Of a stretch of 64,000 bases of DNA, positions 1 to 64,000 are shown in pieces; position 1 is the first letter of the stretch; every line of letters starts with the position of its first letter. The position numbers and the translations under genes were made by a program. The stretch is from Anadara kagoshimensis. Taxonomy: Eukaryota > Mollusca > Bivalvia > Arcoida > Arcidae. The notes under the pieces are model-generated. The model did not search any database and was not told the DNA's origin. It saw nothing but the letters and a program-made list of their open reading frames with translations. The stretch lies in contig CM037861.1 of the NCBI GenBank assembly GCA_021292105.1, positions 25,785,110-25,849,109 of the forward strand, in the 5' to 3' direction.

Positions 1-1654
1 TTATTTATGAGTTACGAAAAATATCAAATATTAAATATCTAAAATGAAAATAAAAAATTAATTTTGCGGTTTTGCTATTTGCTCGCAAAAAGTCCGAGCA
101 TTACAATAAAAAGGTTATTCTTGTCCCTCCGAGCAGAATTTTTAACAAAGTCATATCAGTGTGTGACACAGAAATTGCAGTACACGAGAAACGAAATATT
201 TTCGTTTTCTTTATAAAAAGTAATATCGTGGCAACCGGGCATGTCACTAAGTCATATTTCTTATTTTTTGTAAAGATTTATCGCCGATGTCCAAATTCAA
301 AAGAATAGGTTAACCGAGCGCAACGCATTCAAAACTATAAATATCCGTAATAAGAGTTACACGCACTGTGAGAACTTGTAATTTTCTGACTAATTTGAGG
401 GCTATACTATTTCTTTCTAATACAAAATAATGTAATTTAAGTTTTTCTGAATCATACGCATGGAAATAAGGCAGATATGAATTGATAATGCTTATAACTA
501 ACCCGTTGGGTATGATAATTCAGCCAGTGTATGTAGCTGATTGTCAAACCAACTTAAAATGTAATAATTCCTGCTATTGATTTACTTGTCCCTGATGATT
601 TGGACAATTGTAAAACTAATTAACCCGAACTGTTCAATTGTTCGACCTCTGCTCACCTATGACATTGCGTTTCTTATAAAAAGCAGACGATATAATCGAT
701 AACGTCTGCTACCAGAATTTTTGATGAACACAAACACGCACAATCTGGAGTTGGAAGACGTAGACGGGTACAAAGTTCGGTTTCCGTGGTCAAAATTTCC
801 TCCTAGCTCATTATGCATTCTGTAACATGAATTTTTGAATAGGAGCGCGTTAATTCATTTGGAGATATCAATGCCTCACGCCACAATAATAGATTTGGCG
901 CACCATTAAGAGGTATAACTATTTCATTTATTTCAAGCACCAGTGAGAATTCTTATCCCGCGGTCATATATATACCTCAAATTTACTATTTATATTATGA
1001 TGTACAGTCATTCTAACGATATATACTTAACATATACGCTATTACCAATGGTTTAAGTGTTAAGAAAATTATGATCAGTAGAAGAAGATTGGGTCGCTTA
1101 AATAAATCAAGTCATACACTTATATGACGGCTGCAGGTTCAACATGCAGTATTAAGAAAAAGGAGAATTTTATATTTTAATATTTAAATGCGTGAAATTG
1201 TGTGTGAATGTATTTTGTGAAATGTAGTGAATCGTAAATTTTTTTTATGAAGAATTTTACAAATGTTTCAACTGATTAAAATTTCGTTTGGTTAAAAATT
1301 ATGGATGATAAAATATGGCACGCAATTCTAACTCTGGATTCCTCGGAATATAATGGAACTCGGTCGGTAACAAGATGACCTGGATACCGCCTGCTTGTAT
1401 AAAAGTACATCTATCACTTATTTTTAATTGAAATTTAAGTATTAACTGTTTTTTAATTTTTAATTTTAATTTTTTTTTCTTCATTTTTTTAATGAGAAAC
1501 TTTTTTACTTTCAGATTGGCAAAAACCACTACTAATATTTATTTAAATTATTTATTTTCATTATTTTTAAAAATTTGGTATGCATTTATTGCCAAATTAT
1601 CAAAATTTCGTTTAATTTTCGGAACGAAAAGAGTATTGAGATTTTTTCCCTATA
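1..1654. other. Intergenic, nothing recognised
   Basis: AT-rich sequence with long A and T runs. The open frames are all under 95 codons and show no family resemblance on either strand. Confidence 0.6.
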
Positions 1655-1800
1655 TATATTTTGGTCCTTTGGGTGCATTTTCTAATCTTGAAAAACATAT
1701 TAGTTTCAAAATTTTTTGTCCAAGGTCTATTGATGAGGAATTGTATTCCGAAACGGTCGTCTAGTGCTGTAAAATTAACACTGGTATCATTTGTGATATA
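1655..1800 (+). repeat. R2 dispersed repeat, partial copy
   Basis: It carries the R2 3' module TTTTGGTCCTTTGG, GATGAGGAATTGTATTCCGA and CGTCTAGTGCTGTAAAAT, ending near CTGGTATCAT. Shared with copies at 33497, 35628, 36890, 40852 and 57949. The 5' end is degraded. Confidence 0.75.
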
Positions 1801-2275
1801 TCCTTTTGGGTAGAAAGAGAGTAAACAATTAGATACAAGTGCACATTTTGGGGGAAAAAAGTTTTCACAAACTTGATTTTTCTGCACCAATCTAACACAA
1901 ACGAAAAATAAATAATGTCATAAAAATTATCATAATAAATAAATAAAAATTGACGACGGAGAAATACACATCTACATAGTACAGAGAAAAAACGATAAAA
2001 ATGATGACTAAACAGCCAACTTATAAATCTATCATAAAATTTTGAATTTAATCTCCTAGATGAGTAAAGAAAGGTTGAACATTTTATGGTACGGCTATCA
2101 CCTTGGCCTGTGTAATTAAATTCTTCTAGCATCGCTGTATTTCCCCGATCACCTAAATCCATTATATTCTAATATAAATATCATCAGGAATAGAAGATTT
2201 TAATTCGCTCTTATAGCTTTTATAGTAAAGTTACGACTTCAAAGATTTGCTGCACAATTGCTCACAGGAATTAGA

Positions 2276-2278
<3 letters not shown>

Positions 2279-2331
<53 letters not shown>
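2279..2331. repeat. CT dinucleotide microsatellite
   Basis: About 26 uninterrupted CT units. A short open frame across it is a by-product of the repeat. Confidence 0.95.
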
Positions 2332-2334
<3 letters not shown>

Positions 2335-3478
2335 AAAGTGTATCATTTATTTCAGTCTCTGCTTTATATGGATAGGTTTCGGATTCGGTAAAAGACGAAA
2401 TGACACGAACTTGACAAACTCAAAAACAATTATAAATACTGCTCACTGTAAAAAAGTTTTTTTATGAAATTTGCAACGCAACGAAAACTTCTTTTGAGTC
2501 TCACAGTTGAATATTCAGTGGAACTTTTTTGTCTGTAAAGTAATAATAGTCTCCGAAGAGGTTAACGGATTGGCTTACCGGAATTTAATTTCTTTGTCAC
2601 CAAATCGGTAGCATTGTAAATGAAGCCGAGATCAGATAACTGTTATCATTAAGACTAAACACCCCCATCCATCATAGAGTGGGTATTTACAACACAAAAG
2701 ACAAAACGCAAAGGTGGTCCCACGAAATTTTAAGGTGTAATCCTTAAATTTAATATTAAACCAGCCTTATACCCATGCCAGGGAACGAAAAATCAAATTA
2801 CTGTTTTAGAAGAATTAAGCAACAATAGCTCCACAGATTTACTCACGTCTTGATGGTGTGTTAGATGTTTATTGTAGGCGGTGGTTAATTGTCTGGTGTT
2901 TAAGTGTTAATGTCTCAAAGTTTAATTTAACCATCTAATTAATATACTTTACATTAGCTATATAATTCGACAGACAAGCCCGAGTATGGTAATTGATGGT
3001 ATTTAAAACTATCACCACTACGCGTCATTTCTGGACTGATTTTATTATGAATTCACCTTATTAGAATAATAATCTCGGTTATGTACCAGCGGCGACGGCC
3101 TGCTTCGTTCCACCACCTCAGTCTTGTAATCTGACTTACAATTGCACATTATATGTATTATGTAAGTTTTCTCTGTCTAAATACATTTTCCCGAACAAAA
3201 AATACTATTACTGTTACAAATTATGAAAACGCCTTTAAAACTATATCTTGAAAGTTGCCATAAAAGTCCATTGGTTATTCCCTTCTTTGAGATCCCATGA
3301 TTTCTGTTAACCAATTCTACCACTCATTGCAAGTTCAGCAGAATTCTCAGGTCTGTAAATATATAATGTTGATATTAAGGACAGACTACTATAAAGAAAA
3401 AACATAGATAAGTCAACCAGGAAATGTCATGTCAACTAGTAACTAGAAGATGACACATTAGAAATTTACATCTAAATT
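2332..3478. other. Intergenic, nothing recognised
   Basis: AT-rich unique-looking sequence with no supported gene, RNA or repeat family. Confidence 0.55.
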
Positions 3479-4931
3479 GTTCCACTTTCTAACTCCTGGT
3501 GCTATTGTCGCATTTCAGTACTGTGTTCCACTTTCTAACTCCTGGTGCTATTGTCAAATTCCAGTACTGTGTTCCACTTTCTAACTCCTGGTGCTATTGT
3601 CGCATTTCAGTACTGTGTTCCACTTTCTAACTCCTGGTGCTATTGTCAAATTCCAGTACTGTGTTCCACTTTCTAATTCCTGGTGCTATTGTTAAATTCC
3701 AGTACTGTGTTCCACTTTCTAACTCCTGGTGTTATTGTCAAATTCCAGTACTGTGTTCCACTTTCTAACTCCTGGTGTTATTGTCAAATTCCAGTACTGT
3801 GTTCCACTTTCTAATTCCTGGTGCTATTGTTAAATTCCAGTACTGTGTTACACTTTCTAACTCCTGGTGTTATTGTCAAATTCCAGTACTGTGTTCCACT
3901 TTCTAACTCCTGGTGCTATTGTCAAATTCCAGTACTGTGTTCCACTTTCTAACTCCTGGTGCTATTGTAAAATTCCAGTACTGTGTTCCACTTTCTAACC
4001 CCTGGTGCTATTGTCACATTCCAGTACTGTGTTCCACTTTCTAACTCCTTGTGCTATTGTCGCATTTCAGTACTGTTCTCCACTTTCTAACTCCTGGTGC
4101 TATTGTCGCATTTCAGTACTGTGTTCCACTTTCTAACTCCTGGTGCTATTGTCGCATTTCAGTACTGTGTTCCACTTTCTAACTCCTGGTGCTATTGTCG
4201 CATTTCAGTACTGTGTTCCACTTTCTAACTCCTGGTGCTATTGTCGCATTTCAGTACTGTGTTCCACTTTCTAACTCCTGGTGCTATTGTCATTCAGTAC
4301 TGTGTTCCACTTTCTAACTCCTGGTGCTATTGTCAAATTCCAGTACTGTGTTCCACTTTCTAACCCCTGGTGCTATTGTCAAATTCCAGTACTGTGTTCC
4401 ACTTTCTAACCCCTGGTGCTATTGTCAAATTCCAGTACTGTGTTCCACTTTCTAACCCTGGTGCTATTGTCATTCAGTACTGTGTTCCACTTTCTAACTC
4501 CTGGTGCTATTGTCGCATTTCAGTACTGTGTTCCACTTTCTAACCCCTGGTGCTATTGTCAAATTCCAGTACTGTGTTCCACTTTCTAACCCCTGGTGCT
4601 ATTGTCATTCCAGTACTGTGTTCCACTTTCTAACCCTGGTGCTATTGTCGCATTCCAGTACTGTGTTCCACTTTCTAATCCTGGTGCTATTGTCATCAGT
4701 ACTGTCTTCCACTTTCTAACTCCTGGTGCTATTGTCGCATTTCAGTACTGTCTTCCACTTTCTAACTCCTGGTGCTATTGTCGCATTTCAGTACTGTCTT
4801 CCACTTTCTAACTCCTGGTGCTATTGTCGCATTTCAGTACTGTGTTCCACTTTCTAACTCCTGGTGCTATTGTCGCATTCCAGTACTGTGTTCTACTTTT
4901 TAACTCCTGGTGCTATTGTCGCATTCCAGTA
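3479..4931. repeat. 46-bp tandem satellite, about 32 copies
   Basis: The unit reads TTCCACTTTCTAACTCCTGG, then TGCTATTGTC and a variable joint before CAGTACTGTG. The joint has several states: CGCATTT, AAATTC, TAAATTC, CACATTC and shorter forms missing 3-5 bases. Variants are grouped, with TAAATTC and TGTTATT forms in the first half and CGCATTT forms in the second. This suggests local amplification. Open frames along it are incidental. Confidence 0.96.
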
Positions 4932-5201
4932 ATTGTTTAAATAGACAAATGTCATTAGGAAATGGATTTTGGTTTGTTCTAGTGTAACGTTGTTGTGGTG
5001 AATTTTGGTGCATCCTCCTTCTGTTATCTTGGCGGTTGACCTGACCCGATCGACGATAATGTTCCCAAAATGTATCACCACAATCATATCCAAAACAACA
5101 TCTTCGGTACATTTCATGCGTACTCTTGGTTGCTCTTGCTGTTACTTGTTCAATACATTTTGTTCTCAAATAAGGTGCCATTTCTAGATTTCAGTGCAAG
5201 A

Positions 5202-5422
5202 TACAGACCTGTCAAAATTTTATCAATGAGCTAGCAAAAGAAAAGAAGTCGATGGCTACCGAATGATCTAAGTATAGATAACTAGTGGCAAGAAAGCTAC
5301 TGATAGATAGATGACAGCTAGCGAAAAGCTGTCAAAGGATAGCTGATGAGGAGTCATAGTTAGCTGCCGACTCGGCACTAATTCATTAGCTTAGTGTTAA
5401 CCTTTTGACGGGTCTGTACTGC
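5202..5422. mobile_element. MITE of the CCTGTCGA family, old copy
   Basis: It begins TACAGACCTGTCAAAA and ends TTTTGACGGGTCTGTACTG, the degraded inverted ends of the family best seen at 62617-62830. The interior has GATAGATAGATGACAGCTAGC and related short inverted segments that could fold into a long imperfect hairpin. Confidence 0.75.
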
Positions 5423-5853
5423 AGATCTACAATTTAATCCACCTACTTGTTCATTTGTTATAAGAGTTGATTGCACTAATGAACCATTTTTAAAATTTAT
5501 TATTTTAAATACAAAATGTGCATTAGATGTATCGATTGGCACTTGGATCACCACACAGACTGTGATTACTCTAAAGTTTGGAGAAGTATTACCCGGTAAT
5601 CGGTCTATAATCCACCGTCAATCACACTGATCCATTACTATCTTAGAATGAAACTTTTTCATTTGATCAATATTTAAAAACCACGCAAACGGAACAAAAA
5701 TTAGTTGTATAATATGCCGTCAGACGATAAGTCAGCAATGCAAAATATGACAGGATTGTCAAAACGCCTTTTATATGGAATTTTGATGTATAATCAGAAT
5801 GGTTAAATAGCAAAAGGCGACATATTTAAATTATGTGCACTCTGATTTTTAAA

Positions 5854-6174
5854 CCACTGCAATAGCGCAGTTGATAGAGTGCTTGCTCCATATGTAGGAG
5901 ATCGTGGGTTCGAACCCCGGCCTTTTCTAACAAAGACTTGAAAATAGGTAATGTTCTTTCTTCAAGCGCTCTGCAGTCACAGGGGTCCTTCGGCAGAAGG
6001 CCGATGTCCCGTGTCAAGGCAGGCGTGGCACGTAAAAGAGCCCTCCTTGCACATTGCTCCGAGCCCACTGCAAAGGTCAGTTTTTGCCACTTCACTTATA
6101 CCTGGTGACGTCTTGATATAAGTGAAATATTATTGAATGAGACGTAAACATCATTTGATTAATCAATCAATCAA
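5854..6174 (+). mobile_element. tRNA-derived SINE, subfamily B, with perfect target duplication
   Basis: The tRNA-like head has an A box (TAGCGCAGTTGATAGAGT) and a B box (GGGTTCGAACCC). A subfamily-B middle follows (CTTCGGCAGAAGG palindrome), then the shared 3' module (GACGTCTTGATATAAGTG) and an AATC-repeat tail. The 13-bp sequence TCTGATTTTTAAA flanks it exactly at 5841-5853 and 6175-6187, showing target-primed insertion. Confidence 0.92.
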
Positions 6175-6187
6175 TCTGATTTTTAAA

Positions 6188-8404
6188 ATCTGTAATATTG
6201 TAATTTTGTTCTTTTCGGGAAAATCTTCCAGATTGATTTAACGAAACGAAACGAATGGTTAACTAATGTTCAGTAAGTTGGCGTAATGAACGCTGATGGG
6301 ATATATTGTCGCTGAATAAATTTACATTTTTATCAAATAAGTTGTGAAAATGTTTTTTATACTCATCACCATTATCGCCATCACTAACTTTGATTTAAAT
6401 CCTCAAAAATCGGTGATAATGAACCATTAAAGGTAATCCATTGTGACTAAATGTCTTGTTAGAGGAGGACCCAAGTGCTGATCTACATATCATTTATAGT
6501 ACTTCTTTCTTCCAATTTTATATTGTTTTATACTGGAAAGAAATGATGGAATATCTGTGTTTTTTCTAGCAAAAAGATGTGAGTTATCAATTTGATTATG
6601 AGTAAAGCCACTTAGGACTTTGTCTTTATTATTGAAGCAAAGGTTTTGGTCATGGGTTGCTAACTGCATTATGCTGCTTTCAGCTTGCAATCAAAAGGAA
6701 CGGCTTTTTCGTCGTGTCCAGTTTGCAATGGATTCAACAATTTCATCCTGCACAGCTTGTTGTGGATAGGGATGGTAACGCGTTTTTTTGTTTCATTTAT
6801 ATCTCAATGGACACAGAACTCTCACACCGACTCTGACCGGTAGACGACAGTGATGGTTTAATACTCTAAACCTGCTGTGTTTGGATTGCAACCAACATTA
6901 GTCATTGATGTGTGATAGTTATATGTTGTATTGGGCAATGGTAGGTTTTGGATACGACCAAGAATGAACATTTAGAGTGCATTTTTATCAAAAGTAAACT
7001 TAATTTCAATACTGAAATGATGTTCCGTCTTTTTTGCTTTTATATCTTGCCGTATGTTCCTTCCTCTTTGCCTATTTTATCTTTGTTTAGCCGTTTGTCC
7101 TATTGTCTTTGTCTATACACCCTCTGTTTGATGACGCCGTTTTCTCGCCGTATATAGGTATGCCTTTAATTTTATCCATTGTTTTGTCCTAATTTTTACA
7201 TGCTATCCGTCAAAAGTAAAAATCAGAAATGATCATTACTCATCATTGCATCTGATTGTTGAGAAACTCAAAATGACTTTGCAACAAAATTGCTGGCATG
7301 CACACTTGTATGTTCCCTACGTAAATGACCACATGTATAACGTCCACATTTTAAGATAAAGTTTAAGTAGGATTTTAAGACTTTATGGATATTTCTCTGA
7401 CTGACATTTATTGTTAATTCCGTGTATTTCAAATAAACTTCCTTCATCTTTGACAGCTATGACAATTTAACTGCAATATGAAGTCATCTTATGTGAAATC
7501 ATCTAATGCATCAACTCTTCAGCATTTTACAGCTTACGTCTTTCCCCGCCTATGGAATGACTCAGCTTTTAAACTCCTTTACACTTTTACACAGTTAAGA
7601 CCTTGTCTTGGAGTCCCATTCCGAACTTTAGTCCGGTTATTATATAAGAACCTCGGAATACTAATACATTTTAAGGTCATTTCATTGTTCGAATTTTTCG
7701 AATAATGTACCAATGTCACCATTTTATGATTCCTATTTCAAGTATAATTTGAACATTTTAAAGCCCGCGTTACACTGTCCCGAAATATTGACAACCAATG
7801 ACCACATGAAAATGAAATCGATCTGATCGTGAAACCTTCGGCTATTCGTAATGGCATCATTAATCATCGTATGGCCGCCTCTTCATTTTTTCAGACTTAG
7901 GTAGCAAAATCGTGAGCGATGACAAAATCTTTGGCATGTAAAAAAATTGAAAAGGACCATGCAACATTTACTCAAATACAAGCAAAATTCTTATTTTTCA
8001 AATTCTTTAACTTAAAACTTTTTCCAAACTTTTATGCGCCCGTTTCGCTATGCAAAAAAGGATTAATTTTTTAATTTGAAAAAAGTACTATTTTGCCGCC
8101 ATAAAAACTTCGCCGTTTTCAATTTGGTACTTCAAACCAAAACTTCAAAATAGTATCTTGCTTGGTTAATAAAATAATATACATTGCCTAGTAATGACAT
8201 TTGTATTTGAAATATGTTGGTGTGCTATTTTTTTTAATTAGTTTTAATCCCCGAGTTCAGATTTAACGTCACAACTTACGCCATACAATATCAGTCATAC
8301 AAGAAATTAATGTCAATTTTTTTCAAGAAAAAAATACATACAGGACATAACTAAAACCAAAACAATGATATTTGATAATGAAAGTCGTAATAAAAAACAT
8401 GATA
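6188..8404. other. Intergenic, nothing recognised
   Basis: AT-rich sequence without a supported gene or repeat family. Open frames of 66-75 codons show no recognisable motif. Confidence 0.5.
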
Positions 8405-8720
8405 ATTGTTTGAAAACAAACATTCAAAGTATTTGTATGTTGTGAGGTATTGACCGTTTTCAGAGAAGTTTGTGGTATTTTGAAAACTTTTTTATTAAAA
8501 TAAAAACAGCATTTAAGATTGACAGCAACAGTTTTTTATACGTATTATGAAAAGTTTTATTTCAAACATGCAAAGTATTTGTATATTGTGAAGTATTGAT
8601 CTTTTTCAGACAACTTTGTGATATTGTGAAAAACCTTTCTATTGAAACAAATAAACTTGTAAAAACAATATTTCAGTTTGACAGCAACATTTTTTTAGAA
8701 TTATGAAAAATTTTATAAAA
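8405..8720. repeat. Degenerate 146-bp tandem pair
   Basis: Two diverged copies sharing CAAAGTATTTGTAT (8425 and 8571) and TTGACAGCAACA, spaced about 146 bp. Just downstream (8750-8870) is an AT-rich inverted motif with AAGTGGTA and TACCACTTTT. Confidence 0.7.
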
Positions 8721-8895
8721 CCTGTGACATTTTTGAAATTCTTGATGTTGTTATATACCACATTTTGAAATAATCACAAAATACATCCAAAAAGTGGTAT
8801 TGTCATATACCACTTTTATAAATATATTTTATGATTAATTTCAAAAAGTGGTAGATGACAATGCAATAACATGCTGGTCACGAGATGATAGAGAA

Positions 8896-9206
8896 TAATG
8901 TTTTCTGATGGTCAAGCAGCACTGTCGGTTAATGTTTTCTGATGGTCAAGCAGCACTGTCGGTTAATGTTTTCTGATGGTCAAGCAGCACTGTCGGTTAA
9001 AGTTTTCTGATGGTCAAGCAGCACTGTCGGTTAATGTTTTCTGATGGTCAAGCAGCACTGTCGGTTAATGTTTTCTGATGGTCAAGCAGCACTGTCGGTT
9101 AATGTTTTCTGATGGTCAAGCAGCACCGTCGGTTAATGTTTTCTGATGGTCAAGCAGCACTGTCGGTTAATGTTTTCTGATGGTCAAGCAGCACCGTCGG
9201 TTAATG
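8896..9206. repeat. 34-bp minisatellite, about 9 copies
   Basis: The unit is TTAATGTTTTCTGATGG followed by TCAAGCAGCACTGTCGG. Copies are almost identical; differences are CACTG/CACCG and one AATG/AAAG. Such homogeneity implies recent expansion. Confidence 0.96.
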
Positions 9207-9434
9207 ACTCACTAGTGTCAGGGTAAACATTTATTACTACATACTTGTACTAGTATTCGCATCGTCTTGCAACACCCCGTCAACCACACCACTTAACACT
9301 GTATGCCATTATGTTCATTGTTTGTTCATAATTGCTGAATTTTGCAGAAAGGGTTATGTAAAATGAAGTTAGAAGATTATTATCGTAATTTAGTTTTGGT
9401 TCCTTTGGCTATTGTCATATGCCTTTTTTAACTA

Positions 9435-9620
9435 CAGTAAAACCTCGATTCATCGCCACTATTTGTTCAGTCAAATTTTGGCGTTATAATGGGTTTGGCA
9501 ATAAGTCGAGGGAGGCTCATAAAGAAATGCATAAACAAAATGGATTTTGGGACTTCAAAATAGTGTGGCGATAAGCGAGGTGGCAAAGTTATCGAGGGGC
9601 ATTATAACGAGGTTTTACTG
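9435..9620. mobile_element. pogo/Tigger-like MITE, 186 bp
   Basis: The ends are CAGTAAAACCTCG and its exact inverse CGAGGTTTTACTG, bounded on both sides by TA (9433-9434 and 9621-9622). The CAGT start and TA duplication are typical of the pogo/Tigger branch of Tc1/mariner. It has no coding capacity. Confidence 0.88.
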
Positions 9621-10161
9621 TACAGCTTTAAAGCAGCCTTAATACCATGGCATGTACTAACATCACAAATAAAACTAGAGATGACGAAGTTCTCGTTTGC
9701 TATTTTTGTAAACTGAACTCAATTTTTTAGTTTTTCAATTTTCAATTTTTATAGTTTGTTATGGAAACAATTGTTAAAAGTACATAAAAACATCAAAAAT
9801 ATGCTTTTTAACAGGAGAAACATAGGTGTGGTCCTTTTATTGAAAGAATGATTTCGCGTTTGTCATTTCGAAACATATGTATCAATGTCTTGTTCCTGTC
9901 TTAATGCAGCTGAATGAAGATTTAAATTCTATTCTGTTTAACTGTGACAGGTTTGAGCTATTTGTCGTAAATCTGACGGATTACTGACGGATAATTGTAG
10001 GCAATTTGTGGTACATATCATATGTAAATCTCCTTGTTTTAATTTATAGCAGGTTTTGTGTAAATGAATATTTTAACGTTGCAGTAAAAGGTCAAATCCA
10101 AAAACATTTTATTTTATTTTATTCTTTAAAATGCCACGTTAATTTTATTTTTCGTTGTGTG

Positions 10162-10433
10162 AAACCACTGCGGTAGCTCAGTTGGTAGAATGCTCCGTAA
10201 ATGAGAGGTCGTGGGTTCGAACCTCGACTGGGTCTGACCCAAGACTTGAAAGTGGGTAGTAACTGTTCTTTCGCCAAACACTTGACATTACAAAATGAAA
10301 GTCACGGTTCTTTCAGATGGAAACTTAAAATAAACGAAGTCTTGTGCCACGGTCGTCGTGGCACAAAAAAAGAACCTGCTGTATAATGCCATTAACGCAA
10401 CGCACAGGCAAATTTCTGCACCTTCGTCTATAG
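10162..10433 (+). mobile_element. tRNA-derived SINE, subfamily A, 3' truncated
   Basis: The head has GGTAGCTCAGTTGGTAGA (A box) and GGGTTCGAACC (B box). The subfamily-A middle follows (TGAAAGTCACGGTTCTTTC, AAGAACCTGCTGTATAATGCC). The copy stops at CTTCGTCTATAG and lacks the last 60 or so bases of the 3' module. Confidence 0.9.
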
Positions 10434-10998
10434 TATAGTGTTTAGTGGTTGACATTGTGTTGCATGGCAAACACGTTTCTGCTTATAATGCAACTAGTGA
10501 AATGCATAAAAATAAGTTATCATCATTATACCTGTCATGTGCTACTTTTGCATGTATTATTCCATACAAATTCAAAAGTGGCGCATGACATATCGAACAA
10601 AAACGCGATCGCAAATCAAGCAAGAAAAAGACGTGCAATAGGTTGTATTGATACGATTTCCGTACACCATCAGAATTGTGACCCGATACCAAACATACAT
10701 TTATTTGTATAAGAGTCTTGTAAATATATTGTTGATATGATTTCCTTCTGTTCTGACTAACATCGATGCCAAAGTAACCAGTACCTAGAGACGTTATAGA
10801 ATAATATGTATAATGATTTACTAAACAATAACATTATTATGCTGCGGATTCTACCAGGTCTAGATCTATCACATCAATATAGGTTACTTATGTGTCACTC
10901 GGTTAATACTCAATAAATGATCTCTGATTAACAATGGCTAAAGTTATAGTTTGTTTTGGAGAATGACATATTTACAATTAGAAACCGGTAGTCAAACA
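10434..10998. other. Intergenic with a small stem-loop
   Basis: Mostly unique. Near 10540-10590, TGTGCTACTTTTGCATG and CAAATTCAAAAGTGGCGCAT form an imperfect inverted repeat resembling the one at 59858-59920. Confidence 0.4.
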
Positions 10999-11170
10999 GT
11001 TAAACAACAAACATACTTACCTATGCCCGAATCATAATTCAGAAGCAAAGTAAAAACTTTGGAACTGACAAGTCAGGTTAGACACGCGAACTTCCACCAG
11101 AGATTTGAGGTCGGGTGCTCTGGAAGAGTAAGAACCTCCTGTTTAGCTAGTTACATCTGCCACGGTGTAT
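10999..11170 (+). repeat. R1 dispersed repeat, partial copy
   Basis: It begins AACAAACATACTTACC and carries both R1 landmarks: the AAGCAAAGTAAAAACTTTGG stem and ACTTCCACCAG. It then runs through CCTCCTGTTTAGCTAG to GCCACG. Confidence 0.85.
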
Positions 11171-11402
11171 TTGATACAATGTTGTGAAGTTCAACAAGTA
11201 AAAGCTGTTCAAAAAACAAAACATGGTAGAGATTTATACCTGCTTGTTTGAGGAAGTTGAACGGGGAAGATCATTGGTAGTTTAAACGAATATTTGATGC
11301 AATTTAGTAAAACATTCAAGAAGTTAAAACTGTTCAAATCAAAGCACAAGGGTAGAGAGATATACCTGCCTATTCGAGGAAGTTGAACGGGAGTGATCAT
11401 CC
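11165..11402. repeat. About 120-bp imperfect tandem duplication
   Basis: Two copies each contain TTCAACAAGT- or TTCAAGAAGT-like sequence, ACTGTTCAAA, TATACCTGC and GAGGAAGTTGAACGGG (near 11257 and 11377). Divergence indicates an old event. Confidence 0.7.
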
Positions 11403-12118
11403 TCTGAAAATGAAAGTGAGCTCAACAGTGCTCGAGTCTTGTAACTAGGACAAGTATTGTAGTATAATGTTTCCTTCTTCACATGCATATTGCCCCGAGA
11501 ATCAAAATTGCCTCGCGCCGTCATGTTGTCACGTGATGCAGCTTTCGCTTTTGTTCGTTTTAAACCCATATTAAAGAAAGGTATAAAAGTAAAATGATTT
11601 TATTTGATAAATCGACATCATGCTGACGTAACATATTTGTAGGCCTACCTGCATGCTGACCATTTTTGTCATATGTTACTAGAGATTCTTGTATTAGTCT
11701 GGATTGTTGCTGTCAACCAGCAGAATATTGGAAATTTGCGTCAAAAGCATATATTTTCTGTTCGGCGATAAAAGAAGTTATTTTTGGTAAATAGAAAAAG
11801 AAGATTTACTGTAACTTGGCTAACTTGAACAGTCTTAGCAAAATAAACGTCCATTTGTATAGTGGTTAGTGTGTTTGGAACAAATCCGATGTCTTAAGGA
11901 AGGACTCGACGCTGGCATTATAACGGTGTTAATCTCATTTTGTCATTTAAATTCATTTGAAGTCATTCCATAATGACAATAATATAGTTTTTATTAAGCT
12001 ATATGAAATAAAAAATGAGAAGCAATTGAAGGTTTTATTATAGATGTTAAAATATATTTAGTTTTGAGTATCGGTTATGAATATTTACCCAGTCTTAAAA
12101 GTAACAAGTGAGTTTAAT
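11403..12118. other. Intergenic, nothing recognised
   Basis: No supported gene or repeat. Confidence 0.5.
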
Positions 12119-12745
12119 TACAGTAAACGTATTTATTTTCGCGGTGAACTAATTTTCGCTTATTTCGCGGTCGTTTGTTTTGCGCAAAAAATTAATCCGA
12201 AGCGAAAATTTTATAATGCTCAATGGGTTATAGTGCATGTTAAAAGACGCGAAAATTAAACTACGCGGATATGTCTAAATTTCATTTACCTCGAAAATAA
12301 ATACACGCGAAATTAAATACGTTTACAGTATCATAAAATGTAATTAACAGCTCAATGTGTTATTGTGCATATTAAAAGACCCGTAAATTAAATTACGCGG
12401 ATATGTCTAAATATCATATACCTCGAAAATAAATACACGCGAAATTAAATACGTTTACAGTATCTTAAAATGTAATTAACAGCTCAATGTGTTTTTGTGC
12501 ATATTTAAAGACTCGTAAATCAAATTACGCGGATGTCTAAATTTGATATTCCTCGAAAATAAATACACGCAAAATTAAATACGTTTACAGTATCATAAAA
12601 TGCAACTAACAGCTCAATGTGTTATTGTACATATTAAAAGGCGCGTAAATTAAATTACGCGGATATGTCTAAATTTCATATACCTCGAAAATAAATACAC
12701 GCGAAATTAAATACGTTTACAGTATCATAAAATGTAATTATCTAT
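12119..12745. mobile_element. MITE with inverted ends and an amplified 130-bp internal unit
   Basis: The left end ACAGTAAACGTATTTATTTT(CGCG) is mirrored by CGCGAAATTAAATACGTTTA(CAGT) near 12320. The right-hand portion is then repeated. TACGCGGATATGTCTAAAT recurs at about 12262, 12394, 12525 and 12655, a period of 130-132 bp, and each copy ends with the same inverted terminus. CGCG pairs are unusually dense for this AT-rich DNA. Confidence 0.85.
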
Positions 12746-13234
12746 AAGCCGAGCTGAGTTGAGACAGACAGACAGACAGACAGGTAATTTTGTTAGAAGT
12801 ATCATAAACCCTATAGTCTACCAAGCTCCAACCACCAGATGGATAAAACAACGTTATCCTCGTTTCTAATGAGATTCGCCGTGAATAAACATTGTAACTA
12901 ACTTTTGGCACCGATTTGTAAACTTAACTAACAATAATGCTATGAGTTTTAGTACTCGCTACTCAGACATTGAATCTACAACATTAAACATGTTACCAGA
13001 TCACCTGTAGTAGTAGACACACTTAAGATGATATATGAACGGACTAAAAGAACAAACTCTAATCTTAGAAATGATGATCGTATTGTCACACCGTGTGTTT
13101 ATATAAATATACTAGATTTAATTATTAAATCAAAATGTATTGCTTAAGTTATTTCAGTGACGACAATCACAATGATTTAACTGCTATTGTAATTCTGACT
13201 TCTTCATTAAAATATGACAATTATTCATTTACAG
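12746..13234. other. Region just upstream of the NDNF start exon
   Basis: Begins with a short CAGA microsatellite (about 12764-12782). The rest is unique and AT-rich. If NDNF has an untranslated first exon it must lie here or further upstream, but no donor or promoter can be singled out. Confidence 0.4.
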
Positions 13235-13241
13235 GATCACG

Positions 13242-13468
13242 ATGATACGGCTCTTGGATACTATAGGATACTTATTATTTCTAACGAATCTAATGCTAAT
13301 TTTGATACCATACTACCCTGCAGCACAAGGACAGCCTTTACCCTCTAACACGGATCATCACGATGATTTTTACTTTCCTAATGATATTGATGAGAGATTC
13401 TACGACACAAAAATTTTACCTGATGGAAATGAAGTCTCACAATACTTATTTCATAATGAACCTTCAAG
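13242..13468 (+). CDS. NDNF: NDNF coding exon 1 (signal peptide and N-terminus)
   Basis: This exon codes residues 1-75 and two bases of codon 76. The ATG at 13242 is the first in the frame and is followed by a hydrophobic stretch (YLLFLTNLMLILIPYY) with a plausible cleavage site near AAQGQ. The mature start DDFYFPNDIDERFYD leads into ILPDGNEVSQYLF, the NDNF hallmark. The donor is TCAAG|GTAAGC, with GT at 13469-13470. A polypyrimidine-poor but valid acceptor ends at 13234 (TTTACAG), so the exon probably starts at 13235 with 7 nt of 5' UTR. Transcription would then begin further upstream in an exon that I cannot place. Confidence 0.93.
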
Positions 13469-13510
13469 GTAAGCAAAGTTAATTTTTTTTTTATTTATGG
13501 TAAAATGTTT

Positions 13511-13567
<57 letters not shown>

Positions 13568-16500
13568 TCTTCTTCTTCATTAAGAGTCTAATAACTGTTT
13601 ACATGTATGTGATTGTGATACTTTAAAGTTTTCTTACACATGCATTAACTGGTACTGTTGACATGTAAATTTGCACTTATTATCATTGAGTATTTTGTTA
13701 GATGGCATTGATATGTTCCTATTTTGTTACAAAATTCATAACGAATCATTATCGTTGTTGGTGAAAATCGAATAATTGAATATTAGATATGTTTAAATTA
13801 AATTTTTTATTGATATTTAAGCTTATTTTACATGGGTATACACATGTATAGTAGCAGGTCTTTTTGCAATAGACATTTTTACTTTACTTGTTCAACAATG
13901 TCATTGACTGCATCTTTTGAGCTTTTGATCAGCGTTCGAACACCTTTCAAGTATCCAGAAATACTTAATGATACCGTTGCGATGGATCTCCGTTTTGTTG
14001 ACGGGTCTCTTGCTTTTTGATGACACAATACAGCCCATGTTCAGCTATTGAACCATTGCTCTACGTCAATGAGATATGAGCCTAGTATGATTCAATATGT
14101 TTTTGTTTATGTGCGTATAATACTGTATATTAAAACCATGTTTTTGTGGCCCTAATAGACAGGTTTTGTTGTACGTAAGTGGATTTGAATATTTTCATAC
14201 CATGTGTATATATAAACCTGTCTATAAAGGACAATTAAGATAGTTAAAGTAGTCTGTGGGCAGGTGGTCTTTATAAAGAGATCTAAATCACACAAATACA
14301 GAGCAATTGGAATAAATACAATTCTGGTCTTTAAAAGCAATTGAGGTGGCCTTTGTATGTTCGACTATATACATAACTTTATACACATAAATAAAGAGCA
14401 ATTGGAAAAAAAAATCTGGCCTTTAAATGCAAGTGGTCCTTATATAGGGGTGACTTTTAATGCAGGTTCGACTGTATATATAAATTTATTATTTTGTTAA
14501 ATCTTCACTTGTATTTTTTATTTTATTTTGTATCTACTTATATATATTAAGTAGTTACACACTACTGTCTACTATAAGTAAAGTACAGACATAGTACCTG
14601 TTAGGTGTCTACAGAAGGTGTTCTAATCTCTCACTATAAGTTATACTACCTGTTACTTCAATTACTTACTCCCCTCAGAAGTTTACACAGACAAAAATTA
14701 ATGATATAATCATATAATGTAGTTTACAACTTAGTAAAGTGTTACTCGTCTACGAAAAGAAATTCGGCATATAGATGTAGAACAATTTTTGTATATGTAC
14801 CTTTTTACAGTAATAATGTTGTTGCGCTAATACTGGTGTACTGAGTTGAGTTGAGTAATGGTGTTTAACGTCCCAGTCAAGAATATTTCACTTATATCGA
14901 GACGTCACTAGCTATAGGCGAAGGTGCAGAAATTTTGCCTGTGAGTTGCGCTGATGGCATTATACAGCAGAGTTCTTTATCGTGCCAAGCCTACCAAGAC
15001 ACGGAACCTCGTTTATTTTAAGTTCCCATCCGAAAGAAGCATGACTTTGATAATGCCGAATGCTTGGCAAAAGAACAGTCACTACCCACTTTCAAGTCTT
15101 GGGTCAGACCCGGTCGGCGCTCGAACCCACGGCCTCACACTTACGGAGCGAGCACTCTACCAACTGAGCTACCGCAGTGGTTAGTAAGCATATAGATGTA
15201 GAACATGTACCTTTTTACTGTGATGGTGCTGTTACACTTATACTAATGTACTGACTGATCATGAAAAGACGGGGTCTCGTTAGTTCAGCTACTGGTTCAT
15301 ATAACCAGCTCTAACAAGGGTATTACACTTTTACAAAATGAAATGTGAAATTTTATGTCGCACCTTTAAAACTTCGATTTTGACATTACACAGCAGTAAA
15401 ACATACTTTGATCCACTAATGAGACAAGGGTGAAATGGTGTTAAATATACACTTACCATAAAAGTTATCACCAAATGATTGTATGGTTATACTGATTATG
15501 TATATGTGTATTATAATCTATTTTATTTATTTCATATTTTAATTTATTTCATTTGTTTTAAACATCCATTTGTTTCATGCGTTGAGCAGTAAGTGGTTTC
15601 ATGTTTGAGCAGTCATTGATTTCATGTTTAAGCATTAACTGATTTCATGTTTTTGGGCAGTCAGTTTTTGTTCTTAGAGAATTCAATGGTTTCATTTCTT
15701 GAGCATTCATTAATTTCATATTTTCATATGCCATTGATTTCATGTTTTAGCTATCATTGATTTCATGTTTGGGGCATGTTTTGAAAAAAAATTGATTTAA
15801 ACGCATTAATTGTGACTGTGACTCTAGCACTTGGTACTGCGTGCTTTATAGTTAGTTACACATGTAATTACGAGGGCATTTTGGGTGCTTCATTGTGGTA
15901 TGCTGTAGAGCTACCAAAAACTGTGCTAAAGAAATTAAAGGGGTTACAGTCGATAAAGAATATGAAATATGAAAATGCAACTTCTAACAAAAGAATGTAA
16001 AACGGAGACATCCCAAACACTGTCAGTTCAGTTTCCATGTTCATATGGTATGTACTGCATTTCTGCATACTGTTTCGGGAAGGCGTTTGGCTCAAAGCTG
16101 TGAATACCTTTTAAACGACTCAAATCAACACACTAGTAAAATGACCATATGTGTATTTGCTGACTTCTCTAGATAGAGGGAGATAGGATTAAGTTCAAAA
16201 CACGAATGGATTAAATTCTTTATGTAAAATAACAATATCATTGACTTTATAAGTCGGTTTAGCTGTGGCTGACCTCTGGCTAGTTATCGAAATATTTACA
16301 TTACATGTTTTCATTACCTATTTATTTTTATTTAATAGCTTTTATTAAACTTTGAATCAAATTTTTATTTTTTGTCTACATCCAAATAACAATGATTATT
16401 TTGGCGGTAAATACCCTTAAGGTGTATGACCTTGCAGATTTTTTGGAATTTTCTCATAAACACGATTATGAATGGAAATAAATAGCGTTTGTATTATGAT

Positions 16501-19500
16501 CAATATTTCTCACAGTAGGACATCGCTTGAAATCTTATCCAAAATTTTAATGAATAGATCCTACCTATCATATGTAGCAACATGGCTTCAATTACAATTT
16601 TATTAAGACATTTTGCTTCTCAACTTTGATTGCACTTCTACTAAGTACATTATTTAGACGTTTTTCGAGTTTAGTGAGTTGAGTAATGGTGTTTAACGTC
16701 CCAGTCAAGAAAATTTCACTTATATCGAGACGTCGCCATCTATAGGCGAAGATGCAGAAATTTTACCTATGCGAGCACTCTACTAACTGAGCTACCGCAC
16801 TGTTGTTAGACGTTTCCTGAGAATTGTTGGTAGTTTGTTTTTAATTTTGCTAATAAAGATTATCGTCCTAATAAAGATTATCGGAATTTTAAACATTTAA
16901 TCGCAATAAAAAACAAAGACGAAACATTATTCTTCCATTAAAAATTAAAAATAATTTGTCCATAAAAGAGGACTTTTATTCTGCTGAACTTGCAAAAATT
17001 AATTTACTTTTGTCAATGTGGAAAACGCATTTTTGTATATTAAAGTCTCGTGGCGTTAATAAACATTTCAAGAGAGGGAGAAGGGCACTGTGGTCAATTG
17101 GTCTAAAGCGCGTTAACATCACAGCGTCTCTCATCGCCTAGGTCCGAACGCCACTCGGAACAGATCCTAGGGTTTTAGGAATTCTATTTTTTCGTTTGCC
17201 GATGGTCGGCGGTTTTCTCCGGTCACTCCAACACTCCATGATCTGGATCATTCGATTTAAGTCAAATAATCTTGACTGGAGATTAAAACTCCATTACGCT
17301 ATTCCACTCCATATACATTTCATTGAACCAAAAGAAACATAGTCCTCAGTGTAATGACCGACTCATAACTTGTCATAATTCAACTTTGGTTTATATACAG
17401 AACACGCGGAAACATACTAGCATTTGGACTGCATGGAGACATAGACATATATATCAATGATGTGACAATGCTTTGATCTCTATATAATATAAACTTTATT
17501 ACTTCAATTAATCATGGTTTTAATTTAACCCAGTTTTATTATTGGCAGTCTGTGTTCAAAAATTAGTTTGTTTGACATTCGCTTGTCCAAAATTAATTAC
17601 ATTTATGTATGCTGCAATGTTGCAAATTACTGCCACAAAAATGGTCAAATCCGGTTTGTACCAACTCCTAATTCATTAGGCGTTGTTGACTTCATTAGGC
17701 ATTTGACTTTAATAGGAGTTGTTAGAGTGGTTAAATCAGAACTTTTCACTGCTGCAAAAATCACAAAAAAAACTTGTCTTTGTGTTAGTTTACTTTATGC
17801 ATGAATTTTCAGATATTGTTTTTAAACAACCTTTTTTAATCTGTTCTTTTGTCAACGGCCAATGCTAAGCTATCTCAGTTATCCAAAGACGATTAAGCGA
17901 GCGGAAGCAACTTTGCACTTAGTAACATCTCTGATTAGTCGCTTCATAGACAAACGAGAAACAGTTTTAAAAGATGGCTTTGTTCTTGCAAATTTTATTC
18001 ATCCTGTCTGGGAACGTGGTGCACACACCCATTATATTCTAGTGATTTGTCAGGTGCATGAGTGATGTCTTAGACGGATATGTTAAAAATTCGAATACAT
18101 ATTTTTGTATCATGACAGACTCTGAATTAATATGCTTCATCATTTAGAAGTTTAAAAAAATGATCTTATCTATTTGGTTGGAGAATACATGTATATATGA
18201 CTGCAGAATAAAGTGAAATATGATGTGCAGTTGCAAACGAATGGTACCAACTCTAATTTCAACACGCCCTTAACTGTATACTAGATATTTAAATCTGTTT
18301 AATTAATAGTTTTAGATTTTAACCTTTGAGCTAAATACATGATAAAATCGATCTTTTTATCGTAGTATGATTATAAAGACAATTTTTAGTTTGCTTTTTT
18401 GTCACGCCAATTGCGAAATCTCGGAATATAAATTAACTGTTTAGCGAATGCACTATAGAGAAGCACAAATGAAGTTTTAATAATATCTGTTTTGGTTGGT
18501 TTAATAGTGTTGGGGTTTCTGTTGAAATTACGCTTCGTATTGCATACGCGTTGATTTTACTGCAATGTAGGAGTGTTTTTCAACTTCCCATTTTGGTATT
18601 ATTTTTGTTAAAACATTGGCATCCTCTCTCTTTCACCACCAACACCAATCTTCAATCCTCTCTCGTTCACTACCGCTACCACAACCACCACCAGAACCAA
18701 AACAACAACAATTATTGAATAGCATTCTGTTGCAGTAGCATTGTTCAAACTATCCAGACATGTATAATTTACTTCATTTTGAAACAATCTATATCCCTGT
18801 TACATTGAAAATTATAAACTTCTGTCGCTAGTAAAAGTATTGACGCTGATTGTTCCGTATTGCATCAAACAATTTTTCCGGAGCACCTGGCCTCATTTCT
18901 ATGACGGAAGTTCATGTGTATAACCTAACTTGTCAGTTTCAAAGTTTTTACTTTGCTTCTGAATTGTGATTCGAGCATGGATAAGTATGTTTTTTTTATC
19001 ATATTATAATAATCAGTAGCTCACTAATTTACTTTCGCCTCTGGTCGTTGATGCCATTCTAAACACATGGTTGCAGTCTTCACCGTGCGGTTTGTTGCTG
19101 AATCTGTGGTGTCGTGTCTTCTTTTTAATGTGTTATGGTTGCTCTTACCATTGCCAAACTTTTTCGCTATTCAAATGTAAGTTACAAATGTTATATATAT
19201 ATATAGAGAGAGATAGAATGCTCGTTTTAAACCACACATGAAGTGGTGACCTAACGTTTGTTTAAGAGGAGGGAATTATTTTAGAAGCAACAAAAAGGGT
19301 TGTTTATAGTCATAAGACTTTATTTATGCTGTATATAAAGCTTTGGTGTTATACGGTAGGTTAACCATTTTGTTACGTGGTATGTTAGAGTTACATTAGT
19401 AAAAACTGCGTGGTTCACAGACACTAGTGTTAATCTCAACAGAGTTTATCTTAGAGGTTGTATAATAATAACACCGAGTTGTTATCGTGTAGTTATAGCT

Positions 19501-22500
19501 TTTATAGCTGTAACTCTTTGATCTTTACGTCTGGTAATTCTTAGTTATTACTTGCTGTTGTGCTAAGACTAATTCGCTGCTGCTGTTGTTACTCATGTAT
19601 GCTTACCATTATGTCTGCTCACACTGGTTGTGTGTTCGAACACAGTTACAATGCCAATCAGTGCTGTGCGAAGACTAATTCCCTACTACTGATGTTACTT
19701 ATGTCTGCTTACCGCGGTTGTGTGTTCGAACACGGTAACCATTCACTTGGTGCTGTGTGAAGTGTAATTCGCCGCTGCTTTTGTTGTTACTTATGTCTGC
19801 TCACACTGGTTGTGTGTTCGAACACGGTAACAATGCCACTTGGTGCTGTGCGAAGTGTAATTCGCTGCTGCTGTTGTTACTTATGTCTGCTTACTGTGGT
19901 TGTGTGTTCGAACACGGTAACAATGCCACTTGCTGTTGTGTGAAGTGTAATTCGCTGCTGTTGTTGTTACTTATGTCTGCTTAACGCGGTTGTGTGTTCG
20001 AACACGGTAACCATTCACTTGGTGCTGTGTGAAGTGTAATTCGCCGCTGCTTTTGTTGTTACTTATGTCTGCTTACCGTGGTTGTGTGTTCGAACACGGT
20101 AACAATGCCACTTGCTGCTGTGTGAAGTGTAATTCGCCGCTGCTTTTGTTGTTACTTATGTCTGCTCACACTGGTTGTGTGTTCGAACACGGTAACAATG
20201 CCAATCAGTGCTGTGCGAAGACTAATTCCCTACTGCTGATGTTACTTATGTCTGTTTACCGCGGTTGTGTGTTCGAACACGGTAACCATTCACTTAATGC
20301 CGTGTGAAGTGTAATTTGTCGCTGCTTTTGTTGTTACTTATGTCTGCTCACACTGGTTGTGTGTTCGAACACGGTAACAATGCCACTTGGTGCTGTGCGA
20401 AGTGTAATTCGCTGCTGATGTTGTTACTTATGTCTGCTTACCGTGGTTGTGTGTTCGAACACGGTAACAATGCCACTTGCTGCTGTGTGAAGTGTAATTC
20501 GCTGCTGTTGTTGTTACTTATGTCTGCTTATAGTGGTTGTGTGTTCGAACACGGTAACAATACCCCTTGGTGCTGTTTGAAGACATTCGCTGCTGCTGTT
20601 GTAATTTATGTCTGCTTATCGTGGTTGTGTGTTCGAACGAAGTTACTATGTTCACTTGTTAATCATCGATAACATGATTTGTAAATGAAAATAATATACT
20701 TGGCAAAAAATAATGCAAACAAGGACATGAAACAACAAACGAATAAATAAAACCAACCGAAAGACAAGATACAAAACTTAATAAAACCACTGATAAACAA
20801 ATCATCAAAAATATTGTCAATCATTTCATTCTAAAAAGGTTTAATCTATAATTTGAATAGACAAGGCGCTTGCTCTTCCGGAGCACAAGGTCCCACTTCC
20901 CTTGTGAAACTTCACAACTGAATTCCCAGTTTTTCAAAATTTTACTTTGCTTTGGGATTGTGATTTGGACACGGATTTGTATGCATTTGCTTAAATATTG
21001 TACTTATAGATTCAATTGTTACTAAAACTGTCTTAATTAAACAATTTAGTTTTAAGTTCATCAAATTGATGCAAAACATTTTATAACAATTGATAATGTT
21101 TTGTAACTACTTGTGTTCCATAACTTATTTGTTATACGACTGCCAGTGGAATGCATCCCTGAATATTTTAGGAACTATGGAATCAAATCGTTTTGGGTTT
21201 GTTTATGTTTTATGGATTGAGAGAAAGAAAGAAAGAATATAAATTTGTATACATGTAACATGATGAATCTTTAGGTTATTTATTACACACACGCTCAATT
21301 ACTTTACATTACTTGTTTATTTATTGATGCCATCATCAACATGATAGTTATACATATTTGTGGTCAGGTAGTCTATGATAGAGACTTTGGCAGTCAGTCG
21401 ATGCACAAACATCAAATAAACCTGGTAATTATTTGATAAGACACCGTGTGATGACCCGAGTATATCATTTATTCTTATCGGCCAATTATAGAACAATTAT
21501 CACACTTTTTAAATATATATTGCCAAGGTACTGCCATGCAGTCAATGTTTAGATATTGCCCTGATTATAAAGGACCTGGACGATATCGCGCACTACAAAC
21601 AATTCACCATATTATAAAAGCCCTGTTCCTGTGGTACGTCTTGCAGTGTTGTAACAATAAACATTGTATACTTTAATGTATGTTCCTTGGTCATTACAAC
21701 TCTTCAAATTTCCATAATCATCGCACCGCAAATTGCGCGCGTGCATCTGTGTGCTTGTGTTTTATTTTTCAATTCAGACAATTTGTAATGAAAATCTGAA
21801 TCTTTATCGTACATGATGCAGCCAATGTGTAATCTCCATCATTTTATTTTGTCAAAAGTGATGTATCACTTTCTAATCTTTTCTATCGTCTGCTATCGAT
21901 TATGTCTTAATGACGTTAAAAATGGAAATACCATGACGTCATTGGTTTAAGAGGAAATAAACATGGCCAAAACGGCCAAAAATGAAATATTATTATATAA
22001 TTAGTATCGCAGATAGTGTTCAAAATCATGCAGTTTAATCGCCTACAAACTTGTACTTGTACAAACTTTGCATGCGTTGCAAGGTTAAGGTTATAATTTA
22101 AGACTGCGATACACTTTTTTATACCTTCCGATTTTTTATGACTGTAACTCATCATCGTATTCTTTAATCAGCGATTCCTACTGCATAATTCATCATTAAC
22201 AACCTGTGCTGCTATATACCAACAGATACGTAATATCAGACATCCTGTGGAATCTAATATGTGTATCCTGTAGCCACGTCTTCAAAATCAAACTCCTCTT
22301 ACCAACCGTCCTACTTTGACAAACCTCTATAACTGGTTATAAATGCTCCTTCTGTAGTTGGCTTCCGAATAGTGTCAGAATTGCAATAAATTTGAACATA
22401 AACCGAGTCACCTTTCCAACATTATCAGTTAGTTTGGTGTCGTTTGGTTCGAGAAGTGTCATCATTATCTGTGATGGTGTGATGGTGCCATTAATTTCCG

Positions 22501-25500
22501 TTCCTGTTCCATCACGTTTTGAGGCTCAGTTTCCTCGTCGGTCTGGTCTTAAATATCATTAGCTCATGAATGATATGACGCCCTATTTAACAGGTCATTT
22601 TGGTAATTTACATCTTCATTTTTGTTTGAATCAGTGTAGACGTTCACCGATAGACATTGTGTTGACATTACTGAAAAAGTTACAGTGCTCATTGAATAAC
22701 TATACAATTATGCTTTTTGCAATAAATAAAAAGTCTTTAACTTAGTAACAGGTAATAGTTGCCTAACAATAAAACGAACGAAACTAAAAATGAACAGACT
22801 AGATTAAAACACTTAAGTGGAGCGATGGCGTATTACGACCCAGTCAAAATTCTTTCACGTACCCGGTATATCGGGCAGCTTTTGGATGGCTTCAGGAAAC
22901 CGGAGTGTCCTAAGAAAACCACCGACCTTCTTCGGCAAGCAAACTGATAAACTTTGTAACGCTAGGATCTGTCCAGAATGGGATTCGAGCCTAGTTGGTG
23001 ACGGACGCTATGATCATCCTTAATCCGGCGTTTGAGACATTTTGGCCAGCTAGACCCCGATCTAAGCAGTGCAATCATGCCTTAAGTTGAAATACATATC
23101 AGTTTGGGAACAGACTAGAAAAACCCGACCTCAAATTTTATATACAGTTTATTCAATTATATGTAAGAGTTTTAGTTTATTTAGACATAATACACTATAA
23201 TCACAGTGTTTTATTCTATATATGCATAAAAATATAACTTATAATAAAAGTGCATTCATTAAACCCAGTACTAACATGATCGTCTATCATTAAAGGAACT
23301 CTGTTTAACTTGATCCAGTATTTTACCGACGGAGCTTAAATTTCAACTTTTTAACGAGATATTTTTTATTTAATCTCAGGATTTAAAATTGAAATGCGTT
23401 AATGGGATGGATATTGGTTTATTTAGGTGCAAGTTGTGCAACGATTTAGGATTTAGAAATTCTCTTTAACAGGTTCATCATTGTTAAAAAATGAACCCGA
23501 TTTGTACGCCTGTGTTACAGTTCGTTGATGGTGATTTTTAAATGTATCTTATTTATTACGCATCAGAATATAGGACAGTCCCGTCAATTTAGTTGTGTTA
23601 AGTTACGTTTACTCACATAATATATACCTATGAACATATTTCTACGCTAATTCACTTTATCTACAGACGCTGTCAAAATGCATTTATCTTATTTTAATGT
23701 TCATTAAAAACAGGTTAGTATTTACTTGCATTGTAGTCAGGTTTTTTTCCTTTATATACATCGTCTCAGTGAGTGGCCTCACTTCAAAAGGTTTTCTTTA
23801 ATAATTATATTTGCCACCTTTTAAAAATTACCCCTTGTTGATCGGCTTGTAATTCCATCCAGATGTACGGAACGAGCTTACTGACAATCTGTTAGAGTTT
23901 GCACTGTTTTGCTTCTTATATATATATATATACCATCATTACGAAGACTTTTCTAAGTGGATCACCTGCCTGGATAACTACATCATATTGTTTAATTAGC
24001 AGATGAGTCAAGATTGACTACGGTACCGTTGTGTAGGTATATACGCTAACGAGACATGTGGGCCGTTCTGACAACCATTACCTTCAGACACAATATACTT
24101 TAACTAGCTACTCGCACGCGACATTGTAATATTTTATTTAAAATAATATTTTTTGCATGGATTGAAGAAAATATTTGAATTGTTATTTTTAAGCTTCAAA
24201 GAAATATATTCTTGATAATTACCTGTTTAAGTAGGAAAACATAAATAATAAAATATAAAATTGATTGTATTTCCTCGAGTGGAGGTCAAACATGAAATGA
24301 CTACACAGACATACCCTTAAAGCCACCTGACTGTGGGAAAATATTACCAATAAAGAGTTTCCTGGTTCAAATCTCTCTTTAATTGTTTTTGCATTTACTT
24401 TACTTGTTTTAAAACTATTTATAATACTGTAATAATTATATTTTCTATTGAATTTTTCAACATAAAGTGTTTTATATTCTTTAACTAATGACAAGAGCTT
24501 TCTTAAATTTCCAGCAAATGAAAATGATTTTTTCCTGCTCAAAATGTGTCCTCGCCAGATTTAAAGTGCAAACAATAAAAATTGAAATTTGAAGACAACC
24601 ACTTTGTGTGATTTTATTTATGAAAATACACATATTATTTCTAGATATTTAAGTTATTTCAAATATGTTTTAAAATTAGTATCGCTTTTGTATACATTTC
24701 TTCTAAATAAATCATAAAGTCACTGAAATGACTTCTAGTTTGTTCAGAGATCAGCAAGTGATATCATATCATCTATATATGTCAGTAAGATAAAATGCTT
24801 GTACTTTTAAACTCTTGTATAAAATGTTAGTTTTTAAAATTGTTAAAAGTGCTAGATTTTTTAACAATTTTTAAAAGTTTAAAATCACGACGTCATTACA
24901 CAGTTGAGAGTATCCATCATCTGATCTCCTATACGATTAAGCTAGTCGTATTGATGTTACGCAGATGCGCGTAACAATGATATACTTTTTGTTTTAATAA
25001 ACTCCAACTAAAGTCTTTTTGTTTAATGCGTCCTAATTTTTGTTCATATCTTACTACTAATTATTGTTAAATAAGAGAAGATAAATGATATTTTAAGTAC
25101 TTTAACCGCACCACCAACATTGTCTATTGTAAAATAAGAGAAGATAAGTGTTTAAGTACTGTAACCACACCACCAGTATATAGACAATGTTGACTTTCTT
25201 TTATCTTTTAATTGTGTTTAAAATAATTTTAAAAATATATATATACCGGTCCATGTTCAAACACAATCACAAAACGCAAAGTTAAAACTTTTAAATATTG
25301 CAAAATAAGTTAGACAGCTTGAATTTCCACCAGGGTAGGGAGTCTGTGTGTTCATATCAAGCTACCTACACCCGCCACTTGTAAAATTAAAAATTGATTC
25401 TTACAAACGCTTGTTGATCAGGCTTGGTGAACCTTTACGAACATTGTTTGGGATCCTTTAGCTAAGCAAGTTGTAAGATTCCGTCGTCCAAATGAGGTTG

Positions 25501-28500
25501 TAGCTGACAGCAAACTTATTCTCACGAGCAAGGTTTTTTTCTTAACAAACAGAATTCCAGATCGAGTCGGTCAAGAATAGTTAGTCAGACTTCAATACTT
25601 ACTGTAAGTGATTCATCAGGATCTGAAACTGTTTACAAGACTTCGGTTTTTAATGAAAGTTTTATATCTTTATGTACATCATAATGGTCATGCATAGTAA
25701 ACTGACAAGTTGTCCTCAAATTACCGGATTGCTATTTTCGAATTGTGAAGTCATACTATTAATATCAGAAATGGCTCACGACAGTATTATTGTGTATTGG
25801 TGAATCAACTTTGTTAAGAATAATTTAGGATTTTTCTAGTAATTCTTGTTGACCATTTTTATATTTCCGTTGCTTGTATTTATCGATGAATTTACATAAG
25901 AGCTTGCTAATGATGCATTATACAGAAAGATGTAAACATGTGAGTCAACTGACCGAGACTTTATGATGGGAAATATACAGTACAGACCTGTCGAAAGTTT
26001 AAAGCCTTAGCTAACTAATTAACGAAGCACGTGGCCTAGTGGTTAAGGCGTTGGACTCATGATTCGAAGGTCGTGGGTTCGATCCCTGGACCGGGCGATG
26101 TGTTGTGTCCTTGAGCAAGACACTTAATTTCACGTTGTTCCAGTTCACTCAGCTGAAAAATAAATGAGTACCAGCAAAATGCTGGGGGTTAACCCTGCGA
26201 TGGACCGGCGTCCCATTCAGGGGAGAGTCTTGTACTCTAAGTCGCTTAACGCCACGGAAACCGGGATAAGCTCCGGCCTGATGGGCCTAATGGCTCGGGA
26301 CAGACTTTAACTTTAACTTTTTAACTAATCAACGCCGAGTCGGAATCGCGTCTGACGGCAACATTTTTATTTCCCGCCTTTCAGAGAAAGAAGGGGATAT
26401 TAAATTTGAGTTTCCGTCCGTCTGTCCGACCGAAATTCTTGCCTGCGCTAATTTCCCAAAACTATGAAACACTATTTCACAAAACTTGTTGCAATGTATC
26501 AACATAGATAGTAGATATCGTTAACCCGAGATGATCTGCTCATTTTCCTCGGAGTTATGGCCCTTTGAACATACGTGCAAATCACAAAGGATCCTAATTC
26601 ACTGAATTTGCTTGTCAGCAATATTTTCGGCACCATCTACCTTTCTCTTGGCAGCTTATTGGCCACTAGCTATCCATATAGCGAACACTCGGCCGCCGAG
26701 CATAGATTTCTTTTCGTTTATCCTAGTGTTAAATTTTCGACAGGTCTGTACTGTATCTATGAATTATGAATACATACTTATTCATCAATATTTCGATTTC
26801 CTTAAACAATTGTGACAGCTCCATCTTACTGAAATTACATATGTCAAAATAAGGTTGTAAACACGAATGTATCATGATTGTGACAGTTGATTGACACGTC
26901 GGTTGAAATTTGAATCATAAATTTACATCAGTATGCAAAAATATGTACAGGAAAATTATGTGGCTTTAACAAGGTATGAGAAGACATATATGGTTCAGTT
27001 CACTATCAGTATATATGATATACATTGCTCACCTTAGTAGATTTTTCATATTTTGACATTTAACTTGAGAAAGTGTTTTTTTCAAGCAAAATTCCTAAAA
27101 GCATGTATACAGCTTTAAGGAAATGACGACAGTGTCCATTTAGCTAGACGGGAAATTGTGGAAGATTTTTCCACGCAAAAATACGAAAATACATGCATAC
27201 AGCTTTAAGGAAATAACGACCGTGTCCATTTAGCTAGTGGAAATTGTGAAGATTTTTTTCCACGCAAAAATACGAAACTGCATGCATTCAGCTATTCGGA
27301 AATAAACGCACCATGTCCGTCAAATACAGTAAAAAGAAATATGGATGAAATACACCGTTTAGTAGTAGTCAAATATATTGAAAGTATTAGATTAGTATTC
27401 ACTTTCTGAAACATTATCTAATAACATAAAGCCAATTGCACTATTAAAAGCTTTATGTATAGATGTTACGGGAACGTTAAAATAATCAAAAACAAACATA
27501 CTTATCCATGTCCGATCACAATCCAGAAGCAAAATAATAACTTTGAAACTGACAAATAAGATTAAACACGTGAACGCTTTTGAAGAGAGGCTGGGTGCTC
27601 CGGAGGGGTAAGCAACTCCTGTTTAGCTATAAGAAACCACATAATATTCACAAAGCAAGTGAAAATAAAAAGCTATAATTTGTTTGAATATAGATGGTAT
27701 TGGCGTTTCCAAAAAAACTCCAAGTTTCTCTTAAGTACTGGGATGCGTTTCCAAGAACTCCCATGGTGTTCTAAAGTACTGGGACGCGTTTCTAAGAAAC
27801 CCCAAGGTACTCTAAAGTACTGGGACGCGTTTCCAAGAAACCCCAAGGCACTCTAAAGTACTGGGACACATTTCCAAGAAACCCCAAGTCACTCTAAAGT
27901 ACTGGGACGCGTTTCCAAGAAACCCCAAGGTACTCTAAAGTACTGGGACGCGTTTCCAAGAAACCCCAAGGCACTCTAAAGTACTGGGACGCGTTTCCAA
28001 GAAACCCCAAGGTACTCTAAAGTACTGGGACGCGTTTCCAAGAAACCCCAAGGCACTCTAAAGTACTGGGACGCATTTCCAAGAAACTCCAAGGTACTCT
28101 AAAGTACTGGGTTGCGTTTTAAAGAAACCCCAAGGTATTCTTAAGTAGATATACAATTTTTAATCATGGATGAAAGGGAAGGTTTTTCCAAGAGGTCTGG
28201 CTAATACCAAGGAAACACGTGTTATTCCGCAAAAACTTTCTTTTTTCAAAAAACACGACCTTGTCCTATATTTATATACCCCCTTGATAATGGACTTTGA
28301 TTTCGAGACGATTGAAATAAAGAAACAAATCGGTCATATATAAATAAACTTTGGTACCTACGTGTGTTTTTTGGTGAGCAAGCTGGCAAGACTGGACCTA
28401 CGTGTATATATTTACGTCTACAAATTTAGTAAACACGATTGGATTTTGGATATATAGTTTACGTGAACTCTTGTGTTTCCAGCACTTTTAATGATTAAAT

Positions 28501-31500
28501 GTTAAATAATTTACATTAACTAAAGTATGATAGTCTACTACGATATTTGAATGTTATAACAGGAATATGTTTAATGGAGAGAAAGTCAAGTTTTAATATC
28601 AAATAATCTGTCTGTCTTTGCCAAACAGCTTTATAAAATTGGTTGATTTTCAACATCATTAAGTTTGCTGGCTTGAAATAAAAGAAACAGTTTTATGGTT
28701 TTTTGAATTTTTTTAAATGTTAACTATTAGTTGAAGTATCCATTCTAAGACTAGTTTAATTTTCCGTCTGATATTTTGGAAACATAAATAACTTAAAAAA
28801 AGGCATTGTACTATGTTACATGGGCATTCTTTTTCGAAATATAACGTACAGTCCAACCTGCCTTAAAGGTCACCTCTATATAAGGGTCACCTGCTTATAA
28901 TGGCCAGTAGACTTTTATCCCAATTGTTCTTTATTCATATTATTTTAACCTGTATATAAAGACCACCTGTCAATAAAGCCACTATTACTGGTTCGTTTGG
29001 GTGGCCTTTATATACAGCTTTGACAGTATTGATTGATTGTTCGAATAAGTTTTAAATCCCAGTTAAGAATATTTCTTTCATATCGAGACGTCACCAGCTA
29101 TAGGTAAGGTAACAGAAATTTTTACCTATGTAGTTCACTCAGGGCAATGTTCAAGGAGGGTTTTTTAACGTGCAACACCTGCCTTGACACTGGACATCGG
29201 TTTTTAAAGTATCTTCCGAAGGATCCCGTGACTTCATTTCTTAATGCAGTGCTTGGTTGGCGAAAGAAGAGTCAATACCGATTTTCAAGTCTTGGTCAAA
29301 CCCGGCCGGGGTTCGAACCCAGAACCTCCCACATACTAAGCGAGCAATCTACCACTGTGCTATGCACAGTAGTGGTTATATACCTCACGGAGATTAGGAA
29401 TTTGAAATGAGGTTAACATCTCCAATACAATCTCTAGTTCTTGGCGTCATTTGCCCCTAATGTAAGCGATTTGTTTAAAAACGAATACTTTCAGCAGATA
29501 TGTTGTATTATATAAGAGTGCATGCAATTTCCTGATCGAAATAATAAGCTTTAATCAACTTTAATCTAGCACATGTTCCATTAAATTTTTGAATGACGTC
29601 ATTCTTATTCGAATTTAATTCGATTTACAAACAATATGTCACAAAACGATAAATGCATTATAATGGTATGATGATTTCAGCTACATAAGCCAATTTCAGC
29701 CTTTCAAATTTTATGCAGGGTTGATTTTTATGCAATCGGTTCATTATTTGTATTCCAAGGCTAAAAGCCATACGATTACCTTCTTTTTCGGTTTATACTA
29801 ATTTCCTGAAGCGTTGATGAGTTTAGGAATGTTATAATATTTATACAGCTCTTTCTAGATCATGATTCCAAGTCTGACATAAACGTTCCATATTGTATCC
29901 AATAGAGGCATTCACGTATGGTACTTGTGTGTGTATCTTTAAGCCCAATATCACTGTTTTGGGTTCGGCCAATTGTGCAATTGTGAAAATGCTGTTTCGC
30001 TATGTGACGGACCGGGGTAAATCTGCGCCTTGGTTCATAAGATTGTAGGTCACTTTAAGTATCGCTATCAGAGGGTTCCAGTACAAATATGTCTACTTTT
30101 ACAACACAAGAACTTATGTAGATACTAAATGTGTTAATGTGTAATATAGTAACTCAAAGTGCTAATTCAGCGAAAACAAATTACAACCAGTCATCACTTT
30201 GGATTTTTGTTGTATTTTAATTGTATTTTACTTTACTTCGTTTGGGGTATGCATAATGTAGCCTTGTTGAAAACTTCTTCAAATATCCTACACAAAAATA
30301 AAACTACTGCAGTAGCTCAGTTGGTAGCGTACTCGCTCTGTAAGTAGGATGTCATGGATTCGAACCCTGACCGGGTCTGACCAAAGACTTGAAAGTGGGT
30401 AGTGACTGTTCTTTCCCAAAGCACTCGGCTACGAAATGAAAGTCACGGTTATTTTGGACGGGAACTTATGATAAACCCGTTTCACGGTTGACATGGCACG
30501 ATAAAGAACCCTGCTGTATAATGCCATCAGCGTAACGCATAGGCTAAATTTCTGCATCTTCGCCTATAGCTGTCGACGTCTCGATATAAGTGATATATTC
30601 TTGACTGGGAGTTTAACACCATTACTCAACTCTAAAAAAAAATGAAAAAAAAAACAATATTACACAAATGTGTACATATTGCACCGTTATGTATGTTGGA
30701 ATAGAACGCTTAGCCAGGTTGATATTGCACAGCTGCAAAACGTGTACATAAATAATCCTAAATCTCCTGAAGAATAAATTCAAATAAAATTTTTATTTCG
30801 TTTAAATTTGACATTATGCAGATTTTTACAATATGTTACGTACGTCTACCACGACATTCGCCAAACATCTGCAGAATAAGAGAACTGCTGAAATAATCCA
30901 TCTGTCTGATTTTATATAGAAATCCTAAATTAATACATTACACTCTATTAATATACTTAGTTTCGTAATGTAACTAATATTTTGGTTATACTGACTTAAG
31001 TTGAGTAATGGTGTTTTAAACGTCCCAGTCAAGAATATTTCATTTATATCGAGAAGGCGAAGGTGCAGAAATTTTGCCTATGCGTTGCGCTGATGGCATT
31101 ATACAGAAGGGTTCTTTATCGTGCCACGCCAACCATGAAACGGGTTTATTTTAAATTCCCATCCGAAAAAACGTGACTTTTATTGGTTGGCAACAAATAT
31201 TGCAAGATGGTGTTGTTGCTTTAGTGTTTTGTCCATTTCCAATTAAAACGTTGTATACTTGATGTAAATAAATCCGCTTAATATTTTTACTATCAAATCC
31301 ATCTATAAAGGTCACCTAAAGGAACCAGTAAAAGTGGCCTTTATAAGCAGATGATCCTTATATACAGTTTCAATAAAAATGAATAAAGAGTTTAACTGGT
31401 CTTTAAAAGCAGGTAACCCTTATACAGAGTTGGCTTTGAAAGACAGGTTCCGCTGTATTTCTTTATGTGACATAACGGTGTTAGTTTGAGATAGTAGTAT

Positions 31501-34500
31501 ATTTATCTTTAACAGGTTTCTACTTTCCATTTTCTAATCACGGTTGATGGTAAATATAGTTTTTAAGTTGTTGCTATATTTAGAGTCTATATCTAAAGTC
31601 TATGAGATGATGATAGTGTTATCGTCTTAGCTGTTAACATGATTAATCCATGTTGGTGAAATGATCAATCTGTACATACAGAAATATGATTGACGTTGGT
31701 CATTGGTCAAAGAACAAATTCTAGTACTTCTATTACCAATCAACATGAGTCATAACTTAAAAAAGCAAACACAAACATACCAATCTGTCTTAATCACAAT
31801 CCAAAATCCAAAAACAGCAAAGTAGAAACTTCGAAAACTGGCAAATTAAGTCAAACACACGAACTTCAACCAAGAAAGAATACCAAAACCAACTTAGAAA
31901 ACTTAGAAAACTGTCAAATTAAGTGAAACACACGAACCTCCACAAGAAAGAATACCAAAATGAACTTAGAAAACTTCGAAAACTGGCAAATTAAGTGAAA
32001 CACATGAACTTTCACCAAGAAAGAATACCAAAAACAAAAGTACAAAATTCTAAGACTGGCATCTCAAGGTGAACCCATGAACTTCCAACAGGGATATGAG
32101 GTCGGGTGCTCCGAAAGGGGGGGGGGGGGCAATACAACTAATTTAAAGTCGCATTTTATTAGCGCTGTAGTTTTATAATATCCTTTGATTGCAATAAAAT
32201 GTTTTAAAGGGGTTCAATATTTTGGTTTACAGACGGTCTCTCTGGAAGTTCATGTTTAACTAAATTTGCCAGTTCTCAAAGTTTTTACTTTGGGTTTGAT
32301 TTGAACATGGATGTGTTTTTTTAGTTGATTACTAAAATGCATCCTATATTGCGAAAACAATTTTGTATAACACTACCGACTTTAGACTTCTAATGAACTT
32401 TATGAAAAGTGCACGGTCGAAATTCTCAGTGCAAAATTAAAATTTGAACAAAGAACATATAAATTGAAAACCTTACATAGATTATTTCTGGATTTGGCAT
32501 ATAAATGTTTCGCAAAATTAAAATTTAAACAAAAAAGATATAAATAAAAAAATGTTCTATAGATTATTTCTGGATTTGGCATACAAATGTTTTGATTGTA
32601 TTCTGCAGTACATGTTGTGTTGACTGAAAAAAGAGCACTCTGGACCTTCGTTCATTAATTAAATAACTATTGGTGTTGGGTTTTTAAATTGACGTTTGTC
32701 TTTGATACAAAACCATTTTGATTGAATTTTGAACAAACTTTGGGCGTATGTTTGTATTTATTAAATTCGATTTCTTTATATTAAGCATATAAAGTTGATT
32801 TGGAACAGAAAATATAGAAAAAGAGGAACGCCTTCAATTCATTTTACAATAGTCACCATTTGAATACTTAATTATTATTTTGCCTCAATTTGATGGTCAT
32901 TAACAGCTAGTTAAACATCCAAAACTTTAAATCAAACACCGAATTGTACGAAAATTAAAAGAGATTTATTTTAGTTATAACCGTACTAAGGGATAAAAGT
33001 GTCAAACTTTATTTCTGTTACGATGGACCAGAAGCTCGTGTCAAGTGTTAATCTAAAATCATAACATTTACTTAATCTTTTTAACCAAATTGAATTTAAA
33101 AGTACAACAAGTTAATTACAATAAATAATCATTATTTATTATATTATTTTATTTATTTTTCAAGGCGTGTCGTCATTCATTTTTATAAACTTTAATTACA
33201 GAATGTAAAAAAATACCCAGGCATTATTTTAAACTGAAGTGTATGTGTGTGTTTTTCTCAACCGCAGAAACAGTCATCTATTGATTGATATTTTTAGAAA
33301 GAATTCATGTCTAATTTTTGGATTAATCTAAAAACAAATTCCGAGACATGAATAATCTATGAAATGTATTTTCTAATTTCTGGGAGTTGACATGTTTGTA
33401 TTGTACATGCCTCATGTTCATATTGTGTCTTACCTTTACCATATTTATGTGACGTGTTCTTGGTCGCTTTGAGTATTGCTGCTAGTTAATAAAATCTGAA
33501 TTTCCTCAAAGACTACGGTATATCCCCTCACGCAAAGTATTTCCTTAGCTAAATTTGGTAAAATTTGTTTTGGTCCTTTGGATATCTTGGAAATAAAATT
33601 TTGGTTCACAATTTTTGTCCAAGCACTTCTGATGAGGAATTGTATTACGAAACGGCCGTCTAGTGCTGTAAAATTAAAAACTGGTATAATATGTAACTAG
33701 TTCATGTTATTCAGATGCGACGTTCTATACTACTAGTAAACTACAGGTAAAATTAGTACCTAGATTTTTAATTTATTTCTGATTTTAAGAGGTAATTTTA
33801 AAGTAAAAGACAAATCGCAAGGCAATGAAATATTCTGAAACCGATTTCTGAATCTTGTAATTGCTTTCCTGTGCAGATTCATTGCTTACAAATAAATTGT
33901 TGACCCAGGGATATTGAAGGCCTAAACTTAGGGCCTCAAAAAGTTTTATGACCGTCATCACAGTCATCCAGAAGTGATCATGATCAGTAGTTTGGTATAT
34001 TTTGATTCACAACTATTGAAAACGGGTCAAAAGGTCAAGTCCTCAGCAACCGTGTAATTTATATCGACAATGTTTGGGTAACATTCAACGCTGAATGTTT
34101 GTTGGAATTTTCAATATATGTGCAGAATACATAAGTTTCAAAAATGTTAATTTGATTAAAATTAACACCGTTTCAGCGGAGAACTTTGCAAAAAAGTCTC
34201 TAAATTTTACTTTACGTAATTGTCATCCAGTGTGTTTATACAAGTCGGCACATATTTGATAATGTAATTGGTGATAGTAATAAAAGAAAATAGTATTTTA
34301 TTCATTAGGTATATCCCCTGTTTCGACAGAACACGGCCAGAAACTTACTTGCTTTTTTTGGTTTTGATTCGCATGTCATATTTCTCGGGTTAGGTAAGCT
34401 GCACTGTTAATCCGGAAGTGCAAATTTAGATCTGTCAAGGTTACTTAATTAAATCACTTACTTTTTGGCACGTGCAGACAACGAATGGTTATTTGACTCG

Positions 34501-37120
34501 TTTTTTAGATTTAAATTTAATTTAAAATTGCATGAAAAATGTGGTGTATTTCCTTTAACATTACGCATGTTTAAAATCAACAAAATCATACACCGCACGC
34601 GCCTGTTATTAACTCATCCCTGGAATAATTTGAGGAATGCAACAGGTCAAAAAAGTTAACTTGGTTCTTATATTTACAAATATATGTCATCTCGCCATCA
34701 TTACATGTGCCATTTATGTCATATTTACGTCATTCAAACTACCTCTGTTAAATTTCGTTGTGCATTTCAGTTTGCACGCTAGCCATGCAGTACGTACAGT
34801 TTATTGCTTGTATTTTAATTATTTCTAGAATTAACCGTTATCGAACTAAAAAGGAAAAATGCTGACATTAATGTTTATGTTTGGTTGTGCATTTCTTCAA
34901 AGTCACATCAGTTAATTTCAGCATTTTTAAGGAATAGACTACACGGAGATTTTTTTATGCAAGTCAGTTATAAATTGTACTTTGGTTCTTAAGATGCCAA
35001 CATGCTAACACAATTTCAGTAATACCTTTAGGCAATTTAAGCAACCTAACACACCGTTGACCTTAATCGGAGATACACATCATTGAGTATGCCGTCGACA
35101 AAATTATCAAATTATCCCCAAACAAGATTTAGAGGGTACCCGAAGAAATTATAATCAATTAGTAAGACAATTAAGATGGTATATTTAATGCTTTTATTGG
35201 CAGAAGATTTATATAAAGGTAACTTTAAAAGCAGGTTATGAAAAATGGTGCAACTATTTTAGCAGGACACCGTTACCATTCTTATAAATAAGGGAACATT
35301 AATTGGTATATAAAAACTAATTTTATGTTTTATATTGCAGGGTGTTTTTCCTAGTAGAAGAAAACAACAGACCAGTATATATTTTAATTAAGCCTTGTGC
35401 CTCCAAAGTGGAATGGACTGTCACACATAGAAGTACTTCAATCCCAGATCAGGATGAAGATCACTCTGATGGTAAATAATTAATCATATTGTTTTGTTGT
35501 CAAAGGCTAATTTTAAAAGGTTTGGTCGAGGTCGTTCATTAAAATGGTCCTTATGAAATAGTCTATGACCACTGGAACTTCCTGGCTCAATATTAAGACG
35601 GTCACAACGTCATCATTTGCTTCTAGTGAAAATCTGAAAATCCTCAAAAACTAAGGTATACTCCCACATGCAAAATATTTCCTTAGCTAAATTTGGTTCA
35701 ATATATTTTGGTTCAAATATTTTTTCAACCCCTGGAAAGAGCTTGGTTTCACAATTTTGGTCAAAGCACTACTGATGAGGGATTATATTCCAAAAACGAG
35801 CGTCTATAACTAAAATTAAAACTGGTATAATATGTAATTGTGATCACTTTCATTTCAGTTCATTTTCTTTTCATTTCATCGCCCATCCTGTTAGTAAAAG
35901 GGTCCTTTCCCTTCGTCTTGACTTCCTTTTTAACATCGAACGACAATCTTTGTAGATAAAATTACTGCAATTTAAATATTCTTATAACCGGATTCACTAG
36001 GCACTATAAGGTTAGGAGGAAAGAATAATAAGGACATCCAATGTCTCAAAACCTAAACAGGAATGCAATTATCTGCATTTTATCAATAAATGCAGTTGAG
36101 ATTTTACATGAACACCCATTACAAAAATTTGAATTACCCTTTTACAATGTTCTGGATGCGAAGTTTATCTTTAAACTAATTTACTTTTAGAAAATTAGTT
36201 TGTTCGGTCTGCGACCGGCAAACCTTAATGAGGTTATTGAAGACCACACACATCTTGCTCGGCTCCATTGTTAATGGTCACGGTGAAAAAAATGATCACA
36301 TGAAAAACCGGCATGTGCTGAAAGGCTAATCGTTATATAAGAATTAAGCTTTTAACAATAGGCGATAAAAAAATCTACATTTTGATCTTGGGTAATAAAA
36401 CTTCTTAAAATTTTGATCTAATAATTGCATTCTCTTGTTTTGTCATCCCAATTTCCTTTTTGATGCTTTGGGTTTATTTTCATTTTAAGGCGTTGTTTGA
36501 TTTTTTTGTTCACTGTAATTGTAATAAAGAAAAATTCATGGAATTTATGTTTTTACTAAAGGCTTTTGATATTTTTATACTCTTGTTCTTCATCACAATT
36601 CTTTTCAAATGAACTTCATTACGCGTTAGACTTCATTGGGAGTTGCTTCAACTGTTCAACAAAAACTTATCAACATTAGCTGTATAATCCTATAACTATT
36701 GTAGTTATTAACAATTACCAATGTGACTTCCTTCCAGAACATTTTATCTTTCTTGTTAAATTAAGCAATTACCCATACACACAATAGATGATGAATAATG
36801 ATCCAATTAGAGACAACTGTACATAATAAATTGAAAACTACATCGCTCTTTAAGATATATTTCAATGAAATTGTTAAAAATACAGATTACATATTATACC
36901 AGTGTTAATTTTACAGCACTATACGACTGTTTCAGAATACAATTACTCATCAGTAGTGATTTTGCCAAATTTATAAAACCAATTTTTTTTACAAGGGTTG
37001 AAACAATATCCACAAGGACCAAACCATATTAAACCAAATTTAACTAACGAAATACTCTGCATGGGGGGGGCATACTTTAGTTTTTGAGGATAGTAAGTAT
37101 ACTGTGTAAAAATTTAATTA

Positions 37121-37168
<48 letters not shown>

Positions 37169-39114
37169 CATCGATACAGAAAGATGTAGTTATTTAATCG
37201 TGATGATGCACTGTGTGATCTTTTGTGTAAAACAGTACAATATTATTACTACTACTTGGTCTTGTTGCCGGTGTAGGTCTGTGTGTTTAGTTATGGTTTT
37301 CTACTTGGAATAGTTGTTATATACTATGTCTACCTCAAGCCTTTGAAGTCTTGTAACACTAATTACCAGGATCTACCTTAAACTGTGTAAATGACATCCT
37401 AAGAAATAAATAAAACTTCCTCTAGATTAATGCCTTCTCGCTCTGCGGTAATGCTTAACTTAATTTTGTGTTGTTTGTTATAAAAACTGGGGATGTAAAA
37501 ACAGGTAGTCGGTATAAATATAATGGAACATCCATTTATCTATTACTTAAGTGAAGCTATAATCTACTAGTAGAGTAGTCGAAGGAACTTCATGTATAAT
37601 ACTATGCGTGTTATAACTGAGGTGATCTCAGAAAGTTGTGGACATAGAAAATGAAGAAAGTGGCTATAATGTCGGAACGCGGTCGAAATTTCAACCAATC
37701 AGAATATCAAAAATATAAAAAAGATAAAAGTTCCTATAAAGAAATAATAGTTTAATAATTTTAGGGTTCATGATTGGCAAAATAAAATAAATATTTTAAT
37801 TCAAAGTTTTTCACTGCTATTTGCACTGGTATAAATTTCGAAAGATGATAATGAGAGGCATCAAAAATAGAGAATTCCGCCCATGTCCAAAATCACAATC
37901 AAAAAAACGAAGGGAACTTCCACTATCGAGGTGAGACCGTATGCCCCGAAAGGGTAAGCACTTCCTGTCTGGCTAACTGCATTCGTATTTGCTATTATGT
38001 ATTGTTTCTAAATGAAGGATTTTTGAAATCATGGATCAGGACCATTTCATTGGAAATAAAAATCCAAATTACTACACCTTGTTCTAGAAAGTTACGTAAA
38101 GACACTCGATAAAAATGTTATTCCTCTAAAAATCAGACGATTGTTATTTTTATAGGAAGGCAAGCGTTTGTTATTGTTCTATGAAGTCACGTGGTATGGT
38201 TTTTTTATGAAGTCACGTTGTTGTTATTTTTTCATGAACAGCTTGTATCAAACATCTCTGAGCTATCTGCTCAATCTGTTTTATTGGTATCAGTCTCTCC
38301 GTCAAATGACTGATCTTCCTTGTCATTGTTATGTAACATTGATGTTTTTTCTGTGTGGTCTTGTTCTTTTTCTTCAATAAGTGATCATTTAACTTGGATT
38401 ACTAATCGATCATTTGTCAGATTATCTGTCTTATTATTGTCTAGAGATAGCGGCGGGATAAGATACGCCACTTGTAGAATTGCCAACAACGTATCTTATC
38501 GCTTCTTTAGAATAACTTTACAAGTCTGATGTTTTGGTTTCCTCGTTTTTGTTACCACAAGTGCCAGCATTGCTGTAATAATTTGTCATTTCATGTTCCC
38601 TAGAAATCCTTATATTTCATGAACATAGTATTTGATAGAATTTTGTTTATGGCTACTTATGTTTATGTTTAGAGCCAATAAAAACTTATGGAAATCAAAA
38701 CAAAATTGTGGAATAACCCATAACCCTTCTATCCATTTTGTGTAAATTATTTGTTTGCACCTGGCCTCACTTCCCTGATGGAAGTTCACGTGTGTTACCT
38801 AACTTGTCAGTTTCAAAGTTTTTACTTTGCTTCTGAATTGTGATTTGGACATGGATTCAAAGTTTTTACTTTGCTTCTGAATTGTGATTTGGACATGGAT
38901 TAGTATGATTGTTTTTGATTATATGTTTTGCCTTGAAGTGCTCGACATCAAAGTTGTGCCAGTTTTTTAAAATCCCAAAATACCTTTCAAAACACATATT
39001 GGTGTGATGGAACACGGGCCCTCGATGGACGGTGTTTGAAATGAAAAAAATATATTTGTTGTTTCACCGTTTTAATGACAATGTATGTAGCGAAATTAAT
39101 CAAATGTAGCAATG

Positions 39115-39154
<40 letters not shown>

Positions 39155-40689
39155 TTATTAGCAAACATGAAATATCATAATTCAACATAATTACAATACA
39201 GATCTCGTTTGTTATATATACAAGAATATTAATGGCATGATAATTCAGTACAAAATTAGTTTTCGGTATATTCAAAGCACATAGATAATAAGGGAAATAA
39301 TTACATGTTTTATGAACTTGATGAATAATTTTCTTTTATTTTGATTTAATTACAGATCCTTTCCTTCCTCAGCGGGAAATGTTAGTAAAACCAACGACAT
39401 CAACCGGAACATTCATTCAGCAGTTTAATGAAACTAGTGAAACAAGTGTTTTTGCTCAGTCTCGGGGTGAAAAGGGTTTATATACAGTCGAAATTACTTC
39501 ATTAGAGAGTGACTCTTACGTCCGTATCTTGGGTACCACAACTCCGGATTTTACATATGTTTATCCGACATTACCTGATGATATACAGGTTCAACCAACT
39601 AAGGTTAATAGAAGAAGTTTTGGAGTAACGTGGAAAGCAAGTGCTGACGAAACTCCGTTCGGAAATTTAATTGAATATTGTGTTTCTGTTAATAGGAAGC
39701 GTTTTTATGACACACACTGTGGCTTAATGTCTCATATAAATGGTGACTCTAAGCCCTCTCGCCCTAAACACGCAGGGTTTCTGTGGGACTGGGAGAAGGA
39801 TGATTTTCAATCGCAACGAAAGAAAGCACAGCCAGTAAAGGCACAGAAAAATATATTTCACAAATGTGTTGGAAGTAATACGCGTTTTATTTTTACACGT
39901 GCAAGGCCAGGAAAGAAATATTATGTGAATGTGTATGTTAGGAATAAAGAAACTAATGGAACCAGTGCATATAGGGGTATTGAAATTAAAACCAAAAAGG
40001 GTAGGTCTGTTGACAGGTTAAAGGACGGCAAAACTCAACAAATTCAGTTTAAAAAGCCGAGAGAAAAATCTGTGTTAAAGTATAGATTAAGAAAGGATAC
40101 GAGTGAGCTTTTTCTTGCCATTCATTCATGTACTGGAAGAGTTAAATTACAAGTGTATCAGAATGGACAAGAAATTTTACATATGAAAGTTAGAAAGGTC
40201 AAAGTGCACACACTTAAAAATTTAAAAAGAGGCCAATACGTATTTAAAGTGACTAATTCTCGTAAAGGCCGAAGAAATGTGAGACTTTTAGTGACTACAA
40301 ACCCAGCAAAGTTTAGGTATCCAAGGTTACCGAAAGATACAAGAATAATTATTATGGATAATTATACAACATGTAATAATATAACAATTGCTTTTCTAGG
40401 AGCAGAAAAAAGACAGACTTATTGTATATATATGAAAGAAATTACTTCCGTAACGACGCGGAAGCGGAAGAAAAAAGCTCGTTATGATCAGTGTATGACT
40501 TCAAAAGAAGGTTCAAGTGAAATTAAGTGTTTAAATTATAGACATCAAGACAAGAAATCGGTATTTACACATACGATATCTGGTCTTAAACCGGGTACAA
40601 ACTATGAATTTGATGTTTCTGTGAAGTTACGGAGTAAACTCTCTTTGGCTTACCAGAGCAAAAGGGCACAAACTAATAATGAGTGTTGA
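13242..40689 (+). CDS. NDNF: NDNF/Nord family secreted protein, whole spliced gene (3 coding exons)
   Basis: Joining 13242-13468, 35341-35471 and 39356-40689 gives 1,692 nt, or 563 residues plus TGA. Human NDNF is of similar size (568, from memory). Residues 1 to about 29 are a signal peptide. Residues 60-120 carry the conserved N-terminal NDNF segment (LPDGNEVSQYLF, then FFLVEENNRPV and KPC with Cys95). Two fibronectin type III-like domains lie at about 192-335 and 445-557, separated by a beta-rich segment. N-glycosylation sequons are at residues 144, 320, 455 and 461. The protein is basic and ends in Cys, as vertebrate NDNF does. Known family role: vertebrate NDNF is a secreted glycoprotein acting on neurons and GnRH-neuron migration, and Drosophila Nord binds BMP ligands. 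The role here is inferred from homology. A further 5' untranslated exon is likely, because an acceptor AG lies 7 bp before the ATG. Confidence 0.93.
13514..13565. repeat. CT microsatellite
   Basis: About 25 CT units followed by TTC triplets, 45 bp inside NDNF intron 1. Confidence 0.95.
13566..14204. other. NDNF intron 1, nothing recognised
   Basis: Unique-looking AT-rich intron sequence without a supported element. Confidence 0.5.
14205..14475. mobile_element. MITE of the CAGTCGAACCTG family, degraded
   Basis: It ends CAGGTTCGACTGTA, the inverse of the family start seen at 41286. Inside are family phrases such as GGTCTTTATAAAG, AGAGCAATTGG and GGTGGCCTTTGTAT. The left end is unclear. Confidence 0.55.
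14766..14842. repeat. Left copy of a 75-bp direct repeat flanking a SINE
   Basis: GCATATAGATGTAGAACA, GTACCTTTTTAC and TGTACTGA recur in the same order at 15187-15260, beyond the SINE, with a 9-base gap and scattered substitutions. Confidence 0.8.
14843..15182 (-). mobile_element. tRNA-derived SINE, subfamily A, full length
   Basis: Minus orientation. The head near 15182 reads ACTGCGGTAGCTCAGTTGG, with B box GGGTTCGAGC. The A-type middle and the shared 3' module follow, ending TTGACTGGGACGTTAAACAC and ACTCAACTCAACTC. This is the best full-length reference copy of subfamily A here. Confidence 0.93.
15187..15260. repeat. Right copy of the 75-bp direct repeat flanking the SINE
   Basis: See the left copy at 14766-14842. 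The pair is too long and too diverged for a normal SINE target duplication. Confidence 0.8.
15558..15790. repeat. Degenerate 25-30 bp tandem array
   Basis: TGATTTCATGTTTGAGCAGT-like units recur about eight times with substitutions and small length changes. Confidence 0.75.
15791..16674. other. NDNF intron 1, nothing recognised
   Basis: No supported gene or repeat. Short open frames on both strands near 15812-16095 lack recognisable motifs. Confidence 0.5.
16675..16803 (-). mobile_element. SINE subfamily A with large internal deletion
   Basis: The 3' module (GAGTAATGGTGTTTAACG through CTATAGGCGAAG on the plus strand) is joined directly to the tRNA-like head (GCGAGCACTCTACTAACTGA). About 200 bp of the middle are lost. 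Confidence 0.88.
17081..17307 (+). mobile_element. tRNA-derived SINE, family C
   Basis: The head has CACTGTGGTCAATTGGTCTA and GGTCCGAACGCC at A-box and B-box positions. The body has TTGCCGATGGTCGGCGGTTT and the end is CTTGACTGGAGATTAAAACT. A reverse copy lies at 22813-23050. Confidence 0.75.
17308..18875. other. NDNF intron 1, nothing recognised
   Basis: No supported element. Simple CAACCACCACC-type sequence occurs near 18640-18710. Confidence 0.5.
18876..18990 (-). repeat. R1 dispersed repeat, partial copy
   Basis: Plus strand reads GGAGCACCTGGCCTCA, GGAAGTTCATG, CAAAGTTTTTACTTTG and CATGGATAAGTATG, the reverse of the R1 head. Confidence 0.85.
19550..20660. repeat. 90/92-bp palindrome-bearing satellite, about 12 copies
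   Basis: Each unit holds TTACTTATGTCTGCT, GGTTGTGTGTTCGAACACGG, TAACAATGCCACTTG, and GCTGTG(C/T)GAAG before AATTCGCTGCTGCTG. The core GTGTTCGAACAC is a perfect 12-bp palindrome present in nearly every unit. Unit lengths alternate between 90 and 92 bp, and variants recur in pairs, suggesting a higher-order repeat. It lies in NDNF intron 1. Confidence 0.95.
20862..20985 (-). repeat. R1 dispersed repeat, partial copy
   Basis: Plus strand reads CTTCCGGAGCACAAGG, ACTTCCCTTGTGAAACTTCA and TTTTACTTTGCTTTGGGATT, then CACGGATTTGTATG; the reverse of the R1 head. Confidence 0.82.
20986..22812. other. NDNF intron 1, nothing recognised
   Basis: AT-rich with a short GAAA run near 21222-21237. No supported gene or repeat family. 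Confidence 0.5.
22813..23050 (-). mobile_element. tRNA-derived SINE, family C, reverse copy
   Basis: The reverse complement carries GGCTCGAATCCC (B box), CAGATCCTAGCG, GCTTGCCGAAGAAGGTCGG and TTTTGACTGGGTCGTAATAC, matching the copy at 17081-17307 segment by segment. Confidence 0.8.
23051..25067. other. NDNF intron 1, nothing recognised
   Basis: AT-rich unique sequence; a short TA repeat near 23920. The 107-codon open frame at 24219-24542 (minus) has no recognisable motif. Confidence 0.5.
25068..25200. repeat. Tandem pair closed by an inverted repeat
   Basis: AAATAAGAGAAGATAAATG and AAATAAGAGAAGATAAGTG head two diverged copies of about 65 bp. CAACATTGTCTAT after the first is inverted as ATAGACAATGTTG after the second. 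Confidence 0.7.
25255..25390 (+). repeat. R1 dispersed repeat, partial copy
   Basis: It carries CAATCACAAAACGCAAAGTT, TTAGACAGCTTGAATTTCCA, CCAGGGTAGGGAGT and ACACCCGCCACTTGT in R1 order, well diverged. Confidence 0.7.
25391..25975. other. NDNF intron 1, nothing recognised
   Basis: No supported element. Confidence 0.5.
25976..26757. mobile_element. MITE of the CCTGTCGA family containing later insertions
   Basis: The left end ACAGTACAGACCTGTCGAAA (from 25978) and right end TTTCGACAGGTCTGTACTGT (to about 26755) are the family's inverted termini. A SINE (26025-26321) sits inside with its own duplication. A further AAGAAGGGGATATTAAATTT-type segment near 26380-26600 looks like another insertion. 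Confidence 0.8.
26025..26321 (+). mobile_element. tRNA-derived SINE, family D, nested in a MITE
   Basis: The head has GTGGCCTAGTGGTTAAGGCG (A box) and GGGTTCGATCCC (B box). The body has TTGAGCAAGACACTTAAT, GATGGACCGGCGTCCCATTC and GGGATAAGCTCCGGCCTGAT, and the tail is ACTTTAACTTTAACTTTT. It is flanked by TAACTAATTAACG (26012-26024) and TAACTAATCAACG (26322-26334). Confidence 0.93.
27100..27310. repeat. About 90-bp tandem repeat, 2.3 copies
   Basis: GCATGTATACAGCTTTAAGG, CCATTTAGCTAG and TTCCACGCAAAAATACGAAA recur at roughly 27101, 27192 and 27281. Confidence 0.85.
27486..27640 (+). repeat. R1 dispersed repeat, partial copy
   Basis: It begins ATCAAAAACAAACATACTTA and runs through CAATCCAGAAGC, GTGCTCCGGAGGGGTAAGCA and CTCCTGTTTAGCTA. 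Confidence 0.87.
27696..28147. repeat. 41-bp minisatellite, about 11 copies
   Basis: The unit is GGGACGCGTTTCCAAGAAAC, CCCAAGGTACTCTAAAGTACT. GGTAC and GGCAC forms alternate through the middle, and the edge copies are degraded, as expected for an array expanding from its centre. Confidence 0.95.
28148..28848. other. NDNF intron 1, nothing recognised
   Basis: No supported element. Confidence 0.5.
28849..29026. mobile_element. MITE of the CAGTCGAACCTG family
   Basis: It starts TA/CAGTCCAACCTGCCTTAAAG and ends CAGCTTTGACAG/TA. The interior has AAAGGTCACCTCTATATAAG and GGTGGCCTTTATATA, an extended imperfect inverted repeat. TA flanks fit a Tc1/mariner-type element. Confidence 0.75.
29045..29377 (-). 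mobile_element. tRNA-derived SINE, subfamily B, full length
   Basis: Minus orientation with head near 29377 and B box GGGTTCGAACCC. The B-type middle reads CACTGGACATCGG and CTTCCGAAGGATCCCGTGAC on the plus strand. The shared 3' module (CATATCGAGACGTCACCAGC) is at the left end. Confidence 0.88.
29378..30300. other. NDNF intron 1, nothing recognised
   Basis: No supported element. Confidence 0.5.
30301..30632 (+). mobile_element. tRNA-derived SINE, subfamily A, full length
   Basis: The head has CAGTAGCTCAGTTGGTAGCG and the B box GGATTCGAACCC. The A-type middle includes AAAGAACCCTGCTGTATAAT. The shared 3' module ends TTTAACACCATTACTCAACT before an A-rich stretch. Confidence 0.92.
30996..31181 (-). 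mobile_element. SINE subfamily A, 5' truncated
   Basis: Only the 3' module and part of the A-type middle remain (TTGAGTAATGGTGTTTTAAA to CCCATCCGAAAAAACGTGAC on the plus strand). The tRNA-like head is missing, as in incomplete reverse transcription. Confidence 0.88.
31300..31457. mobile_element. MITE of the CAGTCGAACCTG family, fragment
   Basis: It contains CTATAAAGGTCACCTAAAGG, GTGGCCTTTATAAGCAG and ends AGACAGGTTCCGCTGTA. The left terminus is lost. Confidence 0.65.
31768..32130 (+). repeat. R1 copy with internal 76-bp triplication
   Basis: After the R1 head (ACAAACATACCAATC), a block with CTGGCAAATTAAGT, AACACACGAAC and AAGAAAGAATACCAAAA is repeated three times with small changes. The normal R1 body then resumes (GAGGTCGGGTGCTCCGAAAG) and ends in a run of about 13 G. 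Confidence 0.82.
32225..32325 (-). repeat. R1 fragment, inverted relative to the preceding copy
   Basis: Plus strand reads GGAAGTTCATGTTTAACTAA, CAGTTCTCAAAGTTTTTACT and AACATGGATGTGTTTT. It forms a tail-to-tail pair with the copy at 31768. Confidence 0.75.
32326..33496. other. NDNF intron 1, mostly unique
   Basis: A diverged tandem pair of about 65 bp with ATTATTTCTGGATTTGGCAT (near 32483 and 32564). Otherwise nothing recognised. Confidence 0.5.
33497..33705 (+). repeat. R2 dispersed repeat
   Basis: It runs from CTGAATTTCCTCAAAGAC through AAGTATTTCCTTAGCTAAAT, TTTTGGTCCTTTGG and GATGAGGAATTGTATTACGA to AACTGGTATAATATGTAACT. Confidence 0.88.
33845..33975 (-). repeat. R1 tail fragment
   Basis: Plus strand reads TTGCTTACAAATAAATTG, TTGACCCAGGGATATTGAAG, GGGCCTCAAAAAGTTTTATG and ACCGTCATCACAGT, the reverse of the R1 distal half seen at 59400-59500. 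Confidence 0.8.
33976..35327. other. NDNF intron 1 end, nothing recognised
   Basis: Unique AT-rich sequence leading to the exon 2 acceptor. Confidence 0.5.
35341..35471 (+). CDS. NDNF: NDNF coding exon 2
   Basis: This 131 nt exon completes Arg76 and codes residues 77-119 plus the first base of codon 120. The acceptor is TATATTGCAG ending at 35340 and the donor is GATG|GTAAAT with GT at 35472-35473. The peptide begins VFFLVEENNRPVYILIKPC and continues into VEWTVTHR. It lines up with the vertebrate NDNF stretch that follows the LPDG...YLF motif, including the single conserved Cys (Cys95) and the Glu-Trp pair. The frame is open only in this phase and joins both neighbours without a shift. The exon ends in an acidic linker (DQDEDHSD). 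Confidence 0.92.
35628..35845 (+). repeat. R2 dispersed repeat, near full length
   Basis: It begins GAAAATCCTCAAAAACTAAG, continues GTATACTCCCACATGCAAAA and ATTTCCTTAGCTAAATTTGG, and ends CGTCTATAACTAAAATTAAA, CTGGTATAATATGTAA. It lies 160 bp inside NDNF intron 2. Confidence 0.9.
35846..36889. other. NDNF intron 2, nothing recognised
   Basis: No supported element. Confidence 0.5.
36890..37092 (-). repeat. R2 dispersed repeat, inverted copy
   Basis: Plus strand starts TATTATACCAGTGTTAATTT, TACAGCACTATACGACTGTT and ends CATACTTTAGTTTTTGAGGA, the exact reverse order of the copy at 35628. The two R2 copies face each other within intron 2. Confidence 0.9.
37120..37166. repeat. CT/GT compound microsatellite
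   Basis: About eight CT units followed by about fourteen GT units. Confidence 0.95.
37167..38754. other. NDNF intron 2, one weak R1 fragment
   Basis: A short diverged R1 piece lies at about 37880-37982 (CCATGTCCAAAATCACAATC, CCCCGAAAGGGTAAGCACTT). The rest is unrecognised. Confidence 0.5.
38755..38935 (-). repeat. R1 copy with 43-bp tandem duplication
   Basis: Plus strand carries CACCTGGCCTCACTTCCCTG, then TCAAAGTTTTTACTTTGCTT...GGACATGGAT twice in a row without a single difference, then TAGTATGATTGTTTTTGATT. Confidence 0.9.
38936..39355. other. NDNF intron 2 end with ATT microsatellite
   Basis: An uninterrupted ATT repeat of about 13 units occupies 39117-39156. The rest is AT-rich lead-in to the exon 3 acceptor. 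Confidence 0.85.
39356..40689 (+). CDS. NDNF: NDNF coding exon 3 (two FN3-like domains, C-terminus)
   Basis: This is the last coding exon, residues 120-563. The acceptor is TTAATTACAG ending at 39355 and the stop TGA is at 40687-40689. The first FN3-like domain (about 192-335) contains VTWKAS, YCVSVN, a Cys-rich insert with HCG and KCVG, and the GKKYYVNVYVRN strand. A linker with IHSCTGRVKLQVYQNG follows. The second FN3-like domain (about 445-557) runs from LPKDTRI through TYCIYMKE to LKPGTNYEFDVSV and YQSK. These blocks and their spacing match the NDNF family. The internal Met at 39379 is residue 128, not the start. The exon is intact, which suggests the gene is functional. Confidence 0.94.
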
Positions 40690-41030
40690 AGTGATTTATA
40701 AATGTAAATGAGAGGTTGTGTTATATATTGTGTAATTTGTGTCAGAATGATCATATATTCTAAAAGATATGTTAAAGCCTAGCAAACCATGGATATAAAG
40801 AGGTTTGGATCTAATATACTATTGTCTAAATTTCCTGCAAGTTAAAATAGGAAAATCCTCAAAAACTTAGGTATACTCCTTCATGCAAAGTGTTTCCTAA
40901 GCTATTCAATATTTTTTCAACGTCTTGGAAAAAAACATTTTGATTTTGGTCCAATCAATACTGATTAGGAATTGTATTCCGAAATGGTCTCCTAGTGTTG
41001 TATAATATGTAATTGGAATAAATGTCCTGA
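40690..41030 (+). other. NDNF 3' untranslated region (probable) with candidate poly(A) signal
   Basis: Sequence after the NDNF stop codon. The first 160 bases are unique and AT-rich. From about 40852 it runs into an R2 repeat copy. The nearest canonical AATAAA is at 41017-41022, inside the end of that R2 copy. Another AATAAA lies near 41980. Which one is used cannot be decided from sequence alone. Confidence 0.4.
40852..41030 (+). repeat. R2 dispersed repeat, partial
   Basis: GAAAATCCTCAAAAACTTAG, GTATACTCCTTCATGCAAAG and GATTAGGAATTGTATTCCGA identify it. The middle is shortened. It overlaps the likely NDNF 3' UTR. Confidence 0.85.
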
Positions 41031-41285
41031 ACTTTCTTATCATTATTTTATATAAGTTAATATACCATACATAATTATGCATCTTTTCAATTTGAAAAAT
41101 GTAAATCCCTTTTTAAAGAATTTCTTGAGTATTGGATCGAGAATATTGGCGCTGATTTTTAATACACTCTTCCTCAAAAGACCGGTCCTTTTTTACATCG
41201 ATTTTTATCTATACAACCATTTTTGTTACTTTATTCCAAAACATTTAGTGAATTGTCTCGTTATTATGAACTTCGACATGCATTA

Positions 41286-41454
41286 CAGTCGAACCTGCCT
41301 TTAAGGATACCTTTATAAAAGGATCATCTGCTTTTTAAGGCCAGTAAAATTTTATCCCATTCCTCTTTATTCTTGATATTTGAACCTCTATATAAGTGCC
41401 ACCTGCGTATAAAGGCCACTTTCCTTGGGTGTCCTTTATAGACAGGATTGACTT
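41286..41454. mobile_element. MITE of the CAGTCGAACCTG family
   Basis: It starts TA/CAGTCGAACCTGCCTTTAAG and ends near GACAGGATTGACTTTT. The interior has ATACCTTTATAAAAGGATC and AAAGGCCACTTTCCTTGGG in the same order as 28849-29026. Confidence 0.75.
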
Positions 41455-41994
41455 TTCTGTTTCATGTATTTAAATTCTGGTTCAAAAGAGTGAATTGAGT
41501 AAGGTCCCTAGGGAACTGGGGTAAAGGGTTATAGTTGAAGATGATAATGACATGTGTTTAGTACAAGCTACTTGATGTTATGTGAGGGGAAATAATCCAC
41601 GAACGAGATAAAGAATATCTGTGATGTTTATAAGGTGCAAGTGATGATGTTGATGTTGGATGTTTGTCACTGTGAAAATAATGCCACATTTAAAAGAATA
41701 TATTATATATTTCATATTATTTATTTTCATTAATGCCATATCATTCAATGAGTTTATTTTATGTTTATATTTATGAATGAAGTGTATAAGTAATGTGTCG
41801 TTTCTGTGTGAACAGATGAATTAACAAATTTCACATTTCAATAAGTTTTCTATGTTTAAAATCTTGTAAACATAAAATGTTTTTATCCTACAATGTCGGT
41901 CGGTAGCTAAAAGCGCTTGATCTAAATTTATTTATTTTTCTTTTGAATTTTTGTTTTTTGTTTCCAGTGCATCCAAATAAAAATATATGTTACG
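41455..41994. other. Intergenic, nothing recognised
   Basis: AT-rich sequence downstream of NDNF. It may still belong to the 3' UTR if the AATAAA near 41980 is used. Confidence 0.4.
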
Positions 41995-42130
41995 GTGTTA
42001 AGAAAACCAAAGATAACTTAAGTGCTTACTCTTCCCGAGCACCCGGTCTCACTTCCCTGGTGGAAGTTCACTTAATTTGCCAGTTTGTCAATTTGTTACA
42101 TGGACTGGTATGATTGTTCTATTTATATCT
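41995..42130 (-). repeat. R1 fragment
   Basis: Plus strand reads AAGTGCTTACTCTTCCCGAG, CACCCGGTCTCACTTCCCTG, GTGGAAGTTCACTTAATTTG and GACTGGTATGATTG. Confidence 0.8.
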
Positions 42131-42176
42131 TTGGCTTAGTTTCTTGTTTAAAAATGCAGTATATAGAAGAAAACCC

Positions 42177-42370
42177 TTATAGCCCATCTTTCTCTGTTGA
42201 GTTGCTAAGTACTTTGGACATTATAGAACGCTTGGCCTTTCTAACTTGACTGTTAGATAGTAAACCCCTTATGACCCATCTTTCTCTGTTGGGTTGTTTA
42301 GTGCTTAGGAAATTACAAGTACGATTGGCCTCTCTAACTTGACTGCAAGATAGTACAATCGTACTTTTCT
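42177..42370. repeat. About 94-bp imperfect tandem duplication
   Basis: GACCCATCTTTCTCTGTTGG/GCCCATCTTTCTCTGTTGAG, then TTGGCC(T/C)TTCTAACTTGACTG, occur twice about 94 bp apart. Confidence 0.85.
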
Positions 42371-42452
42371 CTGTACCACGTTTAACAGTATTTAAGTGAC
42401 ATTGATACAATTAAAGTGTTGGAGCAATGCCACTAGAATAAATATTACAGTA

Positions 42453-42673
42453 TACGGTACTAACCTGTCGAAAAGTTTAACACTGGCCTAACGAACAGGA
42501 GTTAAAACTCGATTGTCGATTGGTCGAGATATAGATAGTGGCTGATAAACTGTCGATAAATAGACGACAGTTTCTGAAAAGGCTGTCCCGATAAGGCTAA
42601 CGAGACTCAATTTCGATTGAGCACTAACTCGTTAGCTTAAAGTGTTTAACTTTCGACATGCCTGTACTATAGA
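42453..42673. mobile_element. MITE of the CCTGTCGA family
   Basis: It starts ACGGTACTAACCTGTCGAAA and ends TTTCGACATGCCTGTACTAT. ACTGGCCTAACGAA and ACTAACTCGTTAGCTTAAAG are the inner edges. Between them lie GATATAGATAGTGGCTGAT and GACGACAGTTTCTG. Confidence 0.85.
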
Positions 42674-44744
42674 TAAACGTGCTTTGAGCATTGTGACCAT
42701 AACCATCTAAAACTACAGTTAAAAAATGATAAATCAAGTGGTTAAATATCACTTTATTTCAAAGGTTTTATTCACAAGTACTAGGGGTTTTCACCGATTC
42801 AATTTTGACCTAACATGTCCCTGGTCTTCATTGCAGATTATGATTCTCTAAATAGCTAGCACTGCCAGTTTGAATTGAATGTTATTTTGTGTCTATTTGT
42901 TGTTACTGTATGAATGTTATAATCATTATACATCATTTGTAAATTATTCATAAAGTACTACGTTGTTGCCAAAATCATTTAACATTCGTGTTATGGTTGC
43001 ATTCATTGGTTACTTCAAATGTCTATTGGTATAATGCACATTGTTTATTGCAAAATAAGCAGGGGAAAGGTCAAAAATTAAATCTTTCAATACAATAGAC
43101 TAAAACATTTTCCAAGAAACAAAATCAAAAGAGATATAGTATAGGCAAACAACAGTGACATGTCTGCTTGACCTTTAGGAATATTCATATAGAAGGATTA
43201 TCCCAATACATGGGTAGGGTAATGATGCAAGTTAATATAAACATCTGACACACTCTATGGAGTGAGTATATAACTCATGATGTATACCAAATAAAACCCT
43301 GTGCTCCCTATACATAGATGTGCTTGGTCTGTGATAATATTTAAATAAAAGGTCAAGCGGACAAGTCAAAGTTGTTAAATTGACCTAAAGTTACATATAC
43401 AACATTAAGTAAGGGAATCTGACAATTTTTTGAAACTCCCATTTTGGAAAGATTCACTTAAAATCCTTATTACTTGAATATCATACTCCTATTATCTTAG
43501 TAATATGTTCTATAGGCATAACATTGGATTTCTTATCATGAAACACTCTAAATACAAAAATAGATCGTCTCCTTTTATATATACTTGATTCGTCTCCGTT
43601 TTATTTATATAACATTTCGATTAAAATAGACTAGCATTTAATTTAGCGTCGATTTTTGAAGCGACAATGGTCCTAATTTTAATGAGTTGTGATCTTTCTT
43701 GATTTTTTATCACTAAGTTTATATAGAAAAGTTTTCACTTACCAGTTTAACTAAATTTGTCTTCAGTGGTGAAAATGAGGTATTCTAACTTTTGGAAACG
43801 AAGTACAAATAAAGACCTTTTGGGTTTTTGCGATCCTTATTTGGAGTCCCAGTGACTGTCTTCCTTGTGTTGTTATTTGTTATAAGTTTGGTGCAGTTCA
43901 GTATAAAGAATGCATGGTTGTTGTTGTTAAAACGCGCGGGCTATGAGTGAGGAGACACGTGATAATGTTGTTGGGTTTTTTATATAGAAGTATATGTTCG
44001 CTTTCTATAAGAAAAACCATTAAATGTAATTTATATTACCATGAGATTATTGTCCTTAACATTGAAATGTTTTCATTTGTATATTGCGTAAAGTCATAAT
44101 TTAAACAGATCAGTGATGTTTGTTTCGTTGTTAAATTTTTATTAACAAAAAACGTATTACTTGAAAGCTTTCTTTATCCAGATAAATCCATGTGCATTTG
44201 TTTCTGCAATTTGTTGTGTGTCGCATTCTGAGATGCAAAGTAAGTTTATATAATTAAATATATATTATGAAATATTTGTTTAAAGTCACGTGATCATTCC
44301 CGTGATCCATTATGTTATCATACATGTTTTGTTTTTATTGTTAAATTTGTAAAAAAAAAATATATGTCAGTCATACATGAAAATTTCACATAGATAAATA
44401 AAATGATTTTTAAAACAATATATATTCAGTTTTAAAGTCTTTCATCTTTGTCCCATTTTTTGTTTTCATTATCTGCTTACTACGTCGTGTATTTGATGTC
44501 ACATACAGTCCTTACATTTGCTCTGCTAGTTGATGACATACAAAAAAATTCAATTGGAATTCATATAGGAATTTATAGTTGAATAATATATACCTAGATG
44601 TACCTGACAATAACCAGTTCCACAAAAAATACATTACAAAAACATTTGGATTTAAATGAAAGAACATGACGAATAATAAACAAGTATCGATAATCCAACT
44701 TGTGGCATAATAATGAAAAGGCGTTCAGGGCTTTGGGGTCCTAA
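42674..44744. other. Intergenic, nothing recognised
   Basis: AT-rich unique-looking sequence with no supported gene or repeat. Confidence 0.5.
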
Positions 44745-45268
44745 TTATCAAATTCCGGAACACCCAGTCTCACTTCTCTTGTGGACATTTCCGTGTTTAA
44801 CTTTGTTTACCAGTTTTATACTTTGCTTTTGCGACTGGGAATTCAACATGGACGGGTATGTTTGTGTTTGATTTCAATGATGAAGAAAAACAAACATACC
44901 AATCCGAGTCCGAGTCTGAATCCAGAAGCAAAGTGAAAACTTTGAAACTTACAAGTTAGATTAAACACGTGAACTTCCACCAGGAAAGTGAGACAGGAAA
45001 GGTAGGCACATCCTGTTAAGTTAGCTACACCCGCCACGTGTAAATTCAAAATTGAGTGAAAGGAACATGGAACTATCGGACGTCAAACATTTCCAGGACA
45101 ATCCTGGACATTAAACTTATCAACAATACCGTGATGACGGCCATAAAACTGTATGAGGGCCCTGATAAGCCTAGACTTTCAATATCCCTGAGTCAACAAT
45201 TTATTTGTAAGCAGTTTGATTAGTTATATGAAGTTCCCGTAGTGGGAACAAGTTCTGCCAAAGCGTAT
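44745..45268. repeat. R1 inverted pair (short minus copy, long plus copy)
   Basis: A minus-oriented R1 head (44750-44865, ending GGACGGGTATGTTTGTGTTT) meets a plus-oriented long copy that starts ACAAACATACCAATCC at about 44890. The long copy continues to AGCCTAGACTTTCAATATCC, TTTATTTGTAAGCAG and AAAGCGTATTA. Together they could fold into a long hairpin. Confidence 0.88.
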
Positions 45269-45594
45269 TATTTGGGAATCAAATGCATCATAAACATGAG
45301 AAGCCGGAAAGATTTACGAGGAACGTAATACAAAATGTATTAGATCACATTGATTGATTAAAACTAAGATTTAAAGCTTTTGGTTAATAATATTAGTTTA
45401 ATGGGGTTCGCCGCTGTACCACATGATACCTTCTAACGCGTCTATGAAACGCTTGTTTCCAATGGACATGGAATCGCACAATATGACGTTTTCCCGTACA
45501 AACGACGTTATGCCGAAAATTTATGACGTTGACGTTTTCGAAAATGTTCCGCACAAACGTTAAAAGGTATTGATCACGTGGTACGGCTCAAACC
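45269..45594. other. Intergenic, nothing recognised
   Basis: Several GACGTT motifs near 45480-45540, otherwise unremarkable. Confidence 0.45.
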
Positions 45595-45715
45595 AACACT
45601 TCAAAATTGAAGGAGGTGCTTAGCCTGTCAGAGCATTTGGTCTCACTTTCTTGATTGATGCTCACTTGTTTAACTAAATTTTCATTTTTCAAAGTCGAAC
45701 ACCGACTGGTTTGTT
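45595..45715 (-). repeat. R1 fragment beside the transposon
   Basis: Plus strand reads GGAGGTGCTTAGCCTGTCAG, GGTCTCACTTTCTTG and TTTTTCAAAGTCGAACACCG, a diverged R1 head about 45 bp outside the left end of the Academ-like element. Confidence 0.7.
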
Positions 45716-45760
45716 TCTTTAAATTAAAGATGTAGAACACGATGATACATGACACAGATA

Positions 45761-46700
45761 TAGCCCAAGAGCTAGTGGGGTTTGAAATATGTGTCAATGG
45801 CCAAAAGCTTTGAAGGTTGTTTCTGATAGAAAAATGTCTGTAGTTTTCGAATTTGGGCGTCTTGTGAATGAACTCGTTTCCGATTTTTTTTCAGACGCGA
45901 GTTTTTACACTAGAATCGCATTTTTCAGCCGGTTTTTCGGTAATTTGATAATTCTGCATTATGGACGCGATATGGCCTTAAAATGTCTTATTACTGATGC
46001 GGTTATCAAGAATTATGATCATTGTTGACATTTAAGTTAAAAACTTCTTGATACATTTCAGATTTTTTTTTAAAATAACTATTTTAGGAAAAAAATAGAC
46101 CAAAAATTTTGCGTTTTTAATATTTTGCCCTCTTTTATGTCTTATAAAAAAATAATAAAAGCATTTAAGTGAAATGTTTTACCATATTGTCACAGCCTAA
46201 TGTGTTTTGCATTCAATAAAAGTAGCTGCATATCATTTGGTAGGAAATTGCGGCACCCACAGTGGAAAAACTTTCCCCTACCCCAAAAATTGCAAATTTC
46301 TCAAAAAATCGATCTTTACTACAAATTTTGCTATTAGTTGCCATACTGATTGTTATACCGTGTAAGCTTTAATACTTGGGTGACAACATTGAAGACCTCT
46401 AACTAAAAACTTCTTGTTAAGCATTCAATCTCAATTTTGTGGCCAATTTTAAACAACCGAGTTTTGCGTTTTTACTTAATCTTTATTCGTTAAAGTCTTG
46501 TAGCGCATTCAAAAAAAGCCTGATTATCAATATACTATTTTATTTAGAATCCCTGATGTGTGTGCTTTATTGTGCAAGTATAATGTGTAACAAAATCGTC
46601 ACATTAACCCATTACCCACGATTTATTCTTCCCCTACCCCAATATGCTAACGATATGCGAATTCACGGGATATACTGTGTTAGTGCTCTTAGACAGGCTG
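45761..46700 (+). repeat. Left terminal inverted repeat of the Academ-like element
   Basis: As far as I can read, bases 45761 to about 46558 are identical to the reverse complement of the right end, including long A and T runs. From about 46558 to 46700 the match falls to a patchy similarity. The motif CCCCTACCCCA occurs twice, near 46273 and 46632. Minus-strand AATAAA signals at 46622-46627 and 46566-46571 lie 110-170 nt beyond the transposase stop codon and could end its transcript. Confidence 0.9.
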
Positions 46701-46736
46701 GTTCAAAATAACTCGTATTCATTCAGAATTATAATT

Positions 46737-48887
46737 TCATTCATCATCAGTGTCTTCACTATCACTACTGTCGGATTCACGTACATCCTCATCTTCTCCC
46801 ATGTCATCCTCTGTAAAAGTTGTACTGTCCATCTTCAGTCTTATATCTTTCGGAATCTGTTCACCTTCAAACCAGTGAATCGCATACTTGTTATTTTCTT
46901 TTTTCCATCCATTTTCTTGTGGAGTATTTAATGTAGGACAACTGCAATTGGCATGTTTCCAAAAATATGCAACATATTCTGTTCGGAGGATTTTCTGAAC
47001 AAGAACACTTTTACAAGGAGGTAGTGAACTCGGATCGGCTCCTTTGAGCTTTTCTAATGGGTCAGTTTGATTTGTTGGAGCGTATTTCTCTCTGAAAATG
47101 GCAAATCGTGCCTCATTTACTGTTTTAATGTTTTTTTTGCCATACATTTCACAGACAAAAGATTCCATTACCTTCATATCTCTTTCATTAACTCTTTGAT
47201 TTGTTCCAATATTTGAGAAAACGCTTCTGAAAGTTGCACTTTTTTCAACGATATTATAAGGCCTAATTTTACCTTTTCTAAGAAATGCTGCAGTATAATC
47301 ACATCCAGTGAAAGCATGGATAGCTGGAAGAACTTGGCACATTTCGATCCCAATTTCATTGGACAGTTTTGTTAGATCAATAAATCGCCTAGTATTGGTG
47401 CCGTCAGTGCCTGAATCCATCCATATGTTTGCATGTATTTGGTGACAATGATACAATAAAATAACCATTACATCCGTGTCATTTGCTCTAACCACTACGT
47501 TAGGAGAATCGGACCTTGAGGCAATGTATTGCACATGTAAGGTGATCCTGGTATCTGCCTCCTCGTGGGTACAGGCAAGATTGGACACTTCACTGCACAC
47601 TACTGTTGCATCATTTTCGCAATAGAATTGATGGCAGTGGTCCTCTGTTGCATAATATAATGTATGGCCTGCAAGAATGTCAGCATAGTTATCATTCTTC
47701 CATTCTTGTAGCAAAAACGATAGTAATGACCTCTTGAAATTAGCAGATTTCAAAGCTGAACGGAAATCATGAGGTCGCTTTTGTTTTGGGCCCATTACTA
47801 CAATATCTGGTCCACTGCTCTCTCCTCGCATATCTCTTTCAATATCTTTGATGGATGGATGGACATATGTGTCACAAACAAAGTGTATTTCTTTTGCCAG
47901 TTTACATAATAGCTTGAGAATGGTTTTGGCTACACCTTCAAAAGTATCTGGTAGGTTTGACAGCAACTGTATAAGGAACATGGCATCAACGACATAAGCA
48001 TCAATTTGATTTGCAGCTGGAGGATCAGAATGAGCCTTGCTCTCTAACATTTTCATAAGTATTGATTTGTCGGTTTTATTCATATTCCCGTCAATTTGTG
48101 CAAGAGCTGGCGGCACGGGAGTGAGAGGATATTCAAAAACTTTCTGCAAGTTTATATCTGTTGTCGTTGCCAAAAACAAAAGCCTACCAAATAGATCACG
48201 TGAACACTGTAGCTGTATGATTTTCTTTGCTTTCACCTCAACCCGAACCTTAAGTGCCAAAGATGCAAAAGTGCGCAATTTGTTTCTTGTAATAGGTTTT
48301 TCAAATCTAGAGGGATCTGCAAAACAGCCATTTCTAAAGTCGTGAAAAGATTGCTCGCCATATTTTACACAACTAAGTATCTCATTTTTCACATCATCTT
48401 TGACTCTGTTACCAGTTGATATGCACAGGAGATCCTCATTTCTTATCTCTGTATCAAACGGATTCTTAGTTGCTTTAATACAGTCGATCAAACTACTTAC
48501 ATCTTTATTATCTCTCTGAATTCGCGACGGCTTGAGCTCTTGATTCACATCCCCCTTTTTCCGGATTCCAGTTTTTGAGAGAAGAGCACCAACGATAGCA
48601 CTGCGGACACTTCGTGTAATCATCCATCTTCGCCTGGCCGTATATGACTGGCTGAATGCAGAAATGCCAGTTAGACGAGATGCAGCATCAGCATTGATTG
48701 TCTGCTCAAGTGTCATGTCCACTGGAATTCTGGAAAATGATTTATTCGAGCGTCTTATAGACAAACCACCATTCTCAAGCATTGCTCTTGCTTGTGGATG
48801 ACTTATATCAATGTTAAGTAAATTTAAGTGATAGCGTGTCATCCATCTTGCATAGTTTGGTCTATTAGCTGCAAAAATACTGGACAC
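46737..48887 (-). CDS. Transposase fragment 5: C-terminal part with XPG/FEN-like nuclease module
   Basis: 716 codons starting at a GTG that is only a frame boundary; the true protein enters from the preceding fragment at 48873-48877. FAANRPNYARW and VDMTLEQTINADAASRLTG at the start are family landmarks. The nuclease module shows the order typical of FEN/XPG enzymes: YVVDAM (Asp301), HFVCDTYVHPSIKDIER (Asp339), HEEADT (Glu442, Glu443, Asp445), ANDTDVMVIL (Asp470, Asp472) and FTGCDYTAAF (Asp530). These correspond to the metal-binding acids of FEN1, so the site looks intact. Residues 620-680 (LPPCKSVL, YFWKHA, IHWFEGEQIP) are the conserved C-terminal block. Residues 690-716 are almost all acidic or serine. 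Confidence 0.9.
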   Translation of the reverse strand: MSSIFAANRPNYARWMTRYHLNLLNIDISHPQARAMLENGGLSIRRSNKSFSRIPVDMTLEQTINADAASRLTGISAFSQSYTARRRWMITRSVRSAIVGALLSKTGIRKKGDVNQELKPSRIQRDNKDVSSLIDCIKATKNPFDTEIRNEDLLCISTGNRVKDDVKNEILSCVKYGEQSFHDFRNGCFADPSRFEKPITRNKLRTFASLALKVRVEVKAKKIIQLQCSRDLFGRLLFLATTTDINLQKVFEYPLTPVPPALAQIDGNMNKTDKSILMKMLESKAHSDPPAANQIDAYVVDAMFLIQLLSNLPDTFEGVAKTILKLLCKLAKEIHFVCDTYVHPSIKDIERDMRGESSGPDIVVMGPKQKRPHDFRSALKSANFKRSLLSFLLQEWKNDNYADILAGHTLYYATEDHCHQFYCENDATVVCSEVSNLACTHEEADTRITLHVQYIASRSDSPNVVVRANDTDVMVILLYHCHQIHANIWMDSGTDGTNTRRFIDLTKLSNEIGIEMCQVLPAIHAFTGCDYTAAFLRKGKIRPYNIVEKSATFRSVFSNIGTNQRVNERDMKVMESFVCEMYGKKNIKTVNEARFAIFREKYAPTNQTDPLEKLKGADPSSLPPCKSVLVQKILRTEYVAYFWKHANCSCPTLNTPQENGWKKENNKYAIHWFEGEQIPKDIRLKMDSTTFTEDDMGEDEDVRESDSSDSEDTDDE

Positions 48888-49357
48888 ATTTTTCCTAAGC
48901 AGTAAGTAAATAAAGGTAGATCGTTAGTTCGACAAGATCTACTGAAAAGTAACAGAAGTTCAACTAATTCAATATACATAAACCAATACTGTGCTGTTGA
49001 TCCATGGTTTCCAGTTCTTGTGTCATTGGAAAAGGCTTCATACATATCAAAAATAGATTTTAAATTTTCTTGCTCTAGAACGTTTTGCATTTCTTCTGAA
49101 GAAGTATTTGTAATGAATTGTTCTAACTGCTCGTATAAAGATTCAGATATCTGACCATGCTCTTCCAGAAAAGACCGAAAATGGAGAATACGGAAAGAAA
49201 GAGATAATATAGTATGCATTCTCTGACATCTGTTATAATGCTTCCCTTTTATGAACCCATTTAGAGACCCTTCTGCCAGAACTTTGGTCTCGGTTAGCAC
49301 ATATGGTCCGCCAGAGCCCTCAATTAAGTGACCAAGAGCGCCAAAATATGCCAACAT
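48839..49357 (-). CDS. Transposase fragment 4: central block
   Basis: 172 codons. The homologous frame extends a few codons upstream of the ATG at 49357 as far as the break at 49373-49376. It carries LGHLIEGSGG and EGSLNGFIKGKHYNR followed by a helical stretch, a combination diagnostic of this protein family. It ends with GKMCPVF just before the frame change at 48873-48877. The remaining codons to the stop at 48839 are out of frame with the family. Confidence 0.85.
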   Translation of the reverse strand: MLAYFGALGHLIEGSGGPYVLTETKVLAEGSLNGFIKGKHYNRCQRMHTILSLSFRILHFRSFLEEHGQISESLYEQLEQFITNTSSEEMQNVLEQENLKSIFDMYEAFSNDTRTGNHGSTAQYWFMYIELVELLLLFSRSCRTNDLPLFTYCLGKMCPVFLQLIDQTMQDG

Positions 49358-50229
49358 TATATGGAAAGGACCAAAACATATGAAATATTGTCGTACTTTG
49401 GTGATTCTTCCGATTGTATCTGCATCGCTGGTTTAGCTATGGCAAGATCATAGTGGACAATTGCTGTGTTATCAGAACATTCCCGTGCCACAATCTGCGA
49501 TCGACGTAATGTTTCCGACACCACATCTAATCGGGTCGGTGGCAAACTTATATTGTCCATATAGCCTATCACTTGCTCTGGTAGATGATCTACTGTGATT
49601 AGAGAATTCCATCCTGACCACATGGGTATATTAGAAAATAAATGGTGACAAATCACCCATGTTAAATCCCTTTTTCTGGTCTCATTTAAATTAGAGGGGT
49701 CCGAAATTGCTTTTACGGGATATTGAAATTTTGTTATTTTTGGACGCTTTCTGTAAGATTCTAAAATAGGGTCCTCAATATCTAAAGAGCGTTTACGTTT
49801 CAATGACTTTGTTTGTGTAGTGGATACTTGTGGAATTCCTAGAGAGTCCCCCATTGAATGTTGTTCGTCGGGAGTGTTCTGGTAACATATTCCAACTGTG
49901 TCGTGCAAAGTTCCGCTTCCAGACAAAGTCTCGGTGTTTTCATCATAATTATCCCAAGCCGTTCCGGTTGACAAGTTTGGAATTTTCAGTAATCCATCAG
50001 GAGTTAGCTGATTCCTGTCTGATATTGTCATTGCAAGTTCAGTTTCAAGTGTCTCCGCAACATGGTAACTTATTGAGTGCCCTAAATGATTTAGTACTTC
50101 AATAATTTTCCTACTACCAGTCATACTTTTAAAACCCAGTCCAAGACATAAATGTTTTGATGGCTTTATTTCGCCATTGGTTACAGCAAACAAAGCATCA
50201 TCTGCTGCTGAACTGATGCATCTATTCAT
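49357..50229 (-). CDS. Transposase fragment 3: upstream of the central block
   Basis: 290 codons. The opening stretch (SSAADDALFAVTNG, then KPSKHLCLGLGFKSMTGSR and LNHLGHSISYH) is a conserved block of the family. It is followed by a low-complexity linker with a basic patch (SLKRKRS), a possible nuclear localisation signal. The frame overlaps fragment 2 by the ATGA at 50226-50229. It runs into the break at 49373-49376, after which the last codons are out of frame. Confidence 0.85.
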   Translation of the reverse strand: MNRCISSAADDALFAVTNGEIKPSKHLCLGLGFKSMTGSRKIIEVLNHLGHSISYHVAETLETELAMTISDRNQLTPDGLLKIPNLSTGTAWDNYDENTETLSGSGTLHDTVGICYQNTPDEQHSMGDSLGIPQVSTTQTKSLKRKRSLDIEDPILESYRKRPKITKFQYPVKAISDPSNLNETRKRDLTWVICHHLFSNIPMWSGWNSLITVDHLPEQVIGYMDNISLPPTRLDVVSETLRRSQIVARECSDNTAIVHYDLAIAKPAMQIQSEESPKYDNISYVLVLSI

Positions 50230-51110
50230 TCTTTCAGAAGGTCTTTTGTTGAAGACCCTGTATATAGAGTTTTAAAAAACTGCATAAGTATGTCTGGGGG
50301 GTTAGCTTGGCCTTTCTGTATTTCATTTACAGTCAATGGGTTCTGTAATTGGGGACATGTCTTTGACATTTCTAATATTGTATTTCGCAACTGGTATGCA
50401 GCTTCAGTGACTTTGGAATTTAATAAAAACGTATTATGGAAACCTATAATCTGATCTGTATCTAGAAAGCTTGGATATAATATTTTGCCTTGTCGTTTAC
50501 CTATTTTACTCATGCAAATATCATCTTTGAAGTGATTTAGAAGTTTTACTTCTAAAGTCTGGATGGTATATGAGGAGCAATCAAGACCAATGTCCATCAG
50601 CATTGTAGTGTAATATTCATACAAGGAGGCAATTGTTACAGCTTGACCTTGTGCTATAACGTTTTTATTTATGTATTCGGTCAACCATTTAAATGCTTTT
50701 TCGTGTCCTAGCCTAATGTTGCCATATTCTGTCTTAGCAGACCCGGGTATACACCTCTCAGAAAGATTTAAGTAATGTTTTCGGCAGCTATGGTGATATT
50801 TAACCTCTTTAGCAACAAAATCTATATCACAAACTCTGGCAATCATATCTGTATCACCCAGAACCATTGCAGCATTTTTTATTTTTTCTCCCGCTTCCAA
50901 ACTTTCACAATTGCCTAACTGTTCCCTTTTCTTACCCTTCGTCAGGAGGCCACAAAACAAACATACGGGAAGAAAAATACCGGAGGAGGAAGTTTCGTCC
51001 GATAAATGTTCAGTGTGGGATCTTAAAGTGTAAGAAACTTCTTCTACTTCTACAGTGGAAAAAGACTCTAGTTCTTTTTTTGAGACAGCAGTGAAGTTCT
51101 TGTAACACAT
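50226..51110 (-). CDS. Transposase fragment 2: Cys/His-rich N-terminal region
   Basis: 294 codons from Met at 51110. The family frame continues upstream of this Met to the break near 51183-51191, so this Met is internal (context GYHRMCYKNF). Candidate metal ligands are the Cys of MCY, CLFC (Cys50, Cys53 of the fragment), Cys68, Cys94 and HHSC (His106, His107, Cys109) before the Tyr of RKHYL. This looks like the multi-Cys zinc-binding region described for Academ proteins. The fragment ends DLLKE at the frame break near 50226-50250. Confidence 0.82.
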   Translation of the reverse strand: MCYKNFTAVSKKELESFSTVEVEEVSYTLRSHTEHLSDETSSSGIFLPVCLFCGLLTKGKKREQLGNCESLEAGEKIKNAAMVLGDTDMIARVCDIDFVAKEVKYHHSCRKHYLNLSERCIPGSAKTEYGNIRLGHEKAFKWLTEYINKNVIAQGQAVTIASLYEYYTTMLMDIGLDCSSYTIQTLEVKLLNHFKDDICMSKIGKRQGKILYPSFLDTDQIIGFHNTFLLNSKVTEAAYQLRNTILEMSKTCPQLQNPLTVNEIQKGQANPPDILMQFFKTLYTGSSTKDLLKE

Positions 51111-51369
51111 TCTGTGATAACCATTGGTTTTAGGATCAAAGTTTTGAGGAAGATCTTGACAAATTTGTTTATATTTGTGGGATTTTGTTTTCGAAAGACG
51201 ATATCAGCAACTTTTGCCACTTTACTCCATGTTGTTTCATCAAAAGGTTTAATTTCTATATCTTGGAAACGTTTATCGACATGAAGGCAACAAACAAGAT
51301 TTGTTTCATCTGTGCTATCGCCCTGTAATATCTGTTTCCCTTAGATGTATCCAGCCGTGTGCTGGCCAT
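51111..51369 (-). CDS. Transposase fragment 1: extreme N-terminus
   Basis: The ATG at 51367-51369 opens MASTRLDTSKGNRYYR, then a break at 51321-51323 (GGG run) moves to the frame reading DETNLVCCLHVDKRFQD and DETTWSKVAKVADIVF. A second break near 51183-51191 leads to SHKYKQICQDLPQNF and joins fragment 2. The adjoining Cys residues (VCCL, ICQD) and the YHR-Cys-Tyr motif form the first part of the Cys/His-rich region. These frames are too short to stand out alone; their order and shared break direction identify them. Confidence 0.7.
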
Positions 51370-51867
51370 TTTGCAACACTTCTAATTGAAATGACAATGA
51401 GTTATCACAAACAAATCGCAAAATATTATTTACAGTGATTTTAATTCAGTCACGGAATCAAATAGAATTAACAAACAGATTACTTATCTGCGTCAAAACT
51501 TCATTGATTCTATTGTGAACACGGATTCTTTTTAAAAACAAATATTAAATAAAATCAACTTGTTCACACGAAATATAAACGGTAACAAAACAATAGAAAA
51601 AAGGGGTGAATAGTTTTTTCTTACTTATCATAAACAACAACCATATGAAAGTATCTATAATTGCAACCACGTGTGATTTGCAATGACAGAAAACGTAACA
51701 CAAACGCTTTGCGCAGCGCCATCTGCCGAGTCATACAAAAGGGCGTGGCACTATCATTGCTTAATAATACAAAAAATCAAAGCATTGAATAAACAAGCTA
51801 ACAGCGTAATTTACTATATGTTTCAAGTACAAATTTACGTTATAACACTCTACCGTGTTTAAAATCT
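51370..51867 (-). promoter_or_regulatory. Probable 5' leader/promoter side of the transposase gene
   Basis: About 500 bp of AT-rich DNA between the transposase ATG and the inner edge of the right terminal repeat, with no reading frame and no other repeat. By position it should hold the promoter and leader, but no TATA box or initiator can be assigned with confidence. Confidence 0.35.
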
Positions 51868-52811
51868 CACTGCCTGAGAACGCACAAGTGTAAAATCAAT
51901 ATCTCGCGAACTCGCTTATTTATTGCATATGGGGTAGGGGGAAGAATAAATTGTGGTGAAAGGGTTTGTGTGACGATTGTGTTATACATTATACTTGCAC
52001 AATAAAGCACAAACATCAGGGATTCTAAATAAAATAGTATATTGATAATCAGGCTTTTTTTGAATGCGCTACAAGACTTTAACGAATAAAGATTAAGTAA
52101 AAACGCAAAACTCGGTTGTTTAAAATTGGCCACAAAATTGAGATTGAATGCTTAACAAGAAGTTTTTAGTTAGAGGTCTTCAATGTTGTCACCCAAGTAT
52201 TAAAGCTTACACGGTATAACAATCAGTATGGCAACTAATAGCAAAATTTGTAGTAAAGATCGATTTTTTGAGAAATTTGCAATTTTTGGGGTAGGGGAAA
52301 GTTTTTCCACTGTGGGTGCCGCAATTTCCTACCAAATGATATGCAGCTACTTTTATTGAATGCAAAACACATTAGGCTGTGACAATATGGTAAAACATTT
52401 CACTTAAATGCTTTTATTATTTTTTTATAAGACATAAAAGAGGGCAAAATATTAAAAACGCAAAATTTTTGGTCTATTTTTTTCCTAAAATAGTTATTTT
52501 AAAAAAAAATCTGAAATGTATCAAGAAGTTTTTAACTTAAATGTCAACAATGATCATAATTCTTGATAACCGCATCAGTAATAAGACATTTTAAGGCCAT
52601 ATCGCGTCCATAATGCAGAATTATCAAATTACCGAAAAACCGGCTGAAAAATGCGATTCTAGTGTAAAAACTCGCGTCTGAAAAAAAATCGGAAACGAGT
52701 TCATTCACAAGACGCCCAAATTCGAAAACTACAGACATTTTTCTATCAGAAACAACCTTCAAAGCTTTTGGCCATTGACACATATTTCAAACCCCACTAG
52801 CTCTTGGGCTA
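51868..52811 (-). repeat. Right terminal inverted repeat of the Academ-like element
   Basis: Inverted copy of the left terminal repeat, ending at 52811 just before the ATA duplication. The outer 800 bp or so match the left copy exactly by eye. The inner end near 51868-52013 has diverged. It lies upstream of the transposase start, so it probably holds the promoter, but I see no clear core-promoter motif. Confidence 0.9.
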
Positions 52812-52966
52812 ATAGGTTCGTTTTAAAATAAACAAATATTTAAATGGAAATTTAAATATTTTATCGGCTCTCGAATTACACAAAATATTAATATACAAAT
52901 GTATCACAATGTGTCATCAACAACACAAATTGGAAACATGAATGAAATCTGACACATTTAACATAA

Positions 52967-53387
52967 GCTGACAAACGATGTCCAATTTCTGAAATTAACA
53001 AGACATTGTGTTAATTATTTGCGTTATTAAAATGCAAGTATTTAAAATCAACATATTAACTGACAGCTACGACTTGATAAATGGGATGGCTAAAAATGTC
53101 ACCGTTAAAACCAACCCATCAAGAAAATTGTCTCGTCGCCAGCTTCTTTTTGTCATACGTGAACTTTATATTCACGCCTGCTTGCTGACAAACGATGTCC
53201 AATTTCTGAAATTAACAAGACATTGTGTTAATTATTTGCGTTATTAAAATGCAAGTATTTAAAATCAACATATTAACTGACAGCTACGACTTGATAAATG
53301 GGATGGCTAAAAATGTCACCGTTAAAACCAACCCATCAAGAAAATTGTCTCGTCGCCAGCTTCTTTTTGTCATACGTGAACTTTATA
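52967..53387. repeat. Perfect 204-bp direct duplication with 13-bp spacer
   Basis: 52967-53170 and 53184-53387 look identical base for base, from GCTGACAAACGATGTCCAAT to CATACGTGAACTTTATA. The spacer is TTCACGCCTGCTT. An open frame crosses both copies but shows no recognisable family. The block lies 155 bp outside the right end of the transposon. Confidence 0.93.
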
Positions 53388-53439
53388 CAACTAGCCAGCT
53401 GCTTACAGATAAATTGTTGACTCAGATATATTAACAAAC

Positions 53440-54260
53440 AAAAACAAACATACTAATCCATTTCTGAATCACAATCCAGAAGCAAAGTAAAAACTTTGGA
53501 ACTGACAAGTTAGGTTAGACACGTGAACTTCCACCAGGGAAGTGAGGACAAAACTAGGATTACCAAGGCTCTCAAAAAGTTTTACAACTGTCATCATAAT
53601 ATTGTTTAGAAGTACGATGTTTCTGTATCCAAAATTATCCTGTCTTTTTTTGACGTTTTATAGTTACATGTTCCTTTCATTCATTTTTATTTAACACCTG
53701 ACGGTTGAAGCTAGCTAAACAGGGGGTATTTGTCCTAATGAAACACTCTAACCTCCCTGGTGTGAGTTAACATGATTGATTTCATTTACAACTTTTTAAA
53801 CATTTTACTTTATTTATGGGGTTGTAATTTGAACATTTACCAGTTTGTTTGTGTTTGGATTTTCACCATTTGTCATTTATTATACACGTATAATATTCAC
53901 AATATTTAAGGTACATACACAAGTCTTGGTACTCGTATAAATTTTTAATCCATTTTTTGGTCGCCTGCTTGTTTATTGTTATGTTTAATTGCCAATGATA
54001 TATTTAATGTCCCATAGTTCCATGCTCCTTTCACCCAGTTTTGATTCCACACATGGCGGGTTAAGCTAATTGCCCTCGATATATTTGACGTCCCATAGTT
54101 CCATATCCCTTTCACCCAATTTTGATTACACACTAAACAGGAGGCGCTTACCCTTCCGGAGCACCCGGACTCACTGGTGAAAGTCCGCGTGTCTAACCTG
54201 TCAGTTTCAAAGGTTTCACTTTGCTGCTAGATGGGTTAGTACGCTTGTTTTTGATTATGC
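53440..54260. repeat. Cluster of R1 pieces in both orientations
   Basis: A plus head at 53440-53550 (AACAAACATACTAATCC, AACTTCCACCAGGGAAGTGA) is followed by a minus tail (CTCTCAAAAAGTTTTACAAC) and minus heads at 53700-53850 and 54130-54250. Between them a 70-bp unit with ATATATTTGACGTCCCATAG-like sequence is duplicated (about 53990 and 54070). Confidence 0.82.
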
Positions 54261-54940
54261 TACAAAGATAAAACACAAAACAGATTTTATATTAATCCTG
54301 TACTGCTCCTCCAGTTTGATGCACACATAGACATTTTAATATTTTAATTAAATTTCAAAATCTTGTGAAACATTTAGTAGGTGAAATTACCTAATGCTTC
54401 CTAACTTTATCCTAAAATCTAGTATAAATGAGATTATAAGAGCAAAACGAAATTAAATGATTATTTAGAGAGTGTTGGTATAAACCTGTTAGATATTAGC
54501 TATGATATAGTGTTGATAGTTTGTAAGATTGTAGACACCTGTCTAGATTAACGCACTGTCTAACTTGCAGGCTCATCCTTTAATACACTAATCGACTGCA
54601 TCAAAATTCAAAAGTCTTCATTTTTTTCGTGTCCTTAGGTCAAAAATCTTATTTGAACTCAGTCAGAATTAAATATTCTAGGGTCCATGGGTCCAAAAAC
54701 CATTGAAATAAGACCCAACATCAAAAGATAACTTTTTTGTACCATTTGAGTAAAAAACATGTGCTTGGCAACATCCTCCTACATGAAGCTTGAATCCTGC
54801 CGTTATTGACAATGTTTAAGAACTATATTGCCATTGAAAGCATGATTAGGTACCCAATTCTATAAACTGATTATATCTATTTCTTAATTGAAAAACCATC
54901 AAGGTTAAAGTTGTTTATACTTTTGGTTTAACTTATTAAG
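54261..54940. other. Intergenic, nothing recognised
   Basis: No supported element. Confidence 0.5.
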
Positions 54941-55320
54941 CAATTTTCTAAAATTGTGAAAACGGTAATCCTGGAATGTCAAAAGAAGACCATTTCTGGA
55001 GGGAAACCCGTCAATTTTGGAACAATCGCCAGATAGTGATACTGGGTGTTCCGGAAGGGTAACCATCTCCTGTTTATTTAGCTTCACTGGCTACAAGAGT
55101 AATCGAAACCGAGGGTGAAAAGATCATGGAACTATGGGGCGTCAAATATATACAGAGACATCACACTTATCAACCATATTGTGATGACGTCCATAAAACT
55201 TTTTATGGTCTCGACAAGCTTAGGCTATTAATATTCTTGCGTCAAAAGTTTATTTGTAAGCAGTTTGCTTCGTTGTATAAAATTTCCATAGTGGGGGCAA
55301 ACTGTAACAAAGCGTATTAA
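54941..55320 (+). repeat. R1 copy, 5' end rearranged
   Basis: R1 body from GGGTGTTCCGGAAGGGTAAC through CATGGAACTATGGGGCGTCA, GATGACGTCCATAAAACTTT and AAGCTTAGGCTATTAATATT to AAAGCGTATTA. The head is replaced by unrelated sequence. Confidence 0.85.
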
Positions 55321-55559
55321 AATTGTGAAAAAAATACGCCATAAGCAGGAGAAGCAGGTACATTGCTGCATTGACAACGGAAAAATACATTGGGAAAATT
55401 GAAGACATCACTTTTGTCATACAGCTACAATGTACCTTCTTTTCTACTTATAGAGTATTTGTTTCACAATTAATACGCTATGGCTTCCAAAACGGAAACT
55501 GTAATCTGTTTACAAATAAAGTGTTAACTCGTTGGTATTGCACATATAAGCTTATCAAT

Positions 55560-55880
55560 TTTATCAGGGCCCTCAAATAGTTTTATGGTCGCCATCACAA
55601 TATAGTGGAGGTCTCTGTATCCAAAATCACCCTGAATATATTTGACATCCGATATGTCCATGTTCCTTTCATTTCCAATTTTGATCACATATGTGACAGG
55701 TGTAGCTAGCTAAAAAGGAAGTGTTTATCCTTCCGAAGCACTCGTTCTCACTTCCCTGATGAAAGTTCATGTGTACGTAGTAAACCTATTCCTCAAAGTT
55801 TTTATTTTGCTTTGGGTTTTGGTTTGGACATAGATTTGTACGTTTCGTTATGCTTTATCAGTTTCAAAGTGTTTACTTTG
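55560..55880 (-). repeat. R1 copy, long
   Basis: Plus strand from AGGGCCCTCAAATAGTTTTA through CACTCGTTCTCACTTCCCTG and GATGAAAGTTCATGTG to GGACATAGATTTGTACG, the full R1 order in reverse. Confidence 0.88.
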
Positions 55881-55894
55881 CTTTAGGACTTTGA

Positions 55895-56130
55895 ATTGGA
55901 CATCGGTCATACTAATTCATATCTAAATCAATCCAGAAGCAAAGTTAAAAAAAACTTTAAAACTGAAAAATACTAGTTAGTTAAAATCGTGAACCTCCAC
56001 CAGGGGAGTGAGACCTAGCACCGCCTGTTTGGCTTGCTACACTCGCCATTTGTGTAATCAAAATTGAGAATCAAAATTGAGAATGAAAGCAACATGGAAC
56101 TAAGGGACGTCATATATATCCAGGGCAATC
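55895..56130 (+). repeat. R1 copy, proximal half
   Basis: It carries CAATCCAGAAGCAAAGTTAA, AACCTCCACCAGGGGAGTGA, TTGGCTTGCTACACTCGCC, and GGAACTAAGGGACGTCATAT. It lies head-to-head with the minus copy just before it. Confidence 0.85.
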
Positions 56131-57349
56131 CTGAACACAGAAACTTTTTTGTCTTTTTTTAATTTTAACAGTTATGTATATTTGGATAACATTACTTAAA
56201 TGAAGATGAAGATACCGACAATAAATCTTTCTTTTTTTAACTATATATTTTATGGCTGTATGATTCTGATTCATTTGGACATGGCCCAGTTTGTTTGTAT
56301 TGACATTTCTCCAGATTTTAGATGGAACACTTTTTTATTTACTGGTACATTGGTCACACTTCCTTTACAAAGACAGAAGGTTCTTGTTTCTCAAGTGATA
56401 ACCAACAACCTCCGATCCCATCAACTTACCTTTGTATTTGTCATTTTCATAATTCGATAAATAAGTAGCGTTAAATTAATATTTTACTTAAATCTTATAC
56501 AAACAAAGGGACATCATACCAGGACTTATCAGCCGTAAAATCTTCTCATGATGACAATGCGTATTTTATTTCGGATAGGTGCTGTTATTTTAACCCTGCA
56601 ACGTGTTTTATAACCTATAACAAGTGGGACCTAGTACAAACACAGCAACTTGGACTCGGTGACACACTTGCAATGTTTTACAACAATTCAGGACGTAATT
56701 ATGTGATTTTTTTCTCCGATGTGAATTGAAAATTGTATCTATCTGAATATAGGCTAACAACATTGACCTTTCCGTTTGACCTTTAGTTTAAATAGTTATC
56801 ATGAACAAGTTTATTGATATAAACGCGTATTGAAAAATGTTGAATGAACCAGAAATGAAGGTAATAATGTACCAGTATACCAAATAGCTTATCATCTTTA
56901 GTTTGAATTGAACTCAAGAGACACTTCTAGTTTTGTTTATTTTGGTTTTTCCCCTTTTATTTTAAACTTGGTGTTTATTTATTTTTTTCTGTTTCGCATT
57001 CTAGGATACCTTTGTATATTCGTGTGGACCACAAGTAATATTTATTGTACATAGTATGATTGTATATAATTTTCATTGGTTTTTTTTAACCTTTTAAATC
57101 GTCTTAGTCATTCTAGCGTTTTATCCAATAAAATGTTATTTTAAAGTTTATTTAAAGGCATTTATCTGTCATATGCTGATTTTGAATTTTTATTAAAATA
57201 ATTCATTCTTAATCATCTTGTGCTGATTTTGAATGCGTTATTTTTTTGAATCAAAATCAGTACATAGCATTCTATAAATTCAAACGAAGCATACAACACT
57301 GACGCAATTATGACTACGGATAACCACGTGATATCCGAAAAATTCAAAA
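56131..57349. other. Intergenic, nothing recognised
   Basis: AT-rich; an 86-codon open frame at 56200-56460 has hydrophobic stretches but no recognisable family. Confidence 0.45.
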
Positions 57350-57922
57350 GTCAGCGCCGTTGGACATTTCAGCGAAAGCATACGTCAAAAGAGCGAGAAA
57401 AAAACGGACGATTGAGCCACAAAGTAATGGACATTTGAGCTACAGAATTTTAACCCCTTTGAGCGAAATTTTATATGCATGATAGACATTTTATCGACAT
57501 TTTTTAACCTCTTCCTTTAGCCAGACTGAAATCTGTTGCCCCCTGCCCATTGCAGGGAGATGAAAGTAGGACTTGAGCATAATAAAGTTTTTGAAAAGCT
57601 CCAAATTAAATTTTATAAAACCCATTGAAAGTTTAACACTTCATTCCATAAAGCTGTGTTAAAAACTTTGTAAAATTTACAGGATAAAGCATAAAATAAA
57701 AAATGTGGTATGTTTTTGAAAAGCACCAAACATAAATTCTGTGGCGATACCTATCATAAAAAATACTCTTTCGACATCTAAGTATATATACATGCAGGTG
57801 AGTAGCTTAAAACTGTCTCTCAAATGTCCATCGTTCAAATTTGCCGCTCAAATGGCCACTAAAGTTGTCGCTCAAATGTCCACCAGTAGTTTTGTAATTT
57901 TTGCTCAAATGTCCTGCGCCCA
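57350..57922. mobile_element. Fold-back element with GGACATTTGAGC/GCTCAAATGTCC arms
   Basis: The left arm (CAGCGCCGTTGGACATTTCA, later AATGGACATTTGAGC) is inverted in the right arm (GCTCAAATGTCCACCAGTAG, GCTCAAATGTCCTGCGCCC). Each arm holds several copies of the 12-base motif. The interior is AT-rich and non-coding. Confidence 0.65.
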
Positions 57923-57948
57923 AAGTCAGAGGGTTGCCTGTTTCTTAT

Positions 57949-58165
57949 TACATATTATTATGCCCGTTTTAATTTTACAGCACTAGACGGTCGTTTCGGA
58001 ATACAATTCCTCGTCAGTAATGCTTGAACCATAATTGTGAAACCAAAATATTTTCTCAAAATGTTAAATTAATAACAGAAAGACCAAATTATATTATACC
58101 AGATTTAGCTAAGAAAACACTTTGCATGAGGGCGTACACTTTAGTTTTGGGGGAATTTCAAATTT
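57949..58165 (-). repeat. R2 dispersed repeat, inverted copy
   Basis: Plus strand from TTTTAATTTTACAGCACTAG, ACGGTCGTTTCGGAATACAA and TTCCTCGTCAGTAATGCTTG to GCATGAGGGCGTACACTTTA and GTTTTGGGGGAATTTC. Confidence 0.9.
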
Positions 58166-59157
58166 TAACTAGCAGCACATTTAGACAATAGGATATTTCT
58201 GACAATTATACAAAATAATTGCCTACCAAGTTTATGATATCCTCGAGATTAAAACATGGTTTTTTTTCTGGAAAAATAATTAAAATTTCCATTGTAGTTA
58301 AATCGTTCCGCCGCCGCGTTATACACGCTTTATTTCAATACTAGTAAACACGGTTTGTAAAGATTTTTGTTTTTAAATTCTCCCGTATTCGGTACTTACA
58401 GTTGTCAAGTGTGATACGAGCGTAATCAAAAAACCTGTCTAAGAGATTATAAATTTTGGATCAGTTGCAGACGTTCGTGTTTCTGATATCTCGCTGATGG
58501 CTGATTGATAGACATAATAAAAATAACTTTTGATTAAAATGTACTTGGAGGTTACCTCTGCTTAAATGTCTTCAGTTTGTCCAAAAATCTTTACGTGTAC
58601 CATAAATTCTCTATTTGAAGTTTTAAGAGTATTCGTTTTTTGACAGAAGTGATATAAAAGTTTTTAATTCCGTTCCTCTTCAGGGTCATGATAATGGCTG
58701 TGACTGTATTCCGAGTCAATTTAGATTGATCAGTTCATTAGTTTATCTGTAACTTGTATTTCAACATCAGTATTTAGTTTACAGCAATGTGCCATGGAAC
58801 ACTGTTTAATATCGCTGTAGTTGCAGCAAAACGTAAGATATAGCCCGGATTTCACATTTGGATTAGTATCAATGAGGTGAGATGGTAAAGTTATCCAGGG
58901 TCACTGTCATGATGTCTTACTTTATGTGGACACCATTTTACTCATTTTGTCTGTCTGGAAGGTTTATGAACAATGGTGTCTTTGCATTATGTCTTTTCTT
59001 GTTAGATTATTTTGGCATGTTCTTTGTTGTTTTTACTTCTTTAATTTGTATTTTTCAAAAACAGCTTTTTATGCGCGTATTTCATTTATTATTTATTTCG
59101 CGGATATGATTTTAAATATATTTTTATCTAATTCAAGTAATTTTACAATACAATAAA
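58166..59157. other. Intergenic, nothing recognised
   Basis: No supported element. Overlapping open frames near 58882-59156 are hydrophobic but unrecognised. Confidence 0.45.
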
Positions 59158-59512
59158 TAACAAACATAATTATCCTTGTCCGAATCACAATCCAGAAGCA
59201 AAGTAAAAACTTTGAAACGTTTGATAAGTTAGGTTAAACGTGTGAACTTCCACCAGGGAAGTGAGACTGGGTGCTCTGGAAGGGTAAGCACCTCCTGTTT
59301 AGCTAGCTACACCCGCCACGTGTGTAATCAAAATTAATTGAAAAGAACGTGGAACTATGGGTCATCAAATATATATCCAGGGTAATTTTGGACACAGAGA
59401 CACCGATCAAACTTATCAACAATATTGTGATGACGGCCATAAAACTTTTTGAGAGCCCTGATAAGCCTAGGCTTGTATTATCCTTGGGTCAACATTTGAA
59501 TCACTGAACCAC
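59158..59512 (+). repeat. R1 reference copy, near full length
   Basis: Order: AACAAACAT head; CAATCCAGAAGC; hairpin CAAAGTAAAAACTTTG (59199-59214); hairpin ACTTCCACCAGGGAAGT (59246-59262); GGTGCTCTGGAAGGGTAAGC; CTCCTGTTTAGCTAGCTACA; GCCACGTGTGTAATCAAAAT; GTGGAACTATGG; GATGACGGCCATAAAACTTT; AAGCCTAGGCTTG; CCTTGGGTCAAC. Confidence 0.93.
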
Positions 59513-59929
59513 ACCATTAGATACCAACTTGGCATTTTTGTCTTTGTCTGTACAAAGCCGAAAAATTTTGTTGGTAGCAGCATGTGTTTTTCTTATTCTT
59601 GTTTTTTTTTCTGTTTATTGTAGCGGTCTTGGTTATGCTAACTATTGCCAAGTACATACTACCATTGGAATATATTGGAACTTGACTTATATGTTAAGCG
59701 CTAACATTGTTCTTGGCAATTTGACTTTGTAATGGATAAAATTATCATATACACTTATTGCGAAATGAAACGGTTTAAATACTTATTGACACATTTGGTT
59801 GGAGAGCCTTTAGTAATTTCACTGTGATTTGTTATACTTCTGAATTCTTATTAAAAATGCATTCAAAAGTAAAAAAAAATGCATTCAAAAGTATACCGCA
59901 TTTGCTACTTTTGAATGCATTATAAACAG
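59513..59929. other. Intergenic with a small inverted/direct repeat
   Basis: TGCATTCAAAAGTA occurs twice in direct orientation (59858 and 59880) and once inverted as TACTTTTGAATGCA (to 59920), forming a stem. Confidence 0.7.
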
Positions 59930-60080
59930 GAGCTAGGTGTTTGGCCTTCCGGAGCACCCGGCCTCACTTCCCTGGTAGAAATTTCATATGTTTAACATTA
60001 CTTACCAGTTTCAAAGTTTTTACTTTGCTTCTGGATTGTGATTCGGACATGGATTAGTATGTTTGTTTAACACTTGACAT
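59930..60080 (-). repeat. R1 copy, proximal half
   Basis: Plus strand reads GGAGCTAGGTGTTTGGCCTT, CCGGAGCACCCGGCCTCACT, CAAAGTTTTTACTTTG and CGGACATGGATTAGTATGTT. Confidence 0.92.
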
Positions 60081-60265
60081 CACTAATCCAAAGGTGTCCA
60101 ATCGACCGATCCAGTTCAGATTTACCTCTTTGCTCTAGCGCCGAGTTATGAGTTTAAGATACGCAATGTTTTCTTACAGTCCTTGACTTAATATGGAACC
60201 TTAAAACCTTTCTATCAGATAATTTTGTCTGCCATCAAAATATTTCTCCACTCAAAAACAGTGTA

Positions 60266-60481
60266 CAGTACCGACCTGTCGAAAGTTAAACACTTGACTA
60301 ACGAATTCGTCCAAATTAGCAACTCACCTAGGCCCTAAATTACCCATACCTCGACAGCAGGTACCATCTATCTCTCGGCAGGTTTTCGGCCACAACCTAT
60401 ACACATCTTGACCACTCTGTAGCCCACCTTTGACCCCTTTATTCGCCAGCTCAGAGTTAAACTTTTGACAGGTCTGTACTG
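60266..60481. mobile_element. MITE of the CCTGTCGA family, diverged interior
   Basis: Ends are ACAGTACCGACCTGTCGAAA and TTTTGACAGGTCTGTACTGT. The interior (CCTCGACAGCAGGTACCATC, CTCGGCAGGTTTTCGGCC) shows little resemblance to the copies at 5202, 42453 or 62617. Confidence 0.87.
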
Positions 60482-60920
60482 TATCACAATAATATTGGAG
60501 ATGTTCTGTTTACTAGTTATTTGATGTTCCTCTGTCGGTAATGGATTTTATTATCAGAGTGGTATATTATATATCATGTTGAGATAATGCCTATCACAAT
60601 ATTTCTTATTTTCCAGTCTAAGCTCTGACAAGTGTTTCGATATATGATATTTTCATAGTGTATCGGAGAAATCTTTATGTCTTATTTATTAAAGTTTTTT
60701 GTCTCCATTATTGGCCAAAACAAACGTTGTTGTAAATTGTTGTTATTTATTACATTGAACGATTTTGTTTGCCGAGATATACTACAGTGTCAAGAACTCA
60801 CTGTCCACATGTACCATTATTTGTCTGGATGACTTCAGTAATATTTCAGTAAGTTTGCTTCATAAATACCAAACAAAATTCAACTTGTATTTATTGGTCA
60901 GGTTTTATTATTTTCTAAAC
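60482..60920. other. Intergenic, nothing recognised
   Basis: No supported element. Confidence 0.45.
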
Positions 60921-60927
60921 AAAATAA

Positions 60928-61265
60928 TCAAAAACAAACATACTAATCCATGTCCGAATCACAATCCAGAAGCAAAGCAAATACTTTGGAACTGACAAGT
61001 CAGGTTAGACACGTGAACTTCCACCAGGGAAGTGAGGTCGGGTGGTCCGGAAGGATAAGCACGTCCAATGTGTAATGTGTGAAAGGAACATGAAACTATG
61101 GGACGTCAAATATATCCAGGGCAATCCTGGACACAGAGACATCAAACTTATCAACAATACTGTAATGACGACCATAAAATTGTTTGAGGGCCTTGATTAG
61201 CCTACGCTTGCAATACCCCTGTCAACAATTTATTTGCAAGCAGCATATATATATCCATCAGAAAT
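60928..61265 (+). repeat. R1 copy, long
   Basis: It starts ATCAAAAACAAACATACTAA and runs in order to CAATTTATTTGCAAGCAG. The CCTCCTGTTTAGCTAGCTAC block is missing, replaced by a short GTCCAATGTGTAATG join. Confidence 0.92.
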
Positions 61266-61324
61266 AAAATCCAAAACAGCCCAAATTCTCTCATTAATGT
61301 GTTTCGTTTGGTCTTCTGTTTTGT

Positions 61325-61560
61325 TAAAAATAAACATATGAATCCAAGTCCAAATTACAATCCAGAATGACATAAAAAAAACTTTGAAACTGACACGTTT
61401 TGTTAAACACGTGAACTTCCACCAGGGAAGTGAGGCCCGGATGCTTTGGAAGGGTAAGCACCTCTTGTTTAGCTAGCTACACTCGCCACGTGTGTAATAA
61501 GATTGGGATTGGAAGGAACATGGAACTACGAGACGTCAAATATATCCAGGGACTTATATG
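61325..61560 (+). repeat. R1 copy, proximal two thirds
   Basis: From AAAATAAACATATGAATCCA through ACTTCCACCAGGGAAGTGAG, CTCTTGTTTAGCTAGCTACA and GGAACTACGAGACGTCAAAT. It stops at ATATCCAGGGACT. Confidence 0.9.
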
Positions 61561-62616
61561 TTTGGTTTTCTACACAAAATGACATTAGGTATCAAAATTG
61601 ATATGTGAATAATAATACTTGAGTGTTGTTTCTTTTTATTCACCTTCCATTTATTAGAAAAAACATATTCTGCCTATTAAAGATAGCAAATACTCTTGCC
61701 CATTGAAGTTTGTTCACATGAAATCTGTTTCTTTTGATATGTTTCCATTCCTGGTAGCCAAAATCGCCATTGGCCACTAATTTGTGAGAAATCGTTTCAA
61801 AAGGCAACCTATTTTAGCAATTTTGTGGAAAAATACTTTAAAAATGACTATTTTTTCACAAATTTTGGAAATTTAGCTACTAATAATTTTAAATTTTTTG
61901 GAAACCTATTTTTGGATTTTTTTTTTCAAAGCCTAATTTTTCGAGACCACATGGAACCACCGCACATATATGAAGAATTCAAGGGATTGCAATGGACTCA
62001 AAATGGCTTCCAACCTAAATAAAACATCTTAAAGTTAGTTAGAGAGTTAGTTGCTAATATTGAAGTATATAAATCTTCTTAACAGTAAAAATGTCATTAC
62101 AGCTTAAACAGCATTTGTTTCTGATGATGTTCAAACAATATTTTCATTTGTGATTTGCTTAAATCATGCTGGTTACTTTCACAGGGGACCGAAAAAGCAG
62201 GTTCAACTACCTCAAACAGATTGTTTCACGAATATAAGACTTCGCCCAGATATCGAGGTGTAAGTTCAACCTTCTAAAACATACATCCTTTCCATAAATT
62301 GCTTCATCCATAGTTCTTAGAAGTTGAGAATATGCATCTTGCTTAAGATATTCTTTAAATTCTGGAAAGTGTGTCATGCATGGATGCATCCATAATGACC
62401 ACACATATTTAGTTACGCATGTGTTGAGTGATACACGTCTTGAGATGATGTGTTACACGCTGTATGTTTAATATTTAAACATACACTCACTAAATATTGT
62501 AATTTCACTTTCTAATCAATAATTTAAACAGTTAACATTTTGACGTGTGTGAGGATTTATCAGAACCTGGGAGGAATTCTTGGGAGGTCTAGGCCTGTTG
62601 ACAGTAGGGTATATAC
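61561..62616. other. Intergenic, nothing recognised
   Basis: A 65-codon minus-strand open frame at 62207-62404 could be an exon remnant, but I do not recognise it. Confidence 0.4.
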
Positions 62617-62830
62617 AGTACAGACCTGTCGAAAGTTTAACACAGAGGTAACGAAAATGAGTCGAGGCTGGACTGCCACATGACCTAGATATAAATACCT
62701 GGTGGTCGAAAAGCTGCTGAGAAATAGATATAAGTAGCAGCTGAGATATAGGTGACGATGGCCCTAGATGAGATGCCTGCTTGGCACTAATTCGTAAGCT
62801 TTGTGTTAAACTTTCGACAGGTCTGTGCTG
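62617..62830. mobile_element. MITE of the CCTGTCGA family, best-preserved ends
   Basis: Left end ACAGTACAGACCTGTCGAAA and right end TTTCGACAGGTCTGTGCTG, inverted with one mismatch. Inner phrases GACCTAGATATAAATACC, GAAAAGCTGCTGAGAAATAG and GGCACTAATTCGTAAGCTTT match the copy at 5202-5422. Confidence 0.88.
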
Positions 62831-63040
62831 AAGTTGTAAGAAGTTTGGACAGTACAGATGTATCATATTAACATTAATAATCCAGTTTTCATCCTGCATG
62901 TATCAAAAATAAAACCAAAAAGCTGCTTAATTTGATAATAAGAAGTGTCAAATTTACACCAAAGTACTGCTCCAGCAGTCTAATAATTCTGTTGAAGACC
63001 AAAGTTTTCTATATAGCACTGGTAATGTATTAGGCTTATC
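62831..63040. other. Intergenic, nothing recognised
   Basis: Short unique stretch between two MITEs. Confidence 0.45.
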
Positions 63041-63313
63041 TACGAAAGCTTGTTCGTGCCACTTTGTAATCTGATTTTTTCTAAAATCGTAGGTAAGATT
63101 TTTAAATTCGTAGATACTATATTTAAATCTGTAGGTACGATTTCTTTAAATTCGTGGGTACGAATTTTTTTATTCGCAGGTACGATTTCTAAATTCGTAG
63201 GACGGTTTTTTATTCGAAGATACGATTTCTAAATTCATCTGAGGATTTTAAAAATGGTACCTACAATTTGAGAAAAAAATCAGATTATATAGTGGCACGA
63301 ACGAGCTTTCGTA
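63041..63313. mobile_element. 273-bp MITE with 41-bp inverted ends and tandem interior
   Basis: Left TACGAAAGCTTGTTCGTGCC and right GGCACGAACGAGCTTTCGTA are inverted. The match continues into AATCTGATTTTTTCT. CTTATC flanks both sides (63035-63040 and 63314-63319). Between the arms, units like TCGTAGGTACGATTTCTAAA repeat about seven times. A short plus-strand open frame across it is incidental. Confidence 0.9.
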
Positions 63314-63927
63314 CTTATCTCGTTAGACACTCTCATTTGTAATTATCTATCTAAAGTGTTAACGTGCCTTGGATTATATATACCTATATGTATTTGTCAT
63401 TAAAATATAATTTGTTATATTTCATTGCATTTTTATCACAGTGTTAAAGATATAACTTAATTAGGGTCAGAGTATGAATCTTCTGACGATAGAGGCCCAC
63501 TTAGAACAAAGACTTGTACATATAATTTACACATATTTTAGAATTATAAGACTACTGAAGATAAAATTAAGAGTGAAGACTTTTCATTTCAGATTGGTTT
63601 AGACACGTGTTAGATTTCGTCTGAGGCCAAGACATTATTGCTTAATCCGGTGGGATGTCTGAAGTTATCAACGTATTTACTACCAGGATGACACCTGCAA
63701 TTTTGTCATGTGATTTTAAGATAATGACACTCCAATAATTAAGGCGAAATTGTTTTCTATGAATTGCACTGAATACTTCACAGTGAGTGACAAGATGAAC
63801 ATCTCCAATAATTGGTAGGCATGGCTAGCAGCATGATTAGTTTTTTTTAGTCCTGGTACACCGAACACTGTATTTTCTACCGGGAACTTAAGACTAAGCA
63901 TGGCCTTATACTGTATTATGATAGCTA
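63314..63927. other. Intergenic, nothing recognised
   Basis: No supported element. Confidence 0.45.
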
Positions 63928-64000
63928 CTAATCAAAAACAAACATACTAATGCATGTCCAAATCACAATCCAGAAGCAAAGTAAAAACTTTGAAACTAAC
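63928..64000 (+). repeat. R1 head running off the window end
   Basis: ATCAAAAACAAACATACTAA, GCATGTCCAAATCACAATCC and CAAAGTAAAAACTTTG are present. The copy is cut by the window edge. Confidence 0.92.

Follow-up and report, generated by a model that had tools for sequence, protein, structure and literature searches.

Long-read genome assemblies are described in PMC8812927 as keeping mostly homopolymer indels, which cause frameshifts, and the same account holds that short reads prefer whichever copy of a repeat is free of errors, with the consequence that errors in other copies are left uncorrected. As for mobile elements, AcademX is characterized in PMC10045372 by target-site duplications of 3 or 4 bp and by a nuclease, and amplification of Academ in bivalves is reported in PMC10294476. 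The locus described here, which belongs to a 64,000-nucleotide stretch of the Anadara kagoshimensis genome (the window), can be compared to both: it carries a transposase-like reading frame (46737–51369, minus strand) that is broken five times in the window copy. All five breaks are very likely to be one-base deletions left behind as errors in a long-read assembly, and the DNA transposon in which they lie is very young and present in many copies.

Architecture of the element and its sister copies

The element occupies 45761–52811 on the minus strand, measures 7,051 bp in the window copy and 7,056 bp in the majority sequence of 21 copies, and has the ends TAGCCCAAGAG...CTCTTGGGCTA. It is bounded by two terminal inverted repeats, found at 45761–46673 (3′ side of the gene) and 51899–52811 (5′ side), and is flanked by a 3-bp target-site duplication whose left and right copies lie at 45758–45760 and 52812–52814, respectively. 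Each arm of the repeat is 913 bp long, rather than the 800 bp previously estimated from the sequence, and the two arms are 98% complementary in the window copy; their comparison in the majority sequence gives 17 substitutions and 2 gaps.

The searched genome assembly consists of 1,115,223,567 bases in 36 contigs. When the longest piece of the frame was used as a protein query, 61 of 1,026 candidates were scored; all 61 matches listed are 99–100% identical, and in 27 of these the open frame extends, from stop to stop, over at least 1,549 codons. With the 5′ part as a DNA query, 40 of 211 candidates were scored, again with identities of 99–100% in every case. Overall, the element is found at 99–100% identity over the searched piece in at least 87 distinct places on 16 contigs, the window included. 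Twenty full sister copies were then aligned with the window copy; they were taken in order from the top of the protein search, whose listing has 60 rows besides the window, and as a sample they favour copies in which the 3′ part of the frame is intact. Aligning other copies had been proposed as a check in an earlier note on this DNA, and near-identical copies with an open frame do exist. One of them, L014, shows no difference at all from the majority of the 21 copies.

Apart from short repeats, the flanks of the copies are unlike one another, the longest flank match being 175 bp at 79% identity. A scripted test detected a 3-bp target-site duplication in 19 of the 21 copies and a 4-bp one in L025; the remaining duplication, missed by the script in L021, is 3 bp long by eye once the shifted end of this copy is read. 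Different flanks, together with an individual 3- or 4-bp duplication for each copy, show that the copies are separate insertions.

The element resembles AcademX, although it is not a proven Academ. The motifs EAD, DTD and GCDYT of its C-terminal piece are, we assume, akin to those of XPG/FEN1 nucleases, and Pfam gave no match to an XPG-like nuclease domain in this piece. No meaningful match was obtained for any of the five frame pieces in Pfam, nor for the pieces compared with NCBIfam (four), PHROGs (three) and PDB sequences (two), the profiles used being without an Academ profile; likewise, a scan of viral contigs with the C-terminal piece returned no relatives, and a single-sequence fold of 301 residues (mean pLDDT 36) was too poor to use.

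Five one-base breaks and their recurrence

Counted from its first ATG, the transposase-like frame of the majority sequence of the 21 copies is 1,545 codons long. The window copy instead has five overlapping open frames on the minus strand, between 51369 and 46737 and inside the inverted repeats. Over ~7 kb, this copy differs from the majority by five one-base deletions, with no substitutions and no insertions; given that substitutions are absent, there is nothing more to explain in the window frame's lack of stop codons. Each break, on the minus strand, is one base short of a run whose length is given by the sister copies: four bases at 51338–51342 (break 1, near 51340), two at 51202–51206 (break 2, near 51204), two at 50240–50244 (break 3, near 50242), four at 49381–49387 (break 4, near 49385) and six at 48872–48879 (break 5, near 48877). 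Among the 21 copies, breaks 1 to 4 occur only in that of the window, and break 5 recurs in two of the 20 other copies, L009 and L010, which have no other break in common with the window copy.

This alignment agrees with the description given in the earlier note, namely a frame broken five times, always by one missing base and with no other defect. The number of breaks was right and their coordinates (51321, 51186, 50245, 49375 and 48875) were off by 2 to 19 bases; similarly, the statement that every break lies at or beside a run of three to five bases is borne out for three of them, in homopolymers of at least three bases (runs of 4, 4 and 6 in the sister copies), and does not apply to the other two, which are in runs of two.

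At least five indels are present across the whole element in 8 of the 20 other full copies and, at the family ratio of one-base deletions to one-base insertions (81:13), five deletions out of five have a chance of 0.48. Given the whole-element indels of the other copies, the all-deletion, five-break load of the window copy is not surprising as such. Inside the frame, at least five indels are found in one of the 20 other copies (L009, with nine), a count that is biased low because the copies were found through the intact 3′ part of the frame.

Alternatively, the ancestor of the window copy might itself have been broken and have been mobilized in trans by intact relatives, in line with the presence of break 5 in L009 and L010, whose flanks differ, and with the equal open-frame lengths seen among the 61 matches listed (seven places at 1,389 codons and five at 1,188). 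Such inheritance is, however, extremely improbable. Sister copies sharing the breaks, which according to the earlier note would have made them genuine, are not found at four of the five sites among the 21 copies, and the break that is shared sits in a six-base run; its inheritance pattern conflicts with that of three other recurrent sites, which is what a recurrently hit homopolymer should give. Recurrence affects 9 of the 105 distinct indel sites and generates 11 incompatible pairs, so that such sites must have changed repeatedly. Moreover, 1.1-kb stretches fetched from the 12 equal-length places have deletions at six-base runs in all 12 cases, and each group is deleted at two different neighbouring six-base runs rather than at one site: the 1,389-codon group has one-base deletions at two neighbouring runs in four and three copies, and the 1,188-codon group at one six-base run in four copies and at another run in one copy, with one copy bearing a deletion of each group. 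Since the deletions are spread over several six-base runs, long runs have been hit again and again; dead lineages passed on by inheritance were accordingly rejected as the origin of the equal-length groups, which dissolve into several such runs.

Indel and substitution spectrum of the family

Pairwise alignment of the 20 other copies to the majority identified 12 substitutions and 113 indels, the latter consisting of 91 deletions (81 of one base, and one of 343 bases in L027) and 22 insertions (13 of one base). A first count of 96 substitutions in the 21 copies was discarded, as it contained multiple-alignment artefacts beside gaps; BLAST, which gives 0–6 substitutions per copy in 19 of the 20 copies and 13 over two pieces in L027, is nearer to the pairwise count. 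Divergence is thus near zero, with 12 substitutions in ~141 kb, one of them at an identical site in two copies, and the mean indel density is 0.81 per kb. Per base, one-base deletions occur at a rate of 0.00016 in runs of one, 0.009 in runs of seven and 0.017 in runs of nine, an increase interrupted by a value of 0.004 in runs of eight; the resulting ~100-fold difference in deletion rate between runs of nine and runs of one is based on small counts at the long end, where the run classes rest on 2 to 9 events.

A concentration of one-base deletions in homopolymers is also what replication slippage would give, and runs of 4–6 hold three of the five breaks, as if the window copy were truly dead and had lost five bases by real decay after its insertion. 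We consider this very unlikely, considering that there are no substitutions beside the five deletions in 7 kb, whereas the older differences, represented by those between the terminal repeats, amount to 17 substitutions and 2 gaps; the spectrum of the latter is distinct both from that of the later differences (Fisher p = 1.4e-12) and from that of the window copy alone (Fisher p = 0.0005). In addition, two copies of the same burst, L014 and L019, have no indel, and the indel load of the 20 copies (0 to 19 per copy) does not track their substitutions (0 to 2 each). Of the two readings that the earlier note had left in competition, sequence error is therefore strongly favoured over slippage decay, and open near-identical copies exist.

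The indels are also clustered, with 61 neighbour pairs less than 150 bp apart compared to a mean of 34 and a maximum of 46 in 2,000 permutations (window copy included). Five copies have patches of 7–17 indels that span about 50–790 bp and carry almost no substitutions; examples, in coordinates of the majority sequence, are the seven indels of L009 at 3534–3588, the twelve of L010 at 24–385 and the seventeen of L021 at 6260–7046.

In the 5′ half of the frame, 18 one-base deletions were counted vs 41.6 expected from non-coding run-length rates, a shortfall that counts against the error reading in that it could hint at selection on the frame; the 3′ part was excluded from this comparison, the copies having been picked by a search with that part. 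Without three patchy copies, the count becomes 15 vs 15.6 expected, and 8 vs 15.6 if L009 is also dropped. As a bootstrap over copies places the ratio of observed to expected deletions within an interval of 0.13–1.24, selection on the frame is not established as the cause of the fewer coding indels.

Probable assembly error, controls and comparison with known systems

Because near-identical copies read through the five sites, and because the copies differ from each other mainly by missing bases and not by ordinary mutations, the breaks are very probably errors of the consensus; in other words, there is little likelihood that they are a real feature of the DNA. In such a scenario, long reads would under-call bases, chiefly in homopolymers, and short-read polishing would then mend unique sequence and not near-identical repeats, where the short reads would align to whichever copy is already free of the error so that errors elsewhere stay. 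Both the sequencing platform and the polishing with short reads are inferred for this assembly, as is the condition of the DNA in the animal itself. If the breaks are assembly errors, the element is probably intact or nearly so in the living animal, where it would be a member of a recent burst.

The clean state of NDNF and of the terminal repeats, which had been put forward as an argument against sequence error, carries little weight. With 0.81 indels per kb, the chance of finding no indel is 0.33 for the 1.36-kb NDNF exon and 0.23 for the terminal repeats; repeats as clean as these are seen in 4 of the 20 other copies, and unique sequence is, following PMC8812927, where polishing would work. 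In the window, the NDNF exon has an uninterrupted frame of 454 codons and, among the 65 HSP70 matches listed, the seven longest outside contig C22 (the only ones judged, the shorter ones being mostly exons) total 12.2 kb and are open over 596–639 codons with no stop; approximately four frame shifts would be expected over this length at 0.33 per kb. These open frames fit with short-read polishing that fails in repeats, and both genes are under selection; by themselves, the clean HSP70 and NDNF frames do not separate error from real indels, as selection could also purge the latter.

A further control was provided by seven copies of an unrelated family, piggyBac, chosen by similar scores. One-base deletions are absent from the two copies furthest from the majority, which differ from it by 71 and 37 substitutions, zero counts that are partly a matter of choice because rows with long open frames had been picked: four of the seven copies, including the two most diverged, are such rows (627–764 codons), and the other three have an open frame of 279 codons in one part or more. 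For the copies closer to the majority, five in number, 0, 5, 6, 6 and 17 substitutions are accompanied by 1, 3, 1, 3 and 7 one-base deletions, respectively, so that substitutions outnumber one-base deletions in total (34 vs 15), with two deletion sites each common to two copies. The presence of one-base deletions in all five young copies of this unrelated family is in line with assembly error, but the indel excess over substitutions that is seen in the present element is weaker in, and not demonstrated by, these piggyBac copies.

Finally, the deletions could be real and reflect a patchy process that produces indels on young transposon copies almost without substitutions, for which we see very little probability. 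This could be a repeat-directed genome defence that acts by frameshifting, as repeat-induced point mutation does by base changes, or an error-prone gap-filling linked to transposition; were it to operate, the patches of the five copies and the one-base deletions of the young piggyBac copies would be its traces, and the same clean NDNF and HSP70 frames would be compatible with it through purging.

Residual assembly errors being by far the best explanation, broken transposase frames in assemblies of this kind cannot be taken as decay. Twelve of the 20 full copies carry, within the frame, one or more indels of a length not divisible by three, of which two cancel each other in L012, yet the copies are only about one substitution per 12 kb away from the majority; counts of dead vs live copies made from such an assembly would be badly wrong. 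As a by-product, the analysis brings to light an element, probably of Academ type, that has undergone a very recent burst and, by virtue of its many open copies, is a candidate for the study of recent activity.

With Academ and AcademX, the element shares target-site duplications of 3–4 bp, terminal inverted repeats and one long transposase-like protein, but its length of 7.06 kb exceeds the mean of 5,565 bp given in PMC10294476 for curated bivalve Academ elements. The pattern seen among its copies fits the polishing failure described in PMC8812927. Despite the bacterial genomes dealt with in that account, as opposed to the animal genome considered here, and despite the location of two of the five window breaks in runs of only two bases, the two patterns are alike in that they consist mostly of one-base deletions, rise with run length and lie in repeats, while the conserved genes inspected, NDNF and HSP70, are open.

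Copy number and recent activity

The AcademX-like DNA transposon at 45761–52811 (minus strand) of the window is present at no fewer than 87 places on 16 contigs of the animal's own genome, and an open frame of at least 1,549 codons is found in 27 of the 61 places scored there. They make up a very recent burst of the element, and it is likely to be active still or to have been so lately. About 150 bp beyond its right end lies a perfect tandem duplication (52967–53387), made of 204-base copies with a period of 217.

Irregularities in sister copies

Five full sister copies (L009, L010, L015, L021 and L027) contain patches of 7 to 17 indels, each spanning roughly 50–790 bases, from which substitutions are almost absent; this combination points to a locally poor consensus. 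L027, otherwise near-identical, carries a 343-bp internal deletion at about position 3006 of the majority sequence of the 21 full copies, which may mark the onset of a non-autonomous derivative or result from mis-assembly.

A bacterial-looking contig

Within the same assembly, contig C22 (728,465 bases) bears at 614500–619500 a DnaK gene, recognized by its match to HSP70 and containing two in-frame TGA codons, adjoined by frames that we take to be GrpE-like, RmuC-like and RNA-methyltransferase-like. Across these four frames, the number of TGA codons that are translated as Trp ranges from 0 to 3 per frame, and the GC content is 31–32%. By its sequence, C22 looks like the genome of a mollicute symbiont or contaminant.
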